NCBI GenBank assembly: GCA_018715595.1
Contig: DVLI01000015.1
Location: 1-54,517 of the forward strand
Direction of reading: 5' to 3'
From: Candidatus Caccoplasma merdavium
GTDB lineage: Bacteria; Bacteroidota; Bacteroidia; Bacteroidales; UBA11471
Length of the DNA stretch: 54,517 nt
The stretch's first letter is position 1. Every line of letters begins with the position of its first letter. The position numbers and the translations under genes were made by a program. The notes under the pieces were generated by a model. That model did no database searches. It worked only from the letters and a program-made list of their open reading frames with translations, and was not told the DNA's origin. This document shows positions 1 through 54,517 of this stretch, piece by piece.

Positions 1-865
1 CGTTGACGGCGACAGGGAGCGTCATTTCTTCGCCGTTGCGCACAAAAGATATGTCGGCCGAAGCTCCCATGTGCGAGCCGAGGGCAGCGGTGAAGTCGGT
101 GTAGTCGGGTGTGGCTGTTCCGTTCACGGCAATGATGCTGTCGCCCTCCTGCATGCCGGCTTTGGCGGCCCCGTAACCGGCGACGGCATTCTGGACAACC
201 ACCGGCATGCGGCAGCTGGCAAAACGCTGGTTGGCGCCGATGAGTTGCAACATGAGGTCGTCGGGGAGGGTGAGTTTCACCACTTCACCGTTGCGCATGA
301 CTTCTACTTCGTGGGCTTCGGCCATGGCGCGGATTGTCTCGCCCGAGAAATCATACAGGGTCTTTCCGTCGGCGGTCAAGGGAATGTCGCCGTCACGAAA
401 TCCGGCGTTTTGCGCCACTTCGCCATAGACGATTCCGTTGCCGATGTTTTTGATGGGAAGTACCGTTTCGCCCCACACAAAGGCAATCATGGCATAGATG
501 ACGAGCGCGAGCAGGAAATTGTTGATGACGCCGGCCGTCATGATGAGCAACCGTTGCCAGGCCGGTTTGGAGCGGAATTCCCAAGGCTGTTCGGGTTGAG
601 CCATCTGCTCCTTGTCCATCGATTCGTCGATCATGCCGGCGATTTTTACATATCCGCCCAGAGGCAGCCAACCGATGCCATATTCGGTGTCGCTGTTTTT
701 GGGCTTGTATTTGAACAGGGAAAACCACGGGTCGAAAAAGAGATAGAATTTCTCGACTCTCACCTTGAAGAGTCTCGAAAAAAAGAAGTGTCCCAATTCG
801 TGGATAAAGACCAGAATCGAGAGGCTGAGCATGAGTTGTGCGGCTTTTATCAGAAAAGTTTCCAT
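1..865 (-). CDS. rseP: RseP-family site-2 zinc metalloprotease (3' end cut by window edge)
   Basis: Membrane-embedded M50 protease that cleaves transmembrane segments of regulatory proteins such as anti-sigma factors. Reading minus from the ATG at 865, the protein opens with a hydrophobic helix carrying the zinc motif HELGH at residues 21-25, preceded by VFI. A membrane segment containing NNFLLAL follows, then PDZ-like sequence, and the frame is still open at base 1, so the C-terminal zinc-binding motif lies outside. It starts 39 bp after the dxr stop, as last gene of the M23-dxr-rseP operon. The dxr-rseP linkage is common in bacteria. Identity is firm; only the length is unknown. Confidence 0.93.
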   Translation of the reverse strand, partial: METFLIKAAQLMLSLSILVFIHELGHFFFSRLFKVRVEKFYLFFDPWFSLFKYKPKNSDTEYGIGWLPLGGYVKIAGMIDESMDKEQMAQPEQPWEFRSKPAWQRLLIMTAGVINNFLLALVIYAMIAFVWGETVLPIKNIGNGIVYGEVAQNAGFRDGDIPLTADGKTLYDFSGETIRAMAEAHEVEVMRNGEVVKLTLPDDLMLQLIGANQRFASCRMPVVVQNAVAGYGAAKAGMQEGDSIIAVNGTATPDYTDFTAALGSHMGASADISFVRNGEEMTLPVAVN

Positions 866-904
866 AAGTCGGCGGTAAAGTATAAAATCAGAATTTTTGA
901 GAAA

Positions 905-2059
905 TCAAATCCATTCCCTGGTACGGCGACGGGCTTCGGCATCGGTGGCGACATAATCGTCGTAAGTGGGGGTGGCGACAAATGCCACTTCGTCCATGGC
1001 CCGGGCGATGAGGCGGGGCATGTCGGTGAAGGCGATGCGGTCGTGCAGGAACGCCTCCACGACGATTTCATTGGCGGCATTCATGATGCAGGGCATGTTG
1101 CCGCCTTGGCGCATGGCCTCGTAGGCGTAACCGAGAAGGGGAAACCTGTCGGTGTCGGGGCGTTCGAAGGTGAGCGACATGTAATGTTCGAGTCGGGGTT
1201 TGGGGTCGGAGCTGGGCAGCCGGTGCGGATAAGCAAAAGCGTATTGTATGGGGAGCTTCATGTTGGGAAGCCCCAGTTGCGCTTTGATGGCTCCGTCCTG
1301 GAATTGCACCATGGAGTGCACAATCGACTGGGGGTGTACGGCTACCTCGATTTGGTCGGGAGTGACATTGAACAGCCATTGGGCTTCGATGACCTCAAAG
1401 CCTTTGTTCATCATCGAGGCGGAGTCGATGGTGATTTTGGCGCCCATTTTCCAGTTGGGGTGTTTGAGCGCTTCGTTTTTGGTGACATGTTTCAATTCTT
1501 CGGCCGATAAGGTGCGGAACGGGCCGCCCGATGCCGTGAGAATGATTTTCTCGATGGCGTTGTCGTTTTCACCGGCCAGGCATTGGAAAATGGCCGAGTG
1601 CTCCGAGTCGACGGGGATAATGGGCACTCTGTTTTCAAGCGCCAGGCGGGTGATGAGTTCCCCGGCCACGACCAGTGTCTCTTTGTTGGCCAGGGCGATG
1701 GCTTTCCCCGCTTTGATGGCTCGTATGGTGGGGTAGAGGCCGGCATATCCCATCATGGCGGTGAGCACCATGTCGATGGGTTGGGCTTCGACGATTTGGG
1801 CGATGGCATCGCTTCCCGCGAAGGTCTTTATCGGGAGGTCGCTCAGGGCCTCTTTCAGTTTGGGGTAGAGGGTTTCGTCGGCAATGACGACGGCCTCGGG
1901 CGAGAAGCGGCGAGCTTGTTCTATCAGTAGGTCGACATTGTGGTTTGCCGTGAGGGCGTAAACTTCAAAAAGGTCGGCGTGTTCGGCGATGACTTGCAGA
2001 GCCTGTGTCCCGATGGAGCCGGTCGAGCCCAATATGGCCAGTTGTCTTTTTGTTCCCAT
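905..2059 (-). CDS. dxr: 1-deoxy-D-xylulose 5-phosphate reductoisomerase
   Basis: Second step of the methylerythritol-phosphate isoprenoid pathway: NADPH-dependent rearrangement and reduction of DXP to MEP in the cytosol. The 384-residue protein has the expected length. It begins with the nucleotide-binding loop LGSTGSIG, and carries the metal/substrate segments VDSEHSA and ASGGPF and the conserved IDSASMMNKG stretch. The gene follows the M23-like gene after 15 bp and precedes rseP by 39 bp, so all three are probably cotranscribed from the promoter near 3000. Nothing unusual is seen. Confidence 0.97.
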   Translation of the reverse strand: MGTKRQLAILGSTGSIGTQALQVIAEHADLFEVYALTANHNVDLLIEQARRFSPEAVVIADETLYPKLKEALSDLPIKTFAGSDAIAQIVEAQPIDMVLTAMMGYAGLYPTIRAIKAGKAIALANKETLVVAGELITRLALENRVPIIPVDSEHSAIFQCLAGENDNAIEKIILTASGGPFRTLSAEELKHVTKNEALKHPNWKMGAKITIDSASMMNKGFEVIEAQWLFNVTPDQIEVAVHPQSIVHSMVQFQDGAIKAQLGLPNMKLPIQYAFAYPHRLPSSDPKPRLEHYMSLTFERPDTDRFPLLGYAYEAMRQGGNMPCIMNAANEIVVEAFLHDRIAFTDMPRLIARAMDEVAFVATPTYDDYVATDAEARRRTREWI

Positions 2060-2074
2060 AGAAAAGGTGCGCTG

Positions 2075-2938
2075 TCAGAAATGAATATATTCCGATGGAT
2101 TCAAGGGCACGCCCTGGTGCCAAAGTTGAAATTCGACATACGGGCGTATCTTCCCTTCGATAAGATTCCCCGATATGGCGATGTTTTCGCCCTCGGAGAC
2201 TTTTTGCCCGACCGATTTCAGCAGTCGGTCGTTGCATCGGTATATCGATATGTAGTTGTTGTTGTGTTGCACTTCGATGACATATCCCTCTTCTGCGGTG
2301 AAATAGGTGGCGATGACCGTCCCGTCGAGTACCGCCGCCACGGGCGACTGGCGAGGCGGGGTGATGCGTATGCCGAAGATGCGGCGTTGGGGATTGTATG
2401 TCTGGGTCACCCGGCCCTTCACCGGCGGATAGAATATGAGGTTGTCGGCTACGTTTTGGTTAAACACATCGAGCGTGTATTTCCCCTCTTCGGCATATTT
2501 GCGCAGGAATGAGTTGGTGGCGTTGGAAGCCGGCAGGAGCGAGTCGATGGAGTAGGTTTGCAGCGTTTGCTCGCTGTTGATGTCGATGGAGTCGAGGGGA
2601 ATATTGCCCGAAAAAATGTTGGCGAGATTGTCGAGATAGGCTTTGTTGATGTTGACAATGCGGGTCAGCGAGTCGACGGCAAGGGCGTTGTCGACGATTT
2701 GGCTCCGCATTTCGGGGCTCACATACCCCGGTAAGGTGCGACGCAGCGGGGTGCGGGTGATGAGGTAGATGGTGAGTGCTCCGATAATTAGCACGGCGAT
2801 GAGCATCGATAGAATCACCGTCAGTCGCGAAATGCGAAACATCAGGACCTGCTCCAACGTGTGCTCGTTGAAGATGGTGAGTTTGTAGGAAAACCGGAGC
2901 TTTTTCCACACCGATTTTATTTTGTTGCCTGTCTGCAT
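2075..2938 (-). CDS. Membrane-anchored M23/LytM-like protein with degenerate active site
   Basis: A 287-residue protein with a cytoplasmic N-terminus, one membrane helix (about residues 38-60), an extracytoplasmic linker and a C-terminal LytM/peptidase M23 fold (about 170-287). The core pattern (SPVAAVLDGTVIATYF..EGYVIEVQHNNNYISIYR) is recognisable. The catalytic and zinc positions are not: the HxxxD-type motif reads RIFGIRIT, the usual YAHL reads YRCN, and the final HxH reads YVE. Hydrolase activity therefore looks lost, suggesting an EnvC/NlpD-like scaffold or regulator of wall enzymes; that role is inference. First gene of the operon with dxr and rseP. Confidence 0.85.
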   Translation of the reverse strand: MQTGNKIKSVWKKLRFSYKLTIFNEHTLEQVLMFRISRLTVILSMLIAVLIIGALTIYLITRTPLRRTLPGYVSPEMRSQIVDNALAVDSLTRIVNINKAYLDNLANIFSGNIPLDSIDINSEQTLQTYSIDSLLPASNATNSFLRKYAEEGKYTLDVFNQNVADNLIFYPPVKGRVTQTYNPQRRIFGIRITPPRQSPVAAVLDGTVIATYFTAEEGYVIEVQHNNNYISIYRCNDRLLKSVGQKVSEGENIAISGNLIEGKIRPYVEFQLWHQGVPLNPSEYIHF

Positions 2939-2995
2939 ATGTTACCTGTTGCGGTGTTGTTCGTGCATTATATGCAAGAAAACTATCCTAATTTG

Positions 2996-3003
2996 CAAAG
3001 TTA
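2996..3003 (-). promoter_or_regulatory. -7 box for the M23-dxr-rseP operon
   Basis: Minus-strand TAACTTTG matches the Bacteroidetes -7 consensus TAnnTTTG. It lies about 58 bp upstream of the M23-like gene start. No good -33 TTTG was found at the usual spacing. Confidence 0.6.
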
Positions 3004-3230
3004 ATAAATATTCGCGATACCCTGCGGCTCTCTTCCTATTTTTAGAAAAGTTTTGATTTCCCCGCACTTTGCTGGCCGTTGCCGGCTTATTTTTTGCCGG
3101 CGGACGAACTTAATGCGCCCTTTTTCTGTTATATGCTTGCTTTCAATGCAGATTTCCCCTTCGCATTTCCCGGGAGAGGGGGTCTTCTCTTTTGTTTGTC
3201 CGGGAAGGGTAAATTTTTTTTATCAATCGT

Positions 3231-4421
3231 ATGAAAACAAAAAAACATGTTTGGGGGGTGGGGGCAATGGTTGCTGCACTCCTGTTTTGGACAGGAACAA
3301 GTGCGACAGCACAAACCCTTGTCGTCGAGGAAGAAATCGTCGAGGTTCAACCCTTGCCCGGTACGCAGTATTACAGCGCCAAGGGGCCGAGAAGCAACTG
3401 GTTCATGTCGGTGGGTGCCGGTACGCAGACCTATGTCAAGTCGCTCCATCGCGGCAAGCAGCAATTTACGTTGGCTCTCGATGTGGCAGCCGGAAAGTGG
3501 ATTACCCCTTATCTTGCCCTGCGTCTCGATTTCATGGGCGGTAGTGTCAAAAAAATGTGGCCCCGTGTAGGTGAACCGCAAGGTGCCCGTTATGTGGCTC
3601 TTTATGGCGACTTGATGTGGGACCTCACCAATGCTCTCGGCGGTTACGACCCCATGCGTATCGTGTCGTTCAGACCTTTTGCCGGTGTGGGTGCCATGTA
3701 TACGTTCAAAAACGACATGGCCGGGCGTGATACCTACCTCTTCCCCGTGTCGGCCGGTATCAACATCAACTTCCGCCTTTGCCACTATGCCGACTTCTTT
3801 ATCGAGGGCCGTGCCAACATGATGGGCAATAACTTCTCCGAGCAGTTTTGGGCAAGCCGCCGCATAGAGACGATTGTTTCGGCAGTTGCCGGTATCACCG
3901 TGAAATTCGGAAAAGAGCGTTTCAACTCTTACAATCCCTATGCCGAACAGGCTCTTGTCTCGGCCATGAACCAGCGCATCAATGATTTGCGCGAGGAACT
4001 CGAAGATTGTGAGAGTCGTCCCTTGCCTCCTCCCGAGAAAGTCGTCGTTTATAAAACGGCCCCCGCACCCGTCGACACCACGCCCAAATGCCAGGGAAAA
4101 CTTATGTCGGTGGTGCGTTTCTCCATCAACAGTGCCGAGATAGCTCCTGTCGAGATGGTCAACATCTACAACGTGGCTCAGTACATGAAGGCAAATAAGA
4201 GCTGCACCTTGGTCGTTACCGGCTATGCCGATGAGAAAACCGGTACGCCGGCCTACAACAAGCAGTTGAGTCAGAAACGGGCACAGGCGGTGATGGACAC
4301 ACTCATCAAGCAGTACAACATACCGGCCGGTCGCATCGAGATGGTGGCCGGTGGCAGCACCAGCCAACCCTATCCGCAGGATAACAGTTGGAATCGCATC
4401 GTGCTTTTCTCGACCAAGTAA
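3231..4421 (+). CDS. OmpA-family outer-membrane protein
   Basis: A 396-residue exported protein. A signal peptide (about residues 1-27, ending TSATAQ) precedes an N-terminal beta-barrel-like region (about 50-235), a short coiled linker (NQRINDLREELEDCE) and an OmpA/MotB peptidoglycan-binding domain (about 290-396). The domain shows VVTGYADEKTGT and NKQLSQKRAQAVMD, matching the NxxLSxxRAxxV signature. It probably links the outer membrane to the wall. It is monocistronic, divergent from the M23 operon, and ends at a strong hairpin shared with leuB. The start is fixed by the signal peptide. Confidence 0.92.
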   Translation: MKTKKHVWGVGAMVAALLFWTGTSATAQTLVVEEEIVEVQPLPGTQYYSAKGPRSNWFMSVGAGTQTYVKSLHRGKQQFTLALDVAAGKWITPYLALRLDFMGGSVKKMWPRVGEPQGARYVALYGDLMWDLTNALGGYDPMRIVSFRPFAGVGAMYTFKNDMAGRDTYLFPVSAGININFRLCHYADFFIEGRANMMGNNFSEQFWASRRIETIVSAVAGITVKFGKERFNSYNPYAEQALVSAMNQRINDLREELEDCESRPLPPPEKVVVYKTAPAPVDTTPKCQGKLMSVVRFSINSAEIAPVEMVNIYNVAQYMKANKSCTLVVTGYADEKTGTPAYNKQLSQKRAQAVMDTLIKQYNIPAGRIEMVAGGSTSQPYPQDNSWNRIVLFSTK

Positions 4422-4495
4422 AATCCAGTTCTGATTGGACCTTTTTCGTTTACCGGTTGCGCACTGCCAATCACACGGCCGGTAGCGGATAAGGC

Positions 4496-4531
4496 AAAGG
4501 CCCTGCACGGTATGTACCGTGCAGGGCCTTT
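4496..4531. terminator. Bidirectional terminator between ompA-like gene and leuB
   Basis: A perfect 17-bp inverted repeat (aaaggccctgcacggta and its complement) around a 2-nt centre, A-rich before and T-rich after. It sits between convergent genes and can serve both. Confidence 0.88.
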
Positions 4532-4552
4532 TGTCGGTGGGGGAGAGATTCT

Positions 4553-5626
4553 TTATTTCCCTTGGGCGATGTAGTCGGTAATCCACCGGCCCACTTCGGA
4601 GCATTTGTAGGCTTTCCCGTCGCCGCAGATGTCTTCGGTAACGACACCGGCTTCGAGCGAAGCGGCTACGGCACGGCGTATGGCGGCACCCTCTTCCATG
4701 AGGCCGAAAGCATATTCAAACATCAGTGCGGCCGAGAGTATCGTGGCCACGGGGTTGGCGATGTCCTTGCCGGCGGCTTGGGGGTAGGAGCCGTGTATCG
4801 GCTCGAATACCGAGGTGTGTATGCCTATCGAGGCCGAGGGGAGCATGCCCAGCGAACCGGTGATGACCGAGGCTTCGTCGGTGAGAATGTCGCCGAACAT
4901 GTTTTCGGTCACGATGACGTCGAAGCGGCTCGGGAACTGCACGAGCTGCATGGCCGCATTGTCGACAAACATGTATTCGGTCGTGATGTCGGCGTTTTCA
5001 CGGGCGATTGCCTGGGCCACTTCGCGCCACAGACGCGAGGTGCAGAGCACGTTGGCTTTGTCGACCACCGTTACTTTCTGCCGGCGTTGGCGGGCATATT
5101 TGTAGGCGAGGCGCACGATACGCTCCACCTCTTCGCGGCTATACACGCAGGTATCGTAGGCCACGTTCCCGTCTTCGCTGCGTCCTTGCGGGCGACCGAA
5201 GTAGATGCCGCCGGTGAGTTCGCGTATGCACATGAGGTCGGTGCCTTCTACGATGTCGCGACGCAGGGGTGACTTGTGCAGGAGCGAAGCGAAGGTGGTG
5301 ACGGGGCGTATGTTGGCATAGAGCCCCAGTTGCTTGCGCATGCCCAGCAACCCTTGCTCGGGACGTACTTTGGCCGAGGGGTTGTTGTCATACTTGGGGT
5401 CGCCGATGGCACCGAACAATACCGCGTCGGATTCCATGCACAGTTTGTGAGTCTCTTCGGGGTAGGGATTCCCGCAACGGTCGATGGCACAGGCCCCCAC
5501 CAAGGCGTGTTGGTGTGAAAGTTCATGGCCGAAGCGTTTGCACACGGCTTCGGTGACTTGCAGGGCTTGTCCCACGATTTCGGGTCCGATGCCGTCGCCC
5601 GGCAGTACAGCGATTTTCAATTTCAT
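4553..5626 (-). CDS. leuB: 3-isopropylmalate dehydrogenase
   Basis: NAD-dependent oxidative decarboxylation of 3-isopropylmalate to 2-oxoisocaproate in leucine synthesis. The 357-residue protein has the family start ([11 protein letters not shown]), the substrate-binding stretch [10 protein letters not shown], the conserved catalytic Tyr/Lys region (VDKANVL) and [26 protein letters not shown] follows. It is the last gene of the leu operon, 24 bp after the second synthase gene, and ends at the bidirectional hairpin. Confidence 0.97.
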
Positions 5627-5650
5627 ATGCAGATGTTTTTTTGATGATTG

Positions 5651-7168
5651 TTACATTTCTTCGATTTGGTTCAGCATTTTCACCGTGGCCTGTATGGCCG
5701 CTTCGGTTTGGTCGGCGTCGAGGCCGCGGGTCTTGAACGTGTGGTCGTGGTAGTTCCAGGTGATGACGGTTTGCACGAAAGCGTCGGTACGGCCTCCCGG
5801 GGGAATGTCGACCGTGTAGTTGGTGAGCATCGGGAATTCGCGTCCCAGCTGTTGCTTGTAGATGATGCGCACGGCCTTTACGAAGGCGTCGTACTGGCCA
5901 TCGCCCGTTGCCGTCTGTTCATACTGTTTGCCGTGTATCTCTATTTTCACCACGGCTACCGGGTGCAGCCCTTGTGCCAACGCCAGCGAATAATTGAGCA
6001 GCCTGATTTTCTGGTCTTCGATGTTGTGTTTCAGAACGTCGGAGATGATATAGGGCAGGTCGTCTTGCGTGACTTGTTCTTTTTTGTCGCCGAGGGCGAT
6101 GATGCGGTCGGTGACTTTGCGCATCGATTCCTCATCGAGTTCGATGCCCAGCGCTTCGAGGTTTTTCTGAATGTTGGCCTTTCCCGAGGTTTTTCCCAGG
6201 GCATATTCCCGGGTGCGGCCGAAGCGTTCGGGCAGCAGGTCGTTGTAGTAGAGGTTGCTCTTGCTGTCGCCGTCGGCATGTACGCCGGCGCATTGGGTGA
6301 AGACATACTCTCCGATGACCGGTTTGTTGGCGGGAATGCGCACGCCGGAGTATGACTCGACCACGCGGCTTACCTGGTTTATTTTCCGCTCGTCGATGCC
6401 CGTTTGGCATTTCAGCTGGTCGTGCAGGACCGCCAGCACACTCGAAAGCGGAGCATTGCCGGCGCGTTCACCCAGCCCGTTGATGGTGCAGTGTACGCCC
6501 TGTATGCCGGCTTTCACGGCCGAGTAGACGTTGGCGATGGCCAGGTCGTAGTCGTTGTGCCCGTGGAAGTCGAAGCGGCAGCCGGGGTAGCGTTCCAGCA
6601 TGGTCGTGCAGAACTCGAAACACTGGTAGGGGTTGAGAATGCCCAGCGTGTCGGGCAGCATGAAGTGCTCTATCTCTTCGCCGTGCAAGGCGTCCATAAG
6701 TTGGTAGACATACTCGGGCGAGTGTATCATGCCGTTCGACCAGTCTTCGAGGTAGATGTTTACCTGCATGCCGTTTTCCCGAGCCAAGGCGATTTCGGCC
6801 ATGATGTCGGCGATGTGTTCTTCGGGGCTTTTCTTCAATTGTTCGCGGCAGTGGCGCAGCGAGCCTTTGCAGAGCAGGTTAATGATTTTCCCGCCGGCCT
6901 CTTTGATCCAGCGTATCGATATGCCCTTGTCGATGAATCCGAGGATTTCGACGCGGTTGAGAAAATCCTGCTTGTTGGCCCATGCGCATACCTGTTTCAC
7001 CGACTGGAATTCTCCCTCTGATACGCGTGCCGACGCTATCTCTATGCGGTCGACGTGCAACTCCGAGAGCAGCAGGCGGGCGATACTCAGTTTCTCCTGC
7101 GGGGCAAACGAGACGCCCGATGTCTGCTCGCCGTCGCGCAGGGTGGTATCCAATATCTCTATACGCAT
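5651..7168 (-). CDS. Second alpha-isopropylmalate/citramalate synthase-family enzyme
   Basis: HMGL-like acyl-CoA condensing enzyme of 505 residues. It has the DTTLRDGEQ active-site strand, the HGHNDYD metal-binding motif, NGLGERAGN, and a C-terminal LeuA-dimer-type regulatory domain (about 370-505). It differs clearly from the upstream leuA product; the N-terminal substrate loop reads TSGVSFAPQEK where LeuA has [11 protein letters not shown]. Candidate roles are (R)-citramalate synthase (2-oxobutanoate for isoleucine) or a second isopropylmalate synthase; the sequence alone does not decide. It lies 4 bp after leuD, inside the attenuated leu operon, so it is controlled with leucine synthesis. 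Confidence 0.85.
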   Translation of the reverse strand: MRIEILDTTLRDGEQTSGVSFAPQEKLSIARLLLSELHVDRIEIASARVSEGEFQSVKQVCAWANKQDFLNRVEILGFIDKGISIRWIKEAGGKIINLLCKGSLRHCREQLKKSPEEHIADIMAEIALARENGMQVNIYLEDWSNGMIHSPEYVYQLMDALHGEEIEHFMLPDTLGILNPYQCFEFCTTMLERYPGCRFDFHGHNDYDLAIANVYSAVKAGIQGVHCTINGLGERAGNAPLSSVLAVLHDQLKCQTGIDERKINQVSRVVESYSGVRIPANKPVIGEYVFTQCAGVHADGDSKSNLYYNDLLPERFGRTREYALGKTSGKANIQKNLEALGIELDEESMRKVTDRIIALGDKKEQVTQDDLPYIISDVLKHNIEDQKIRLLNYSLALAQGLHPVAVVKIEIHGKQYEQTATGDGQYDAFVKAVRIIYKQQLGREFPMLTNYTVDIPPGGRTDAFVQTVITWNYHDHTFKTRGLDADQTEAAIQATVKMLNQIEEM

Positions 7169-7172
7169 GGAA

Positions 7173-7766
7173 TCAATGGTTGTGGTTCTGTTCCCATGAT
7201 TCGGTCTCGGCTTTTTGGCTCAACAGGTAGTCGATGTCGTCGAGACCGTTCATGAGGCAGTGTTTCTTGTAGGCGTTGATTTCAAAATGTTCGCTCCGTC
7301 CCGTGGTTTTGTTGGTGATGGTCTGAGCGGGCAGGTTCACTTCGACCTCGGTTTTCGGGTTGGCAAAAATCGAGTCGAACAACTCTTTCAGGAACGGCTC
7401 ACTCACCACGACAGGCAATACGAAGTTGTTGAGTTCGTTGTTCTTGTGTATGTCGGCAAAGAAGCTCGAAACCACGACGCGGAACCCGTAATCGGCAATG
7501 GCCCAGGCCGCATGTTCGCGGCTCGACCCTGACCCGAAGTTTTTCCCGGCGACCAATATCTCTCCGCCGTATGTGGGGTTGTTGAGTACGAAATTTTTAT
7601 TGACCGAACCGTCGGGATTGTAACGCCAGTCCCGGAAAAGATTCTCCCCGAATCCTTCTCGGGTGGTTGCTTTGAGAAAACGGGCCGGAATGATTTGGTC
7701 GGTATCTACGTTTTCGAGGGGGAGGGGTACGCAGGTACTTGTCAGTATATCGAATTTCTGTTTCAT
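7173..7766 (-). CDS. leuD: 3-isopropylmalate dehydratase small subunit
   Basis: Swivelling-domain subunit that pairs with LeuC to isomerise 2- to 3-isopropylmalate. At 197 residues it has standard length, with the family signatures [14 protein letters not shown] near the start and [16 protein letters not shown] (about 72-88), which forms the substrate-binding loop. It lies 19 bp after leuC and 4 bp before the second synthase gene. The call is firm. Confidence 0.97.
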
Positions 7767-7785
7767 AGTCGTTTGCTTTTGTTGT

Positions 7786-9180
7786 TTACATCAACGTTCT
7801 GGGGTCGGTGATTACGCCGGTTACGGCAGCGGCGGCGGCTACCAGCGGGCTGGCCAGCAGGGTGCGTGAGCCGGGGCCTTGGCGGCCTTCGAAGTTGCGG
7901 TTGCTGGTCGACACGGCATATTTGCCGGCCGGCACCTTGTCGTCGTTCATGGCCAGGCAGGCCGAGCAGCCCGGTTGACGTATCTCGAATCCGGCCTCTT
8001 GCAGCACCTTGTCGATACCCTCTTCGCGTATCTGCGCGTCGACCAGCCACGAGCCGGGTACCAGCCAAGCCACGATGTGGTCGGCCTTTTTCCGGCCTTT
8101 GACCAGCGAGGCGAAGGCGCGGAAGTCTTCGATGCGGCCGTTGGTGCAGGCACCGAGGAATACATAGTCGACTTTTTTCCCGAGCAGCGGTTCACCCGGT
8201 TTGAAGCCCATATATTGCATCGATTTCTCGAACGAACTTTTTTCTACCTCGCTCATGCCTTCGGTGGTGGGTATATGGGCGGTGATGGCTGTCCCCATGC
8301 CGGGATTGGTGCCGTAGGTAATCATGGGCTCGATGTCGGCGGCGGCGTAGCGCAGCTCTTTGTCGAATGTCGCATCGTCGTCGCTTTTGAGCGTTTTCCA
8401 GTAGGCGACCGCCTTGTCCCAAGCCTCGCCCTGCGGGGCATATTCGCGACCCTTGATATAGGCGAAGGTGGTCTCGTCGGGAGCTATCATGCCGCCCCGG
8501 GCGCCCATTTCGATACTCAGGTTGCACAAGGTGAGGCGACCCTCCATCGAGAGGTTGCGCACGGCTTCACCGGCATATTCGATAAAGTAGCCCGTCGCAC
8601 CGCTGGTGGTGATTTTCGACATCAGGTACAGCGCCATGTCCTTGGCCGTGACGCCTTTGCCCAAAGTGCCGTCGATGGTGATGCGCATGGTCTTGGGGCG
8701 CGATTGCAGGATACACTGTGTGGCCAGTACCATTTCGACTTCGCTGGTGCCGATGCCGAATGCGATGGCACCCATTGCCCCGTGGGTCGAGGTGTGTGAG
8801 TCGCCGCACACGATGGTCATGCCCGGGAGGGTGAGCCCGCGTTCGGGACCGACGACATGTATGATGCCGTTCCGGGGGGTGAGCATGCCGAAGTGGGTGA
8901 GGCCGAACTCCTCGGCATTGCGGGCCAGCGTATCGACCTGCTTGCGGGAAACCGGGTCTTCGATGGGCTTGTCCTGGTCGTGGGTGGGCGTGTTGTGGTC
9001 GGGCATGCAGAATATCTGCCCGGGGCGGAAACATTTCAGCCCCCGCGCACGCAGCCCGTCGAAAGCCTGCGGGCTGGTTACCTCATGGCAATAGAGCCGG
9101 TCGATATAGAGTTGGGTCGGCCCGTCTTCGATTTTCTGTACGACGTGGGCGTCCCATATTTTGTCGAAAAGTGTGTTCAT
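7786..9180 (-). CDS. leuC: 3-isopropylmalate dehydratase large subunit
   Basis: Aconitase-family [4Fe-4S] subunit of isopropylmalate isomerase, 464 residues. The cluster ligands are visible in [16 protein letters not shown] and in GCSACLAMN (two cysteines), and the [19 protein letters not shown] signature is intact. It is the second gene of the leu operon, 27 bp after leuA. A full catalytic set is present, so it should be active with LeuD. Confidence 0.97.
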
Positions 9181-9207
9181 AGCGTATGTTGTTTTTTTGA
9201 AGTCGGA

Positions 9208-10704
9208 TTAATGTACAAATTTGTTGATGGCGTCGATAAAGGCTTCGACCGAGGCCGCGATGATGTCGGTGTTGGCCGCAAACCCGTTGTAGTGCACGCC
9301 GTCATAAGCTACGGCCATGTGCACCTTGCCCACGTCGTCACTGCCTTTGGTGATGGCTTGAATAAGGAACTCCTGAATCGTCATTTGGCGGTGAATGATT
9401 TGTTTCACGGCTTTGATGGCCGCATCGACCGGGCCGTTGCCGGTGGCTGCCGCCTCGAAATGTTCTCCGGCGATGCGCAGCCCCACGCTGGCCACCGAAC
9501 GCACGCCGACGCCCGACGTCACTTGCAGGTAGTCGAGCGTGATGCGGGCATTTTCCGAACGGGCCTTACCTACGAGCATGAGCAGGTCGTCGTCGTTCAG
9601 GTCTTTTTTGCGGTCGGCCAGTTTCAAGAAATCCTCATAAGCCTTGTCGAGCCTCTCCTTGTCGAGTTCCACGCCCAAGATGTGCAGGCGGTGTTTCAGG
9701 GCGGCGCGGCCGCTGCGGGCGGTGAGTACAATCGAGTTCTCGTCGATGCCTACGTCGCGCGGGTCGATGATTTCGTAGTTCTCGCGGTTTTTGAGCACGC
9801 CGTCCTGGTGTATGCCCGACGAGTGGGCAAAGGCGTTGCGTCCCACGATGGCCTTGTTGGGTTGCACCGGCATGCTCATGAGGCTCGATACCAGCCGGCT
9901 GGTGCTGTAAATCTTTTGTGTGTTGATGTTGGTTTCGACGTCCAGCTCCTTGTGGCTCTTGAAAATCATGGCCACCTCTTCGAGCGAAGTGTTGCCGGCG
10001 CGTTCGCCGATGCCGTTGATGGTCACCTCGGCCTGACGGGCGCCGTTGAGAATGCCCGATATGGTGTTGGCCGTGGCCATGCCCAAGTCGTTGTGGCAGT
10101 GGGTGGCGATGATGGCCTTGTCGATGCCCTTGACATTCTCTTTGAGGAAACGTATTTTACGGCCGAACTCCTCGGGCAGGCAGTAGCCCGTCGTGTCGGG
10201 AATGTTTACCACCGTGGCACCGGCCTTGATGACAGCCTCGATGACGCGCGCCAGATATTCGTTGTCGGTGCGGCCGGCATCTTCGGCGTAGAATTCCACG
10301 TCTTCGACATATTTCTTGGCATATTTCACCGCGGCGACGGCGCGCTCGATAATCTCTTCGCGGGTGGAGTTGAATTTGTATTTGATGTGGTAGTCCGACG
10401 TGCCGATGCCTGTGTGTATGCGTTTGTGCTTGGCATACTGCAAAGCCTCGGCGGCCACTTTTATGTCGTTTTCGTTGGCGCGGGTCAGGGCGCAGATGGT
10501 GGGCCACGTTACCGCCTTGGAGATGGTGACGACCGAGTTGAAGTCGCCCGGGCTCGACACAGGAAATCCTGCCTCGATAATGTCTACGCCCAATGCTTCG
10601 AGGGCCTTGGCCACCTCTATTTTCTCTACGGTGTTGAGCTGACAACCCGGCACTTGTTCACCGTCGCGCAGGGTTGTATCGAAAATGTATAACTTTTCTG
10701 ACAT
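9208..10704 (-). CDS. leuA: 2-isopropylmalate synthase
   Basis: First committed step of leucine synthesis: condensation of acetyl-CoA with 2-oxoisovalerate. The 498-residue protein shows [14 protein letters not shown], the divalent-metal HCHNDLG motif, [14 protein letters not shown], and a C-terminal LeuA allosteric domain (about 380-498). This is the first structural gene of the operon. Its ATG lies 94 bp downstream of the leader-peptide stop, beyond the attenuator hairpin, so transcription into it depends on readthrough. Confidence 0.97.
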
Positions 10705-10733
10705 GGTAATATGACGTTTTTTCGTTTCTTCTC

Positions 10734-10773
10734 AAAAAAAAACCTTTCTGCACAGGGACGTGTGAGAAAGGTT
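10734..10773 (-). terminator. leu attenuator (intrinsic terminator in the leader)
   Basis: On the minus strand, AACCTTTCT-TGTG-loop-CACA-(one bulged base)-AGAAAGGTT is followed directly by a run of nine U. This textbook terminator lies between the leader peptide and leuA, where it can only act as a conditional stop. The competing antiterminator pairing was not resolved by eye. Confidence 0.9.
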
Positions 10774-10798
10774 TGTATATCGGTATCATTTCTTCATT

Positions 10799-10876
10799 TT
10801 AGCGCACCGGCTCACCGTCCATCGAACTCTTCGGTAGAATAATAATTCGTAGGTCGTGAAGTCGGAAGTTTTGCAT
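10799..10876 (-). CDS. leu operon leader peptide (25 aa)
   Basis: A short ORF too small for ordinary gene finders: ATG at 10876-10874, TAA at 10801-10799. Residues 9-14 read L-R-I-I-I-L, with another Leu at 6, so 6 of 14 N-terminal residues are branched-chain. It starts about 30 nt after the promoter -7 box and ends 26 nt before the terminator hairpin. Ribosome stalling at the Leu/Ile codons when charged tRNA is scarce would prevent terminator formation (established attenuation logic; inference here). No strong Shine-Dalgarno is visible, as is usual in Bacteroidetes. Confidence 0.82.
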   Translation of the reverse strand: MQNFRLHDLRIIILPKSSMDGEPVR

Positions 10877-10905
10877 CTGTCGAGATAGATTTGTTATTTC
10901 GGCTG

Positions 10906-10936
10906 CAAATGTAGCTATAATTTTTGATTCTGCAAA
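10906..10936 (-). promoter_or_regulatory. leu operon promoter
   Basis: Minus-strand TTTG (10936-10933), 19-nt spacer, then TACATTTG (10913-10906): a full Bacteroidetes -33/-7 pair. Transcription should start near 10899, just upstream of the leader peptide. Confidence 0.85.
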
Positions 10937-11172
10937 TAGAATGCAATATTTTTTGCGGGTTGTTTTACGAATTGTCAATTTTTATAAACCATAAAATGTC
11001 AAATCATAAAGAATTCAAGCCTCAGAAAAATTTTTGAATATATCGTTATTTGCTCCACCGGGACTTAATAATCCGTTTGCTCTTTTTATAAATTCCCCAT
11101 GTTTTAGCTTTAATGCCAAGTTATTTTTGTCGTACCGAGATAAGCTTATCGATAATGATGTCAAATTAAAAA
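10937..11172. other. AT-rich intergenic DNA upstream of the tail-fibre-like cassette
   Basis: No gene is seen. TATTTTTG at 11122-11129 fits a plus-strand -7 box about 44 bp before the 11173 gene, but the -33 region is poor. The change to AT-rich sequence begins here and lasts through the next three genes. Confidence 0.5.
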
Positions 11173-13413
11173 ATGAATAGTATGACAAATTCTAAACATG
11201 AAACAACCCAAATTCCTCCCGAGGTAAATTCTTCGGGTGCGATGGAAATAACCGGACAATTAGAACCATCGGTTGCCAGTTCTTCTATTGTTGAAAGTTT
11301 GTGGAATATAATCGACAATGAAGAATTCTTGGAGGTTGTTACCGATTCCAATGGCATTTTTTTACGGGGCATTAAAAGAGACGGCTCCATGGAATGGGCC
11401 AAAGGCGTACCGACGCCGATCCGGCAAATTTGTCCGTCGGAAAGAATCGAAAACCCCGAATGGCTTTTTTTATGGTGTATAGAAGATCAAAAAGGTGATC
11501 GCTACCCGGTCATGGGGGTTAAGTATGATTTTACATTTTGGTGTGCCAAAAATGAGATGACGTTTGATTTGAAAAAATTGGAAGCATCCATTTATGACCA
11601 TTCTATTGCCTTGTCTTCTACGAAAGAAGAATTGAAACAGACGTTGACCAATAGTATCAATCGCGTTAATAGGAAAATAGAGGCGACCGACAGCAAACAA
11701 AGTGAACTGGTCGCACGTATATCTTCGCTTGAAAACAAAAAGATACAGGAGAGTGATTGTTCCGAGGAACTTTTACAAAAAATCGGAACTTCCGGAGGAG
11801 GGTCAATCGAGAACTATGCCGACGGCCAGGATATTGCCTCTGTCGATAATAGGTTGCGGTTGGCATCGCGTCCTTATGGCCTGAATAATTACGGCTATGT
11901 GAGGTTACGGTGCAGAGATATAGAAAATGCCTTTGAAAATGTTGTCGCAGAAGACGAGGAGAATGTAACAGATGAACACTATTGCAAAAGGAAAACATTG
12001 ACCCTGTTTAAGTATGAAGGCTCACTAAAAGAAGAACATTATGTATATACCGTTTCTCCTATGATGGCAACCCATACGATATATGAGGTGGTACATACGC
12101 ACAATTTAGGGGGGCGTGTCGTGCGCATACCCGATGATTGCGTCTTGTGGTTCAATGGGGGTACATTTACAAACGGAACGATTCTCAGCAATAAAACAAA
12201 GGTCATAAATCTTCCTTCTGCTACCAGTAAGGTAGAAAAGTATGCAAAAACTTTTGTGAACACACCGGCCGAAATAGATATAGTTGGGAAAATTTACAAT
12301 ATCTATGGGCAGGAGATTACCGTGCGTGGTGATGTGATAAATCGTCATACCCCTTTGTGTTACAATTACGAAATCAGAATGTCGGATTATAAATATGACG
12401 GAAACGGGATAAATAATTCCATGCGCCTTGCTCGTAATTTGGGGGTTACCGATTGTATTATAACCATGTATATCAGGAATAATCATTCAACAGATTCAAC
12501 AAATGAAGTTATGTCCGATGAAGAAACCGATACAGATGCAATATTCAATGGGGCATATTATGTGAGTGGTTATTGGAGTAGTCCTCAATATCGTAATAAA
12601 CCTTTCGATTTGGCGAAGGAGATATATTTGAACGGATTGTCGGTAAAAGCCATAAAATTCCATGCGGGCGGCGAATGGCCAGAAGAAAATGGAACCGGAG
12701 GAGGTGGTATGTCTAAATATAAGGAATTTATATATGAATACACCAAACGGTTGAGTGAACGGTTGGCCGAACTTGGTCTCCCCGATTTTCAAGATGTATA
12801 TATCGTCAATGAACGAGGTGATTTTACCGATATAGATCCGAATGGTACGAGTTGTGTGTCTCTTATAAAAGAATTGGCACAGGATGTGAATGGCGAGGGC
12901 AAGACTGCCCGCTGCTCGTTTGCGGGTGAATATCAGATGGCAAATGCCGATCCCTCCCTCTATGATCATCTGAAACCTGCCTTTAATGTCTATCCTGCAT
13001 TGTCGTTCAAAGATGGAAAGATTACTCCGGCCGATGATTTGGTGTCGTTGATGGCCGAACGATTTATGTCGATCGGGACTTTCTGGCAAGGCCGGTATAA
13101 CATGAACAATATTGCGCTTTCTGAGATAGGTACCCGCCCGGCCATCAAGGCATTACGTGCACCCGAGGCGTATGGCGACGAAGTGGTAGGAGAGTATTAC
13201 GGCGATGCCATGATTTTGTTTTGGAAAACTTTCGCAGAGGTGGCCCGTAAGATGAATTTCGAGTATGTCTGTGTGTGGTATTGGGATTATATATGCGATT
13301 GGTATGTTACCGCACAAGGAACAAGCGAAGCTGGAAATACAGAAGAGAAATTCATCAGTAATAGAGGCTCCGAGATAGAAGACGATATGTACAGAATATT
13401 TTTAAAAATGTAG
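11173..13413 (+). CDS. Phage-tail-fibre-like protein with C-terminal putative clan GH-A glycosidase domain
   Basis: A 746-residue protein without signal peptide. Residues 46-130 hold two copies of a motif known from Bacteroidales phage/prophage appendage proteins (NEEFLEVVTDSNG..GIKRDG and NPEWLFLWCIEDQKG..). A predicted coiled coil follows (about 145-190). Residues 215-350 resemble Bacteroidales tail-fibre proteins: paired NYADGQDIASVDN/GLNNYGYVRLR, then TIYEVVHTH..RIPDDCVLWFNGGTFTNGT. Residues 455-746 look like a TIM-barrel hydrolase, with VNERGD (N546-E547) and LSEIG (E651) spaced like the acid/base and nucleophile of clan GH-A. It is first of three tightly packed AT-rich genes with no other phage genes nearby. 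Domain calls come from pattern recognition only. Confidence 0.65.
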   Translation: MNSMTNSKHETTQIPPEVNSSGAMEITGQLEPSVASSSIVESLWNIIDNEEFLEVVTDSNGIFLRGIKRDGSMEWAKGVPTPIRQICPSERIENPEWLFLWCIEDQKGDRYPVMGVKYDFTFWCAKNEMTFDLKKLEASIYDHSIALSSTKEELKQTLTNSINRVNRKIEATDSKQSELVARISSLENKKIQESDCSEELLQKIGTSGGGSIENYADGQDIASVDNRLRLASRPYGLNNYGYVRLRCRDIENAFENVVAEDEENVTDEHYCKRKTLTLFKYEGSLKEEHYVYTVSPMMATHTIYEVVHTHNLGGRVVRIPDDCVLWFNGGTFTNGTILSNKTKVINLPSATSKVEKYAKTFVNTPAEIDIVGKIYNIYGQEITVRGDVINRHTPLCYNYEIRMSDYKYDGNGINNSMRLARNLGVTDCIITMYIRNNHSTDSTNEVMSDEETDTDAIFNGAYYVSGYWSSPQYRNKPFDLAKEIYLNGLSVKAIKFHAGGEWPEENGTGGGGMSKYKEFIYEYTKRLSERLAELGLPDFQDVYIVNERGDFTDIDPNGTSCVSLIKELAQDVNGEGKTARCSFAGEYQMANADPSLYDHLKPAFNVYPALSFKDGKITPADDLVSLMAERFMSIGTFWQGRYNMNNIALSEIGTRPAIKALRAPEAYGDEVVGEYYGDAMILFWKTFAEVARKMNFEYVCVWYWDYICDWYVTAQGTSEAGNTEEKFISNRGSEIEDDMYRIFLKM

Positions 13414-13417
13414 AGTT

Positions 13418-13849
13418 ATGACAATTCCTATTTATGCACCTTATTTTGCTGAAAATTGTACAGCAGAGTACGCCGAGATAAAGCGTCCGTTCGATGCCTT
13501 TGTGACGGCCTGGATAAAACGCATCGATGGTTCGATATGTAAGAATGAATATTCCCTCACCTGTCGCAAGACGTTGTCGAAAAGTGAAGACTATGTACCC
13601 GATAGTGTCATATCGAGCGAATGGACTTTCAAGGCACTCGATTTGCAGGAAGACGTCCGATTGTTTCTGCAAATCAATTCGAGAGGACGCCTGTGTCTGT
13701 GTGGCGATGTTTCAAAAGTCAAGCTCATCGAGCTGAAAACCATAGAGCCGTCGGCTATAATAACTGTCGACAATATGCGGGTTGAGCCGTTGAGTTTTAT
13801 AAAGATAACCCAAAATAATAACCAATCATTAAATCCTACAAAATTATGA
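13418..13849 (+). CDS. Unknown small protein of the tail-fibre-like cassette
   Basis: A 143-residue protein I do not recognise. It has no signal peptide or membrane segment, and is mixed alpha/beta in character, with a short cysteine-containing patch (GRLCLCGD) near residue 92. It starts 4 bp after the preceding gene and its stop overlaps the next start (ATGA), so translation of the three genes is probably coupled. Its position suggests a structural or chaperone partner of the large protein, as assembly factors often follow fibre genes; this is inference. Confidence 0.7.
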   Translation: MTIPIYAPYFAENCTAEYAEIKRPFDAFVTAWIKRIDGSICKNEYSLTCRKTLSKSEDYVPDSVISSEWTFKALDLQEDVRLFLQINSRGRLCLCGDVSKVKLIELKTIEPSAIITVDNMRVEPLSFIKITQNNNQSLNPTKL

Positions 13850-15048
13850 ATACCTGTTTAGTAACAATATTGCCGGGAAAGGTAAGCGACACCTCTATGC
13901 TGAAAGTGGACGATATTAGATTCCATATCGTACTGAATGAGGGAGAAAATAGTGTTTTTACAATACAAGCAGTTTCAGGGAAAAAAGTGACGGCTTCGAT
14001 AGCCAATGTAGTCAAGGGTAGCCCTAAGTTCAGCGACGGCTCTATGACCATTGAGAATAATTCCGAATATCCAAAGCCGGCATATTCGACGGCTCCGGCC
14101 ACAGAGTTGCAGGAGTTTGATATTATTGTCTCCAACAAAAGTTATTTGAGATATCTTGATATGCCGACTAGAACAAACGAGGCTTTCGATGTCGGTGTTT
14201 TGAAATCTTGTACGGCATTAGATACTTTGTGCTTAAATGGCGAGCTTGGGGGTGATTCGAGTGTGCTGCGTGATATGACAAGTTTAAAAAATTTGTATGT
14301 GCGCGGTGCCGGTTTCCGATTGGACCTGAACGATCTGAAAGATTGTCCTTTGGAGAAGTTGGAGTTAAAATCTGATAATGGAGCTGATGCAAAATTCTCT
14401 ATCAATGATTTGCAGAATATGACAACGAGATCGTTGACAGAATTGACATTGGCGGGTACATACCAAAAGCAACTTAGAGGCGTTACCGGAGATCTGTCGG
14501 TGTTAAGTAGCTTTAAAAAGCTCGTAAAACTGGCAATACCCTATACCTCTATCAGTGGGAATCTGAGTGCACTGAGCGGCCTGACGGGTCTTGAAGAAAT
14601 CTCAGCCTCGGAGTGCAATTTCGAGGGAGATCTGAGTAGCTTGCCGCCTAAGTGTCGTATATTTTCCAATATTGCAGGAAGCAAGAATACTTGGTTTACC
14701 TGGACAGATGGCGCTCGGGCGTTGAAAAGCTCTTGTCTCTTGTCGATAAACGCGGTAAATTACCCGGCCAATTTGCTAGGAAGTGATTTGTTTGAAATGC
14801 TTAACGACCAGTCATGTTGTTTTCCTCCTGAGAAGAAGATACTAAACGAAGCTGGTGCCGTAATAGATCATGAGGATTTGCCAACTAAAATTTATATTAA
14901 TACCGACGATAATCATAAACAGTTTTTGGAGGAATGTAGTGGCGATTTGGAGATACTTCTTAGTGATTTATTAAGATGTTGTGTAACCGAACTTGTCATC
15001 GACGGAGAGACATTTATCACAAATGGGCAGATTGTGTATGCCGGGTAG
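13846..15048 (+). CDS. Leucine-rich-repeat protein of the tail-fibre-like cassette
   Basis: A 400-residue protein without signal peptide. An N-terminal beta-rich module (about 1-100) precedes roughly seven irregular leucine-rich repeats (about 115-270), such as MTSLKNLYVRGAGF, KKLVKLAIPYTSISGNL and LTGLEEISASECNFEGDL. A C-terminal region without clear similarity completes it. Comparable LRR proteins occur beside tail-fibre genes in Bacteroidales prophages (recalled, not searched). It overlaps the previous gene by 4 nt and ends 25 bp before a strong terminator, closing the unit. A binding role is likely, target unknown. Confidence 0.75.
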   Translation: MNTCLVTILPGKVSDTSMLKVDDIRFHIVLNEGENSVFTIQAVSGKKVTASIANVVKGSPKFSDGSMTIENNSEYPKPAYSTAPATELQEFDIIVSNKSYLRYLDMPTRTNEAFDVGVLKSCTALDTLCLNGELGGDSSVLRDMTSLKNLYVRGAGFRLDLNDLKDCPLEKLELKSDNGADAKFSINDLQNMTTRSLTELTLAGTYQKQLRGVTGDLSVLSSFKKLVKLAIPYTSISGNLSALSGLTGLEEISASECNFEGDLSSLPPKCRIFSNIAGSKNTWFTWTDGARALKSSCLLSINAVNYPANLLGSDLFEMLNDQSCCFPPEKKILNEAGAVIDHEDLPTKIYINTDDNHKQFLEECSGDLEILLSDLLRCCVTELVIDGETFITNGQIVYAG

Positions 15049-15073
15049 GAACGGATAACTCTTGTCCATTTAT

Positions 15074-15104
15074 GGGCGGCCGGTAGTGGCCGCCCTGTTT
15101 TTTG
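15074..15104 (+). terminator. Terminator of the tail-fibre-like cassette
   Basis: GGGCGGCC, 6-nt loop, GGCCGCCC, then TGTTTTTTT. It closes the three-gene unit. Confidence 0.88.
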
Positions 15105-15114
15105 TGTAAAAAAG

Positions 15115-15146
15115 TTGGGATTTTTCGGTTTTGTTTTATAACTTTC
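15115..15146 (+). promoter_or_regulatory. Possible promoter of the BspA-like gene
   Basis: TTG (15115-15117), 21-nt spacer and TAACTTTC (15139-15146), one base off the -7 consensus, placed 35 bp before the start codon. Confidence 0.45.
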
Positions 15147-15180
15147 CGGCATTCATGAGGAATACCTAAAAATATGATGT

Positions 15181-16848
15181 ATGGGAAAACGTGTGATTTT
15201 GGCGGCGATGCTCTTATTCGCCACATTGGGAGTTGTTAGGGGGCAAGAGTATATCGACGATGGGTGGTATTACCTTCTCTATGATGATTTCGGAGAAAGA
15301 ACCGCTGTTCTCGAAACAAGCACCCGACCGGTAGAAGATCGAGACTTGCAGATACCCGAGTATATCGATGTATATGGAGATTCTTATCGGGTGGTAGAAA
15401 TTGGCGATGATGTTTTCGCGGGGAATACCTCAATACGAACGGTAACATTGCCTCCGAGTTTGCAGACGATAGGGAAAAGAGCTTTTCAGGATTGCGATTC
15501 GTTGGTATCGATAAATCTCGAGAATGTCAAGAAGATAGGTGTCGATGCGTTCAATAGTTGTGATCTTTTGAAGTCGGTCGATCTCTCTTCTTTGTTTTTT
15601 ATCGATGAACATACGTTTAGCTCGTGTTACGCTTTGGAATCGGTGAAGATTTCCGAGAAGACTACATCTATTGGTTACGATGCTTTTTGGTACTGTGAAC
15701 GGCTTTTTTCGGTCATCATACCCGACGGGGTAGAGAGCATAGGCGATAATGCTTTTGAGAACTGTGGATTGAGAAAGTTGACTTTGGGGAAGAATGTGAA
15801 AACAATCGGCGATAATGCTTTTGCTTCTTGTTCCGAGTTGTTGGAAATTCATTCATTGGCCGTAGAGCCACCGGCTTATCTACGGGGGAGTCCCGACGGG
15901 GTGCTTTTCAGTGGAATATCTAACACTTATGGTATTCTATATGTGCCCGAGGGTTCGGTCGACGCTTATCGGCAGGCCGATGAGTGGGGAAATTTTGTTT
16001 CAATCCGCGATTCGGTATATCCCGATTATGTGGAGATACCGATAACATCTATCACCTTAGACCCCGATACCCTTATTATTATTCGAGATATGCCGAATAA
16101 GTACTATGCTTATTGGTCGATAACACCAGAGAATGCCTCTTACCCCCAGTTGTCGTATGAGGTAGAAAATCAAGGAAAATTCGATGTCTTTTTTTATAAT
16201 GGTTCAGGTCGAATATCTGTCAGTGGTTGGGGATATGCGTTCGATACGGAGTGTCCCATGCGTTCCGATACGGCTGTAATCAGGCTGAGTACCACCGATG
16301 GCAGCAACCTGTCGGCGACATGTACTGTGATATACATAGCCCAGCAGGCAACATACTTCTCTTTGGGACAGGATTCTGTAACCATAGAGTGTGGCGGTTC
16401 TTTTGCGGATACCTGTGAGCTCCTGCCGCAGTATGCCTCGTATGTGCGGAACATCGAGTGGACATCGAGTGATGAGTCGGTGGCGTGGGTAACGATGACT
16501 CATTGGTCGAACAGGAGATATGGCTTCTTTGGCGAAGGACCGGGAACGGCCATTATTACGGCAAGGACTACCGACGGCAGCAACTTGTGCGATACTTGTG
16601 TGGTAACGGTATTGCCGTCGACGACGGGAGTAGAGGCTGTCGAGAGTGCCGCCGTGCAGGTATATGCCAGCGGCGGGCGTATTGTAGTCGACGGGTCGGC
16701 ACCGGGAGAACCGATTGTCGTATGCCGGCTCGATGGGGGCGTCGTGCAGGAGTGTGTCTCTACGGGGAAACACATGGAAATACCTCTTCCCTTCGGCGGA
16801 ATGTATATCGTCAATGTGAACGGGACCGTTCGCAAGGTGGTATTGTAG
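15181..16848 (+). CDS. BspA-like leucine-rich-repeat surface protein
   Basis: A 555-residue exported protein. A signal peptide (1-21, ending VVRG) precedes LRR_5/BspA-type repeats (about 70-225; e.g. PPSLQTIGKRAFQDCDSL, DGVESIGDNAFENC). Two Ig-like Big_2-type modules follow (about 285-400 and 400-485), each ending in a TDGSNL..TC pattern. The C-terminal about 70 residues (from GVEAV) resemble the Bacteroidales secretion/sorting-tail fold (GGRIVVDG...GMYIVNVNGTVRKVVL). BspA proteins are cell-surface adhesins in other genera. It is monocistronic, convergent with rpoD. Confidence 0.87.
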   Translation: MGKRVILAAMLLFATLGVVRGQEYIDDGWYYLLYDDFGERTAVLETSTRPVEDRDLQIPEYIDVYGDSYRVVEIGDDVFAGNTSIRTVTLPPSLQTIGKRAFQDCDSLVSINLENVKKIGVDAFNSCDLLKSVDLSSLFFIDEHTFSSCYALESVKISEKTTSIGYDAFWYCERLFSVIIPDGVESIGDNAFENCGLRKLTLGKNVKTIGDNAFASCSELLEIHSLAVEPPAYLRGSPDGVLFSGISNTYGILYVPEGSVDAYRQADEWGNFVSIRDSVYPDYVEIPITSITLDPDTLIIIRDMPNKYYAYWSITPENASYPQLSYEVENQGKFDVFFYNGSGRISVSGWGYAFDTECPMRSDTAVIRLSTTDGSNLSATCTVIYIAQQATYFSLGQDSVTIECGGSFADTCELLPQYASYVRNIEWTSSDESVAWVTMTHWSNRRYGFFGEGPGTAIITARTTDGSNLCDTCVVTVLPSTTGVEAVESAAVQVYASGGRIVVDGSAPGEPIVVCRLDGGVVQECVSTGKHMEIPLPFGGMYIVNVNGTVRKVVL

Positions 16849-16871
16849 CTTCCCGGGTTATCATATAAACG

Positions 16872-16904
16872 ACGAAGGGCCGCTCCCGAGGAGCGGCCCT
16901 TCGT
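16872..16904. terminator. Bidirectional terminator between BspA-like gene and rpoD
   Basis: A perfect 15-bp stem (acgaagggccgctcc) with a 3-nt loop, between convergent genes. Confidence 0.85.
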
Positions 16905-16921
16905 TATGAACAATCAAAATG

Positions 16922-17782
16922 TTATCCCAAATAGGTTTTGAGCAACTTGCTGCGCGAGCTTTGACGCAGGCGGCGAATGGCTTTTTCCTTGATTTGACGT
17001 ACGCGTTCACGGGTCAAACCGAATTTGTCGCCGATTTCTTCCAGCGTCATTTCCTGACAGCCTATGCCGAAGAACATCTTGATGATGTCGCTTTCGCGTT
17101 CGGTGAGAGTGGCCAGCGCACGGTCTATTTCTTTGGCGAGCGACTCGTTTATGAGCGAGCGGTCGGCGATGGGGGAGTCGTCATTGACCAGGACGTCGAG
17201 CAGGCTGTTGTCTTCGCCTTCGACAAAAGGCGCGTCGACCGAGATGTGCCGGCCCGATACTTTCATCGTGTCGGAGATTTTGTCGACGGGAATGTCCAGC
17301 TCTTTGGCCAATTCTTCGGGCGAGGGGCGGCGTTCGTTCTCTTGTTCAAATTTTGAGAATGCTTTGCTGATTTTGTTGAGCGAACCGACTTGGTTCAGAG
17401 GCAAGCGAACGATGCGCGATTGCTCGGCCAATGCTTGAAGAATGGACTGACGAATCCACCACACGGCATAAGAAATGAATTTGAATCCGCGGGTCTCGTC
17501 GAACTTTTCGGCGGCTTTTATCAGTCCCAAATTGCCTTCGTTGATAAGGTCGGGCAGGCTGAGTCCCTGGTTTTGGTACTGTTTGGCTACCGAGACGACA
17601 AAACGCAGATTGGCGCGTGTGAGCTTTTCCAAAGCGGCACGGTCGCCTTTCTTGATGCGCTGGGCGAGCTCTACCTCTTCTTCTACCGAAATCAAGTCCT
17701 CACGACCTATTTCCTGCAAGTATTTGTCAAGAGATGCGCTCTCCCTGTTGGTGATTGATTTTGTGATTTTTAATTGTCTCAT
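16922..17782 (-). CDS. rpoD: Primary RNA polymerase sigma factor
   Basis: Housekeeping sigma-70 of Bacteroidetes type: 286 residues, lacking the long acidic N-terminus of proteobacterial RpoD. Region 1.2 ([14 protein letters not shown]), region 2 ([20 protein letters not shown] and [17 protein letters not shown]), region 3 (about 130-200) and the region 4 helix-turn-helix ([21 protein letters not shown]) all appear intact. It should read the TAnnTTTG promoters seen throughout the window. Monocistronic. Confidence 0.96.
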
Positions 17783-17805
17783 TCCGCAGAATAAATTTGG
17801 GGACG

Positions 17806-17813
17806 CAAATATA
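17806..17813 (-). promoter_or_regulatory. -7 box of rpoD
   Basis: Minus-strand TATATTTG, 23 bp upstream of the start codon; the -33 region is not consensus. Confidence 0.55.
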
Positions 17814-17881
17814 ATATATTTCTCTCATATTATGTTCCCCGTTGTCGTATTTTTTAAGAAAAAGAGCGTTTATAAGAATAA

Positions 17882-17917
17882 CTGCCGGAGCGGCATTTTA
17901 TTGTGCGGCTCCGGCAG
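17882..17917 (-). terminator. Terminator of the HtrA-like protease gene
   Basis: CTGCCGGAGC and its exact complement around a 16-nt loop, 17 bp after the protease stop. Confidence 0.75.
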
Positions 17918-17933
17918 GTTCTGTTTGTGTGTC

Positions 17934-19433
17934 TCAGTCGATGAGCGGAACGGCGTAGTAGGCGGCGCGTCCGTTGGGGTACAAGCCTTTGATAAACATT
18001 ACTTTGTCTCTTGTTTCTCCGCGCATGAGCGATTGGAATACGGCTTCGACGTTTTTCACGTTCATGATTCTCTCACCGTTGATGTCGAGAATTACAAATC
18101 CGTCGCGTATGCCGGCCTTCTTGAATTGGCCTTCTTTGACCTTGGCCACTTCCACGCCGCCGCGTATGCGGAGTTTGTTTTTCAACTCATCGCTCGCCTC
18201 TTTGAGGGTTGCTCCCAGCATGTCGATGTTCGAGGCTTTGGTGACCTCGGTGTTGCCGTCGCTGTTTTTGAGGGTGGCGTCGGCCTCTTTCTTGTCTTTC
18301 CCTCTGAAATATTCGATTTTTACTTTGTCACCGGGCCGGTAACGGGCAATCTGTTCTTGCAAGATGGCCACGGTGGGTGTGGCCACGCCGTTGATGGCTA
18401 CGATGACGTCGCCGCTTTCGAGACCGGCTTCGAGGGCAGCGCTACGTTCGCTCACCTCGGCCACATACACCCCTTTGCGCAGTTCGATTTTCTTCTCCTT
18501 GGCCAGTTGGTCGTTCATCTCCATGATGGAGACGCCGAGCATGGCGCGTTGCACGGTGCCATATTGTTTCAGGTCGGTAATGACCTTGCTCACGATGCTG
18601 GTGGGTATGGCAAAGGAGTAGCCGGCGTAATTGCCCGTCTCGGAATAGATGGCGGTGTTGATGCCCACCAGCTCTCCGGCGGTATTTACCAAGGCTCCGC
18701 CACTGTTGCCGGGATTCACGGCGGCGTCGGTCTGGATAAACGATTCTATGCCCATGCGGCTGCTGGGGGCAATCATGCCGAGATTACGCGACTTGGCACT
18801 GACGATGCCCGCCGTGACGGTGGAGTTGAGCTGGAACGGGTTGCCCACGGCGAGCACCCATTCGCCCACTTGCAACTTGTCGGAGTCGCCAAAGCGTACG
18901 ATGGGGAGTTTCTCGGCGTCGATTTTCAGCAGGGCCAGGTCGGTAACCGGGTCGCAGCCGATGAGAGTAGCCTCGAACGAGCGCTTGTCGTTGAGGGTAA
19001 CCTCTATTTTGTTGGCCTGGTCTATGACGTGGTTATTGGTGACGATGTATCCGTCTTCCGAGATGATGACGCCCGAACCCATGCCCACACGCGGTTGCGG
19101 GGTGTAGTCGCGGCGACCCTGCCCGAAGAAATAGCGGAAGAGTTCCTCTTCCATGCTGCCCGACGAGCGTTGCTGCTGCATGGTGGTCGACTTGATGCTC
19201 ACCACGGCGTTTACCGTGCTGGCGGCAGCCCGGGTGAAGTCGGTTTCTACGGCCGGCCGCGAAACGACGGGAGTAAAGGTCGTGGGGGTGGCGTAGGCGC
19301 TTGGGTCGGTATCGGCGTTGATTGATGTCGTTTCGCTCTTGTCTTGCAGGGTCGAGAAAAGGGCGATGCTGGTGGCCGAACTTACGCCCGCTACCACCAG
19401 AAGGGCAAGTAACGTTTTCTTGAACGATGTCAT
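17934..19433 (-). CDS. DegP/HtrA-family periplasmic serine protease-chaperone
   Basis: Envelope quality-control protease of 499 residues. An N-terminal signal/anchor (about 5-27) precedes a trypsin-like domain with triad H135 (TNNHVID), D165 (TDLALLK) and S244 (GNSGGALVN). Two PDZ domains follow (about 290-385 and 405-490). The length and two-PDZ layout fit DegP/DegQ. It stands alone between rpoD and rnpB with its own terminator. No TAnnTTTG box is seen upstream, so it may use a stress sigma factor; that is inference. Confidence 0.95.
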   Translation of the reverse strand: MTSFKKTLLALLVVAGVSSATSIALFSTLQDKSETTSINADTDPSAYATPTTFTPVVSRPAVETDFTRAAASTVNAVVSIKSTTMQQQRSSGSMEEELFRYFFGQGRRDYTPQPRVGMGSGVIISEDGYIVTNNHVIDQANKIEVTLNDKRSFEATLIGCDPVTDLALLKIDAEKLPIVRFGDSDKLQVGEWVLAVGNPFQLNSTVTAGIVSAKSRNLGMIAPSSRMGIESFIQTDAAVNPGNSGGALVNTAGELVGINTAIYSETGNYAGYSFAIPTSIVSKVITDLKQYGTVQRAMLGVSIMEMNDQLAKEKKIELRKGVYVAEVSERSAALEAGLESGDVIVAINGVATPTVAILQEQIARYRPGDKVKIEYFRGKDKKEADATLKNSDGNTEVTKASNIDMLGATLKEASDELKNKLRIRGGVEVAKVKEGQFKKAGIRDGFVILDINGERIMNVKNVEAVFQSLMRGETRDKVMFIKGLYPNGRAAYYAVPLID

Positions 19434-19694
19434 GGATATAAGGATTAAATGTTAATGATATGTCTGATTTAAGATTTTGACTCGTTAAAATTAATACAAT
19501 GCGCGTGCCGTTGTTCACAATCCCGATGCAACTTAGTTATTTTTAATATAGCCGGTTAAGGACTTAACAGCCCTTAACCGAACGATGCCTTTTCGAAATA
19601 GGGTTGTGTCATATTTTCATTTGGTTGCCATCCTTCACTGTCACGCAGTCAGTCGGTGTATCGTTTTTTTTCGTGCCGATTTTTTTGTCAGCAG
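19434..19694. other. Intergenic region between protease gene and rnpB
   Basis: No gene is supported. It contains an inverted repeat, cggttaagg (19553-19561) with ccttaaccg (19572-19580), that could be an operator for the divergent protease gene or a weak hairpin. Confidence 0.4.
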
Positions 19695-19725
19695 TTGGCA
19701 GAACGCCCGAAATGTGCTATCTTTG
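19695..19725 (+). promoter_or_regulatory. rnpB promoter
   Basis: TTG (19695-19697), 20-nt spacer, TATCTTTG (19718-19725). Transcription should start at about 19732, matching the first base pairs of the RNA. Confidence 0.82.
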
Positions 19726-19733
19726 CCTTTTAG

Positions 19734-20080
19734 CAGCAGGACAGTCTGTCGCTCGCGGCAACGTGAGAGGAAAGTCCGGGCAACACAGAGCACCATATTT
19801 CTTAACGGGAAGCTGTCCGCAAGGGCAGAGTAGCGTAACAGAAAATAACCGCTGTTTCGGCAGTAAGGGTGAAAAGGTGAGGTAAGAGCTTACCGGTCTT
19901 TGTGGCGACACAGGGAGCCGTACGCCTTATGGGTTGCAAGGTTATGTACACCGGCGTTATGAGGGCTGCTCGTCCCATGCCGGGGGGTAAACCGCTCGAT
20001 CTTTGTGGCAACACAAAGGCTAGATAAATGACAGACGCTTTCCTTCGGGAAGGTACAGAACCCGGCTTATCGTCCTGCTG
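19734..20080 (+). ncRNA. rnpB: RNase P RNA (bacterial type A)
   Basis: Catalytic RNA that matures tRNA 5' ends. The closing helix P1 pairs cagcaggac (19734) with gtcctgctg at the 3' end. The conserved GAGGAAAGTCCGGGC near 19769 and ACAGAACCCGGCTTA near 20055 form the P4 core. Length of about 347 nt is typical. The 3' strand of P1 followed by TTTTTT (20081-20086) forms its terminator. Confidence 0.97.
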
Positions 20081-20105
20081 TTTTTTATTATAAAAAGAAA
20101 TCGCC

Positions 20106-21485
20106 ATGGCCGTATCGAAACAAAAGAAGTGGCGCATTATTTTCCTTCGCGCATATCGGTTTATCATTTACGATATGTGGCGCATTACCGGAAATGAAGT
20201 TTCGGTGAGTCGTCACCGTCTTATCAATCTGGTAAAAACCATTTACCTTTCGGTACAACGTTTTTTGGCCGATGACCTGCAATCCAAGGCCGCGGCGCTC
20301 ACATTCAGTACGCTGCTGGCGGTGGTGCCGGCCTTGGCGCTGGTGTTTGCCGTGGCCAAAGGGTTTGGTTTCCAGGCCATCGTGCAGAGTCAGCTTTTCG
20401 ACTATTTCCCGGCGCAGCGTGAGGCTTTGGAGCAAGCCATGACCTTTGTCGACTCCTATCTGTCGCATACCAAAGACGGCATTTTTGTGGGGGTGGGTAT
20501 TATCTTCCTCATCTGGTCGGTGGTGAGCCTGTTGAACAGTGTCGAGACGACGTTCAACGATATATGGCAGGTTACCAAGCAGCGGTCGATATATCGCAAG
20601 ATTGTCGATTACATTGCCATCATGGTGTTGCTCCCCGTGCTGATGATTGTCGCGGCCGGATTGTCGATATTCGTTACCTCGGGCATCGATACCCGACCCA
20701 TGCTGGTCTTCCTGAGTCCCGTCTTGCGGGTGGCATTGGCGGTGAGCCCCTATGTCCTCACCTGCATCGTTTTCACGGCTCTCTACCTGTTGGTGCCCAA
20801 TACGCGGGTCAAATTTTGGAATGCGTTTGTGTCGGGCGTCCTGTGCGGCCTTTCGTTCCAGTTGTTGCAGATTATCTACATACACGGCCAGGTGTGGGTG
20901 TCGCGCTATAATGCCATCTATGGCAGTTTCGCGTTTCTCCTGCTGTTCCTGTTGTGGATGTGGTTTTCGTGGCTGATATGCCTCTTCGGGGCGGTGCTTT
21001 CCTATTCTTCCCAAAATGTGGAGAAATTCAATTTCGACAAAGACATAAAAAACATCAGCCGTCGTTATCGCGATTATGTGACGCTCATTGTGGCGTCGGT
21101 CATCGTGCACCGCTTCGTGCGTGGCGATACGCCGCTTACGCGGCATCAGATTGCCTCGTCGTGCCACATTCCCGTGCGGCTCACCGGGCAGGTGTTGCAG
21201 CAACTCATGGCGGCGAAAATCGTGCGGGATACGCCCACTGCTGATGAGCGCGTGTGGGCGTATATGCCGGCCATCGACGTCTCCAAGTTGAGCGTGGGCA
21301 TGCTTCTGCGTCGCATCGACCGGTGTGGCTCGGAGAATTTCAAAATCGATCGGCGCGTCTATCACAAGCAATGGTGGGCCATGCTCGATACCCGCGAAAA
21401 GATGTACCAAAAAGGAGATGAGATACTCATCAAGGATTTGACGTTTGGTCGCTCGGAGGATAATGAAAAAAACGAATCATTTTAA
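20106..21485 (+). CDS. YihY/BrkB-family inner-membrane protein
   Basis: A 459-residue membrane protein. The YihY core (about residues 40-305) has six predicted membrane segments and the family patterns DLQSKAAALTFSTLLAVVPALAL and RYNAIYGSFAFLLLFLLWMW. It is followed by a soluble C-terminal region (about 320-459) that looks winged-helix-like (TPLTRHQIASSCHIPVRL). Function of the family is unsettled; the old RNase BN name is not supported. It starts 25 bp after rnpB and is followed after 12 bp by the yccF-like gene, probably cotranscribed. Confidence 0.9.
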   Translation: MAVSKQKKWRIIFLRAYRFIIYDMWRITGNEVSVSRHRLINLVKTIYLSVQRFLADDLQSKAAALTFSTLLAVVPALALVFAVAKGFGFQAIVQSQLFDYFPAQREALEQAMTFVDSYLSHTKDGIFVGVGIIFLIWSVVSLLNSVETTFNDIWQVTKQRSIYRKIVDYIAIMVLLPVLMIVAAGLSIFVTSGIDTRPMLVFLSPVLRVALAVSPYVLTCIVFTALYLLVPNTRVKFWNAFVSGVLCGLSFQLLQIIYIHGQVWVSRYNAIYGSFAFLLLFLLWMWFSWLICLFGAVLSYSSQNVEKFNFDKDIKNISRRYRDYVTLIVASVIVHRFVRGDTPLTRHQIASSCHIPVRLTGQVLQQLMAAKIVRDTPTADERVWAYMPAIDVSKLSVGMLLRRIDRCGSENFKIDRRVYHKQWWAMLDTREKMYQKGDEILIKDLTFGRSEDNEKNESF

Positions 21486-21497
21486 AATCACCCTTTT

Positions 21498-21872
21498 ATG
21501 CGTACATTGGGAAATATCATTTGGATTGTTTTCGGCGGTTTCATGATGGCTGTCGAGTATTTCGTGGCCGGTTTTGCCCTATGTTGCACCATTATCGGCA
21601 TACCGTTCGGTTTGCAGGTTTTCAAAATCGGAATCCTGGCTTTGCTGCCTTTCGGACAGACATCGGTTGTCGAGGACGGCAGTCGGGGTTGCTTGGCCAT
21701 TTTTATGAATGTGATATGGATTTTGTTTGCAGGTATCGGGATTGCCCTGAGCCATTTGTTTTGGGGGCTTCTTTTCTGCATCACCATTATCGGCATACCG
21801 TTTGGCAGGCAACATTTCAAACTTATGCGGGTGGCCTTCTTCCCCTTCGGGCGGACGATTGTTCCCGATTGA
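21498..21872 (+). CDS. YccF-domain inner-membrane protein
   Basis: A 124-residue protein made of two tandem YccF modules, each ending in CTIIGIPFGLQVFK- or ITIIGIPFGRQHFK-type sequence, with four membrane segments in total. The family is widespread with no established function. It lies 12 bp after the YihY gene and ends at a very strong bidirectional hairpin. Confidence 0.92.
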   Translation: MRTLGNIIWIVFGGFMMAVEYFVAGFALCCTIIGIPFGLQVFKIGILALLPFGQTSVVEDGSRGCLAIFMNVIWILFAGIGIALSHLFWGLLFCITIIGIPFGRQHFKLMRVAFFPFGRTIVPD

Positions 21873-21895
21873 AGAAATTATGTCCCTGGAATCAT

Positions 21896-21938
21896 AAAAC
21901 GAGAGAGCCCGGAAAATCGTTCCGGGCTCTCTCGTTTT
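21896..21938. terminator. Bidirectional terminator between yccF-like gene and xylose transporter gene
   Basis: A perfect 19-bp stem (aaaacgagagagcccggaa) with 5-nt loop, A-run before and T-run after. Confidence 0.92.
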
Positions 21939-21952
21939 GGGGAGTGAGACGT

Positions 21953-23428
21953 TTATTTGTTTTTCTTCCACAGCTTGCTCATGTCTTCGAGGGTCTTGCC
22001 TTTGGTCTCGGGAACGAGCTTCCACACAAAGATGGCGGCAATGATGCAGATGATGCCGTAGAGGGCATAGACAAACATGTGACCGAATTTCTCGCCCATG
22101 TCACCGGCACTCATGTTATACATCGGCACGAAGGTCGACGACACGATGAAGTTGAATATCCACTGGAATGCCACGGCTATGGCCACGGCGGCACCGCGTA
22201 TGGTGTTGGGGAAAATCTCGGCGATGAGCACCCAGCAGATGGGACCCCATGAGAACATGAACGAGGCCGAGTAGACCATGATGCTGACAACCGACACGAT
22301 GGGAGGCAGGGTCACCAGGTTGCACAGGGCTACCATCAAGGCGCCGATGGCCATGCCTATGGAGCCGGTGATGAGCAGCGGCTTGCGGCCCAGTTTCTCG
22401 ACCGTAAATACGGCCACGAGGGTGAAGGTGATGTTTACGATACCCATGATGACGGTCTGTATCATCGGGTTGCCCATGCCCATGCTTTCGAATATGCGGG
22501 GGGCGAAGTAGAGCACGGCATTGATACCTACGGCCTGTTGGAACACGCTGAGCATGATACCGATGAAGATGACCAGCCAACCATAGGTGAAGAGTTTTTC
22601 GGTCTTTTCCTGGGCGGTAGCCTTGATTTCGGCCAAAATGATGCGGGCTTGCGAGATGCCGTTGATGCGGCTCAGTACCGAGAGAGCCTTTTCGTCGTTG
22701 CCGCTCATGGCCAGGTAACGGGGCGTTTCGGGAACAAGCAGTACGAGCAGCGTGAAGAGTCCGGCCGGGAAGGCTTCGCTCACAAACATCAGACGCCAGC
22801 CGGTTTCGGTGGCCCAAAGCGACTCGGTCGGATTCAGAATCTGGTTGATGCCGTCGATGGCTTTGATGACGGGGTTGATGTTGTCGCCCAGAATCAGGAA
22901 GTTGACAAAATAGACCACCAACTGTCCGAAGATGATGGCAAACTGGTTCCACGATACCAAGGTGCCCCGTATGTTGCTCGGGGCTATCTCGGCGATATAC
23001 ATGGGGCAGATGGCCGATGCCAGTCCGACACCGACACCTCCCAATATGCGGTAGAAGTTGAATGCGACGAGCAGCGGGTAGGTGGGCTTGCCGTATTCAA
23101 AGAAGAGGAACTCGGGGTAGTATGAGCCGAGGGCCGAGAGGAAAAAGAGGACACCGGCGATGAAAAGCGATTTTTTTCGTCCGAAATTTGAGGCAAAGAA
23201 ACCCGAGAGGGCACTACCTATGATGCAACCGATGAGCGCGCTCGATGCGGTGAAGCCATGGATGGCGTCGGAGTAGACAAAGTCTTTTGCTCCCATGAAG
23301 AAGGCTTGCAAGCCTTTGTCGGCGCCGGAGATGACGGCCGTATCATAACCGAACAACAAGCCTCCGATGACGGCCACCATGACGATGGATATAAGGTAGG
23401 CTTTGTTGCCTTTTTCTGCGTAATTCAT
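21953..23428 (-). CDS. MFS sugar:proton symporter, probably D-xylose (XylE-like)
   Basis: A 491-residue major-facilitator sugar porter with twelve predicted membrane helices. Family motifs: GFFASNFGRKKSL after helix 2, GGVGVGLASAICPMYIAEIAPSN, PETPRYL in the central loop, QQAVGINAVLYFAP (helix 7 sugar contacts), and the terminal VPETKGKTLEDM. Its position next to xylA-xylB argues for xylose as substrate. A hairpin sits between xylA and this gene, so it may be transcribed separately or by readthrough. Confidence 0.88.
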   Translation of the reverse strand: MNYAEKGNKAYLISIVMVAVIGGLLFGYDTAVISGADKGLQAFFMGAKDFVYSDAIHGFTASSALIGCIIGSALSGFFASNFGRKKSLFIAGVLFFLSALGSYYPEFLFFEYGKPTYPLLVAFNFYRILGGVGVGLASAICPMYIAEIAPSNIRGTLVSWNQFAIIFGQLVVYFVNFLILGDNINPVIKAIDGINQILNPTESLWATETGWRLMFVSEAFPAGLFTLLVLLVPETPRYLAMSGNDEKALSVLSRINGISQARIILAEIKATAQEKTEKLFTYGWLVIFIGIMLSVFQQAVGINAVLYFAPRIFESMGMGNPMIQTVIMGIVNITFTLVAVFTVEKLGRKPLLITGSIGMAIGALMVALCNLVTLPPIVSVVSIMVYSASFMFSWGPICWVLIAEIFPNTIRGAAVAIAVAFQWIFNFIVSSTFVPMYNMSAGDMGEKFGHMFVYALYGIICIIAAIFVWKLVPETKGKTLEDMSKLWKKNK

Positions 23429-23485
23429 GATATTAAGTCTTTTGATTTAGGGGGTTGAATTTTAGGGTTGCGATAAAGTGTCCGA

Positions 23486-23515
23486 TAGCAGAGCCGGCTG
23501 ATGCCGGTTCTGCTA
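23486..23515 (-). terminator. Hairpin between xylA and the transporter gene
   Basis: TAGCAGAGCCGGC pairs with GCCGGTTCTGCTA (one G-U) around a 4-nt loop, 33 bp after the xylA stop. It has no strong U-run, so it may attenuate expression of the transporter or stabilise the xylBA mRNA end. Confidence 0.65.
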
Positions 23516-23548
23516 CCAAACACCGATTATCAAAGCTTATGCGGCTAA

Positions 23549-24865
23549 TTAGCAATACATGTTGAGGATAGCCTCGTAGAGCTCCTGTTTGCCGCTGGTC
23601 TGTTTGGGTTCGCCTTTGGCTTTGGCATAGGCGACAACGTCTTCGAGTTTGAGTTTTCCTTCTTCAAACTCTTTGCCCTTGCCTGTGTCGAACGAAGCGT
23701 AGCGGTCGGCCAGCATTTTCTTGTAGGGCGACTCGTTGAGCAGGGCGGCTGCACTTTCGAGGGCACGGGCCATGGCGTCCATACCGGCGATGTGGGCGAT
23801 GAAGATGTCTTCGAGGTCGGTCGAGTTGCGACGGGTCTTGGCGTCGAAGTTGGTACCGCCGTTTCCGAGACCGCCGTTGCGAATGATTTGCATCATGGCT
23901 TGGGTGAGCTCATAGTTGTCGATGGGGAATTGGTCGGTATCCCAACCGTTCTGGTAGTCACCCCGGTTGGCGTCGATGGAGCCGAGCATGCCGTTGTCGA
24001 CGGCTACGGCCAGTTCGTGTTCGAAGGTGTGGCCGGCCAGTGTGGCGTGGTTTACTTCGATGTTCACTTTGAAGTCTTTGTCCAAGCCGTGGGCTTTGAG
24101 GAATCCGATAACGGTTTCGGTGTCGACATCGTATTGGTGTTTGGTCGGTTCCATCGGTTTGGGCTCGATGAGGAACGTGCCTTTGAACCCTTTGGCGCGG
24201 GCGTAGTCGCGGGCGATGGTGAGCATTGTGGCGAGGTGTTCTTTTTCGCGTTTCTGGTCGGTGTTGAGCAGCGACATGTAACCTTCACGTCCGCCCCAGA
24301 ACACATAGTTCGAACCGCCGAGCTCGATGGTGGCGTCGATGGCGTTTTTGATTTGTACGGCAGCGCGGGCCACAACGTCGAAGTCGGGGTTGGTGGCGGC
24401 ACCGTTCATATAGCGGGCGTGGCCGAATACGTTGGCTGTTCCCCACAACAGTTTGATGCCGGTCTCGGCTTGTTTCTGTTTGGCATAAGCCACGATTTCT
24501 TTCATGTTGGCTTCGTATTCTTCGATGCTGTTTCCTTCTTCGATGAGGTCTACATCGTGGAAGCAGTAGAATTCGATGCCCATTTTCTGCATGATTTCAA
24601 AGCCGGCGTCCATTTTGTTTTTGGCGCGTTCCAAGGCTGTTGCACCTTGATTCCAAGGGAATTTCTTCGTTCCCCCACCGAATTGGTCGCCGCCTTCGGC
24701 GCAAAGGGTATGCCACCAGGCCATCGAGAAACGCAGCCAGTCTTTCATTTTTTTGCCGTTGATGACTTTCTCGGCATCGTAATAGCGGAAAGCCATCGGG
24801 TTTTTACTCTCTTTTCCTTCAAATTTGATTTTTCCTATCTGAGGAAAGTACTCTTTTGTTGCCAT
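23549..24865 (-). CDS. xylA: Xylose isomerase
   Basis: Converts D-xylose to D-xylulose in the cytosol. The 438-residue class II enzyme carries the catalytic His region ([10 protein letters not shown]), [18 protein letters not shown], metal ligands in [15 protein letters not shown] and [23 protein letters not shown] sequence, and [20 protein letters not shown]. It follows xylB by 25 bp, so the order xylB-xylA suggests one transcript. No regulator is adjacent. Confidence 0.97.
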
Positions 24866-24890
24866 AGTTTTGTGTGATTTGTATGGATTA

Positions 24891-26378
24891 TTATTTGATA
24901 AGGTTTTCTACAATGTCTTTCCATCGGGCATAAGCCTCCTTGTATGCTGCGATATTGCGGGTTTCGGGCTCGATGACCTGTATTTTTTTGAGCGAGGAGA
25001 AAGCCTCTTCGGTCGATTTGTAAATACCGGCTCCGATACCGGCTCCCTTGGCGGCTCCTACCGAGCCGTCGGTGTCGTAGAGCTCGATGGTGGCCTCGGT
25101 GACGCCGGCCAGTGTATCGCGGAAGATGGGGCTCAGGAACATGTTGGCGTGACCGGCTTTGATGGTGTGTATGTCGATGCCGATGCTTTCCATGATTTCC
25201 ATGCCGTATTTAAAGGAGAACACGATGCCTTCTTGGGCTGCCCGCATGAGATGGTAGCGGTCGTGGCGGTTGTAGTTGAGGCCGTGTATCGAGGCGCCTA
25301 CCTCCTTGTTTTGCAATATGCGCTCGGCACCGTTGCCAAAGGGGACGATGCTCACGCCGTCGCACCCTATCTCGACTTGCGAGGCCAGCAGGTTCATGCT
25401 GGCATAGGAAATGTCTTCGGGGGCGACGTTGCGTTTTATCCAGGAGTTGAGAATGCCTGTGCCGTTGATGCAGAGCAGCACGCCCAAACGTGTTTGTCCC
25501 TTTTTGTGGTTGACGTGGGCAAAGGTGTTTACGCGTGACAGGGGGTCGTAGTTGACGGTGCCGTTGATACCGTAGACCACCCCCGAAGTCCCGGCCGTGG
25601 AAGCTATTTCGCCCGGATTGAATACGTTGAGCGAAAGGGCATTGTTGGGTTGGTCGCCGGCTCGGTAGGTGACCGGCGTGCCGGCGGTGAGTCCCAGTAT
25701 TTGGGCGGCATGGTTGCCGACGGCACCTTGTATGCCGAATGTGGGGACAATCGGGGCGATGATGCTCTCGTCGAACCCGTAGTGGGCGAGCAGCTCCTTG
25801 GAGATGCAGTCGTTCTTGAAATCCCAGAAGATGCCTTCGGAAAGTCCCGAAACGGTGGTGCGGATTTCTCCGGTGAGACGCATGGCGATGTAGTCGCCGG
25901 GGAGCATGATTTTATCGATTTTCTCGAATATTTCGGGCTCGTTTTCCTTTATCCACGCCAGTTTCGAGGCCGTGAAGTTGCCCGGCGAGTTGAGCAGGTG
26001 TTCGAGGCAGAATTGTTTGCCCAGCGTGTTGAATGCCTGTTCGCCGTAAGATACGGCGCGGCTGTCGCACCAAATGATGGCCGGGCGCAGCACATTCTGA
26101 TTCTTGTCGACAACGATGAGGCCGTGCATTTGGTAAGAGATGCCGATGGCTTTTATTTCCGAGCCGTCGATGTCGGCTTGGCTCAGTACCGAGCGGGTGG
26201 CAGCTTGCAGGTTGGCCCACCACTGTTCCGGGTCTTGTTCGGCCCAACCGTTTTTCTTGGCAATGATTTCCATCTCCTTTTTGGGAGAAAAGTCACTGGC
26301 TACACACATTCCCGTCAGTGCATCGACAAGCGAGGCTTTGACCGACGAGCTGCCTATGTCATATCCTAATAAATACAT
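24891..26378 (-). CDS. xylB: Xylulokinase (FGGY family)
   Basis: Phosphorylates D-xylulose to xylulose 5-phosphate, feeding the pentose-phosphate pathway. The 495-residue FGGY kinase begins [17 protein letters not shown] (phosphate-binding loop) and shows the substrate region [12 protein letters not shown] and IIWCDSRAV. The ATP-domain signature [17 protein letters not shown] and the C-terminal [17 protein letters not shown] follow. It is the first gene of the xyl unit. Confidence 0.95.
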
Positions 26379-26411
26379 GGTCGTTTACTTTTAGATAGTT
26401 GTGTTTCGCTG

Positions 26412-26419
26412 TAAAGATA
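26412..26419 (-). promoter_or_regulatory. Probable -7 box of xylBA
   Basis: Minus-strand TATCTTTA, one base from consensus, 34 bp upstream of xylB. No xylose operator could be identified by eye. Confidence 0.4.
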
Positions 26420-26619
26420 CGTTTTTTTGATTATATCTGAAAAGTAAAAATCGGTCTTTTTTCATCTCGGATGAGAATTTCGATAGCGCTTTGTTTTATA
26501 ACCGTTTATTCCTGTTTTTTTACCGGGAGGACGGGATTTGTTCCGGCCGGGTGGATTTTTAGACCGTTTCGGGAAGTCAAAAAGTCGGCTTTGTGTATGA
26601 ACAAATGGACGGAAAATTT

Positions 26620-26627
26620 TATCTTTG
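26620..26627 (+). promoter_or_regulatory. -7 box of ridA
   Basis: TATCTTTG, 29 bp before the ridA ATG. It lies inside the apparent N-terminal extension of the longer reading frame and so argues for the short start. Confidence 0.65.
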
Positions 26628-26656
26628 TCGCAACGAATACCAAATCTTGTATAGTT

Positions 26657-27034
26657 ATGAAAACCGTTATTGCAACTACGGCCGCTCCTGCGGCTATCGG
26701 GCCTTATTGTCAGGCCGTGAAAGTGGGGAATATGCTGTTTACTTCGGGTCAAATACCTATCGACCCCGCTACTTCGCAGTTTGTCGAAGGAGGTATCAAG
26801 GAACAGACAGCTCAGGTTTTTGCCAATCTGAAAGCGGTTTTGGCCGAAGCCGGATATACGTTCGACGATGTCGTGAAGACGACGGTCTTTTTGGCCGACA
26901 TGTCTCTTTTTGTTCCGATGAACGAGGTGTATGCAGCACAGTTCACCGGTACTTTCCCTGCTCGTTCGGCCGTGGCTGTCAAAGAACTGCCCAAAGGCGC
27001 TTTGGTCGAGATAGAGGTGATTGCCGTGAAATAA
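26657..27034 (+). CDS. ridA: RidA-family enamine/imine deaminase
   Basis: Hydrolyses reactive enamine/imine intermediates such as 2-aminoacrylate, protecting PLP enzymes. The 125-residue protein has family length and motifs: IGPYCQAVKVGNMLFTSGQI, then TTVFLADMSLFVPMNEVYA, the arginine of FPARSAVAV, and LVEIEVIAVK at the end. The frame is open further upstream, but that region contains the promoter -7 box, and the family starts at MKTVIAT. Monocistronic, closed by a hairpin. Confidence 0.96.
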   Translation: MKTVIATTAAPAAIGPYCQAVKVGNMLFTSGQIPIDPATSQFVEGGIKEQTAQVFANLKAVLAEAGYTFDDVVKTTVFLADMSLFVPMNEVYAAQFTGTFPARSAVAVKELPKGALVEIEVIAVK

Positions 27035-27054
27035 AGACGACTTCCCTTGTAGAA

Positions 27055-27090
27055 GAAAGCGACGGCCGGAGTCCTGCGGCCGTCGCTTTC
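27055..27090 (+). terminator. ridA terminator
   Basis: GAAAGCGACGGCCG and its complement, 8-nt loop, followed by a modest T-rich stretch. Confidence 0.78.
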
Positions 27091-27153
27091 TGTTTCGGAC
27101 AATCCCTTGTGTGACCGAAAATTCAGAAATCGTATAACCGTATTATTGATGAT

Positions 27154-28110
27154 ATGAAACTACGCGATAAACAGGTGGTGGCTATCACCGGGGCAGCAGG
27201 TAACTTGGGAAATATATTGGCACTGAACATGGCCGACGATGAGGTGTTTTTGCGCCTATTGTGGCACAATACACCGATAGACCCTTCGTTGACGCAACGA
27301 GCCAACGTAACGACTTGCCGTGTCGATTTGGCTCGTCAGGGAACGCTGGTCGGGGCTTTTGATGGCGTTGATACTGTTGTGCATTTTGCCGGAGTGCTTT
27401 TTCGCGGAAATCCCGAAAAATTTTTGCCGCAGACCAATGTCGGCTATTTTGCCAACGTGCTCGACGTTGCGGTAACGGCTGGGGTGCGGCGAGTCGTATT
27501 GATTAGTTTTCCTCATGTCGAGGGGGAGACCACTCCCGAGCGTCCGGCAACAGGAAGGCTTGATGGAAACCCTCTTTCGGTTCATGCGGCGACTCGTCTC
27601 GAAGAGGAAAAATTGTTGATGTCCCGTCCCGGAATAGAGAAGGTGATATTGCGTTGCGGCATGGTTTACGGTCGGGGTATTTTGATGATTGATGCCGCCC
27701 GTTGGTTTTCCCGTTACGGGTTGTTGGGAATATGGCGGAAGCCTAATTTTATCCATCTGATTTCGACCGATGATTTTGTAGCGGCAACGAAAGCTGCCGT
27801 TATAAATCCTGCCGCCGGGGGCGTTTATCACATAGGTGATGACGGGGTGCAGACGTTGGCCGAATTTTTAGATGCGGCTACCGGCCATTGGCACACGTTC
27901 AGGCCGTGGCGTATGCCGGTGTGGCTCATACGCACGGCGGCGTGGGTGTTCGAACGGGTTTCTCTTGTGACGGGTTGTCGTGCACCGCTCACGCAAGACT
28001 TTGTTACCATCGGACGTGTTTCGTATTATGGCGATACCTCCCGTATGAAAAAAGATTTGTTGCCCAAGTTGAAATACCCCACATTCAGGGACGGAATCGA
28101 TACCCTGTAA
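27154..28110 (+). CDS. NAD(P)-dependent epimerase/dehydratase-like extended SDR
   Basis: A 318-residue extended short-chain dehydrogenase fold. The nucleotide loop TGAAGNLG is intact (residues 12-19), followed by VDTVVHFAGVLF and VRRVVLIS. The expected catalytic YxxxK is replaced: the aligned stretch reads SVHAATRLEEEK, with His for Tyr and Arg for Lys. The C-terminal half (MVYGRG, LISTDDFVAATKAAV, GGVYHIGDDG) matches the NAD-dependent epimerase family. It may bind nucleotide without classical chemistry; the substrate is unknown. Single gene, convergent with the PCMD protein. Confidence 0.85.
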   Translation: MKLRDKQVVAITGAAGNLGNILALNMADDEVFLRLLWHNTPIDPSLTQRANVTTCRVDLARQGTLVGAFDGVDTVVHFAGVLFRGNPEKFLPQTNVGYFANVLDVAVTAGVRRVVLISFPHVEGETTPERPATGRLDGNPLSVHAATRLEEEKLLMSRPGIEKVILRCGMVYGRGILMIDAARWFSRYGLLGIWRKPNFIHLISTDDFVAATKAAVINPAAGGVYHIGDDGVQTLAEFLDAATGHWHTFRPWRMPVWLIRTAAWVFERVSLVTGCRAPLTQDFVTIGRVSYYGDTSRMKKDLLPKLKYPTFRDGIDTL

Positions 28111-28156
28111 GCCCCGGGACGGGAGGCGTCGTAACCGGGCTCTGACAGGAAAAAGT

Positions 28157-28191
28157 CGGGCGGGGAACCTCCTACAAAGGTTCCCCGCCCG
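28157..28191. terminator. Bidirectional terminator between SDR and PCMD-protein genes
   Basis: A perfect 14-bp stem (cgggcggggaacct) with 7-nt loop between convergent genes. Confidence 0.85.
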
Positions 28192-28221
28192 ATGTCGTTT
28201 AGGGGTATGAGCCGATAGGGC

Positions 28222-29409
28222 TTATTGGGTGATAATCACTTGGCGGGTTTTGCCTACCTTCACGATGTAGGCGGCGCCGCTGCGGAGTGATGTTTGAGTC
28301 GACGTGTTGTTGACGGTAAAGTGGGCTACTAATTGACCGGTTAGCGTGTAAACTTCGGCTTGCTGTCCTTCGGCTCCATGGATGGTAAGGAGTCCGTTGG
28401 CGTAGCTGATGGTTATGTTTTCGACGGTAACGGCTTCGATGGCTGTGGTCTTGTCGAACGTGAGGGTGTAGGTGTGGACATTCTCGGGATTGACGGCGAT
28501 GTCGTTGCCTTCGACGGTGATGGTCAAGACATTGTCCGAAATTTCGGTCGAGACCGAGGCGCCTCTGCCGTCGGAGACAGCTACTATGTCATCGGCCTGG
28601 GGCACTTGACCTTCGACGGTGTAGGTGTATGTTTCCTGGTCAAACCCTTCCAGGGCGACACCGGCGATGGTGATGGAGTCGAGTTTGGAGTTGTAAATCA
28701 TCGTGATGTCGTCGACGTAGAGGGTGTCTTTTTCGGAGCCGCCGGCCACGGGGTTGGTGGTTATCGAGGCCAGCATGTACTGTTCGCCTTCGGCTGCGGT
28801 GAGGCCGGTGTAGGTAAAGGGGGCACAGAAGCGGGTCCATTCGCCGGCCTGCGGAATCAGAACGGCGGCTTCGGCCACTTTGTGCGAGTCGTCACCGCTC
28901 TGTTCGGGATCGTGGTATTCATATTTGTCGTGGAGGATAAACCGTCCGCGGCCGTTTTCGCTACCGCCCGAGATGAATTTGGCATAGAGGCATACCGAGT
29001 CGGGCTGTCCGGCGAAGAGGAGGTTGTGTCCCTCGTTGTCGAGGTCGGTGTAGTTGTGGTTGCTCGGGTCGGTGGGAGTCATGTTGCCCATGTTGATGAT
29101 TCCGGTGGTGAGGTTGCCGTTGGCTTTGGCCAACCAGAGGTTTTTTGAGTTGAGTCTCACGGCCGTACCCCCGTTGCGTCCCTCAACCTTCACCGGGGCG
29201 GGTGACATGGAAGCGAAAGTGGCATAGCTGCCCGTAGCCGATGCGAAAGAGTTCCAACCGTAGCCGGGCTCTTTGTCCGAGACCCAGTGCTCGAAGTCGG
29301 AGTTGGGTATCTGGTAGCCATCGTTTTTTATTTCGATGGGTTCATCTTGTGCAAAAGTCGGGCAGAGTATGAGCCCTGCTGCGAATGTGGAGAGTAGAAG
29401 TTTTTTCAT
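28222..29409 (-). CDS. Secreted PCMD-like protein with C-terminal sorting-tail domain
   Basis: A 395-residue exported protein. A signal peptide (1-20, ending CPTFAQ) precedes a PCMD-like jelly-roll domain (about 33-235). The domain begins at IPNSDFEHWVSD and ends in TLYVDDITMIYNS, a typical pattern of putative carbohydrate-metabolism/binding proteins in Bacteroidales. A beta-sandwich linker (about 240-320) follows. The C-terminal about 70 residues (TTAIEAV.., VYTLTGQLV.., GAAYIVKVGKTRQVII) resemble the Bacteroidales surface-sorting domain. The ligand is unknown. Single gene with its own promoter. Confidence 0.82.
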   Translation of the reverse strand: MKKLLLSTFAAGLILCPTFAQDEPIEIKNDGYQIPNSDFEHWVSDKEPGYGWNSFASATGSYATFASMSPAPVKVEGRNGGTAVRLNSKNLWLAKANGNLTTGIINMGNMTPTDPSNHNYTDLDNEGHNLLFAGQPDSVCLYAKFISGGSENGRGRFILHDKYEYHDPEQSGDDSHKVAEAAVLIPQAGEWTRFCAPFTYTGLTAAEGEQYMLASITTNPVAGGSEKDTLYVDDITMIYNSKLDSITIAGVALEGFDQETYTYTVEGQVPQADDIVAVSDGRGASVSTEISDNVLTITVEGNDIAVNPENVHTYTLTFDKTTAIEAVTVENITISYANGLLTIHGAEGQQAEVYTLTGQLVAHFTVNNTSTQTSLRSGAAYIVKVGKTRQVIITQ

Positions 29410-29433
29410 GTTTCAGGTGTTTTAAATTCGCAG

Positions 29434-29441
29434 CAAAGGTA
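29434..29441 (-). promoter_or_regulatory. -7 box of the PCMD-protein gene
   Basis: Minus-strand TACCTTTG, 24 bp upstream of the start codon. Confidence 0.65.
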
Positions 29442-29495
29442 TGTGTTTCTTGGTGGAATAATAAAACTTTTGACGTCTTTTTGAGTTTTTAAAGT

Positions 29496-30098
29496 TTATT
29501 CATAAAGAAATGTAATAATGTAGCGGCACACGATGTCTCCGCCGATGACACCGGCTACATAGCCCAGCAGGAGTCTCCACCCGCGCAGGTTGCATGAAGT
29601 TTTCAGCGCCACGACCAGCCAGCAGAGGACAAGGGCGAGAAACAGTATCGACGGTACCAGCCAACCCATGACCGGCAGCCAGCTGCTGTTTTGTGTCATC
29701 TCGCCGATGAGTTGTTCGGGGGTGAGGGCGAGGAATGTTTGTACCTGTCGGGGCAGATAAAAAAGGCTCATGACGGCAAAAGGTATTTGGGCAAAAGCCG
29801 TTGTGCCGAATACATCGATGAGGCGTATGCGCGAGGGCGAGAGCAAAAGCCCCGACAGATAAAATATCGAGGACGGGACGAGCCACACGACGAGATGTTC
29901 GGCCACATAGCACCACCATGCGTCGTTAGGGGCGGAGCCGTAGTGCATCAATCCGTGGTAATGCAGATGCGCCGTCATAGACACGATTGTCGCCACGGCC
30001 ATACCGAGCAGCCCCCATGTCAGGGCTTTTCCGCCGGCGATGGTATAGAACGGGTTTGCGAAGAACGATGGGCGGGTGTTGTTTTGAGGACGATTCAT
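29496..30098 (-). CDS. Yip1-like multi-pass membrane protein
   Basis: A 200-residue protein with five predicted membrane segments (about 25-45, 68-88, 98-118, 142-165, 175-197) and charged loops, similar in outline to bacterial Yip1-domain proteins; that family call is tentative. It lies 12 bp after the DUF2089 regulator gene, an arrangement suggesting that the two work together, perhaps as a regulated membrane response. No catalytic motif is visible. Confidence 0.75.
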   Translation of the reverse strand: MNRPQNNTRPSFFANPFYTIAGGKALTWGLLGMAVATIVSMTAHLHYHGLMHYGSAPNDAWWCYVAEHLVVWLVPSSIFYLSGLLLSPSRIRLIDVFGTTAFAQIPFAVMSLFYLPRQVQTFLALTPEQLIGEMTQNSSWLPVMGWLVPSILFLALVLCWLVVALKTSCNLRGWRLLLGYVAGVIGGDIVCRYIITFLYE

Positions 30099-30110
30099 GA
30101 TAACGGTGTT

Positions 30111-30398
30111 TTAGGGGTTTGAGGGGGAGATGTGTCGGAGTTTTTCGATAAGGTCGTCGAGAATGTTGCGCACGGTGGGGTAGCTCACCCCCATGGTGCG
30201 GGCCATGTCTTTGAGGCTGCCGCTCGATTTGATGAAGTCGAGGACGAACTGTTGTTCTTTCTCGGTGAGACGTGCCAACGGCGGCAAATCAAATTCGCCG
30301 CACACTTTTGTGCCGCATTCGTTACAAAACAGTTCGCTCACTTTCAGGGGGGTATCGCAGCTCGGGCAAGTCAGCGGCAATTTTTTCGGTGTATTCAT
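30111..30398 (-). CDS. DUF2089-type zinc-ribbon/helix-turn-helix regulator
   Basis: A 95-residue protein. The N-terminal zinc ribbon has two CxxC pairs (CPSC and CNEC), followed by a C-terminal helix-turn-helix (LTEKEQQFVLDFIKSSG..MARTMGVSYPTVRNILDDLIEKL), the DUF2089 layout. The frame can be extended seven codons to a GTG, but that GTG overlaps the promoter -7 box, so the ATG at 30398 must be the start. It is cotranscribed with the downstream membrane protein, probably as its regulator (inference). Confidence 0.88.
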   Translation of the reverse strand: MNTPKKLPLTCPSCDTPLKVSELFCNECGTKVCGEFDLPPLARLTEKEQQFVLDFIKSSGSLKDMARTMGVSYPTVRNILDDLIEKLRHISPSNP

Positions 30399-30418
30399 TG
30401 TTTGCTTATTTATTGGCA

Positions 30419-30449
30419 CAAATGTAAATTATATTTTTATAATATCAAA
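30419..30449 (-). promoter_or_regulatory. Promoter of the DUF2089 gene pair
   Basis: Minus-strand TTTG (30449-30446), 19-nt spacer, TACATTTG (30426-30419). A full consensus pair that fixes the start of the downstream gene. Confidence 0.85.
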
Positions 30450-30497
30450 ATACAGTTGAATAAAATTTATTCTGCATTCCTTTTTATTGAAAACAGA

Positions 30498-30520
30498 AAC
30501 GCCCGAGGTCGTCGGGCGTT
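30498..30520 (-). terminator. Terminator of the chrA-chrA-folC operon
   Basis: AACGCCCGA, 5-nt loop, TCGGGCGTT; on the minus strand it is followed by a T-rich stretch. It lies about 70 bp after the folC stop. Confidence 0.75.
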
Positions 30521-30592
30521 ATGATGGAGTGGGTGGGAACGAAGGTGTGGGAGCGGCGAGGGGGCATCGTCGCAGGGGGTGACCAAACGGCT

Positions 30593-31879
30593 TTACCCGA
30601 GAGCGGCCAGCAAGTCGGCCACGACAAAACTGCTGCCGCCGACAAATACAAAATCGTTGGCGTTGCTGTCGTTCAGGGCGGCCTGGTAGGCTTCGGCTAC
30701 CGATGCGTACACCTCGCCCCGCAGACCTTTCTCGGCGGCCTTGTCGCGCATGACGCTGGCCGGCATGGCACGCGGTATCGAGGCTTGGGTGAAGTAGTAG
30801 ACCGCCGAGTGCGGGAGCATGGCCAGCACACCCGAGATGTCCTTGTCGTTGACCATGCCGAAGACGATGCGCAGGGTCGCGCATTTTATCGAGGCGAGTT
30901 GCTCCACGATATATTGAAATCCGCCCACGTTGTGGCCTGTGTCGCAGTAGGCGCGGGGAGAGAGGTTCACCTGTTGCCAGCGGCCTTGCAGTCCGGTGAG
31001 TGTGGTCACATGGGCAAAGCCTTCGCGCACGGCTTCGGGGGTGATGGCAAAGCCCTCCTTGCGCAGCAGGCGCAGGGCGCAGAGCAGTGTGGCGGCATTC
31101 TTTTCCTGGCAGAATCCCCCCAGTTCGTAGGTGATGAACCCGAAGTCGCGGCTGTCGATGGCCCACTGTCCGAGGTCGTTTTTGCGGCAGGAGGTCATCA
31201 CGTCGCATTCCTGGGCAAAGAATATCGGGGCCGACTCTTCGCGGGCTTTCTCCTCGAAGACGCGGCGCACATCGCCTTCGGCTTCGCCGATGACGACCGG
31301 TATGCCGCTCTTGATGATGCCGGCCTTTTCGTGGGCGATGGCCGTGAGCGTGTTGCCGAGCAGGGCCATGTGGTCGTAGCTGATGTTGGTGATGACACAG
31401 GCGCGGGGCGTGATGATGTTGGTGCTGTCGAGACGCCCGCCGAGGCCGGTCTCGATGACCGCCACATCGGCGTGGCAGGCGGCGAAGTAGTCAAAGGCCA
31501 TCATCATCGTCAGTTCGAAAAACGACGGGTGTATCTCGCGGCTTGCGTCGAGGTATTTGCGGGTAAATTCGAGAACCGCTTCGCGCGTAATCATTTCGCC
31601 GTCGACCCGTATGCGTTCTCTGAAATCGACCAGGTGCGGCGAGGTATACAGTCCCACCCGGTAGCCGCTCTTTTGGAGTACGGCGGCCAAAACGTGGCTG
31701 GTCGACCCCTTGCCGTTGGTGCCGGCAACGTGTATGGTGGCGTAGCGGCGATGGGGGTGCCCCACCAGCGCGTCGAGAGCCAGGCTGTTGCCCAATCCCG
31801 GCTTGTAGGCCGACTGACCTACCTGCTGGAAAACGGGAAGTTGACGATAAAGATATTGAAGAGTTTCTTCGTAGTTCAT
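30593..31879 (-). CDS. folC: Folylpolyglutamate/dihydrofolate synthase
   Basis: Mur-ligase-family enzyme that adds glutamate to dihydropteroate/folates using ATP. The 428-residue product carries the P-loop IHVAGTNGKGSTSHVLA, the folate-binding LYTSPHLVDFRERI, VIETGLGGRLDSTN, and ITNISYDHMALLGNTL. The ATG at 31879 is chosen because the family starts there and the upstream part of the frame overlaps chrA coding. It begins 2 bp after the chrA stop, implying coupled expression. Confidence 0.95.
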   Translation of the reverse strand: MNYEETLQYLYRQLPVFQQVGQSAYKPGLGNSLALDALVGHPHRRYATIHVAGTNGKGSTSHVLAAVLQKSGYRVGLYTSPHLVDFRERIRVDGEMITREAVLEFTRKYLDASREIHPSFFELTMMMAFDYFAACHADVAVIETGLGGRLDSTNIITPRACVITNISYDHMALLGNTLTAIAHEKAGIIKSGIPVVIGEAEGDVRRVFEEKAREESAPIFFAQECDVMTSCRKNDLGQWAIDSRDFGFITYELGGFCQEKNAATLLCALRLLRKEGFAITPEAVREGFAHVTTLTGLQGRWQQVNLSPRAYCDTGHNVGGFQYIVEQLASIKCATLRIVFGMVNDKDISGVLAMLPHSAVYYFTQASIPRAMPASVMRDKAAEKGLRGEVYASVAEAYQAALNDSNANDFVFVGGSSFVVADLLAALG

Positions 31880-31881
31880 GG

Positions 31882-32430
31882 TCAGTATATTAAAAATCCG
31901 GCCACGCCGGCCAGTACAATCAACAATATGGCATTCACCTTGAAAAAGAAATTGGCCGCCAGCACGGCGCCGAAGATGAGCAGGCTCACGACAAACTGCC
32001 GTGTGTCGCCCGTGGGAGAGCCGAAGTTTTCGGTGTTCATCAGCACCAGGGCCGCCGAGGCGATGAGCCCGATGACCGCCGGACGCAACCCTGCAAACGT
32101 GTCGGTGACGTGCCGGTTGTCGTGGTATCGCATAAAGAAGCGGTAGAGAATGAGCATCACGATAAACGAGGGCAGCACCAGCGCGAAGGTCGCCAATGCC
32201 GACCCCCACACGCTTCCCGTGGCCGTGTAGCCGATGTAGGTGGCCGAGTTGATGCCGATGGGGCCGGGAGTCATCTGGCTGATGGCAATGATGTCGGTAA
32301 ATTCCTGAGGCGTGAGCCACTCGTGGCGCGTGACCACCTCGCCTTGAATCATCGAGAGCATGGCATATCCGCCGCCGAACCCGAACAATCCGATTTTGAA
32401 GAACGAATAGAACAGTTGCAACCAAATCAT
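31882..32430 (-). CDS. chrA: Chromate transporter, half-size subunit 2
   Basis: A 182-residue single-domain ChrA protein with about six membrane segments. The domain motif FFKIGLFGFGGGYAMLSMI near the start and SQMTPGPIGINSATYIGY mark the family. Two half-size chains are expected to form one antiparallel transporter with the neighbour at 32427. Its ATG overlaps the stop of the first half (ATGA). The substrate in gut anaerobes is uncertain; chromate is the family name, not shown here. Confidence 0.9.
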   Translation of the reverse strand: MIWLQLFYSFFKIGLFGFGGGYAMLSMIQGEVVTRHEWLTPQEFTDIIAISQMTPGPIGINSATYIGYTATGSVWGSALATFALVLPSFIVMLILYRFFMRYHDNRHVTDTFAGLRPAVIGLIASAALVLMNTENFGSPTGDTRQFVVSLLIFGAVLAANFFFKVNAILLIVLAGVAGFLIY

Positions 32431-32972
32431 CTCGCACCTCGCTTTCTCTTTATGGCACCATAGGCATATCCGCCGATGCCGGCAATGAGCACCACCCATA
32501 TCGGCGAGAAGTCGAGCAGCCAAATGAGCAGGGCGGCCACTATCGGTATCCATAAGTTATGCCGGTTGATGCGTGCCGACTTGCCGAGTTTGAATACCGG
32601 TGCGGCAATGAGAGCCACCACGGCCGGACGTATGCCTTTGAAGATGCGCTCCACCACCTCGTTGTCCTGGAAACGCTGGAAAAACATGGCGATGAGCAGT
32701 ATGATGATGAACGATGGCAGCACCGTGCCCAACGTGGCCGTTATCGCACCACCAATGCCCCTGATGCGGTAGCCCGTGGCAATCGATATGTTCACTGCCA
32801 AGATACCCGGAGCCGATTGCGAGAGGGCCAGCATATCCACAAACTCCTCGCTCTCGATCCACTGTCTTTTGCGCACCAGTTCCTCCTCGATGATGGGTAC
32901 CATGGCATATCCCCCGCCGATGGTAAACGAGCCTATCTTGAAAAAAGACCAAAAGAGTTGTAAAAATATCAT
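32427..32972 (-). CDS. chrA: Chromate transporter, half-size subunit 1
   Basis: A 181-residue single-domain ChrA protein, first gene of the operon. Motifs are [19 protein letters not shown] and [18 protein letters not shown], with [20 protein letters not shown] in the middle. It is paralogous to the next gene, with a 4-nt overlap. The shared unit with folC is probably positional rather than functional. Confidence 0.9.
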
Positions 32973-33057
32973 CTCTCAAAAACATTTTTCCGGGACGGGA
33001 ATACCCGGAAGTCGGTAATCTGTTTTCCAGGAACGTTGAGGAGCTGCAAAACGACGA

Positions 33058-33065
33058 CAAAGGTA
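33058..33065 (-). promoter_or_regulatory. -7 box of the chrA-folC operon
   Basis: Minus-strand TACCTTTG, 85 bp upstream of chrA. It stands back to back with the tRNA-Ser promoter. Confidence 0.6.
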
Positions 33066-33084
33066 GACAAAAAATCAGAAACTG

Positions 33085-33115
33085 TTTGGTAATATCGAAA
33101 AATCGCTTACCTTTG
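33085..33115 (+). promoter_or_regulatory. tRNA-Ser promoter
   Basis: TTTG (33085-33088), 19-nt spacer, TACCTTTG (33108-33115). Start predicted near 33121. Confidence 0.85.
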
Positions 33116-33163
33116 CAACGCTTTTCGGGAAAACGGTGCATGCACCATTCCCGTTCAAGGCAA

Positions 33164-33249
<86 letters not shown>

Positions 33250-33256
33250 GATAAGT

Positions 33257-33296
33257 GGTGTAAATCAAGCATTTGCAAGATTTACACCCTTTTTTT
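33257..33296 (+). terminator. Terminator after tRNA-Ser
   Basis: GGTGTAAATC and its exact complement around a 12-nt loop, followed by CTTTTTTT. Confidence 0.8.
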
Positions 33297-33375
33297 ACAC
33301 CCAAGAATGTAAGTTTGGGTGTTTTAGCTATATTAAAGACCATGCATAATACAAAGTATGGGATTGTAAACAATG

Positions 33376-33439
33376 CCAACGGGAGGATAGCAAGTTTGTG
33401 TTTTGGTATGCCCATAACCGTTTGCTATCTTCCCGCTGG
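33376..33439. repeat. Long imperfect inverted repeat between tRNA-Ser and the recombinase gene
   Basis: An 18-nt arm (33376-33393) pairs with 33422-33439, with two non-Watson-Crick positions and a 28-nt loop. It lies 20 bp after the recombinase stop. It may be that gene's terminator or part of an attachment site; the T-run is weak. Confidence 0.55.
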
Positions 33440-33458
33440 TCAATAGCCTTACTCTAAA

Positions 33459-34412
33459 TTACGGTTCTGCAATTCCAAGAAACTTGCTCATACGCTCAAC
33501 ACACTTCTTTTTCTGACTAAGGTTTGGATGCACATACAGGTTAAGTGTTGTCGCCACATTGGAATGACCGAGTATTACGCTAACTGTCTTGTAATCGCAT
33601 TGGCTTTCTATGCACCGGGTTGCAAAGGTGTGCCTAAGCCCATGAAATACGATTTGAGGTATGCCGAGACGCTTTAACAACCGGGAAAAATAGTCACGAT
33701 AAGAGCGTGGCTCTTTGGAATGTTCTGATGTGCCGACCACAAACGGAGAAGCAGATACTTTCTTGACTGTTTTCAGACATTGAAACAAATGTTTGGAGAT
33801 GGGTATCTCGCGGCATGAATTTTTTGTTTTGGGTGATGACTGTATTTTCTCTGTGGATTTCAACTCGCAATTATAAACCCGTCCAATGGTATGCCTTACT
33901 GTGATAATCCGTTGGCGGAAGTCCACATCTTGCCATTGCAGTGCGCACACTTCTCCTATTCTCATGCCAGTGCAGAGAGTCAACAGCACACCGATATTCT
34001 GTGCTGTCGGTTTTTCTATCAGATGTCGCATTAGTATGCGTTGATGTTCTATTGCCAAAGTTGGCAATCGGTTCATTTCCGTATCTGTAGGATATTCTAT
34101 TTCCCAATCCTCGAATGGGAAAATCTTATGTTTTCTTCCGTATTTGACTACAGATTTTAATACGACTACCATATCCCTTACGGTTTTACGAGCAAGGCCG
34201 CATGAAAGTTTATGAATGACAAACTGTTGAACATCATCTTCTGTGATGGCTGTCTTTGTACCGAAATAAGGCAGTAAATGGGTTTGCAGCGTCAGTAAAT
34301 AAGCACACATGGTAGAGTGCTTTACGATTGGGCGTTTTGTTTCGCACCAGCTTTTTGAAATTTCTTGAAATGTTTTCTGCATATACAATTTTGAGGGAAT
34401 TAATACTTTCAT
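33459..34412 (-). CDS. Tyrosine recombinase (integrase or DNA invertase)
   Basis: A 317-residue site-specific recombinase. An N-terminal core-binding (SAM-like) domain (about 12-95) precedes the catalytic domain with R151 (CTGMRIGE), a candidate Lys near 195-197, H257-x-x-R260 (FHGLRHTFATR), H283 (LGHSN) and nucleophile Y293 (TLNLYVHP). All catalytic residues are present. It is last of four minus-strand genes, 38 bp after the DUF262-HNH gene. It could have integrated the island beside tRNA-Ser, or it could invert the cassette at 35640-36027. No copy of the tRNA 3' end was found at the right edge, which favours the second idea. Confidence 0.92.
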   Translation of the reverse strand: MKVLIPSKLYMQKTFQEISKSWCETKRPIVKHSTMCAYLLTLQTHLLPYFGTKTAITEDDVQQFVIHKLSCGLARKTVRDMVVVLKSVVKYGRKHKIFPFEDWEIEYPTDTEMNRLPTLAIEHQRILMRHLIEKPTAQNIGVLLTLCTGMRIGEVCALQWQDVDFRQRIITVRHTIGRVYNCELKSTEKIQSSPKTKNSCREIPISKHLFQCLKTVKKVSASPFVVGTSEHSKEPRSYRDYFSRLLKRLGIPQIVFHGLRHTFATRCIESQCDYKTVSVILGHSNVATTLNLYVHPNLSQKKKCVERMSKFLGIAEP

Positions 34413-34450
34413 AACTCCCTCAAAATACGTATATTCTGCGATATATTACA

Positions 34451-35620
34451 TTATTTGTTGCCTTTTGAACGGTTATGTGTCTTACACAGCATTTCGCAAT
34501 TCTCAATAGACGTAGCACCGCCTTTGCTCCATGCGGTCACATGGTCGGCATCCATTTCGTTAAGCTTGTAAATCCGTGTCTTGTTGGCATTGTCACCGAT
34601 GGCACATAACGGACAGTTGGATATGCCTTTTTCTTTCGCCGCCTCGGTTTGGCGAGTGTATGCCACCTTTTTTGTCGATTCTTCAAATAAGCGGATTTGA
34701 AGCAGGCTTTTTTCTTGTTCGCCTCCTAATACATACTCATAGATATTGCGTGGGCATTTGATACTCTCGTCCGCTTGTAAGGCGAGGATGCGCTCCGTTA
34801 CGTGGTCGGGACTATAAGGGGTGTTGTGGTAGGTTTCATAAAGCCGCCCCCATTCCAGACCACACATATCACGTTCGGTCATAGTGAATGTAGTGGAAAC
34901 CCAGTCTAAAACGGAACGGAAATAATTTTCAAGTTCGTTTATGGACTTGTCACGACGGTGCAAACTCATATATGCGTCAATGGTCATTCCCTTGCTGGCG
35001 CATACCCATTTTAAGGCTTCAGCCAAATAATCCTGTCGTTTCACATCCCCTTTTACGTAGTGGCTCCATTTTTGAACTTCTGCATTTTGCGAATTACTGA
35101 ACACACGCTTTGCAGCCGTGACGAACTCGCCCGAATAGATGGCATTGCGCAGTTCCTGCTCGTTAAGCGGTATTCCTACAATGTTAATGGTTTTGAACCA
35201 TTCCTTTATTTCTCTTTCTTCACCCTCGCATTCGTAGATGAGCAATGAAGATTGCATTATCTTTTGTTGTTCTTCAACGGGAAGACCGCTGAAGTATTCT
35301 TCACGACCTCCATAAATTATGGCAAACTTCCCTGTGACGAACCGACCGAAAGACGTAATACGTTGTTGACCATCAAGAACTTCAAAACGACCATCATTTG
35401 TGCGATTGAAATATATAAGTCCTATTGGATAACCTTTCAGTAATGATTCGATGACTGCCACATCCCGTTTGCCGTCATTGTAGATATAATGACGTTGATA
35501 CTCTGGCTGAATAGTAAGTCGCCCATCAAGTCCGAATAGTCCCTTACCTTCCAATTCATTGTATGTAAAACCTTTGCAGACATCTGCAACTGTCCATTCT
35601 GTATGTAATGTTGTCTTCAT
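34451..35620 (-). CDS. DUF262 (ParB-like) plus HNH nuclease, restriction-type
   Basis: A 389-residue protein with the two parts of GmrSD/DUF262-type restriction nucleases. The N-terminal DUF262 domain has IQPEYQR and the DGQQR motif (residues 83-87). The C-terminal HNH domain holds a CPLC at 336-339, DADH at 357-360, ENC near 373 and KTHNRSKGN at the end. It lies downstream of the methyltransferase, separated by the silent cassette. It is the likely cutting partner of a restriction-modification or modification-dependent system. AT-richer than the chromosome around it. Confidence 0.9.
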
Positions 35621-35639
35621 ATATTTTTTTGTTTTTAAG

Positions 35640-35658
35640 TTGAAATCTTAGGGATAAC
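35640..35658 (+). repeat. Left inverted repeat (IRL) of the methyltransferase inversion cassette
   Basis: TTGAAATCTTAGGGATAAC, exactly complementary to 36009-36027. It encodes the shared peptide E-I-L-G-I-T in the silent frame. Confidence 0.93.
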
Positions 35659-35866
35659 AAAGACATGGTTTGGTAGTGCTTCTAAAATTTATCCCGAACA
35701 AATCCAAGTTGACCGTCAAGGGAAAAAATCCAAAGTAACAAAACTCAATGATGGGGCTGTATTGCATCATCCACAAATCCCTCAGAATGAGACTTATTAT
35801 ATAGTTGATGGAAAGTATTACACTCAAGTATATGCAAGAGTCCTTATCAGGCATATCGGATTATAA
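35642..35866 (+). pseudogene. Silent alternative C-terminus of the methyltransferase (inverted orientation)
   Basis: An open frame without start codon on the strand opposite the methyltransferase. It opens EILGIT, as the active gene does at residues 321-326. A different sequence follows (KTWFGSASKIYPEQ...), and it ends in QVYARVLIRHIGL, homologous to the active STYARLLIRKL. There is no stop over 74 codons until TAA at 35864. Inverting 35640-36027 would join it in frame to the methyltransferase body. It is therefore an unexpressed cassette rather than a decayed gene. Confidence 0.9.
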
Positions 35867-36985
35867 TTTGCGAATGAGTAATCGAGCATATGTTGAAGTT
35901 AAGGAGCCATTATACCTGATAGCACCTCTCCGATTCAAATCTGTCCAATTAGGAGTATCAGAGATGACATATTCTTTGGTTTTTAACCCCCATTCATTTC
36001 CTCTATCAGTTATCCCTAAGATTTCAAATTGCTCCGGACAATACTTATCCAAGAAGGAAATAGGAACCCCCATAACGCCATCATAATCTGAGGGAATAGC
36101 ATCTGTAAAAGGAACTTCTATGGCATCGTAATTATCATAATGGTCATAAGAGACTTTCCCTTTTATCTCTTTGTGTCTTGAAAAACGAAGATTGTCTGCC
36201 ATGGTCATCAAAGGAAGTGGTTCATGACGCCGCCCATGGTCTATGTTAGTAAACCACCGTACACCTTTTACCCTAATAAACTTTCTCCCATTCTCATCAA
36301 TTCTCCATCCTGCCGCATTCAAAGGATACTCATCGGGAACTTCAAATTCCCTATCTCCACTATGAATAGAATATCCCATCCACATTTTATTTTCTTTAAT
36401 TAAAGGGAATGTTTCTTTGTATGTTACAGCATTCATATTTCCGATAATAATGAACTTTTTATTAGCTGAAACAATCCAAGCTAAAAATTCTCGAAAGAGA
36501 GAAAATGGAGGATTAGTAATAATAATATCTGCTTCATCACGTAATTCTGAAACTTCTTTGCTTCTAAAATCACCATCTCCATTAAGATATTCCCAATGCA
36601 GATCATCAATGTTTATTCTTCCATCACCAGATAAATCTTTATCAAGAATGAATATCTTTCCTTTTGTTTGGGCCTTTGACGGGTCAAATTGTGGAGCATC
36701 TATTTCAAACAAAGTGGGTTCAGACAATAGCCTCATTTTCTTTGCATCTGGTGCATAGCTTGTAGAAATCAACTTTTTCAATCCAAGTTCATCGAACTTG
36801 GCGGCGAAATAACGGGTAAAGTTACTCCATTCAGGGTCATCGCAAGGTAATAAAACTGTCTTGCCCCTGAACACGTTTGGGTCATATTCAAGGTATGCAT
36901 TCATTTCCACCTCAATGTCGTGGAATTGAGTATAGAATTCATCGTTTTTAGCTGCCTTCGCTTCCTTCAAATTACTATTTGCCAT
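35861..36985 (-). CDS. EcoRI-family adenine-specific DNA methyltransferase, with invertible 3' end
   Basis: A 374-residue N6-adenine methyltransferase of the EcoRI methylase family. Features are the start region NDEFYTQFHDIEVEMNAY, VLLPCDDPEWSNF, and the catalytic motif IITNPPF (N158-F161). Residues 321-326 (EILGIT) are encoded by the right inverted repeat. Residues 327-374 are the currently expressed variable C-terminus, which would be replaced by 68 other residues on inversion. It sits between an XRE regulator and a DUF262-HNH nuclease. The exchanged region may carry target recognition (inference). Confidence 0.93.
   Translation of the reverse strand: MANSNLKEAKAAKNDEFYTQFHDIEVEMNAYLEYDPNVFRGKTVLLPCDDPEWSNFTRYFAAKFDELGLKKLISTSYAPDAKKMRLLSEPTLFEIDAPQFDPSKAQTKGKIFILDKDLSGDGRINIDDLHWEYLNGDGDFRSKEVSELRDEADIIITNPPFSLFREFLAWIVSANKKFIIIGNMNAVTYKETFPLIKENKMWMGYSIHSGDREFEVPDEYPLNAAGWRIDENGRKFIRVKGVRWFTNIDHGRRHEPLPLMTMADNLRFSRHKEIKGKVSYDHYDNYDAIEVPFTDAIPSDYDGVMGVPISFLDKYCPEQFEILGITDRGNEWGLKTKEYVISDTPNWTDLNRRGAIRYNGSLTSTYARLLIRKL
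36009..36027 (-). repeat. Right inverted repeat (IRR) of the methyltransferase inversion cassette
   Basis: Reverse complement of IRL, 19/19 identical, lying inside the methyltransferase coding sequence. The distance between outer ends is 388 bp. Confidence 0.93.
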
Positions 36986-37015
36986 CGTTTCTTCTTTTTG
37001 TTGTTTACTAAGCTA

Positions 37016-37213
37016 TCAACTAATTTTATTAGGTATTAACAAGTCTCTGACATCAACATTCAGAATGTCTGCAATTTGATATAAAACGGGAATGGGAGGC
37101 TGCACCTTGTTCGTAGCATACAGATTGACCATATTGAAAGTCTTTCCAAGTCTGTTTGCCAATTCCGTTTGGCTAATTCTTTTAGCCTCCAACACCTCTT
37201 TTATTCGGTTCAT
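37016..37213 (-). CDS. XRE-family helix-turn-helix regulator (possible controller protein)
   Basis: A 65-residue Cro/C1-type DNA-binding protein with a helix-turn-helix at ISQTELANRLGKTFNMVNLY and a C-terminal helix pair ending in DLLIPNKIS. The longer frame to 37273 would start upstream of the promoter -7 box, so the ATG at 37213 is preferred. It lies 30 bp upstream of the methyltransferase gene, the place and size of controller (C) proteins in type II restriction-modification systems. Control of the operon is inferred from context only. Confidence 0.85.
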   Translation of the reverse strand: MNRIKEVLEAKRISQTELANRLGKTFNMVNLYATNKVQPPIPVLYQIADILNVDVRDLLIPNKIS

Positions 37214-37239
37214 ATTCACATTCTTTTGTCTGATGGGTA

Positions 37240-37247
37240 CAAAAGTA
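37240..37247 (-). promoter_or_regulatory. -7 box of the restriction-modification-like operon
   Basis: Minus-strand TACTTTTG, 26 bp upstream of the XRE start; no clear -33. An XRE operator could overlap it but was not resolved. Confidence 0.6.
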
Positions 37248-37404
37248 TAAAATTTAATTTGGTAAATGCGCATTTTTCAAAGGAAAGTATTACCTTTACA
37301 TCACGTAACCCGTTTAAGCGAAAAACAATCGCAAATATATTATATTAGATAGTTGCACTAATTAGAGGGTTTTTGAGGTAGTATAAAATATTTTGACTTT
37401 GATT

Positions 37405-37899
37405 ATGGAACAGAGTTTTGCGTTACCTTCGGAGCTGACCAAGACCGAGCGTTACGGGGAGTTTCTTCGGCAGTTCGAGGTGCTGGTCGAGGGTATTGAC
37501 GACGAGATAAGTGTCATGGCCAATGCCTCGGCGGCGTTGCGAGAGGCTTTCGGCTTTTTCTGGGTCGGCTTCTATCGGGTCAAGGGCAATGAACTTGTGC
37601 TGGGCCCGTTCCAGGGCAGCGTGGCCTGCTATCGCATAAAGCACGGCCGCGGCGTGTGCGGCACGGCCTGGGCGCAGGGGCAGACGGTTGTCGTGCCCGA
37701 TGTCGAGCAGTTCCCGGGACACATAGCGTGCAGTTCGCTGTCGCGTTCCGAGATTGTCGTCCCGATTTTCTCGGCCGGCGAGAACCCCGAGGTGCGCAGT
37801 GTGCTCGACATCGACAGCGAGCATTATGCCACCTTCGACGATACCGACCGCTGTTACCTCGAACAGTTGGCCGCCATTCTTTCCCGCACGCTCTATTAG
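37405..37899 (+). CDS. msrC: Free methionine-(R)-sulfoxide reductase (GAF domain)
   Basis: Reduces free L-methionine-(R)-sulfoxide with thioredoxin as electron donor. The 164-residue GAF protein has FWVGFYRV, the fRMsr cysteines (ACYRI, GVCGTAWA and HIACSS), and SEIVVPIF..VLDIDSEH. The in-frame TTG at 37393 is less likely than the ATG at 37405. It is the first normal-composition gene after the AT-rich island, so the island's right edge lies between about 37214 and 37404. Confidence 0.94.
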   Translation: MEQSFALPSELTKTERYGEFLRQFEVLVEGIDDEISVMANASAALREAFGFFWVGFYRVKGNELVLGPFQGSVACYRIKHGRGVCGTAWAQGQTVVVPDVEQFPGHIACSSLSRSEIVVPIFSAGENPEVRSVLDIDSEHYATFDDTDRCYLEQLAAILSRTLY

Positions 37900-37912
37900 A
37901 GTCTCTGTTGAA

Positions 37913-37953
37913 TAAAAGAACAGGCGGCACTCTCGGTGCCGCCTGTTCTTTTA
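37913..37953. terminator. Bidirectional terminator between msrC and GH28 gene
   Basis: A perfect 18-bp stem (taaaagaacaggcggcac) with 5-nt loop, A/T runs on both sides. Confidence 0.92.
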
Positions 37954-38012
37954 TAGTTGCCCTTTGCCGGGGATAGGCGATACCCCTTCCTGTTCCCGGG
38001 TAGGGTGAACTG

Positions 38013-39410
38013 TTATTTGTCTTTGTCGAACAATTTGTCTTTTTGACTGGCCGTGGAGGGTACGCCTACATAGCCGCCCAGGTTGCAATTCTTGATGCTG
38101 ATGCTTTCGGTGTTGGAGAAACTCAGCCCGATGCCGGCTTTGTCGACATTCACGTTTTCGAAATATACGTTGCGTATGGGCTTGGCCGTGGTGCCTTGCA
38201 GCACCAGTGCGGCGGCCGACGCCGCTTTGCAGCGCAAATCTTTTACATAGATGTCGGACACTTCAGTGAAGTGGTTGTTGTCCATGCCTTCCCCGCCATA
38301 CATCGAGGTTACATAGAAGAGGTCTTCCACTTCGCCGAAGGTGCAGTTGTTGACATAGATGTTGCGCAGGAATCCACCGCGGTCGGGGTTGGTCTTCATG
38401 TAGATGCCCCGTTTGCAATAGCCTCCGTAGGTGCAATCTTCGATAAAGACGTTTTGCACGCCCGACGACATTTCGCTGCCGAGCACCACGCCGTGCAGAC
38501 CTTTGAATTTGCAGTTGCGAATGATGATGTTTTCCGAAGGCCGGTTGGTCTTCCAGCCGTCGTTGTCGCGTCCGCATTTGATGGCGACGTTGTCGTCGCC
38601 GTTGTTGAACTCGATATTTTCGATGAGCAGGTTGCGGCTGTATTCGGGGTCGATGCCGTCATTGTTTACCAACTTGGCATCGTAGCGGATACCCCGGCAG
38701 ATGATGTTTTCCGATTTCAGCAGGTGAATGCACCAGAATGGGGCGTTGGTGATGAACACCCCTTCGATGGTGATGTTCTTGCAGTCGAAGAACTGTATCA
38801 GTTGCGGACGCAAATAGAAACCCTCGCCGAAGTTCCGTTCCTCGACAGGTGTCTCGTTGTGATTCACGTCGCGGGTCAGCTGCTGTCCTTCCCTTTGCTT
38901 GTTCTTCCAGGTCGAGAAGGTCGTTGCCGCGTTGCCGTCTATCGTTCCTTTCCCTACGATGGAGACATTTTCGAGTTGGTATCCGTAGATGAAAGGGCTG
39001 TAATTTTGCAAGAAAGTCCCTTCCCAGCTTGTTTTTACCACGGGGAGGTAGTAACGGGGCTCGGGCGAGAATTTCAACGTGGCGCCCTCTTGCAGTTCGA
39101 GGCACACGTTGCTCACAAAATGTATGGGCCCGTTGAGCAGGTATTCCCCGGCCGGTACGACGATGCGGGCTCCGCCTTGCCGGGCGGCGCGTTTCATGGC
39201 TTTGTCAAAGGCCGGCTTGCAATCTTTCTTGCCATCGCCTTTGGCGCCAAAGGCCGTGATGCTTAATGTCTTTTGTGGCATTGTGGCGCCGGTGATTTGA
39301 GCCAAGATGGCATCGCGTTTGGCGATTCGTTCGGCATCGTTCGATGCCAGCCCCGTGAGGGGGGCAAGCAGTAGCACGGCGGCTACCAGGAGACAGTTGA
39401 GATGTGTCAT
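38013..39410 (-). CDS. Exported GH28 polygalacturonase-like glycosidase
   Basis: A 465-residue pectin hydrolase. A signal peptide (about 1-22) precedes a right-handed beta-helix starting at ITAFGAKGDGKKD. Active-site elements of GH28 are present: NNDGIDPE (the NTD-type Asp), FNNGDDN (the paired Asp), LHGVVLGSEMSSG and RGIYMKT (the R-x-K pair). It probably cuts homogalacturonan or rhamnogalacturonan in the periplasm. It stands divergent from a second GH28 gene across a 598-bp regulatory region. Confidence 0.92.
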   Translation of the reverse strand: MTHLNCLLVAAVLLLAPLTGLASNDAERIAKRDAILAQITGATMPQKTLSITAFGAKGDGKKDCKPAFDKAMKRAARQGGARIVVPAGEYLLNGPIHFVSNVCLELQEGATLKFSPEPRYYLPVVKTSWEGTFLQNYSPFIYGYQLENVSIVGKGTIDGNAATTFSTWKNKQREGQQLTRDVNHNETPVEERNFGEGFYLRPQLIQFFDCKNITIEGVFITNAPFWCIHLLKSENIICRGIRYDAKLVNNDGIDPEYSRNLLIENIEFNNGDDNVAIKCGRDNDGWKTNRPSENIIIRNCKFKGLHGVVLGSEMSSGVQNVFIEDCTYGGYCKRGIYMKTNPDRGGFLRNIYVNNCTFGEVEDLFYVTSMYGGEGMDNNHFTEVSDIYVKDLRCKAASAAALVLQGTTAKPIRNVYFENVNVDKAGIGLSFSNTESISIKNCNLGGYVGVPSTASQKDKLFDKDK

Positions 39411-39478
39411 GGTTCGTGTGATTTATGGTTGAATTTTTTGTTTCTGTTTGTGCGGATAGGGCTATATGGCTGTGTTTA

Positions 39479-39486
39479 CAAATATA
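39479..39486 (-). promoter_or_regulatory. -7 box of the 38013 GH28 gene
   Basis: Minus-strand TATATTTG, 68 bp upstream of the start codon. Confidence 0.55.
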
Positions 39487-39818
39487 GTGATTTTCCTGAC
39501 AATAAACCCTCTTTGCTCTACTTTAATTTTATGGCGACGTTTTATGTCACGAGTTTTGCCCGGCACTCTCCCGGGGTATTCAATCTCCCCGCCCGTCAGA
39601 AGCGCTCCTGTCTGAAAAAACGTCTGTATCTCTGATGCCTTGCCCGGAAGAACTTGTGGAAAGAGGTTGGCCGCTGTTGTTGTCGCGTCGAGCCATGAGG
39701 TGGGAGCGGTGAACAGAAAAACCGATTTTTTGCCCAAATTATGCGCTATATCGACCCGATGGACGAAAAAGTGCACGTTTATCACTGATTATTCCCCCTG
39801 TTTGAAGAAATTTTACCC

Positions 39819-39826
39819 TAATTTTG
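39819..39826 (+). promoter_or_regulatory. Candidate -7 box of the 40009 GH28 gene
   Basis: TAATTTTG fits the consensus; no -33 at normal spacing, as is common for activator-dependent promoters. Confidence 0.4.
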
Positions 39827-40008
39827 AAAACCATTTAAACCTTTGGCGCGATTGGCAATCATATATAAAAATTTTATATCGAAGACCTGTCCGATGCGAC
39901 GAAAGCCGTACTTGCCCGTCGGACGATTGTCGGCACCTGCCGATAGGCAAAGTCCGAGGAATTAAATATTCTTGTAAGAAAAACTGTAAAACAATAAACC
40001 CAGACAAG

Positions 40009-41577
40009 ATGTATTCTATTTTGAAAAAGAGCTTGATTGTTTCTGTGGCGGGCACTTTGCTGGCAGCCACTTCGTGTGTCACGGCCCCTCAGACTCCGCA
40101 AGGAGATGCGGTATCGGGAGAGGTGTATGAGAACCTCCCTTTTGCAATGCCCGAGGTGCAACGTCCTGTTTTCCCCGATTATCGGGTGAACATTTGTGAT
40201 TTTGGCGCTGAGGAAGGCGGGCGTGTGCTTTGTACCGAAGCTATCAATGCGGCCATTCGTTCGGTGCACGAAAAGGGCGGCGGCACGGTGGTTATACCGG
40301 CCGGCTTGTGGCTTACCGGTCCCATTGTGTTGCAGAGCAATGTCAATCTTTATGCCGAGCGGAATGCTTTGGTGACATTCAGCAGCGATTACAGCCTCTA
40401 TCCAATTATAGCCACCTCTTTTGAAGGCCGCAGCGAGAAGCGTTGCCAATCGCCTATTTCGGCGCTTGATGCCGAGAATATTGCCATCACGGGCGAAGGG
40501 GTCTTCGACGGTGCCGGTGACGAGTGGCGCCCTGTGAAAAAGATGAAAATGACCGAGCGTCAATGGAAAGACCTGCTGAAATCGGGTGGGGGAGTCGATC
40601 CCGATGGAAAAATTTGGTATCCCGACGTCAACTCGATGAAGGCGGCTGAGTTGTTGAAGACCCGTGCTGCCGGGTCGATAAGCGACGCCGAATGGAATGA
40701 GATGCGCGGTTGGTTGCGTCCTGTATTGGTAAGTATCAGAAAGTGTAAAAAAGTGCTCTTGGAAGGGGTGACGTTCAAAAATTCACCCGCATGGTGCATT
40801 CACCCGCTTTCTTGCGAATCGTTGATTGTGAACGACGTGAAGGTATTCAATCCTTGGTATTCGCAAAATGGCGATGCCCTCGACGTGGAGTCTTGCAAAA
40901 ATGTGCTCGTCACCAACTGCCTGTTCGATGCCGGTGACGATGCCATCTGCTTGAAGTCGGGACGTGACGAGGAAGGTCGCCTTCGTGGAGAGCCCTGCGA
41001 GAATGTCATTGTCAAAGACAATGTCGTGTTGCATGGCCACGGCGGTTTTGTCATCGGCAGCGAGATGTCGGGGGGCGTGAAGAATGTGTATGTGACCGAT
41101 TGTTCCTTTGTGGGTACCGACACCGGATTGCGGTTTAAAAGTGCCCGCGGTCGTGGTGGCGTGGTGGAGGACATCTATATCAACAACATCAACATGATAA
41201 ATATTTCGGGCGATGCGTTGACGTTTGACCTGTATTACATGGGCAGCAATGGCCGTGTACAACAAATCCCGCCCGTTGACGAAGGCACGCCCGTTTTCAA
41301 GGACATACACATCTCGGGCGTATATTGCCGCGGAGCCGGTCGTGCTGCCGCCTTCAATGGCCTGCCTGAGTTGCCCGTGCGAAATATCACGGTCGATGAT
41401 ATGGTGGTGACCGATGCCCACCATGGGGTTGTCATCAGTCATGTCGAAGAGGTGACCATGTCGGGCCTCAATATCCAATCCGATGGTCCTGCCGTCCAGA
41501 TAGAACAAGCCAAAGATGTGAACATCAATGGTATGCCGTATGCCGAAGTGGGTGAACGGCAGGTTGTCTCGCTTTGA
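40009..41577 (+). CDS. GH28 polygalacturonase-like lipoprotein
   Basis: A 522-residue surface or periplasmic lipoprotein. The signal ends in LLAATSC, giving lipidated Cys at about residue 20. The beta-helix starts near YRVNICDFGA. GH28 catalytic motifs are fully canonical: SQNGDALDVES, FDAGDDAICLKSG, LHGHGGFVIGSEMSGG and GLRFKSARGRGG. The longer upstream frame lacks coding character and spans the promoter region, so the ATG at 40009 is used. It likely acts with the neighbouring GH28, GH105 and pectate lyase in pectin breakdown. Confidence 0.93.
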   Translation: MYSILKKSLIVSVAGTLLAATSCVTAPQTPQGDAVSGEVYENLPFAMPEVQRPVFPDYRVNICDFGAEEGGRVLCTEAINAAIRSVHEKGGGTVVIPAGLWLTGPIVLQSNVNLYAERNALVTFSSDYSLYPIIATSFEGRSEKRCQSPISALDAENIAITGEGVFDGAGDEWRPVKKMKMTERQWKDLLKSGGGVDPDGKIWYPDVNSMKAAELLKTRAAGSISDAEWNEMRGWLRPVLVSIRKCKKVLLEGVTFKNSPAWCIHPLSCESLIVNDVKVFNPWYSQNGDALDVESCKNVLVTNCLFDAGDDAICLKSGRDEEGRLRGEPCENVIVKDNVVLHGHGGFVIGSEMSGGVKNVYVTDCSFVGTDTGLRFKSARGRGGVVEDIYINNINMINISGDALTFDLYYMGSNGRVQQIPPVDEGTPVFKDIHISGVYCRGAGRAAAFNGLPELPVRNITVDDMVVTDAHHGVVISHVEEVTMSGLNIQSDGPAVQIEQAKDVNINGMPYAEVGERQVVSL

Positions 41578-41606
41578 GATAGGTTAAGGTTTAGTGAATA
41601 TGGCAG

Positions 41607-41646
41607 GTTGCGGAAGAGGTGAAAAAACTCTTCCGCAACTTTTTTA
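41607..41646 (+). terminator. Terminator of the GH28 lipoprotein gene
   Basis: GTTGCGGAAGAG, 9-nt loop, exact complement, then TTTTTTT. Confidence 0.9.
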
Positions 41647-41707
41647 GGATAGGGCGGCAGTCAAGATTATCCTCGTCCGGTCGGGCCGTTGCGGTGGCCT
41701 TCGGCGA

Positions 41708-42559
41708 TTATTCGATGTAAATCATCTTTTTGGTCATGCCTCCGTCGACGGTGATATTCTCGCCGTTGATGAAGTCATTCTCTTCCATGCAGAGAAAGAG
41801 GCACATGCGGGCGATGTCTTCGGGGCGCCCCACCCGTCCCGAGGGGTGCTGTGCGTGGTCTTCGGGGCGCAAAGATTCGTAGTGGTTATTCTCAATCCAG
41901 CCCGGAGCGATGGAGTTGACCGTGATGTGCTGGGGTGCCAATGATAGTGCGAGGGCGTGGGTGAGGGAGTAGATGCCCCCTTTCGAGGCCGCATATCCTT
42001 CGCTGCCCGGTTCACTCATAAGGTAACGGGTCGATGTGATGTTGACGATGCGTCCATAGGTGTTGGGCTGCGGAAGTACTTGGCGATGGCGTGCCAAGGC
42101 GCGAGATGTGATGAAGGCCGGCCGCAGGTTGGTGGCCAAGATGCGGTCAAACTCCTCAATCGATGTTTCGGCCAGTGGCGAAAAGCAGCTGATGCCGACG
42201 TTGTTGATAATAATGTCGAGGTCACCCCATGTCGTGAAAAGGTCTTGCATGCAGGCTTCCAGCGCCTGGACGTCGCATACATCGACCGGGTAAAATCTCG
42301 CACCGCTTTCCTGAGCCGTAAGGGTACCCTTTTTGCGGTCGTTGTCACAAAAGGCCACATGGCAGCCTGCCTTGCGAAAAGCCTTCACCACAGCCTGGCC
42401 TATTCCCGAGGCTCCGCCGGTGATGAATACCCGTCGGGGGGCGAACTTCACCTCGATGTGTCCCGGTCGCGGACCCGATTGTGTGATTTTTTTTGTTTTT
42501 CCGGCCGATTTCTGGGCGGCATACGCTTCAAATTTCTTTTCGAGATAATTGTCTGCCAT
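41708..42559 (-). CDS. Short-chain dehydrogenase/reductase (classical SDR)
   Basis: A 283-residue oxidoreductase. About 35 unusual basic residues precede the classical SDR fold: cofactor loop ITGGASGIGQ, NNVG (residues near 125), catalytic Ser in NITSTRY, Y-x-x-x-K in YAASKGG, and the C-terminal NGENITVDGG. The substrate is unknown. Between pectin-degrading genes, a role in uronate or sugar oxidation-reduction is possible (inference). The ATG at 42559 is preferred over an in-frame TTG three codons upstream. Confidence 0.88.
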   Translation of the reverse strand: MADNYLEKKFEAYAAQKSAGKTKKITQSGPRPGHIEVKFAPRRVFITGGASGIGQAVVKAFRKAGCHVAFCDNDRKKGTLTAQESGARFYPVDVCDVQALEACMQDLFTTWGDLDIIINNVGISCFSPLAETSIEEFDRILATNLRPAFITSRALARHRQVLPQPNTYGRIVNITSTRYLMSEPGSEGYAASKGGIYSLTHALALSLAPQHITVNSIAPGWIENNHYESLRPEDHAQHPSGRVGRPEDIARMCLFLCMEENDFINGENITVDGGMTKKMIYIE

Positions 42560-42617
42560 GATACACAACTTTTTAGGAGAACGGCGACCCCGATTTTGAT
42601 AGCCGTCATTGTATCGG

Positions 42618-42650
42618 CAAAAGTAAAAAAAGTTTCTGTTTTTCTTGCAA
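42618..42650 (-). promoter_or_regulatory. Promoter of the SDR gene
   Basis: Minus-strand TTG (42650-42648), 22-nt spacer, TACTTTTG (42625-42618). Confidence 0.65.
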
Positions 42651-42814
42651 TTTTGCTTCGGTCGGGAATAAAAAGCAAGATATAGTGTAATAAATCAAAA
42701 GAATAGATTAATTTTACACCCCATAAGGAATTCGCGATGGAAGCCATGCTTCAAATCCGATTCTTGGCGAAAGTACAAAACCATGAAAAGAATAACCATT
42801 AAAAACAAGAACCG

Positions 42815-43969
42815 ATGAAAAAACTGTCTGTCCTTTTCTTGGGCGTATTGTTTCTTGCCGGTTGCGCCGAAACACCGTCGACCCAGAAACCTGAGAAAGA
42901 AGATGTATTGAAATCCCTTCGTTTGGCCAACGATTATTTTATGGAGAAGTGGAGCGACCCCGGAGAGGCCATTCCCTATCCCTCGCGCAAACGCAACTAT
43001 GAGACCAACGTGTGGACTCGTGCTTATTATTACGAAGGTCTTATCGACTTGTGGGAAATCGACCCCCAACAACGCTATCTCGACTATATGTTGGAGTGGG
43101 GAAACAAACACGACTGGAAATTGCGCAGCACCAAGAACGGCTGGAAAACCCGCAATGCCGACAACCAGTGTGCCGGTCAGGCTTATCTCTATCTCTATCA
43201 ACTCGACCCCGAAAAACCCGAACGTTACATCACCAACATCAAGACCTCTATCGACTCGATGATGGTGACCGACAAAATCGACGACTGGCACTGGATCGAT
43301 GCCGTGCAGATGGCCATGCCCATATTCGCCCAGTTGGGGAACATAACCGGTGACACGGCCTACTATGAGCGGGCTTATGAGATGTATAATTACACCAAGA
43401 CCCGTCACGGTGCCAACGGACTGTATAATCCCGAAGACCAACTGTGGTGGCGTGATGGCGATTTTGACCCTCCTTACAAGGAGCCCAACGGAGAAGATTG
43501 CTACTGGTCGCGTGGTAACGGTTGGATTGTCGTGGCCATGGTGCGCATGCTCGAACTCTTGCCCGCCGATGAGCCTCACCGTCAAGAATACACCCAAATG
43601 TTGGTCGACATGTGCGGCGCCTTGAAGAAAGTGCAGCGGGAGGATGGCCTGTGGAATGTCAGTTTGCACGACCCCGACAATTACGGAGGTAAGGAGTTGA
43701 CAGGTACGGCCATGTTCATCTACGGAATGGCTTATGGCGTGAACAACGGCCTGCTCGACGCCGCCGAGTATGAACCCGTCATCTACAAGGCTTGGAATGC
43801 CATGGTGAAAGATTGTCTCCACCCCAACGGATTCCTGGGTTATGTGCAGGGCTCTGGCAAGGAACCCAAAGAGGCTCAGCCTGTTACATATGACCGCGAA
43901 CCCGATTTCGACGACTTCGGTTTGGGCGCCTTCCTGATGGCCGGAACCGAAATCTACAAAATGAAATAA
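42815..43969 (+). CDS. GH105 unsaturated rhamnogalacturonyl hydrolase, lipoprotein
   Basis: A 384-residue (alpha/alpha)6-barrel glycosidase that removes the 4,5-unsaturated uronic acid left by pectin lyases. The lipoprotein signal ends in FLAGC (Cys 17). GH88/105 landmarks: WTRAYYYEGLIDLW, the catalytic Asp in WHWIDAVQMAMP, YWSRGNGWIVVAM, and EDGLWNVSLHD. Its product spectrum complements the PL10 pectate lyase encoded 3 kb away. Single gene with strong terminator. Confidence 0.93.
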   Translation: MKKLSVLFLGVLFLAGCAETPSTQKPEKEDVLKSLRLANDYFMEKWSDPGEAIPYPSRKRNYETNVWTRAYYYEGLIDLWEIDPQQRYLDYMLEWGNKHDWKLRSTKNGWKTRNADNQCAGQAYLYLYQLDPEKPERYITNIKTSIDSMMVTDKIDDWHWIDAVQMAMPIFAQLGNITGDTAYYERAYEMYNYTKTRHGANGLYNPEDQLWWRDGDFDPPYKEPNGEDCYWSRGNGWIVVAMVRMLELLPADEPHRQEYTQMLVDMCGALKKVQREDGLWNVSLHDPDNYGGKELTGTAMFIYGMAYGVNNGLLDAAEYEPVIYKAWNAMVKDCLHPNGFLGYVQGSGKEPKEAQPVTYDREPDFDDFGLGAFLMAGTEIYKMK

Positions 43970-44006
43970 GAGCCGCCTCGTGAGGCGCGCTTCACCCCAA
44001 AAACGC

Positions 44007-44042
44007 AACGGGGGTTGCCGCTACTGCGGCAACCCCCGTTTT
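44007..44042. terminator. Bidirectional terminator between GH105 gene and YitT-like gene
   Basis: A perfect 15-bp stem (aacgggggttgccgc) with 4-nt loop between convergent genes. Confidence 0.9.
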
Positions 44043-44061
44043 ATGAAGAGAAGAAGAATTT

Positions 44062-44733
44062 TCAGATAGAAATCCTGGCAGGAAGAATCTTGCGCAGTGT
44101 GGCGCGGGTCATGATTTTGTTGCTCAGGAAACTGATGACATAACCGGTGATGCAGGCTGCAATGACGGTTCCTTCGCGCACCCCTTCGATTTTATGGGCG
44201 AGCAGGAGTGATAAGATAAGAGCAAGTGTCACCAACGTGACGTCGAAAGCAACTTTGAGTTTCCCGAAATCTTTGTGGTAACGTCGTGAGGCGTAACTCA
44301 CAAAACCTTCGGCACTCATCATCGTTACACGCGGTTTAATCTCCAAAACCACCCCGACAGCCTGTACCAGGCACCCAAGCAACAAGACGGCAATAGAGAT
44401 GATGTAGTGGTGCGGTTGCAGGGTTGTCGTAAGCAACATGTTGAGGTCGATAAACAAGCCGAAGAGAAAAGAGAACGGAATTTGAAGTAAAATATCTATG
44501 GTGTCCCGGCGGTTCATGCGGTCGCGTACAAACCAGAACTGTCCGATGATGAGCAGCAGATTGATGAGGAATGTCCACGTTCCCAAAGAGAATGTCGTGT
44601 TCAGACTTAATACATAGTTGACGCTTGAAATCGGGGTTGTCCCCAAAGATGAACGAAGGATAAGCACAATGCCCGCGGCCAGGAAATAGAGACCGACAAT
44701 GAACAGCAGGTATCTTTTTAACAAATTTTTCAT
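44062..44733 (-). CDS. YczE/YitT-like integral membrane protein
   Basis: A 223-residue protein with five to six predicted membrane segments. It shows the family traits RSSLGTTPISSVNYVLS near the start and RVTMMSAEGFVSYASRRYHKDFGKLKVAFD in the second half. The function of the family is unknown. A longer frame to 44772 is rejected because the -7 box lies inside it; the ATG at 44733 follows the promoter by 18 bp. Confidence 0.85.
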   Translation of the reverse strand: MKNLLKRYLLFIVGLYFLAAGIVLILRSSLGTTPISSVNYVLSLNTTFSLGTWTFLINLLLIIGQFWFVRDRMNRRDTIDILLQIPFSFLFGLFIDLNMLLTTTLQPHHYIISIAVLLLGCLVQAVGVVLEIKPRVTMMSAEGFVSYASRRYHKDFGKLKVAFDVTLVTLALILSLLLAHKIEGVREGTVIAACITGYVISFLSNKIMTRATLRKILPARISI

Positions 44734-44751
44734 ATTTCGAATTTCGATGAG

Positions 44752-44759
44752 CAAAGGTA
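44752..44759 (-). promoter_or_regulatory. -7 box of the YitT-like gene
   Basis: Minus-strand TACCTTTG, 18 bp upstream of the start codon. Confidence 0.65.
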
Positions 44760-44985
44760 CAAATAAAAACAATCTATTGTGACATCATGCCCGTGCGGCA
44801 AAGTACAAAAAAGTTTAACCACGTTTCTGTGTAAAGGAAATTTCGCGACAGCCGTGGCGTCCATCTCGTCTGCCTCTGTATCGGTTATTGGTCCATATAT
44901 GCCTAATCGTGTAACAAAATAATCCTCTATCGGAGGCTATGCCCCAAGTCTTAGGCAACAGAAGTTATTACATATACAGATATTT

Positions 44986-45019
44986 TTTGTTTTTTTTTCT
45001 TTCAATGGTTGTATCTTTG
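44986..45019 (+). promoter_or_regulatory. Promoter of the CNNM/CorC gene
   Basis: TTTG (44986-44989), 22-nt spacer, TATCTTTG (45012-45019). Confidence 0.75.
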
Positions 45020-45095
45020 CACAAAAGAGTCGCCTTGTGTCGTCAAATTTTACCATTCAATCGAGCGACTTTGTTATGAACCCATTGAAATATCC

Positions 45096-46388
45096 ATGAA
45101 CGAGATTCTCATCATTATTTTTCTTATTTTACTGAATGGCCTTTTTTCGATGTCCGAAATAGCCGTTATATCGGCTCGCAAATCCAGTTTGGCATCTGAT
45201 GAAAAGCGCGGGAGCAAGTCTGCCTCCACGGCCCTGAAACTGGCTTGTGAACCCGAAAAATTCCTTTCTACCGTGCAGATAGGCATTACCCTCATAGGTA
45301 TCCTTACCGGTATCTATTCGGGTGCAACCCTTTCGGCCGACTTTGCCGCCTTATTGTTGCAGTGGCATGTCCCTGCCGTATATGCACAACCCTTGGCACA
45401 GACGATTATCGTGATTTTGGTGACCTATTTTACCATCATCTTCGGTGAGTTGGTGCCCAAGCGCATCGGAATGAGTTCGGCCGAGCGCATATCCAAATTG
45501 ATAGCCCCCTTTATGTATTTCATCTCGGTCGTGGCAGCCCCTTTTGTTTGGATATTGGCCAAGAGTACTTCCGTCATGTTTAGCCTGCTGGGAATCAAGG
45601 ACGGCGGCAGTAAGGTTACCGAAGATGAGATAAAGTCGATAATACAGGAAGGCGCCGAAGACGGGGAGGTGCAGGAAGTCGAACAGGACATCATGGAACG
45701 AGTCCTCATCATGGGCGATTTGAAGGTCAATGCGCTGATGACCTATCGCACCGACATGGTGGCTCTTGACATCGCGATGACCCGCGAGGAGGTGAAAGCG
45801 GTTGTGCGCGAAACCGTGCATGAGATGTATCCTGTTATCGACCGCTCTTTCGATGATGTAAAGGGAGTGGTGTCTCTCAAAAATTTGGTCTTCCATCTCG
45901 ATGATGAGGATTTCGATTTCCACTCGGTCATTACGCCGGCCACCTTTTTCCACGAGACGATGAGCGTCTACGATGCCTTGGCTCAGATGAAGGAGAAACG
46001 CATCAGTCAGGCACTGATATGCGATGAGTTTGGTTGTTGCCAAGGAATCATCACCCTGCGCGACATACTCGAAGGGTTGGTCGGTTCTATCGACAGTCCG
46101 CACGAAGACCCCGACATCGTGAAGCGCGCCGACTCCGAGAGTTGGCTGGTCGATGGCCAGTGCTCGTTCTATGATTTCTTGACCTATTTCGATAAAGAAG
46201 AACTTTTCGAGCAGGCCAGTTACAACACGATAAGCGGTCTGTTGCTCGACTTGTTGGAGCATATTCCGCATGCCGGCGAGAAGGTCTCTTGGAACGGGTT
46301 CTCGTTTGAGATTGTCGATATGGACGGTGCCCGCATCGACAAAGTCCTTGTGGAACGTACGGAGGCCGATAGCGAGCCCGAAGAGTAA
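45096..46388 (+). CDS. CNNM/CorC (hemolysin C) family transporter
   Basis: A 430-residue membrane protein. A DUF21/CNNM transmembrane domain (about 1-175; LNGLFSMSEIAVISARKSSL, FGELVPKRIGMSSAER) precedes two CBS domains (about 205-325) and a C-terminal CorC_HlyC domain (about 340-420; SWLVDGQCSFYDFLTYF). The family is linked to magnesium/cobalt efflux. The frame extends 29 codons further upstream, but the promoter -7 box lies in that extension, so the ATG at 45096 is used. Single gene. Confidence 0.92.
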   Translation: MNEILIIIFLILLNGLFSMSEIAVISARKSSLASDEKRGSKSASTALKLACEPEKFLSTVQIGITLIGILTGIYSGATLSADFAALLLQWHVPAVYAQPLAQTIIVILVTYFTIIFGELVPKRIGMSSAERISKLIAPFMYFISVVAAPFVWILAKSTSVMFSLLGIKDGGSKVTEDEIKSIIQEGAEDGEVQEVEQDIMERVLIMGDLKVNALMTYRTDMVALDIAMTREEVKAVVRETVHEMYPVIDRSFDDVKGVVSLKNLVFHLDDEDFDFHSVITPATFFHETMSVYDALAQMKEKRISQALICDEFGCCQGIITLRDILEGLVGSIDSPHEDPDIVKRADSESWLVDGQCSFYDFLTYFDKEELFEQASYNTISGLLLDLLEHIPHAGEKVSWNGFSFEIVDMDGARIDKVLVERTEADSEPEE

Positions 46389-46401
46389 TTATTGTCAGCG
46401 G

Positions 46402-46456
46402 CCACATAGAAACGGGAGGCAGGCGATTTTACCGCCTGCCTCCCGTTTCTATGTGG
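46402..46456. terminator. Very long bidirectional terminator between CorC and pectate lyase genes
   Basis: A perfect 24-bp stem (arms 46402-46425 and 46433-46456) with 7-nt loop, the longest perfect hairpin in the window. Confidence 0.9.
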
Positions 46457-46487
46457 AGCGTGTAGCGAAGCTGTTGTTGGTTCCTCG

Positions 46488-48389
46488 TCATTTGTCGGGT
46501 CTCGCGTCTTGTCCGACGATTTGCCCCGCCAGGTTGTACCAGTTCCCGTCTTTATGGATTAAGAGTTGTCCGTCTTGGAGTATCTTCTTTCCCTTTTCCA
46601 GCCCTGAACGGTTGTCGGTCGTGATGTCGGTGACACCGCTTGCCGAATCTTTGCAGAAGAGGGTGATGGCAAGGCCGCATTGTTTTCCGGCAATGGTAAA
46701 ATCGATGTTGCCACTTGCCGGTTGTTCAGAAAAGTCGAACGTGTGGGAGGTCAATGTTACATTGCCATTTTCGTCTTTGGCGGGGAAAACATATTCGGTG
46801 CTGTTGTAGGTAACGCCATTGAGATTACTGATGTAGGCATCGGCTTCTGCATAATTGTCATATCCGTAGAACTTGATTTTGTCGACCGTGATACCGTCGG
46901 GTAGGGTGATGGTGTATTTTACTCCGGCCGAATATTTAATGCCCTTGACAGAAGATAGTCCGGGAGCATAAGCCTTTCCTTTTTCGTTGGATATGCTTAT
47001 TCCTCCCGAGAAATTATAGGAGGTGGTGGAACCGCTGGTCGTAGAACCGGTGTATGTCTCCGACGACAGCGCGTAAGTTACATATCCGGCCGATTCTTCC
47101 TGGTCCTTGATGCGCTGCAACCAAGCCGGATATTCGACATTGATGACGTTCAGGCACCAGCTCCCGAGAAACTGGTAGCTCGTGCGTCGAATGGCATTCA
47201 GCGAGGTGGGTATGGCGAGCCCTTTGCTGTCGACTTCGGGGTCGGTGTCTTCATAATTGTAGAGGAACCGGTAATAAAGGTGCTGGTATTGGTCGTCATA
47301 GATGGCATATATGGGTTGGTAGGCCATCTCGGGTCTGTATGAAGTGGTGGCAATTTCATATTCGGTATATGTGTAGGTTTTGCCTCCGGTTGTGTAGGAG
47401 CGCGATTTGTTGCGTTTTTTCAGTTTGGTAAAAAAGGCATCATACGTTTGTTCGCCGGTTTCTCCGCCCAACTGTATGAAGCGCCCCCAAATGGCGCTGC
47501 CGGATTTGTCGATGACCCTGCGGTCTTTTTCACCCTCGTCATTGGTAAACTCTTCGATGGCTTTGCCCTCGATTTTGTGGGCATCGAGCCACTCGACGGC
47601 CGATGTGATGGTGGCTTGCAGTTCTTTCGAGGGGTTTTCTACGGTCATCAGGAACGAAAGCAGGCTGGCCGATTCACTTCCGCTGATGGAGGGTAACTCA
47701 TGTGGCCGGCCTTCGGTCGGCAAGAAAGTGGTCGTGTCGTGCTGGGCGCACCAGGCGGCCATCGTGCCGTTGTCGTTTACTTGGCATTTTATGATGACTT
47801 CCAAGCCCTTTTGGAAAGAGGCTTCGCACCGGGCACGCGTCTCGTCGTCGACCAGGTTTTCAAAATCGCCTTTGTTGCCGATGATGTCTTGCAGGAGCCG
47901 CATGACATTGGTTGTCAGGTTGTCGTTGAACGTGATATAGTCTTGGTAGCTGCCATTGCCCGAAAGCGGCCAATATTGTGACCAACCGCCACACCCTTTT
48001 TCTGCCGTGAAAATCAGGTTTAGGGCTTTCATGAAAGCCGTTTTGTATTTTTCTATGCCGGTTTGTTGGTAGACTTTGGCCAGGAAACGCATTTCCTGCG
48101 TGGTGGCTGCGTTGTCGAAGCAGGAGTGTTCGTTGCGCTTGTTGTAGAGCGACTGTTTTTGTTCGGCCGTGAGTTGGTGAAGCTCGTCATTTTTCATCCA
48201 GCCGCCGTTGGTTTTCTGCACATACAATACATCATCGGCAATGCTTTGTGCTTCTTCCGTCCCGTACCATTCCGAACTCATTTTACCTGAGCATACTTGC
48301 GACCAAGTGAGTGATGAGACATCTTGGGCATGTACGGAGAAAAAACTTCCTAATAAAAGGGCTGCTAAGCCCCAAATTCTTTTTTTCAT
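46488..48389 (-). CDS. PL10 pectate lyase with C-terminal extension
   Basis: A 633-residue exported enzyme that cleaves polygalacturonate by beta-elimination. A signal peptide (1-21, ending SVHAQ) precedes a PelA/PL10 catalytic domain (about 30-400; LYVQKTNGGWMKN, HSCFDNAATTQEMRFLAKVY, WSQYWPLSG, ITFNDNLTTNVMRLL). A beta-sandwich module follows (about 420-575). The short tail with NWYNLAGQIV resembles Bacteroidales C-terminal sorting motifs but is shorter than usual. Its unsaturated products suit the GH105 enzyme. Confidence 0.92.
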   Translation of the reverse strand: MKKRIWGLAALLLGSFFSVHAQDVSSLTWSQVCSGKMSSEWYGTEEAQSIADDVLYVQKTNGGWMKNDELHQLTAEQKQSLYNKRNEHSCFDNAATTQEMRFLAKVYQQTGIEKYKTAFMKALNLIFTAEKGCGGWSQYWPLSGNGSYQDYITFNDNLTTNVMRLLQDIIGNKGDFENLVDDETRARCEASFQKGLEVIIKCQVNDNGTMAAWCAQHDTTTFLPTEGRPHELPSISGSESASLLSFLMTVENPSKELQATITSAVEWLDAHKIEGKAIEEFTNDEGEKDRRVIDKSGSAIWGRFIQLGGETGEQTYDAFFTKLKKRNKSRSYTTGGKTYTYTEYEIATTSYRPEMAYQPIYAIYDDQYQHLYYRFLYNYEDTDPEVDSKGLAIPTSLNAIRRTSYQFLGSWCLNVINVEYPAWLQRIKDQEESAGYVTYALSSETYTGSTTSGSTTSYNFSGGISISNEKGKAYAPGLSSVKGIKYSAGVKYTITLPDGITVDKIKFYGYDNYAEADAYISNLNGVTYNSTEYVFPAKDENGNVTLTSHTFDFSEQPASGNIDFTIAGKQCGLAITLFCKDSASGVTDITTDNRSGLEKGKKILQDGQLLIHKDGNWYNLAGQIVGQDARPDK

Positions 48390-48611
48390 GGGAATAGATT
48401 TTGTTTATGGGAGAATTTCTTTACAAGACAATCATTGACCAAGTTACTTAATTTCTGTCTTTAAGCCATCGGCATCTGCCTTTTTTTAGTTAGTTTAACT
48501 TTGTCGCCCGTGGGGTGCCCCCCTGATTTTTGCCCTTGGCCGAGGCGGTAGGTTTGCCGGTATGGGGCCTCTGCCCGGCCGGGTATGGGGAACGGCTGCG
48601 TCTTTGTGTCG
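48390..48611. other. Intergenic DNA upstream of the pectate lyase gene
   Basis: No gene is seen. No minus-strand TAnnTTTG lies upstream of the lyase. TAACTTTG occurs on the plus strand (48496-48503) but leads into no gene. Confidence 0.4.
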
Positions 48612-48652
48612 TAAAAAATCGAAAGGCACCTCCATTGCGGAGGTGCCTTTCG
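48612..48652 (-). terminator. map terminator
   Basis: CGAAAGGCACCTCC and its complement with 5-nt loop (48620-48652), followed on the minus strand by a T6 run. Confidence 0.9.
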
Positions 48653-48666
48653 AAGATATTGGAGTG

Positions 48667-49524
48667 TCAATAGGTCAATATTTCGAGGCCGTTTTCGGTC
48701 ATGAGGAAGGTGTGTTCCCATTGGGCCGAAGGTTTTTCGTCATCGGTGACGACTGTCCACCCGTCGTCTTCGTCGATGAACACATGCCAGTCGCCCATGT
48801 TGATCATGGGTTCGATGGTGAAGACCATACCCGGGACGAGCAACATGCCGGTGCCTTTACGGCCGAAGTGGAGCACTTCCGGCTCTTCGTGGAACGCAAG
48901 CCCCACGCCATGTCCGCAGAGGTCGCGCACGACCGAGAAGCCGTTTTTCTCGGCATGCCGTTGTATGGCGTTGCCGATGTCGCCGACAAAACCGAAAGGC
49001 TTGGCGGCGCGCATGCCTATTTCGAGGCACTCTTTGGTGACACGCACGAGCTTTTCTTTTTCGGGGGTGGTCTTTCCTATGATGAACATGCGCGAAGCGT
49101 CGGAATAGTATCCGTCGAGAATGGTCGATACATCGACGTTGATGATGTCGCCTTCTTGCAGAATTTCGTCTTCACTCGGGATTCCGTGGCACACGACTTC
49201 ATTGATTGAAGTGCAGACGCTCTTGGGAAACCCTTCGTAGTTGAGCGGTGCGGGAATGGCACCGTGCGAAACGGTGTAGTCGAAGACCATGCGGTCGATT
49301 TCCGCGGTCGACATGCCGGCCTTGATTTCACTTTCTATCAAATCGAGTACGCCGGTATTGACCACCCCGCTGCGTCGTATGCCTTCGATTTGTTCGGGCG
49401 TCTTTATCAATTCCCGGCTGGGTACGAGACACCCGTGATTTTGAAAATACAGTATTTTCTTGTCGAGTTCGGTAAGCGGGGCTCCTTTGGTGATTTTCCA
49501 GTTATTGATGATTTTCCTTGACAT
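48667..49524 (-). CDS. map: Methionine aminopeptidase type I
   Basis: Removes the initiator methionine from nascent proteins. The 285-residue enzyme has about 35 extra N-terminal residues before the pita-bread fold (IKTPEQIEGIRRSG). The metal ligands appear as D (INVDVSTILDG), D (YYSDASRMF), H (LCGHGVG), E (FTIEPM) and E (WEHTFLM). The frame continues upstream but lacks coding character and holds promoters, so the ATG at 49524 is used. Single gene. Confidence 0.96.
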   Translation of the reverse strand: MSRKIINNWKITKGAPLTELDKKILYFQNHGCLVPSRELIKTPEQIEGIRRSGVVNTGVLDLIESEIKAGMSTAEIDRMVFDYTVSHGAIPAPLNYEGFPKSVCTSINEVVCHGIPSEDEILQEGDIINVDVSTILDGYYSDASRMFIIGKTTPEKEKLVRVTKECLEIGMRAAKPFGFVGDIGNAIQRHAEKNGFSVVRDLCGHGVGLAFHEEPEVLHFGRKGTGMLLVPGMVFTIEPMINMGDWHVFIDEDDGWTVVTDDEKPSAQWEHTFLMTENGLEILTY

Positions 49525-49540
49525 AATGTGAAATTTACAT

Positions 49541-49695
49541 GCAAAGATAGCAAGGGCCGGGAGCAGAAGCAAGCGGGAAAAGAAAGTTTTCGAGTTTGAT
49601 TGTGACGAGACCCCTTCTGTCTCCTGCAAAGGTAATAAAAGACGGGAGCAGAAACAAGGTGGGGCGAAGAAGTTTTCCGATTTGTTTTTCGTCAG
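49541..49695. repeat. Imperfect tandem duplication upstream of map
   Basis: Two diverged copies, about 85 bp apart, of a block. Each runs gcaaagata/gcaaaggta, then gggagcagaaRcaag, then aagttttcgagtttg/aagttttccgatttg. A related block recurs near 53818-53880 before the Nim-like gene. Confidence 0.6.
49542..49572 (-). promoter_or_regulatory. map promoter (proximal), with a second -7 box at 49627-49634
   Basis: Minus-strand TTG (49572-49570), 20-nt spacer, TATCTTTG (49549-49542). An upstream similar block carries TACCTTTG at 49634-49627, suggesting tandem promoters. Confidence 0.7.
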
Positions 49696-49816
49696 TCCTC
49701 CCCGTAGAGGGAGAATGCCGCCCTTTACGCCAACTCCTGCGGCCTTCGTTTTTTGCGGTGTTCCCAATCATGGCAACATTCCTGCCTGTCGTTTCATGGC
49801 GTGACATATTTTTCAC

Positions 49817-49824
49817 TATCTTTG
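49817..49824 (+). promoter_or_regulatory. -7 box of the GH43-like/esterase operon
   Basis: TATCTTTG, 29 bp before the start codon; an imperfect TTTC stands 21 nt upstream. Confidence 0.6.
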
Positions 49825-49853
49825 TTTTTCAAGAAAAAGAAGAGTTTGTCTCC

Positions 49854-50771
49854 ATGAAAAACCGAATGCTGTCATACTGGCTCGTGTGTCTGAGTGTGGT
49901 TGTGCTCTGTTCTTGTGAGCGGCGTATGGTCTACCTTTCCACCTCGTTCCGTGAGCCGGCAACCGACGGGTTGCGTTTTATATACAGCCACGATGGTTAT
50001 CATTGGGATTCGGTCCCCGGTGTATGGCTCCGGCCGCAAGTGGGGACACAGGCTCTCCTTCGTGACCCCTCCATGATACAAGCCCCCGATGGTACTTTTC
50101 ATTTGGTGTGGACATCGAGCTGGGGCGACGATTATGGCTTCGGATATGCCTCTTCGCGCGATCTTGTCCATTGGTCGGAACAACGGCACATCGCGCTGAT
50201 GCACGACTACGATACCCTTACCCGCAATGTGTGGGCTCCCGAACTTTTTCATGAGTCGTCGGCAGACGAGTATTATATCATTTGGGCATCGGCCATACCG
50301 GGACGTTTCGATGGCACACAACGACTGTATTACACGGTGACGCGTGATTTTTGCGAATTTTCTCCCGCTCGCCTTTTTTATGAGCCGGGCTACAATACCA
50401 TCGACGGGATTGTGGTCAAGCGGGGAGAGCGTGATTATCGACTCATCGTGAAAGACAACCGCAAGCCCGGTTACAGTCATTTGTTTGCCGTGGCGGGGAC
50501 ATCTCCCGTGGGCCCTTGGGGCGACAAGACGCTCCCCTTCACCCCGGAGTGGTCCGAAGGCCCTACCTGCATTCGGGTGGGCGATGATTATCTTATTTAT
50601 TACGACCGCTACCGCAGCTATACGTTCGGAGCGGTGCGTACGCGTGATTTTCAACATTTCGAAGATATTACTTCCCTCATTTCGATTCCCAAAGGTCATA
50701 AACACGGTACCGCCATAAAGGTCGACGCCTCGGTTGTCGAGCGCCTGCTTCGAGCGAGACCCTGCCCCTAA
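49854..50771 (+). CDS. GH43-like beta-propeller glycosidase lipoprotein
   Basis: A 305-residue predicted lipoprotein (signal ending VVVLCSC, Cys about 21) with a five-bladed beta-propeller pattern. Candidate catalytic residues fit GH43: base Asp in LLRDPSMIQ, Asp in TIDGIVVKRG, and acid Glu in SEGPTCIRVGDDYLIYYD. WTSSWGDDYGFGYASSRDLVHWS is typical of the family's blade sequence. The likely substrate is arabinan or xylan side chains, subfamily unknown. It is followed after 12 bp by an esterase gene, so the pair probably debranches the same glycan. Confidence 0.85.
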   Translation: MKNRMLSYWLVCLSVVVLCSCERRMVYLSTSFREPATDGLRFIYSHDGYHWDSVPGVWLRPQVGTQALLRDPSMIQAPDGTFHLVWTSSWGDDYGFGYASSRDLVHWSEQRHIALMHDYDTLTRNVWAPELFHESSADEYYIIWASAIPGRFDGTQRLYYTVTRDFCEFSPARLFYEPGYNTIDGIVVKRGERDYRLIVKDNRKPGYSHLFAVAGTSPVGPWGDKTLPFTPEWSEGPTCIRVGDDYLIYYDRYRSYTFGAVRTRDFQHFEDITSLISIPKGHKHGTAIKVDASVVERLLRARPCP

Positions 50772-50783
50772 AATAAAATCATT

Positions 50784-52187
50784 ATGAAAAAGACACTGAA
50801 ACGATTTCTAATCCTCTGTTCGCTGGCGACATTTCTCGCCCCGTTTGTCGGGGGCAGGCTCTACGCCCAGTCAGGACAACCCTGTTACGAGAACCGTTTT
50901 GAACGGCCGCTCCTCGATGTGTTGCATGAGATTGAACAACATTTTGGCGTGCGTCTCAAAATAGACTCTTCGGCTATGGCCGGACAGATGCTTGCCTATG
51001 CCGACTTTCGCATTCGTCCCTATTCGTTCGAGGAGACGATGCAGAACGTCCTGTCGCCCACAACCTACAAATATGAGCGACAGAAAAAGAATACCTACAA
51101 AGTGAAGGCTTATGAATATTACCGCCGTACCCCCGCCGATGGGAAGAAACTTATTGCCTGGCTGCATGAGAAATATCACAATCGGGCGGAATGGGAGCAA
51201 CGCCGGTCGCTCTTGATGCAGGATTTCAGACGACTTTTGGCGATAGACCCGCTTCTCGAAAAGACGGTTGACACTCCCCGGTATTTCGAGGGAAAAGTCC
51301 GCAAGTACGATGGATACACCGTTCAGAATTTTGCCCTCGAAACGCTTCCCGGCCTGTATGTCTGCGGCTCGATATATGCCCCGAGAAAACGGGGAGACCA
51401 CCCGTTGATTATGATGCCGGCCGGTCACTGGGCGGGAGCCCGTTACAATCCCGATATGCAATATCGCTATGCGGCCTTGGCTCGCAGCGGGGCGGTGTGC
51501 GTCTCTTTCGACCTCGTCGGTTGGGGCGAGTCGGAGATGCAGTTGGGGCAGGCTTCTCATGAGAATGCACTTTCCCAACCGCTGCAATGTCTTTGGGGCT
51601 TGAAGATTCTCGACCGAATGCTCTCTTCCCGCAACGACATCGACACGACGCGCATCGGGGTGTGTGGCGGTTCGGGCGGTGGAACGCTCTCGGTTTTCCT
51701 CACGCTGCTCGACGACCGATATACGGCGGCGGCTCCCGTCATGTCGTTTACTTCGCATTTCGACGGGGGTTGCCCGTGCGAGAGCGGTATGGGTACGACC
51801 CGAGCCTGCGGCGGCAGTTGCAATGCCGAGCTGGCGGCCATTTTTGCGCCCAAGCCGATGCTTGTCGTCTCCGACGGTGGCGACTGGACCGCCAGTGTGC
51901 CCACGCTCGAATATCCCTTCCTGCAAGACATCTATGGGTATTACGATGCGGTAGGGCAGGTGCGTAATGTGCATTTCCCCGAAGAGCGTCATCAGTTTAC
52001 CCCTACCAAACGGAAGGCGGTCTATGATTTCTTTATCGAGATTTTCGACCTTGATGCCGCACGTTGCGACGAGAGTCGGGTCACCATCGAAACACCCGAA
52101 CAGTTGCAGATGTTCGGCGCGGCCGACCGCTTCCCCGAGGGTGCTATTCTTTCCTGGTCGGAATTGATGTCGGCACTCTCCCGGTAA
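50784..52187 (+). CDS. Exported STN-domain alpha/beta-hydrolase (acetyl-xylan-esterase-like)
   Basis: A 467-residue exported protein. A signal peptide (about 1-29, ending LYAQS) precedes a short STN (secretin/TonB N-terminal) module (about 36-108; FERPLLDVLHEIEQHFGVRLKID and YSFEETMQNVL). A large alpha/beta-hydrolase follows, with nucleophile elbow CGGSGGG (S297), a probable acid in SDGGDW and His in EERHQF. STN normally belongs to TonB receptors or anti-sigma-linked sensors, so its fusion to an esterase is unusual. Operon partner of the GH43-like gene. Confidence 0.85.
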   Translation: MKKTLKRFLILCSLATFLAPFVGGRLYAQSGQPCYENRFERPLLDVLHEIEQHFGVRLKIDSSAMAGQMLAYADFRIRPYSFEETMQNVLSPTTYKYERQKKNTYKVKAYEYYRRTPADGKKLIAWLHEKYHNRAEWEQRRSLLMQDFRRLLAIDPLLEKTVDTPRYFEGKVRKYDGYTVQNFALETLPGLYVCGSIYAPRKRGDHPLIMMPAGHWAGARYNPDMQYRYAALARSGAVCVSFDLVGWGESEMQLGQASHENALSQPLQCLWGLKILDRMLSSRNDIDTTRIGVCGGSGGGTLSVFLTLLDDRYTAAAPVMSFTSHFDGGCPCESGMGTTRACGGSCNAELAAIFAPKPMLVVSDGGDWTASVPTLEYPFLQDIYGYYDAVGQVRNVHFPEERHQFTPTKRKAVYDFFIEIFDLDAARCDESRVTIETPEQLQMFGAADRFPEGAILSWSELMSALSR

Positions 52188-52210
52188 CGGAGTTTTTAGA
52201 CATACGACTG

Positions 52211-52241
52211 AAAGGCACCACCCGGCAGGGGTGGTGCCTTT
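52211..52241. terminator. Bidirectional terminator between esterase and GT2 genes
   Basis: A perfect 13-bp stem (aaaggcaccaccc) with 5-nt loop, T-rich flank. Confidence 0.88.
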
Positions 52242-52265
52242 TCGTTTTGAAATATATGGGAACTG

Positions 52266-53204
52266 TCAACGGATAAAGCGCGGACGGAGAAAAAGATGCC
52301 GGTAGAATTTGTACCAGATGATGCGCCACCGCATGTGTGCATATCTCTTGTGCCACATCTCCGAGACTTCACCTCGCCGCACCGGGTCGTCGATGCGCCG
52401 GAGGGCCCGGAGGGCATGGCGGGCAATGCGCCCTTCGACGGCCCATCGGGTGCGACGGGGCAGGTCGATGCGCGACAGCAGTATGTCATAGAGTCGCAGC
52501 AGTTCCACGAGGGCAGTGCCGTCGCGGTGGGCTGTGGGGGTGACCTTTACGTTGTGTTGCCTGAAATTGTTCAGCATCTTGTTGATGTGTGCCACTTTGC
52601 CCTGGCGGGCAATCTCTACCCAGAACAGCCAGTCGCCGTTGAGACGGAATCCGGTGTAACTCCTATCGACAGGAATCGCCGATTTGCGGAAAACGACCAT
52701 GCTGGCGTTGTATATCGTGTTGCATCGCAACATGTTGGCAATAATGAATGCGTTTCCCTCCCACATGTCACACACTTCGCCTCGGGAATAGGCTTTTTTC
52801 ATGCGTTTCTTCATCGGGTGGCTCTCGGCATCGACGAGGCGGCTTTCGGTATAGGCCAGTGTGTAGGAGGGTTCCCGGTCGAGTTGCTCCACACAAGAGG
52901 CGAGAAAGTCGGGTTCGGCAAAGTCGTCGCTCTCGGCAATCCATATATATTCGCCTTGCGACAGGTCAAACCCTCTCTGCCATTGCACGAAGGTCGAACC
53001 GCTGTTCTGCTCGTTATACACGATGTGGGTGATTTTCTCGTTGCCGCGGTAGCGCTCTATGACCTCCCGGGAGTTGTCGGGCGAACAGTCGTCGAGAATG
53101 ATGATTTCAAAATCGCGCCAGGTTTGTGCCAATACCGAGTCGATGCGTTCCTGCAAATAAGGGGCATGACGGTAGTTGGGTATGATGACCGAGACTTTTG
53201 CCAT
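52266..53204 (-). CDS. Family 2 glycosyltransferase
   Basis: A 312-residue GT-A fold enzyme. The nucleotide-sugar domain starts VSVIIPNYRHAPYLQERIDSVL and continues IIILDDCSPDNS. The metal-binding acidic motif is in WIAESDDFAEPDF. The C-terminal part (about 210-312) is basic and rich in Arg, suggesting membrane association. The acceptor is unknown; surface-polysaccharide or lipid-linked glycan synthesis is typical. It stands alone with a plausible -7 box (TACCTTTA at 53221-53228, minus). Confidence 0.9.
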   Translation of the reverse strand: MAKVSVIIPNYRHAPYLQERIDSVLAQTWRDFEIIILDDCSPDNSREVIERYRGNEKITHIVYNEQNSGSTFVQWQRGFDLSQGEYIWIAESDDFAEPDFLASCVEQLDREPSYTLAYTESRLVDAESHPMKKRMKKAYSRGEVCDMWEGNAFIIANMLRCNTIYNASMVVFRKSAIPVDRSYTGFRLNGDWLFWVEIARQGKVAHINKMLNNFRQHNVKVTPTAHRDGTALVELLRLYDILLSRIDLPRRTRWAVEGRIARHALRALRRIDDPVRRGEVSEMWHKRYAHMRWRIIWYKFYRHLFLRPRFIR

Positions 53205-53298
53205 ATATCGGAATTTCGGGTAAAGGTAATGTATGTTTTTTGAACCGGCGAGCCCGCCTTGGAAAAGGGAGCGTCGTCCCCTCGCCGGGGAATCCCTC

Positions 53299-53784
53299 TT
53301 ATCGTATCACTTTGCTTTTGCCGCTCATCGTGTCGATGTCGATGCGGATAATCTCGGTGCGGTGGAATGACTTCTCGGCATATTTCAATCCCACTTCTTT
53401 GTCATTGGGGGAGTATTTGTCGAGAATCATTTCGAGTGCCCGGCGGCGTTCGGTCTCGGGAAGTCCCGTCGATGCCTTTCCTCTCAGTACGATGCTTTCG
53501 TAGGCGGTGGTGAATTTTTGCGAGTAGACGTGTGTCTTGCCCACGACACAGAACGATACCTCTGGGTGGGTGGCGATGCAGCGCAGTTTCCGGCCTTCGG
53601 GGGCGCAGTGTATGTAGAGGCTTTCGGTGCCGTCCCACACAAAATTTACCGGTATGCCGTAGGCGCGGCCTTCGGGGTCGAGGAGTGAGAGAAAGCCGTA
53701 TTCGCCTTCACGCAGCAGTTGTCGGGCTGTTTCTTCGGGAAGAAGCCGGTCTTGCCGGCGCACGTCGTGGTTGTCATATTGCAT
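53299..53784 (-). CDS. Nim-like pyridoxamine 5'-phosphate oxidase-fold flavoprotein
   Basis: A 161-residue split-barrel FMN-binding protein. Motifs follow the Nim/PNPOx-like family: VRRQDRLL near the start, GFLSLLDPEGRAYGIPVNFVWDG, LYIHCAPEGRKLRCI, and the segment VSFCVVGKTHVYSQKFTT. Relatives include nitroimidazole-resistance proteins, but many family members have other reductase roles, so resistance cannot be inferred. Monocistronic with a full consensus promoter. Confidence 0.88.
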   Translation of the reverse strand: MQYDNHDVRRQDRLLPEETARQLLREGEYGFLSLLDPEGRAYGIPVNFVWDGTESLYIHCAPEGRKLRCIATHPEVSFCVVGKTHVYSQKFTTAYESIVLRGKASTGLPETERRRALEMILDKYSPNDKEVGLKYAEKSFHRTEIIRIDIDTMSGKSKVIR

Positions 53785-53817
53785 GGTCGTGGTGCTTTTT
53801 AGAGGAGATTGGTTTTA

Positions 53818-53849
53818 CAAAGATAGGCAAAGACGAGTGCGCAACCAAA
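53818..53849 (-). promoter_or_regulatory. Promoter of the Nim-like gene
   Basis: Minus-strand TTTG (53849-53846), 20-nt spacer, TATCTTTG (53825-53818). Confidence 0.85.
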
Positions 53850-54097
53850 TGAAAAAAAAGTTTTCGAGTTTGACGGTGATGGGTAGCTGTCGGCCTTAGT
53901 CGAAGATGCGGAGAAGCGAGTGTGAGAATGCGAAATTTGTATCATTCAGGGTGTCCTTCCTTGTCATTCCCGACGCAGAGCGGGAATCCAATCCTTTATG
54001 AAAAAAGAGGCTTTCTTAATGGAAACGTTTCATGTAAAAGGCCACGAACCATGGATACCCCGTCGAGCGGAGAATGACAGTCCCCCCCCTTCAAGCG

Positions 54098-54170
54098 AAA
54101 AAGGAGAAGAAGGGAAAAAAGGAAAAAAGGAAAAAAGGAAACAAGCAAAGACACGCAAAATAGAGGAAAA
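54098..54170. repeat. Purine-rich low-complexity tract
   Basis: Reiterated GGAAAAAA units followed by further A/G-rich sequence. The open frame crossing it (53998-54348) is compositionally biased and not taken as a gene. Confidence 0.75.
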
Positions 54171-54173
54171 AGA

Positions 54174-54255
54174 GAAACCGCCCTTATCGGGCCGGGAGGG
54201 CGGCAGCCGAGAGCGGAAAGAGGGCGAGGACTGTGTGAGCGCAGCGAGTTCCGCA
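54174..54255. repeat. 82-bp direct repeat, copy 1
   Basis: Identical over 82 bp to 54436-54517. It contains GC-rich inverted repeats and the block gtgtgagcgcagcgagttccgca. Confidence 0.9.
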
Positions 54256-54435
54256 GCCCCCGAGCGAGGCGTCGGCGAGCGAGCGAAAAAGCCCGATACC
54301 GGGCGGCGGTTCTTCTTGGTTCGTTCTTCTCACCGAAGAGAAGAATGAACAGAAACGCCCCTTGGAAACCCCGTCAAAGCGGGGAAAGACAGTCCCCTCA
54401 CCCTTCAAGCGAAAAAGGAGAAGGAGGAAAAAGGG

Positions 54436-54517
54436 GAAACCGCCCTTATCGGGCCGGGAGGGCGGCAGCCGAGAGCGGAAAGAGGGCGAGGACTGTGTGA
54501 GCGCAGCGAGTTCCGCA
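54436..54517. repeat. 82-bp direct repeat, copy 2 (runs off the window)
   Basis: Matches copy 1 to the last base of the window; the repeat probably continues beyond. The spacing between copies is 262 bp. Confidence 0.9.

What the first reader, a model, noticed from the sequence alone, without database searches (positions are those of the whole stretch)
35640..36027. Invertible cassette that swaps the C-terminus of an EcoRI-family DNA methyltransferase
Seen: perfect 19-nt inverted repeats at 35640-35658 and 36009-36027; the right one is inside the methyltransferase gene and encodes EILGIT. On the opposite strand the left repeat opens a start-less frame with the same EILGIT, then a different 68-residue C-terminus ending VYARVLIRHIGL, homologous to the active end TYARLLIRKL. 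Flipping the 388-bp segment gives an intact 1185-nt gene (394 aa instead of 374), with frame and stop both working out. The two stop codons abut tail to tail at 35861-35866. Inversion of specificity modules is established for type I hsdS genes. I know of no described case of one-sided C-terminal switching in an EcoRI-type methylase, but could not search.
Basis: partly seen in the sequence, partly recalled or inferred. Interest (0 to 1): 0.93.

Follow-up and report, generated by a model that had tools for sequence, protein, structure and literature searches.

The report
Shufflon swapping a methyltransferase's DNA-reading tail
A Bacteroidales DNA-methyltransferase gene carries a second, silent tail end in a segment bounded by inverted repeats; relatives hold the same segment in the opposite orientation, and a neighbouring recombinase likely flips it, which would change the DNA sequence that the enzyme marks.

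Summary
Exact 19-bp inverted repeats bound a 388-bp segment holding the active C-terminus of an EcoRI-family methyltransferase and, on the other strand, a start-less alternative C-terminus. Inversion gives an intact 394-aa gene; a public protein equals that product except for K83R. Two related loci carry the 388-bp segment the other way round: 80-82% identical flipped, 46-48% unflipped, baseline 47%.

All 11 distinct methyltransferase loci found with such a recombinase have an inverted repeat at the same codons, with 2-4 cassettes each; of 71 comparable loci without it, 1 has a 13-bp repeat there, unrelated. In two other genomes contigs stop exactly at the repeat. Public proteins with 323 identical scaffold residues carry different tails.

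Nuclease divergence does not follow tail type (nucleases 99-100% identical with tails 8-11% identical), so the tail probably sets specificity for the whole system. No methylome or inversion assay was possible. I call it a C-terminal specificity shufflon in a type II-like restriction-modification system, a new variant of the known type I hsdS inversion principle.

The parts
35640..35658 (+). Distal recombination site (repeat), between the silent tail and the nuclease gene
   Evidence: Exact 19-nt inverted copy of the site inside the gene; 13-bp core TTGAAATCTTAGG shared by the cassettes of relatives
36009..36027 (-). Recombination site inside the methyltransferase gene, encoding EILGIT
35640..36027 (.). 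388-bp segment predicted to invert
   Evidence: In silico inversion gives a 394-aa frame; found in opposite orientation in L051 and L061
35861..36985 (-). EcoRI-family adenine methyltransferase, active form, 374 aa (tail type DRGNEWGLK)
   Evidence: PF13651 453.6 bits; PADLOC MTase_II 313 bits
35642..35866 (+). Silent alternative C-terminus without start codon (tail type KTWFG)
   Evidence: its fusion to the scaffold equals public protein P0016 except K83R and matches PF13651 as fully as the active form, 451.5 bits
34451..35620 (-). Nuclease, GmrSD_N + HNH, 389 aa
   Evidence: Pfam; PADLOC REase_II 303 bits
33459..34412 (-). Tyrosine recombinase, 317 aa, predicted to invert the segment; catalytic motifs GMRIGE, HGLRHT, LGH..Y present
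   Evidence: PF00589 97.9 bits; motifs; linkage
37016..37273 (-). Small helix-turn-helix protein upstream of the methyltransferase, possible regulator
   Evidence: HTH_3 37.4 bits; similar ORF near the methyltransferase in several relatives

Best explanation
This is a two-cassette shufflon: the methyltransferase gene ends inside one of two inverted 19-bp repeats, a second in-frame tail lies silent on the opposite strand, relatives carry the same segment the other way round, and the adjacent tyrosine recombinase is predicted to flip it, which would replace the tail and likely change the DNA sequence recognised. Shown: repeats, reading frames, the flipped arrangement and its product in other sequences, linkage of recombinase and cassettes, and independence of nuclease from tail type. 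Inferred: that this recombinase does the flipping; that the tail is (part of) the target recognition domain; that the nuclease takes its target from the methyltransferase or otherwise tolerates the change. The crossover lies in codons (F)EILG(IT), where crossing over keeps the frame wherever it falls within the shared core.
For: Opposite orientation: segment of L061 and L051 is 0.796 and 0.817 identical to the window's when flipped, 0.476 and 0.462 when not, shuffled baseline 0.470. P0016 equals the predicted flipped product but for K83R. Recombinase linkage: inverted repeat of 13 nt or more at the boundary in 11 of 11 recombinase-bearing loci, 1 of 71 without, Fisher 9e-13. Cassettes 2-4 per locus, each read from the core into a different tail. 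Exact core DNA in 10 of 10 recombinase-bearing loci that encode FEILG/FEIIG against 2 of 55 others (one of the two, L012, ends at the core, so its status is unknown). Contig ends at the core in L012 and in two contigs of G298. Scaffolds: of 136 distinct 300-aa scaffolds among 184 proteins, 6 carry more than one tail type, one of them five; pairs with 0 of 323 scaffold differences. Both forms match PF13651 over 1-344 of 345. Predicted fold: the site is strand 320-325, ahead of the variable part and a last strand 368-373; the catalytic fold aligned to solved methyltransferases, M.TaqI included, mostly spans residues 8-249, so the tail lies outside it.
Against: No reads, so no direct sight of both orientations in one culture; the window's assembly holds one. 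No biochemical proof of a specificity change. 130 of 136 scaffolds show one tail type in the proteins listed (capped lists). L051 keeps cassettes but its recombinase frame lacks the HxLRxT and LGH..Y motifs; L010's silent tail has an aberrant end. The solved-structure search found no sequence match for the methyltransferase and Foldseek none at E 0.001 or below, so the tail's role rests on inference. The model of the flipped form is poor (pLDDT 67.5) and was not used.
Confidence: 0.82

Rival explanations
1. The tails swap but do not change DNA specificity; they alter stability, partner binding or activity (for instance one form inactive).
For: Specificity was not measured. Nuclease identity does not follow tail type, as it would if the tails had no bearing on the target.
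Against: The tails are highly diverse and occur as the sole tail of recombinase-free systems (listing), so each is probably functional. Both forms match the family profile fully. Switching between many unlike tails on one scaffold is what specificity modules do (general knowledge of type I hsdS).
Confidence: 0.12
2. Tails are exchanged between strains by ordinary homologous recombination or transfer; the repeats are relics and the segment no longer flips.
For: Recombinase-free loci also carry varied tails on similar scaffolds. The window assembly shows one orientation. L051's recombinase looks damaged.
Against: Opposite strands, abutting stops and constant 388-bp spans in WIN, L051 and L061; core kept at DNA level only with the recombinase; contigs break at the core in two genomes.
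Confidence: 0.08
3. The recombinase is the integrase of a small island beside tRNA-Ser and has nothing to do with the repeats.
For: The window's recombinase lies near a tRNA-Ser at 33164-33249 in a low-G+C stretch.
Against: No shared word of 11 nt or more between the tRNA region (33150-33300) and the far border 36900-37600. None of 11 related loci has a tRNA next to the recombinase; two have a tRNA elsewhere on the stretch. Recombinase and inverted cassettes go together in 11 of 11 loci.
Confidence: 0.04

Closest known systems
Phase-variable type I hsdS inversion (Streptococcus pneumoniae cod locus with PsrA; PMC4948785 search listing, PMC7096588 abstract)
   Same: A tyrosine recombinase gene in the restriction-modification locus, inverted repeats inside coding sequence, exchange of DNA-recognition parts.
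   Different: There the exchanged part belongs to a separate specificity subunit, HsdS; here it is the C-terminal end of a one-protein EcoRI-family methyltransferase paired with a GmrSD_N+HNH nuclease.
Plasmid R64 shufflon with Rci (recalled, no call)
   Same: Several alternative C-termini behind one constant N-part, site-specific tyrosine recombinase, sites at the junction codons.
   Different: R64 varies a pilus adhesin; sites and recombinase were not compared here.
Domain movement of target recognition domains in Helicobacter pylori (PMC3077401, PMC3983042; search listing only)
   Same: Recognition parts move between methyltransferases and change specificity.
   Different: There the listed abstracts speak of movement of sequences within and between genes; here a dedicated recombinase and inverted cassettes are linked to the gene.
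GmrSD-type nucleases (PMC4619093 and PMC12707154, passages)
   Same: The nuclease has the GmrSD_N (DUF262) domain and an HNH domain.
   Different: GmrSD proper is modification-dependent and carries DUF1524; this one matches Pfam HNH PF01844 and the PADLOC REase_II model and sits with a methyltransferase.

Membership tests
EcoRI_methylase family (PF13651) | Full-length match above the curated cut-off | tested here: met
   453.6 bits, profile 1-344 of 345, cut-off 26.4; flipped form P0016 451.5 bits
Type II restriction-modification system | Methyltransferase and endonuclease genes side by side, matching type II models | tested here: met
   PADLOC MTase_II 313 bits, REase_II 303 bits
Type II restriction-modification system | Endonuclease with target recognition of its own, matching the methyltransferase | tested here: inconclusive
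   Nuclease identity is independent of tail type over 90 loci, 4005 pairs, Spearman 0.03, which argues against it; no biochemistry
Phase-variable type I RM (invertible hsdS) | hsdS, hsdM and hsdR genes | tested here: not met
   Pfam of the locus shows EcoRI_methylase, GmrSD_N+HNH, Phage_integrase and HTH only; works alike but is no member
Tyrosine-recombinase invertible element (inverton) | Recombinase with catalytic motifs next to inverted repeats | tested here: met
   PF00589 97.9 bits; HGLRHT and LGHSNVATTLNLY; exact repeats
Tyrosine-recombinase invertible element (inverton) | Both orientations found | tested here: met
   In relatives and at protein level; not in one clone
Shufflon | Three or more alternative segments behind one constant part | tested here: met
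   Met in 6 relatives with 3-4 core sites at 0 or 1 mismatch (L013, L021, L039, L050, L051, L129) and L094 with a variant core; the window itself has two
GmrSD type IV restriction | Cleavage of modified cytosine DNA | not testable with these tools
   Domain architecture only

The most novel reading that the evidence does not exclude
A recombinase-driven C-terminal shufflon gives a one-protein EcoRI-family methyltransferase a library of interchangeable recognition tails, and its GmrSD_N+HNH nuclease has no target of its own but follows whichever tail is in place, so a type II-looking pair can rewrite its whole restriction and methylation specificity in one inversion without killing the cell.
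Probability: 0.5. Interest if true: 0.9.

Novelty: new variant of a known kind. Interest (0 to 1): 0.82.

Why it matters
Inversion of specificity parts is known for type I systems; here it appears in a one-protein EcoRI-family methyltransferase paired with a nuclease that does not co-vary with the tail. That makes two questions testable: how a type II-like nuclease survives a switch of its partner's target, and whether gut Bacteroidales use such loci to vary both phage restriction and methylome. The array also supplies natural swaps of a short recognition tail (38-74 residues counted from EILG) on a constant scaffold, useful for learning EcoRI-family recognition and for engineering specificity.

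Tried and rejected
Chance repeat: rejected (0 of 3000 shuffles with separated arms; 29 of 3000 if overlapping palindromes count). Integrase of an island: the tRNA-Ser lead was followed and found no border repeat. Orthologous recombinases elsewhere: 47-53% identical recombinases in other Bacteroidales and plasmid records; of those, 10 stretches were fetched or already held (L139-L141, L144-L150) and none holds a methyltransferase match above 60 bits; several lie at contig ends, and the loci in G065 and G262 were not looked at in context. Viral contigs with P0002 gave 4 weak relatives only. The core 16-mer occurs in 2 of 393 genomes of the order: the window's own and G295, whose single site has no methyltransferase match near it. 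A 13-bp repeat in recombinase-free L054 is not the core and its other arm lies 2.3 kb away. L022 has the cassette pair with a variant core but no recombinase in sight, because its contig ends inside the nuclease; it is not among the 71. Loci table: 112 considered, 101 used; L093 (same stretch as L021), L078, L109, L111-L113 and L115-L119 dropped for duplication, low score or missing motif. 'Without recombinase' means no P0002-like match above 150 bits within 6 kb; other recombinase families were not sought, and weak matches of 27-28 bits exist in L025 and L044. In one search two end bands run the other way or are thin: scaffold 0.5-0.6, nuclease 0.368 for 9 same-tail pairs against 0.435 for 101 different-tail pairs; scaffold 0.9 and over, 0.889 for 34 against 0.860 for 7; pairs are not independent. 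Structure of the flipped form: poor model, not used. Fold comparison tests the catalytic part only. Literature searches in the held library listed no paper on inversion in an EcoRI-family methyltransferase; the intragenic-inversion paper tried by DOI is not held, so absence from print is not shown.

Full report
Observation. The repeats, frames and stop codons are as described. The left repeat was first read in the wrong frame and then in the right one. Flipping 35640-36027 turns the 374-aa methyltransferase into a 394-aa one. The repeat is unique to these two places in the genome and is not expected by chance.

Setting. On the minus strand the order is HTH protein, methyltransferase, [silent tail on the plus strand], nuclease with GmrSD_N and HNH domains, tyrosine recombinase. 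PADLOC calls the two enzymes type II methyltransferase and type II restriction enzyme. The stretch of about 33.0-37.5 kb has 37-47% G+C while neighbouring 500-nt blocks from 30.5 to 33.0 and from 37.5 to 39.5 kb have 52-63%. The genome shares its order with G298, whose contig C10 is identical at its tail to, and as long as, a Tidjanibacter MAG contig, L031; Tidjanibacter belongs to Bacteroidales.

Relatives. From genome, viral and plasmid collections I gathered 112 methyltransferase loci, window included, and used 101 (genome contigs gave the best 80 of 473). In the usual form, without recombinase, nuclease and methyltransferase touch or nearly touch: 69 of 82 gaps are 30 nt or less, some negative because open frames were measured stop to stop. 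Eleven loci carry a recombinase like P0002 (399-721 bits): the window, L010, L013, L021, L039, L040, L050, L051, L061, L094, L129. In all eleven a gap of 170-1237 nt separates methyltransferase and nuclease, and all eleven have an exact inverted repeat of 13-20 nt that starts at the (F)EILG or FSILG codons. Of 71 recombinase-free loci with nuclease and 2.5 kb in view, one has a 13-nt repeat, and that one is not the core.

Cassettes. The core TTGAAATCTTAGG opens each cassette, and the frame read from it gives a different tail: types DRGNEWGLK, KTWFG, MCENEDLY, QTQGDSG, SLELA, SLELG, RADANIG, RFRKGND, ATESEGKG, IDRYIEN, CNRGIDQ. Numbers per locus are 2 (window, L010, L040, L061), 3 (L013, L021, L050, L051, L129; L094 with a variant core) and 4 (L039, one site with a mismatch). 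Cassettes lie inverted or, in L039 and L050, also in direct order. L010's silent tail has an aberrant end. The same tail types occur as the only tail of recombinase-free systems (listing).

Orientation. In L010, L013, L051, L061 and L129 the KTWFG-type tail is active (written KAWFG in L051) and a DRG or DRQ tail is silent; in the window and L094 it is the reverse. The inner segments of L061 and L051, both in a 388-bp span, match the window's when flipped (0.796, 0.817), not otherwise (0.476, 0.462; baseline 0.470), while sequence outside keeps its direction (upstream 0.693 and 0.709; downstream 0.856, and 0.587 for L051, which has an extra cassette there). Protein P0016, whose source the database does not show, is the predicted flipped product with K83R.

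Signs of ongoing switching. Contig L012 ends at ...CAATTTGAAATCTTAGGG, and contigs C8 and C10 of G298 both end at ...CAATTTGAAATCTTAGG, one from the nuclease side and one from the gene side. A repeat shorter than an assembler's usual word length breaks contigs only if different sequences follow it in the reads, so I read this as mixed orientation or mixed strains (inference). Among the 101 loci, two contigs (L012 and L031, which is G298:C10) end within 30 nt of the boundary. Public proteins: of 136 distinct 300-aa scaffolds in 184 proteins from two capped lists, six carry two or more tail types and one carries five.

DNA-level constraint. Loci that encode FEILG or FEIIG have the exact core in 10 of 10 cases with recombinase and in 2 of 55 without (L012, which ends at the core, and L025). 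The amino acids alone do not require these codons.

Nuclease. Over 90 loci and 4005 pairs, nuclease identity does not track tail identity (Spearman 0.03; against scaffold 0.30). At scaffold identity 0.65-0.70 the mean nuclease identity is 0.622 for 102 same-tail pairs and 0.619 for 986 different-tail pairs. L021 and L129 have nucleases at 1.00 and tails at 0.08; L010 and L021 0.99 and 0.11. A nuclease with its own matched target should follow the tail. I therefore favour a nuclease that takes its target from the methyltransferase, or senses methylation state; both are untested.

Recombinase. Motifs HxLRxT and LGH(9)Y are present in 10 of the 11 loci and in L142; L051's frame lacks both. Relatives at 47-53% identity sit in other settings. 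Whether this recombinase makes the inversions is inferred from linkage.

Known work. Type I hsdS inversion by PsrA is the nearest (PMC7096588, abstract read; PMC4948785, listing). A review of phase variation (PMC11868660, passages) names type I and III systems as phase-variable and cites large inverton surveys; a review of restriction-modification (PMC12707154, passages) had no occurrence of 'inversion' or 'invertible'. Ten searches listed nothing on EcoRI-family enzymes, but subscription papers are mostly not held, and inverton catalogues may include such loci without comment.

Verdict. The invertible tail is real and part of a recombinase-linked family of 2-4-cassette loci. New variant of a known kind; the unexplained fit between a switching methyltransferase and an unswitching nuclease is the most interesting part.

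Noticed in passing
window 33164-33249: tRNA-Ser (tga) between the recombinase and the flanking genes; no repeat of it at the far border of the low-G+C stretch.
   Followed up: partly
G000:C11:7429-8388 (L009): A second EcoRI-family methyltransferase, 48% identical, with a related nuclease downstream in the same genome.
   Followed up: no
L010, L021, L040, L129 between the cassettes and the nuclease: An extra open frame of about 285 residues, nearly the same in all four, inserted in the locus; its family was not identified (one search failed on a wrong frame).
   Followed up: no
L010 5728-5752 (reverse-complemented locus), L021 5940-5964, L040 9415-9439: A shared 25-nt palindrome AGTTGACTACAA-N-TTGTAGTCAACT in the gap; perhaps a terminator or another site.
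   Followed up: no
L064 and L096, methyltransferase C-termini: Simple repeats in the tail (ERERERER; TEQNRTEQNR), which might allow slippage switching in recombinase-free loci.
   Followed up: no
L139, L140, L144-L150: Recombinases 47-53% identical to the window's, often near contig ends, in other gene settings; they may serve other invertible loci.
   Followed up: partly
L081 and L102: Two EcoRI-family methyltransferase frames in tandem ahead of one nuclease.
   Followed up: no
L011: Closest fixed-form relative has its methyltransferase frame split in two, and a gap of 804 nt before the nuclease.
   Followed up: no
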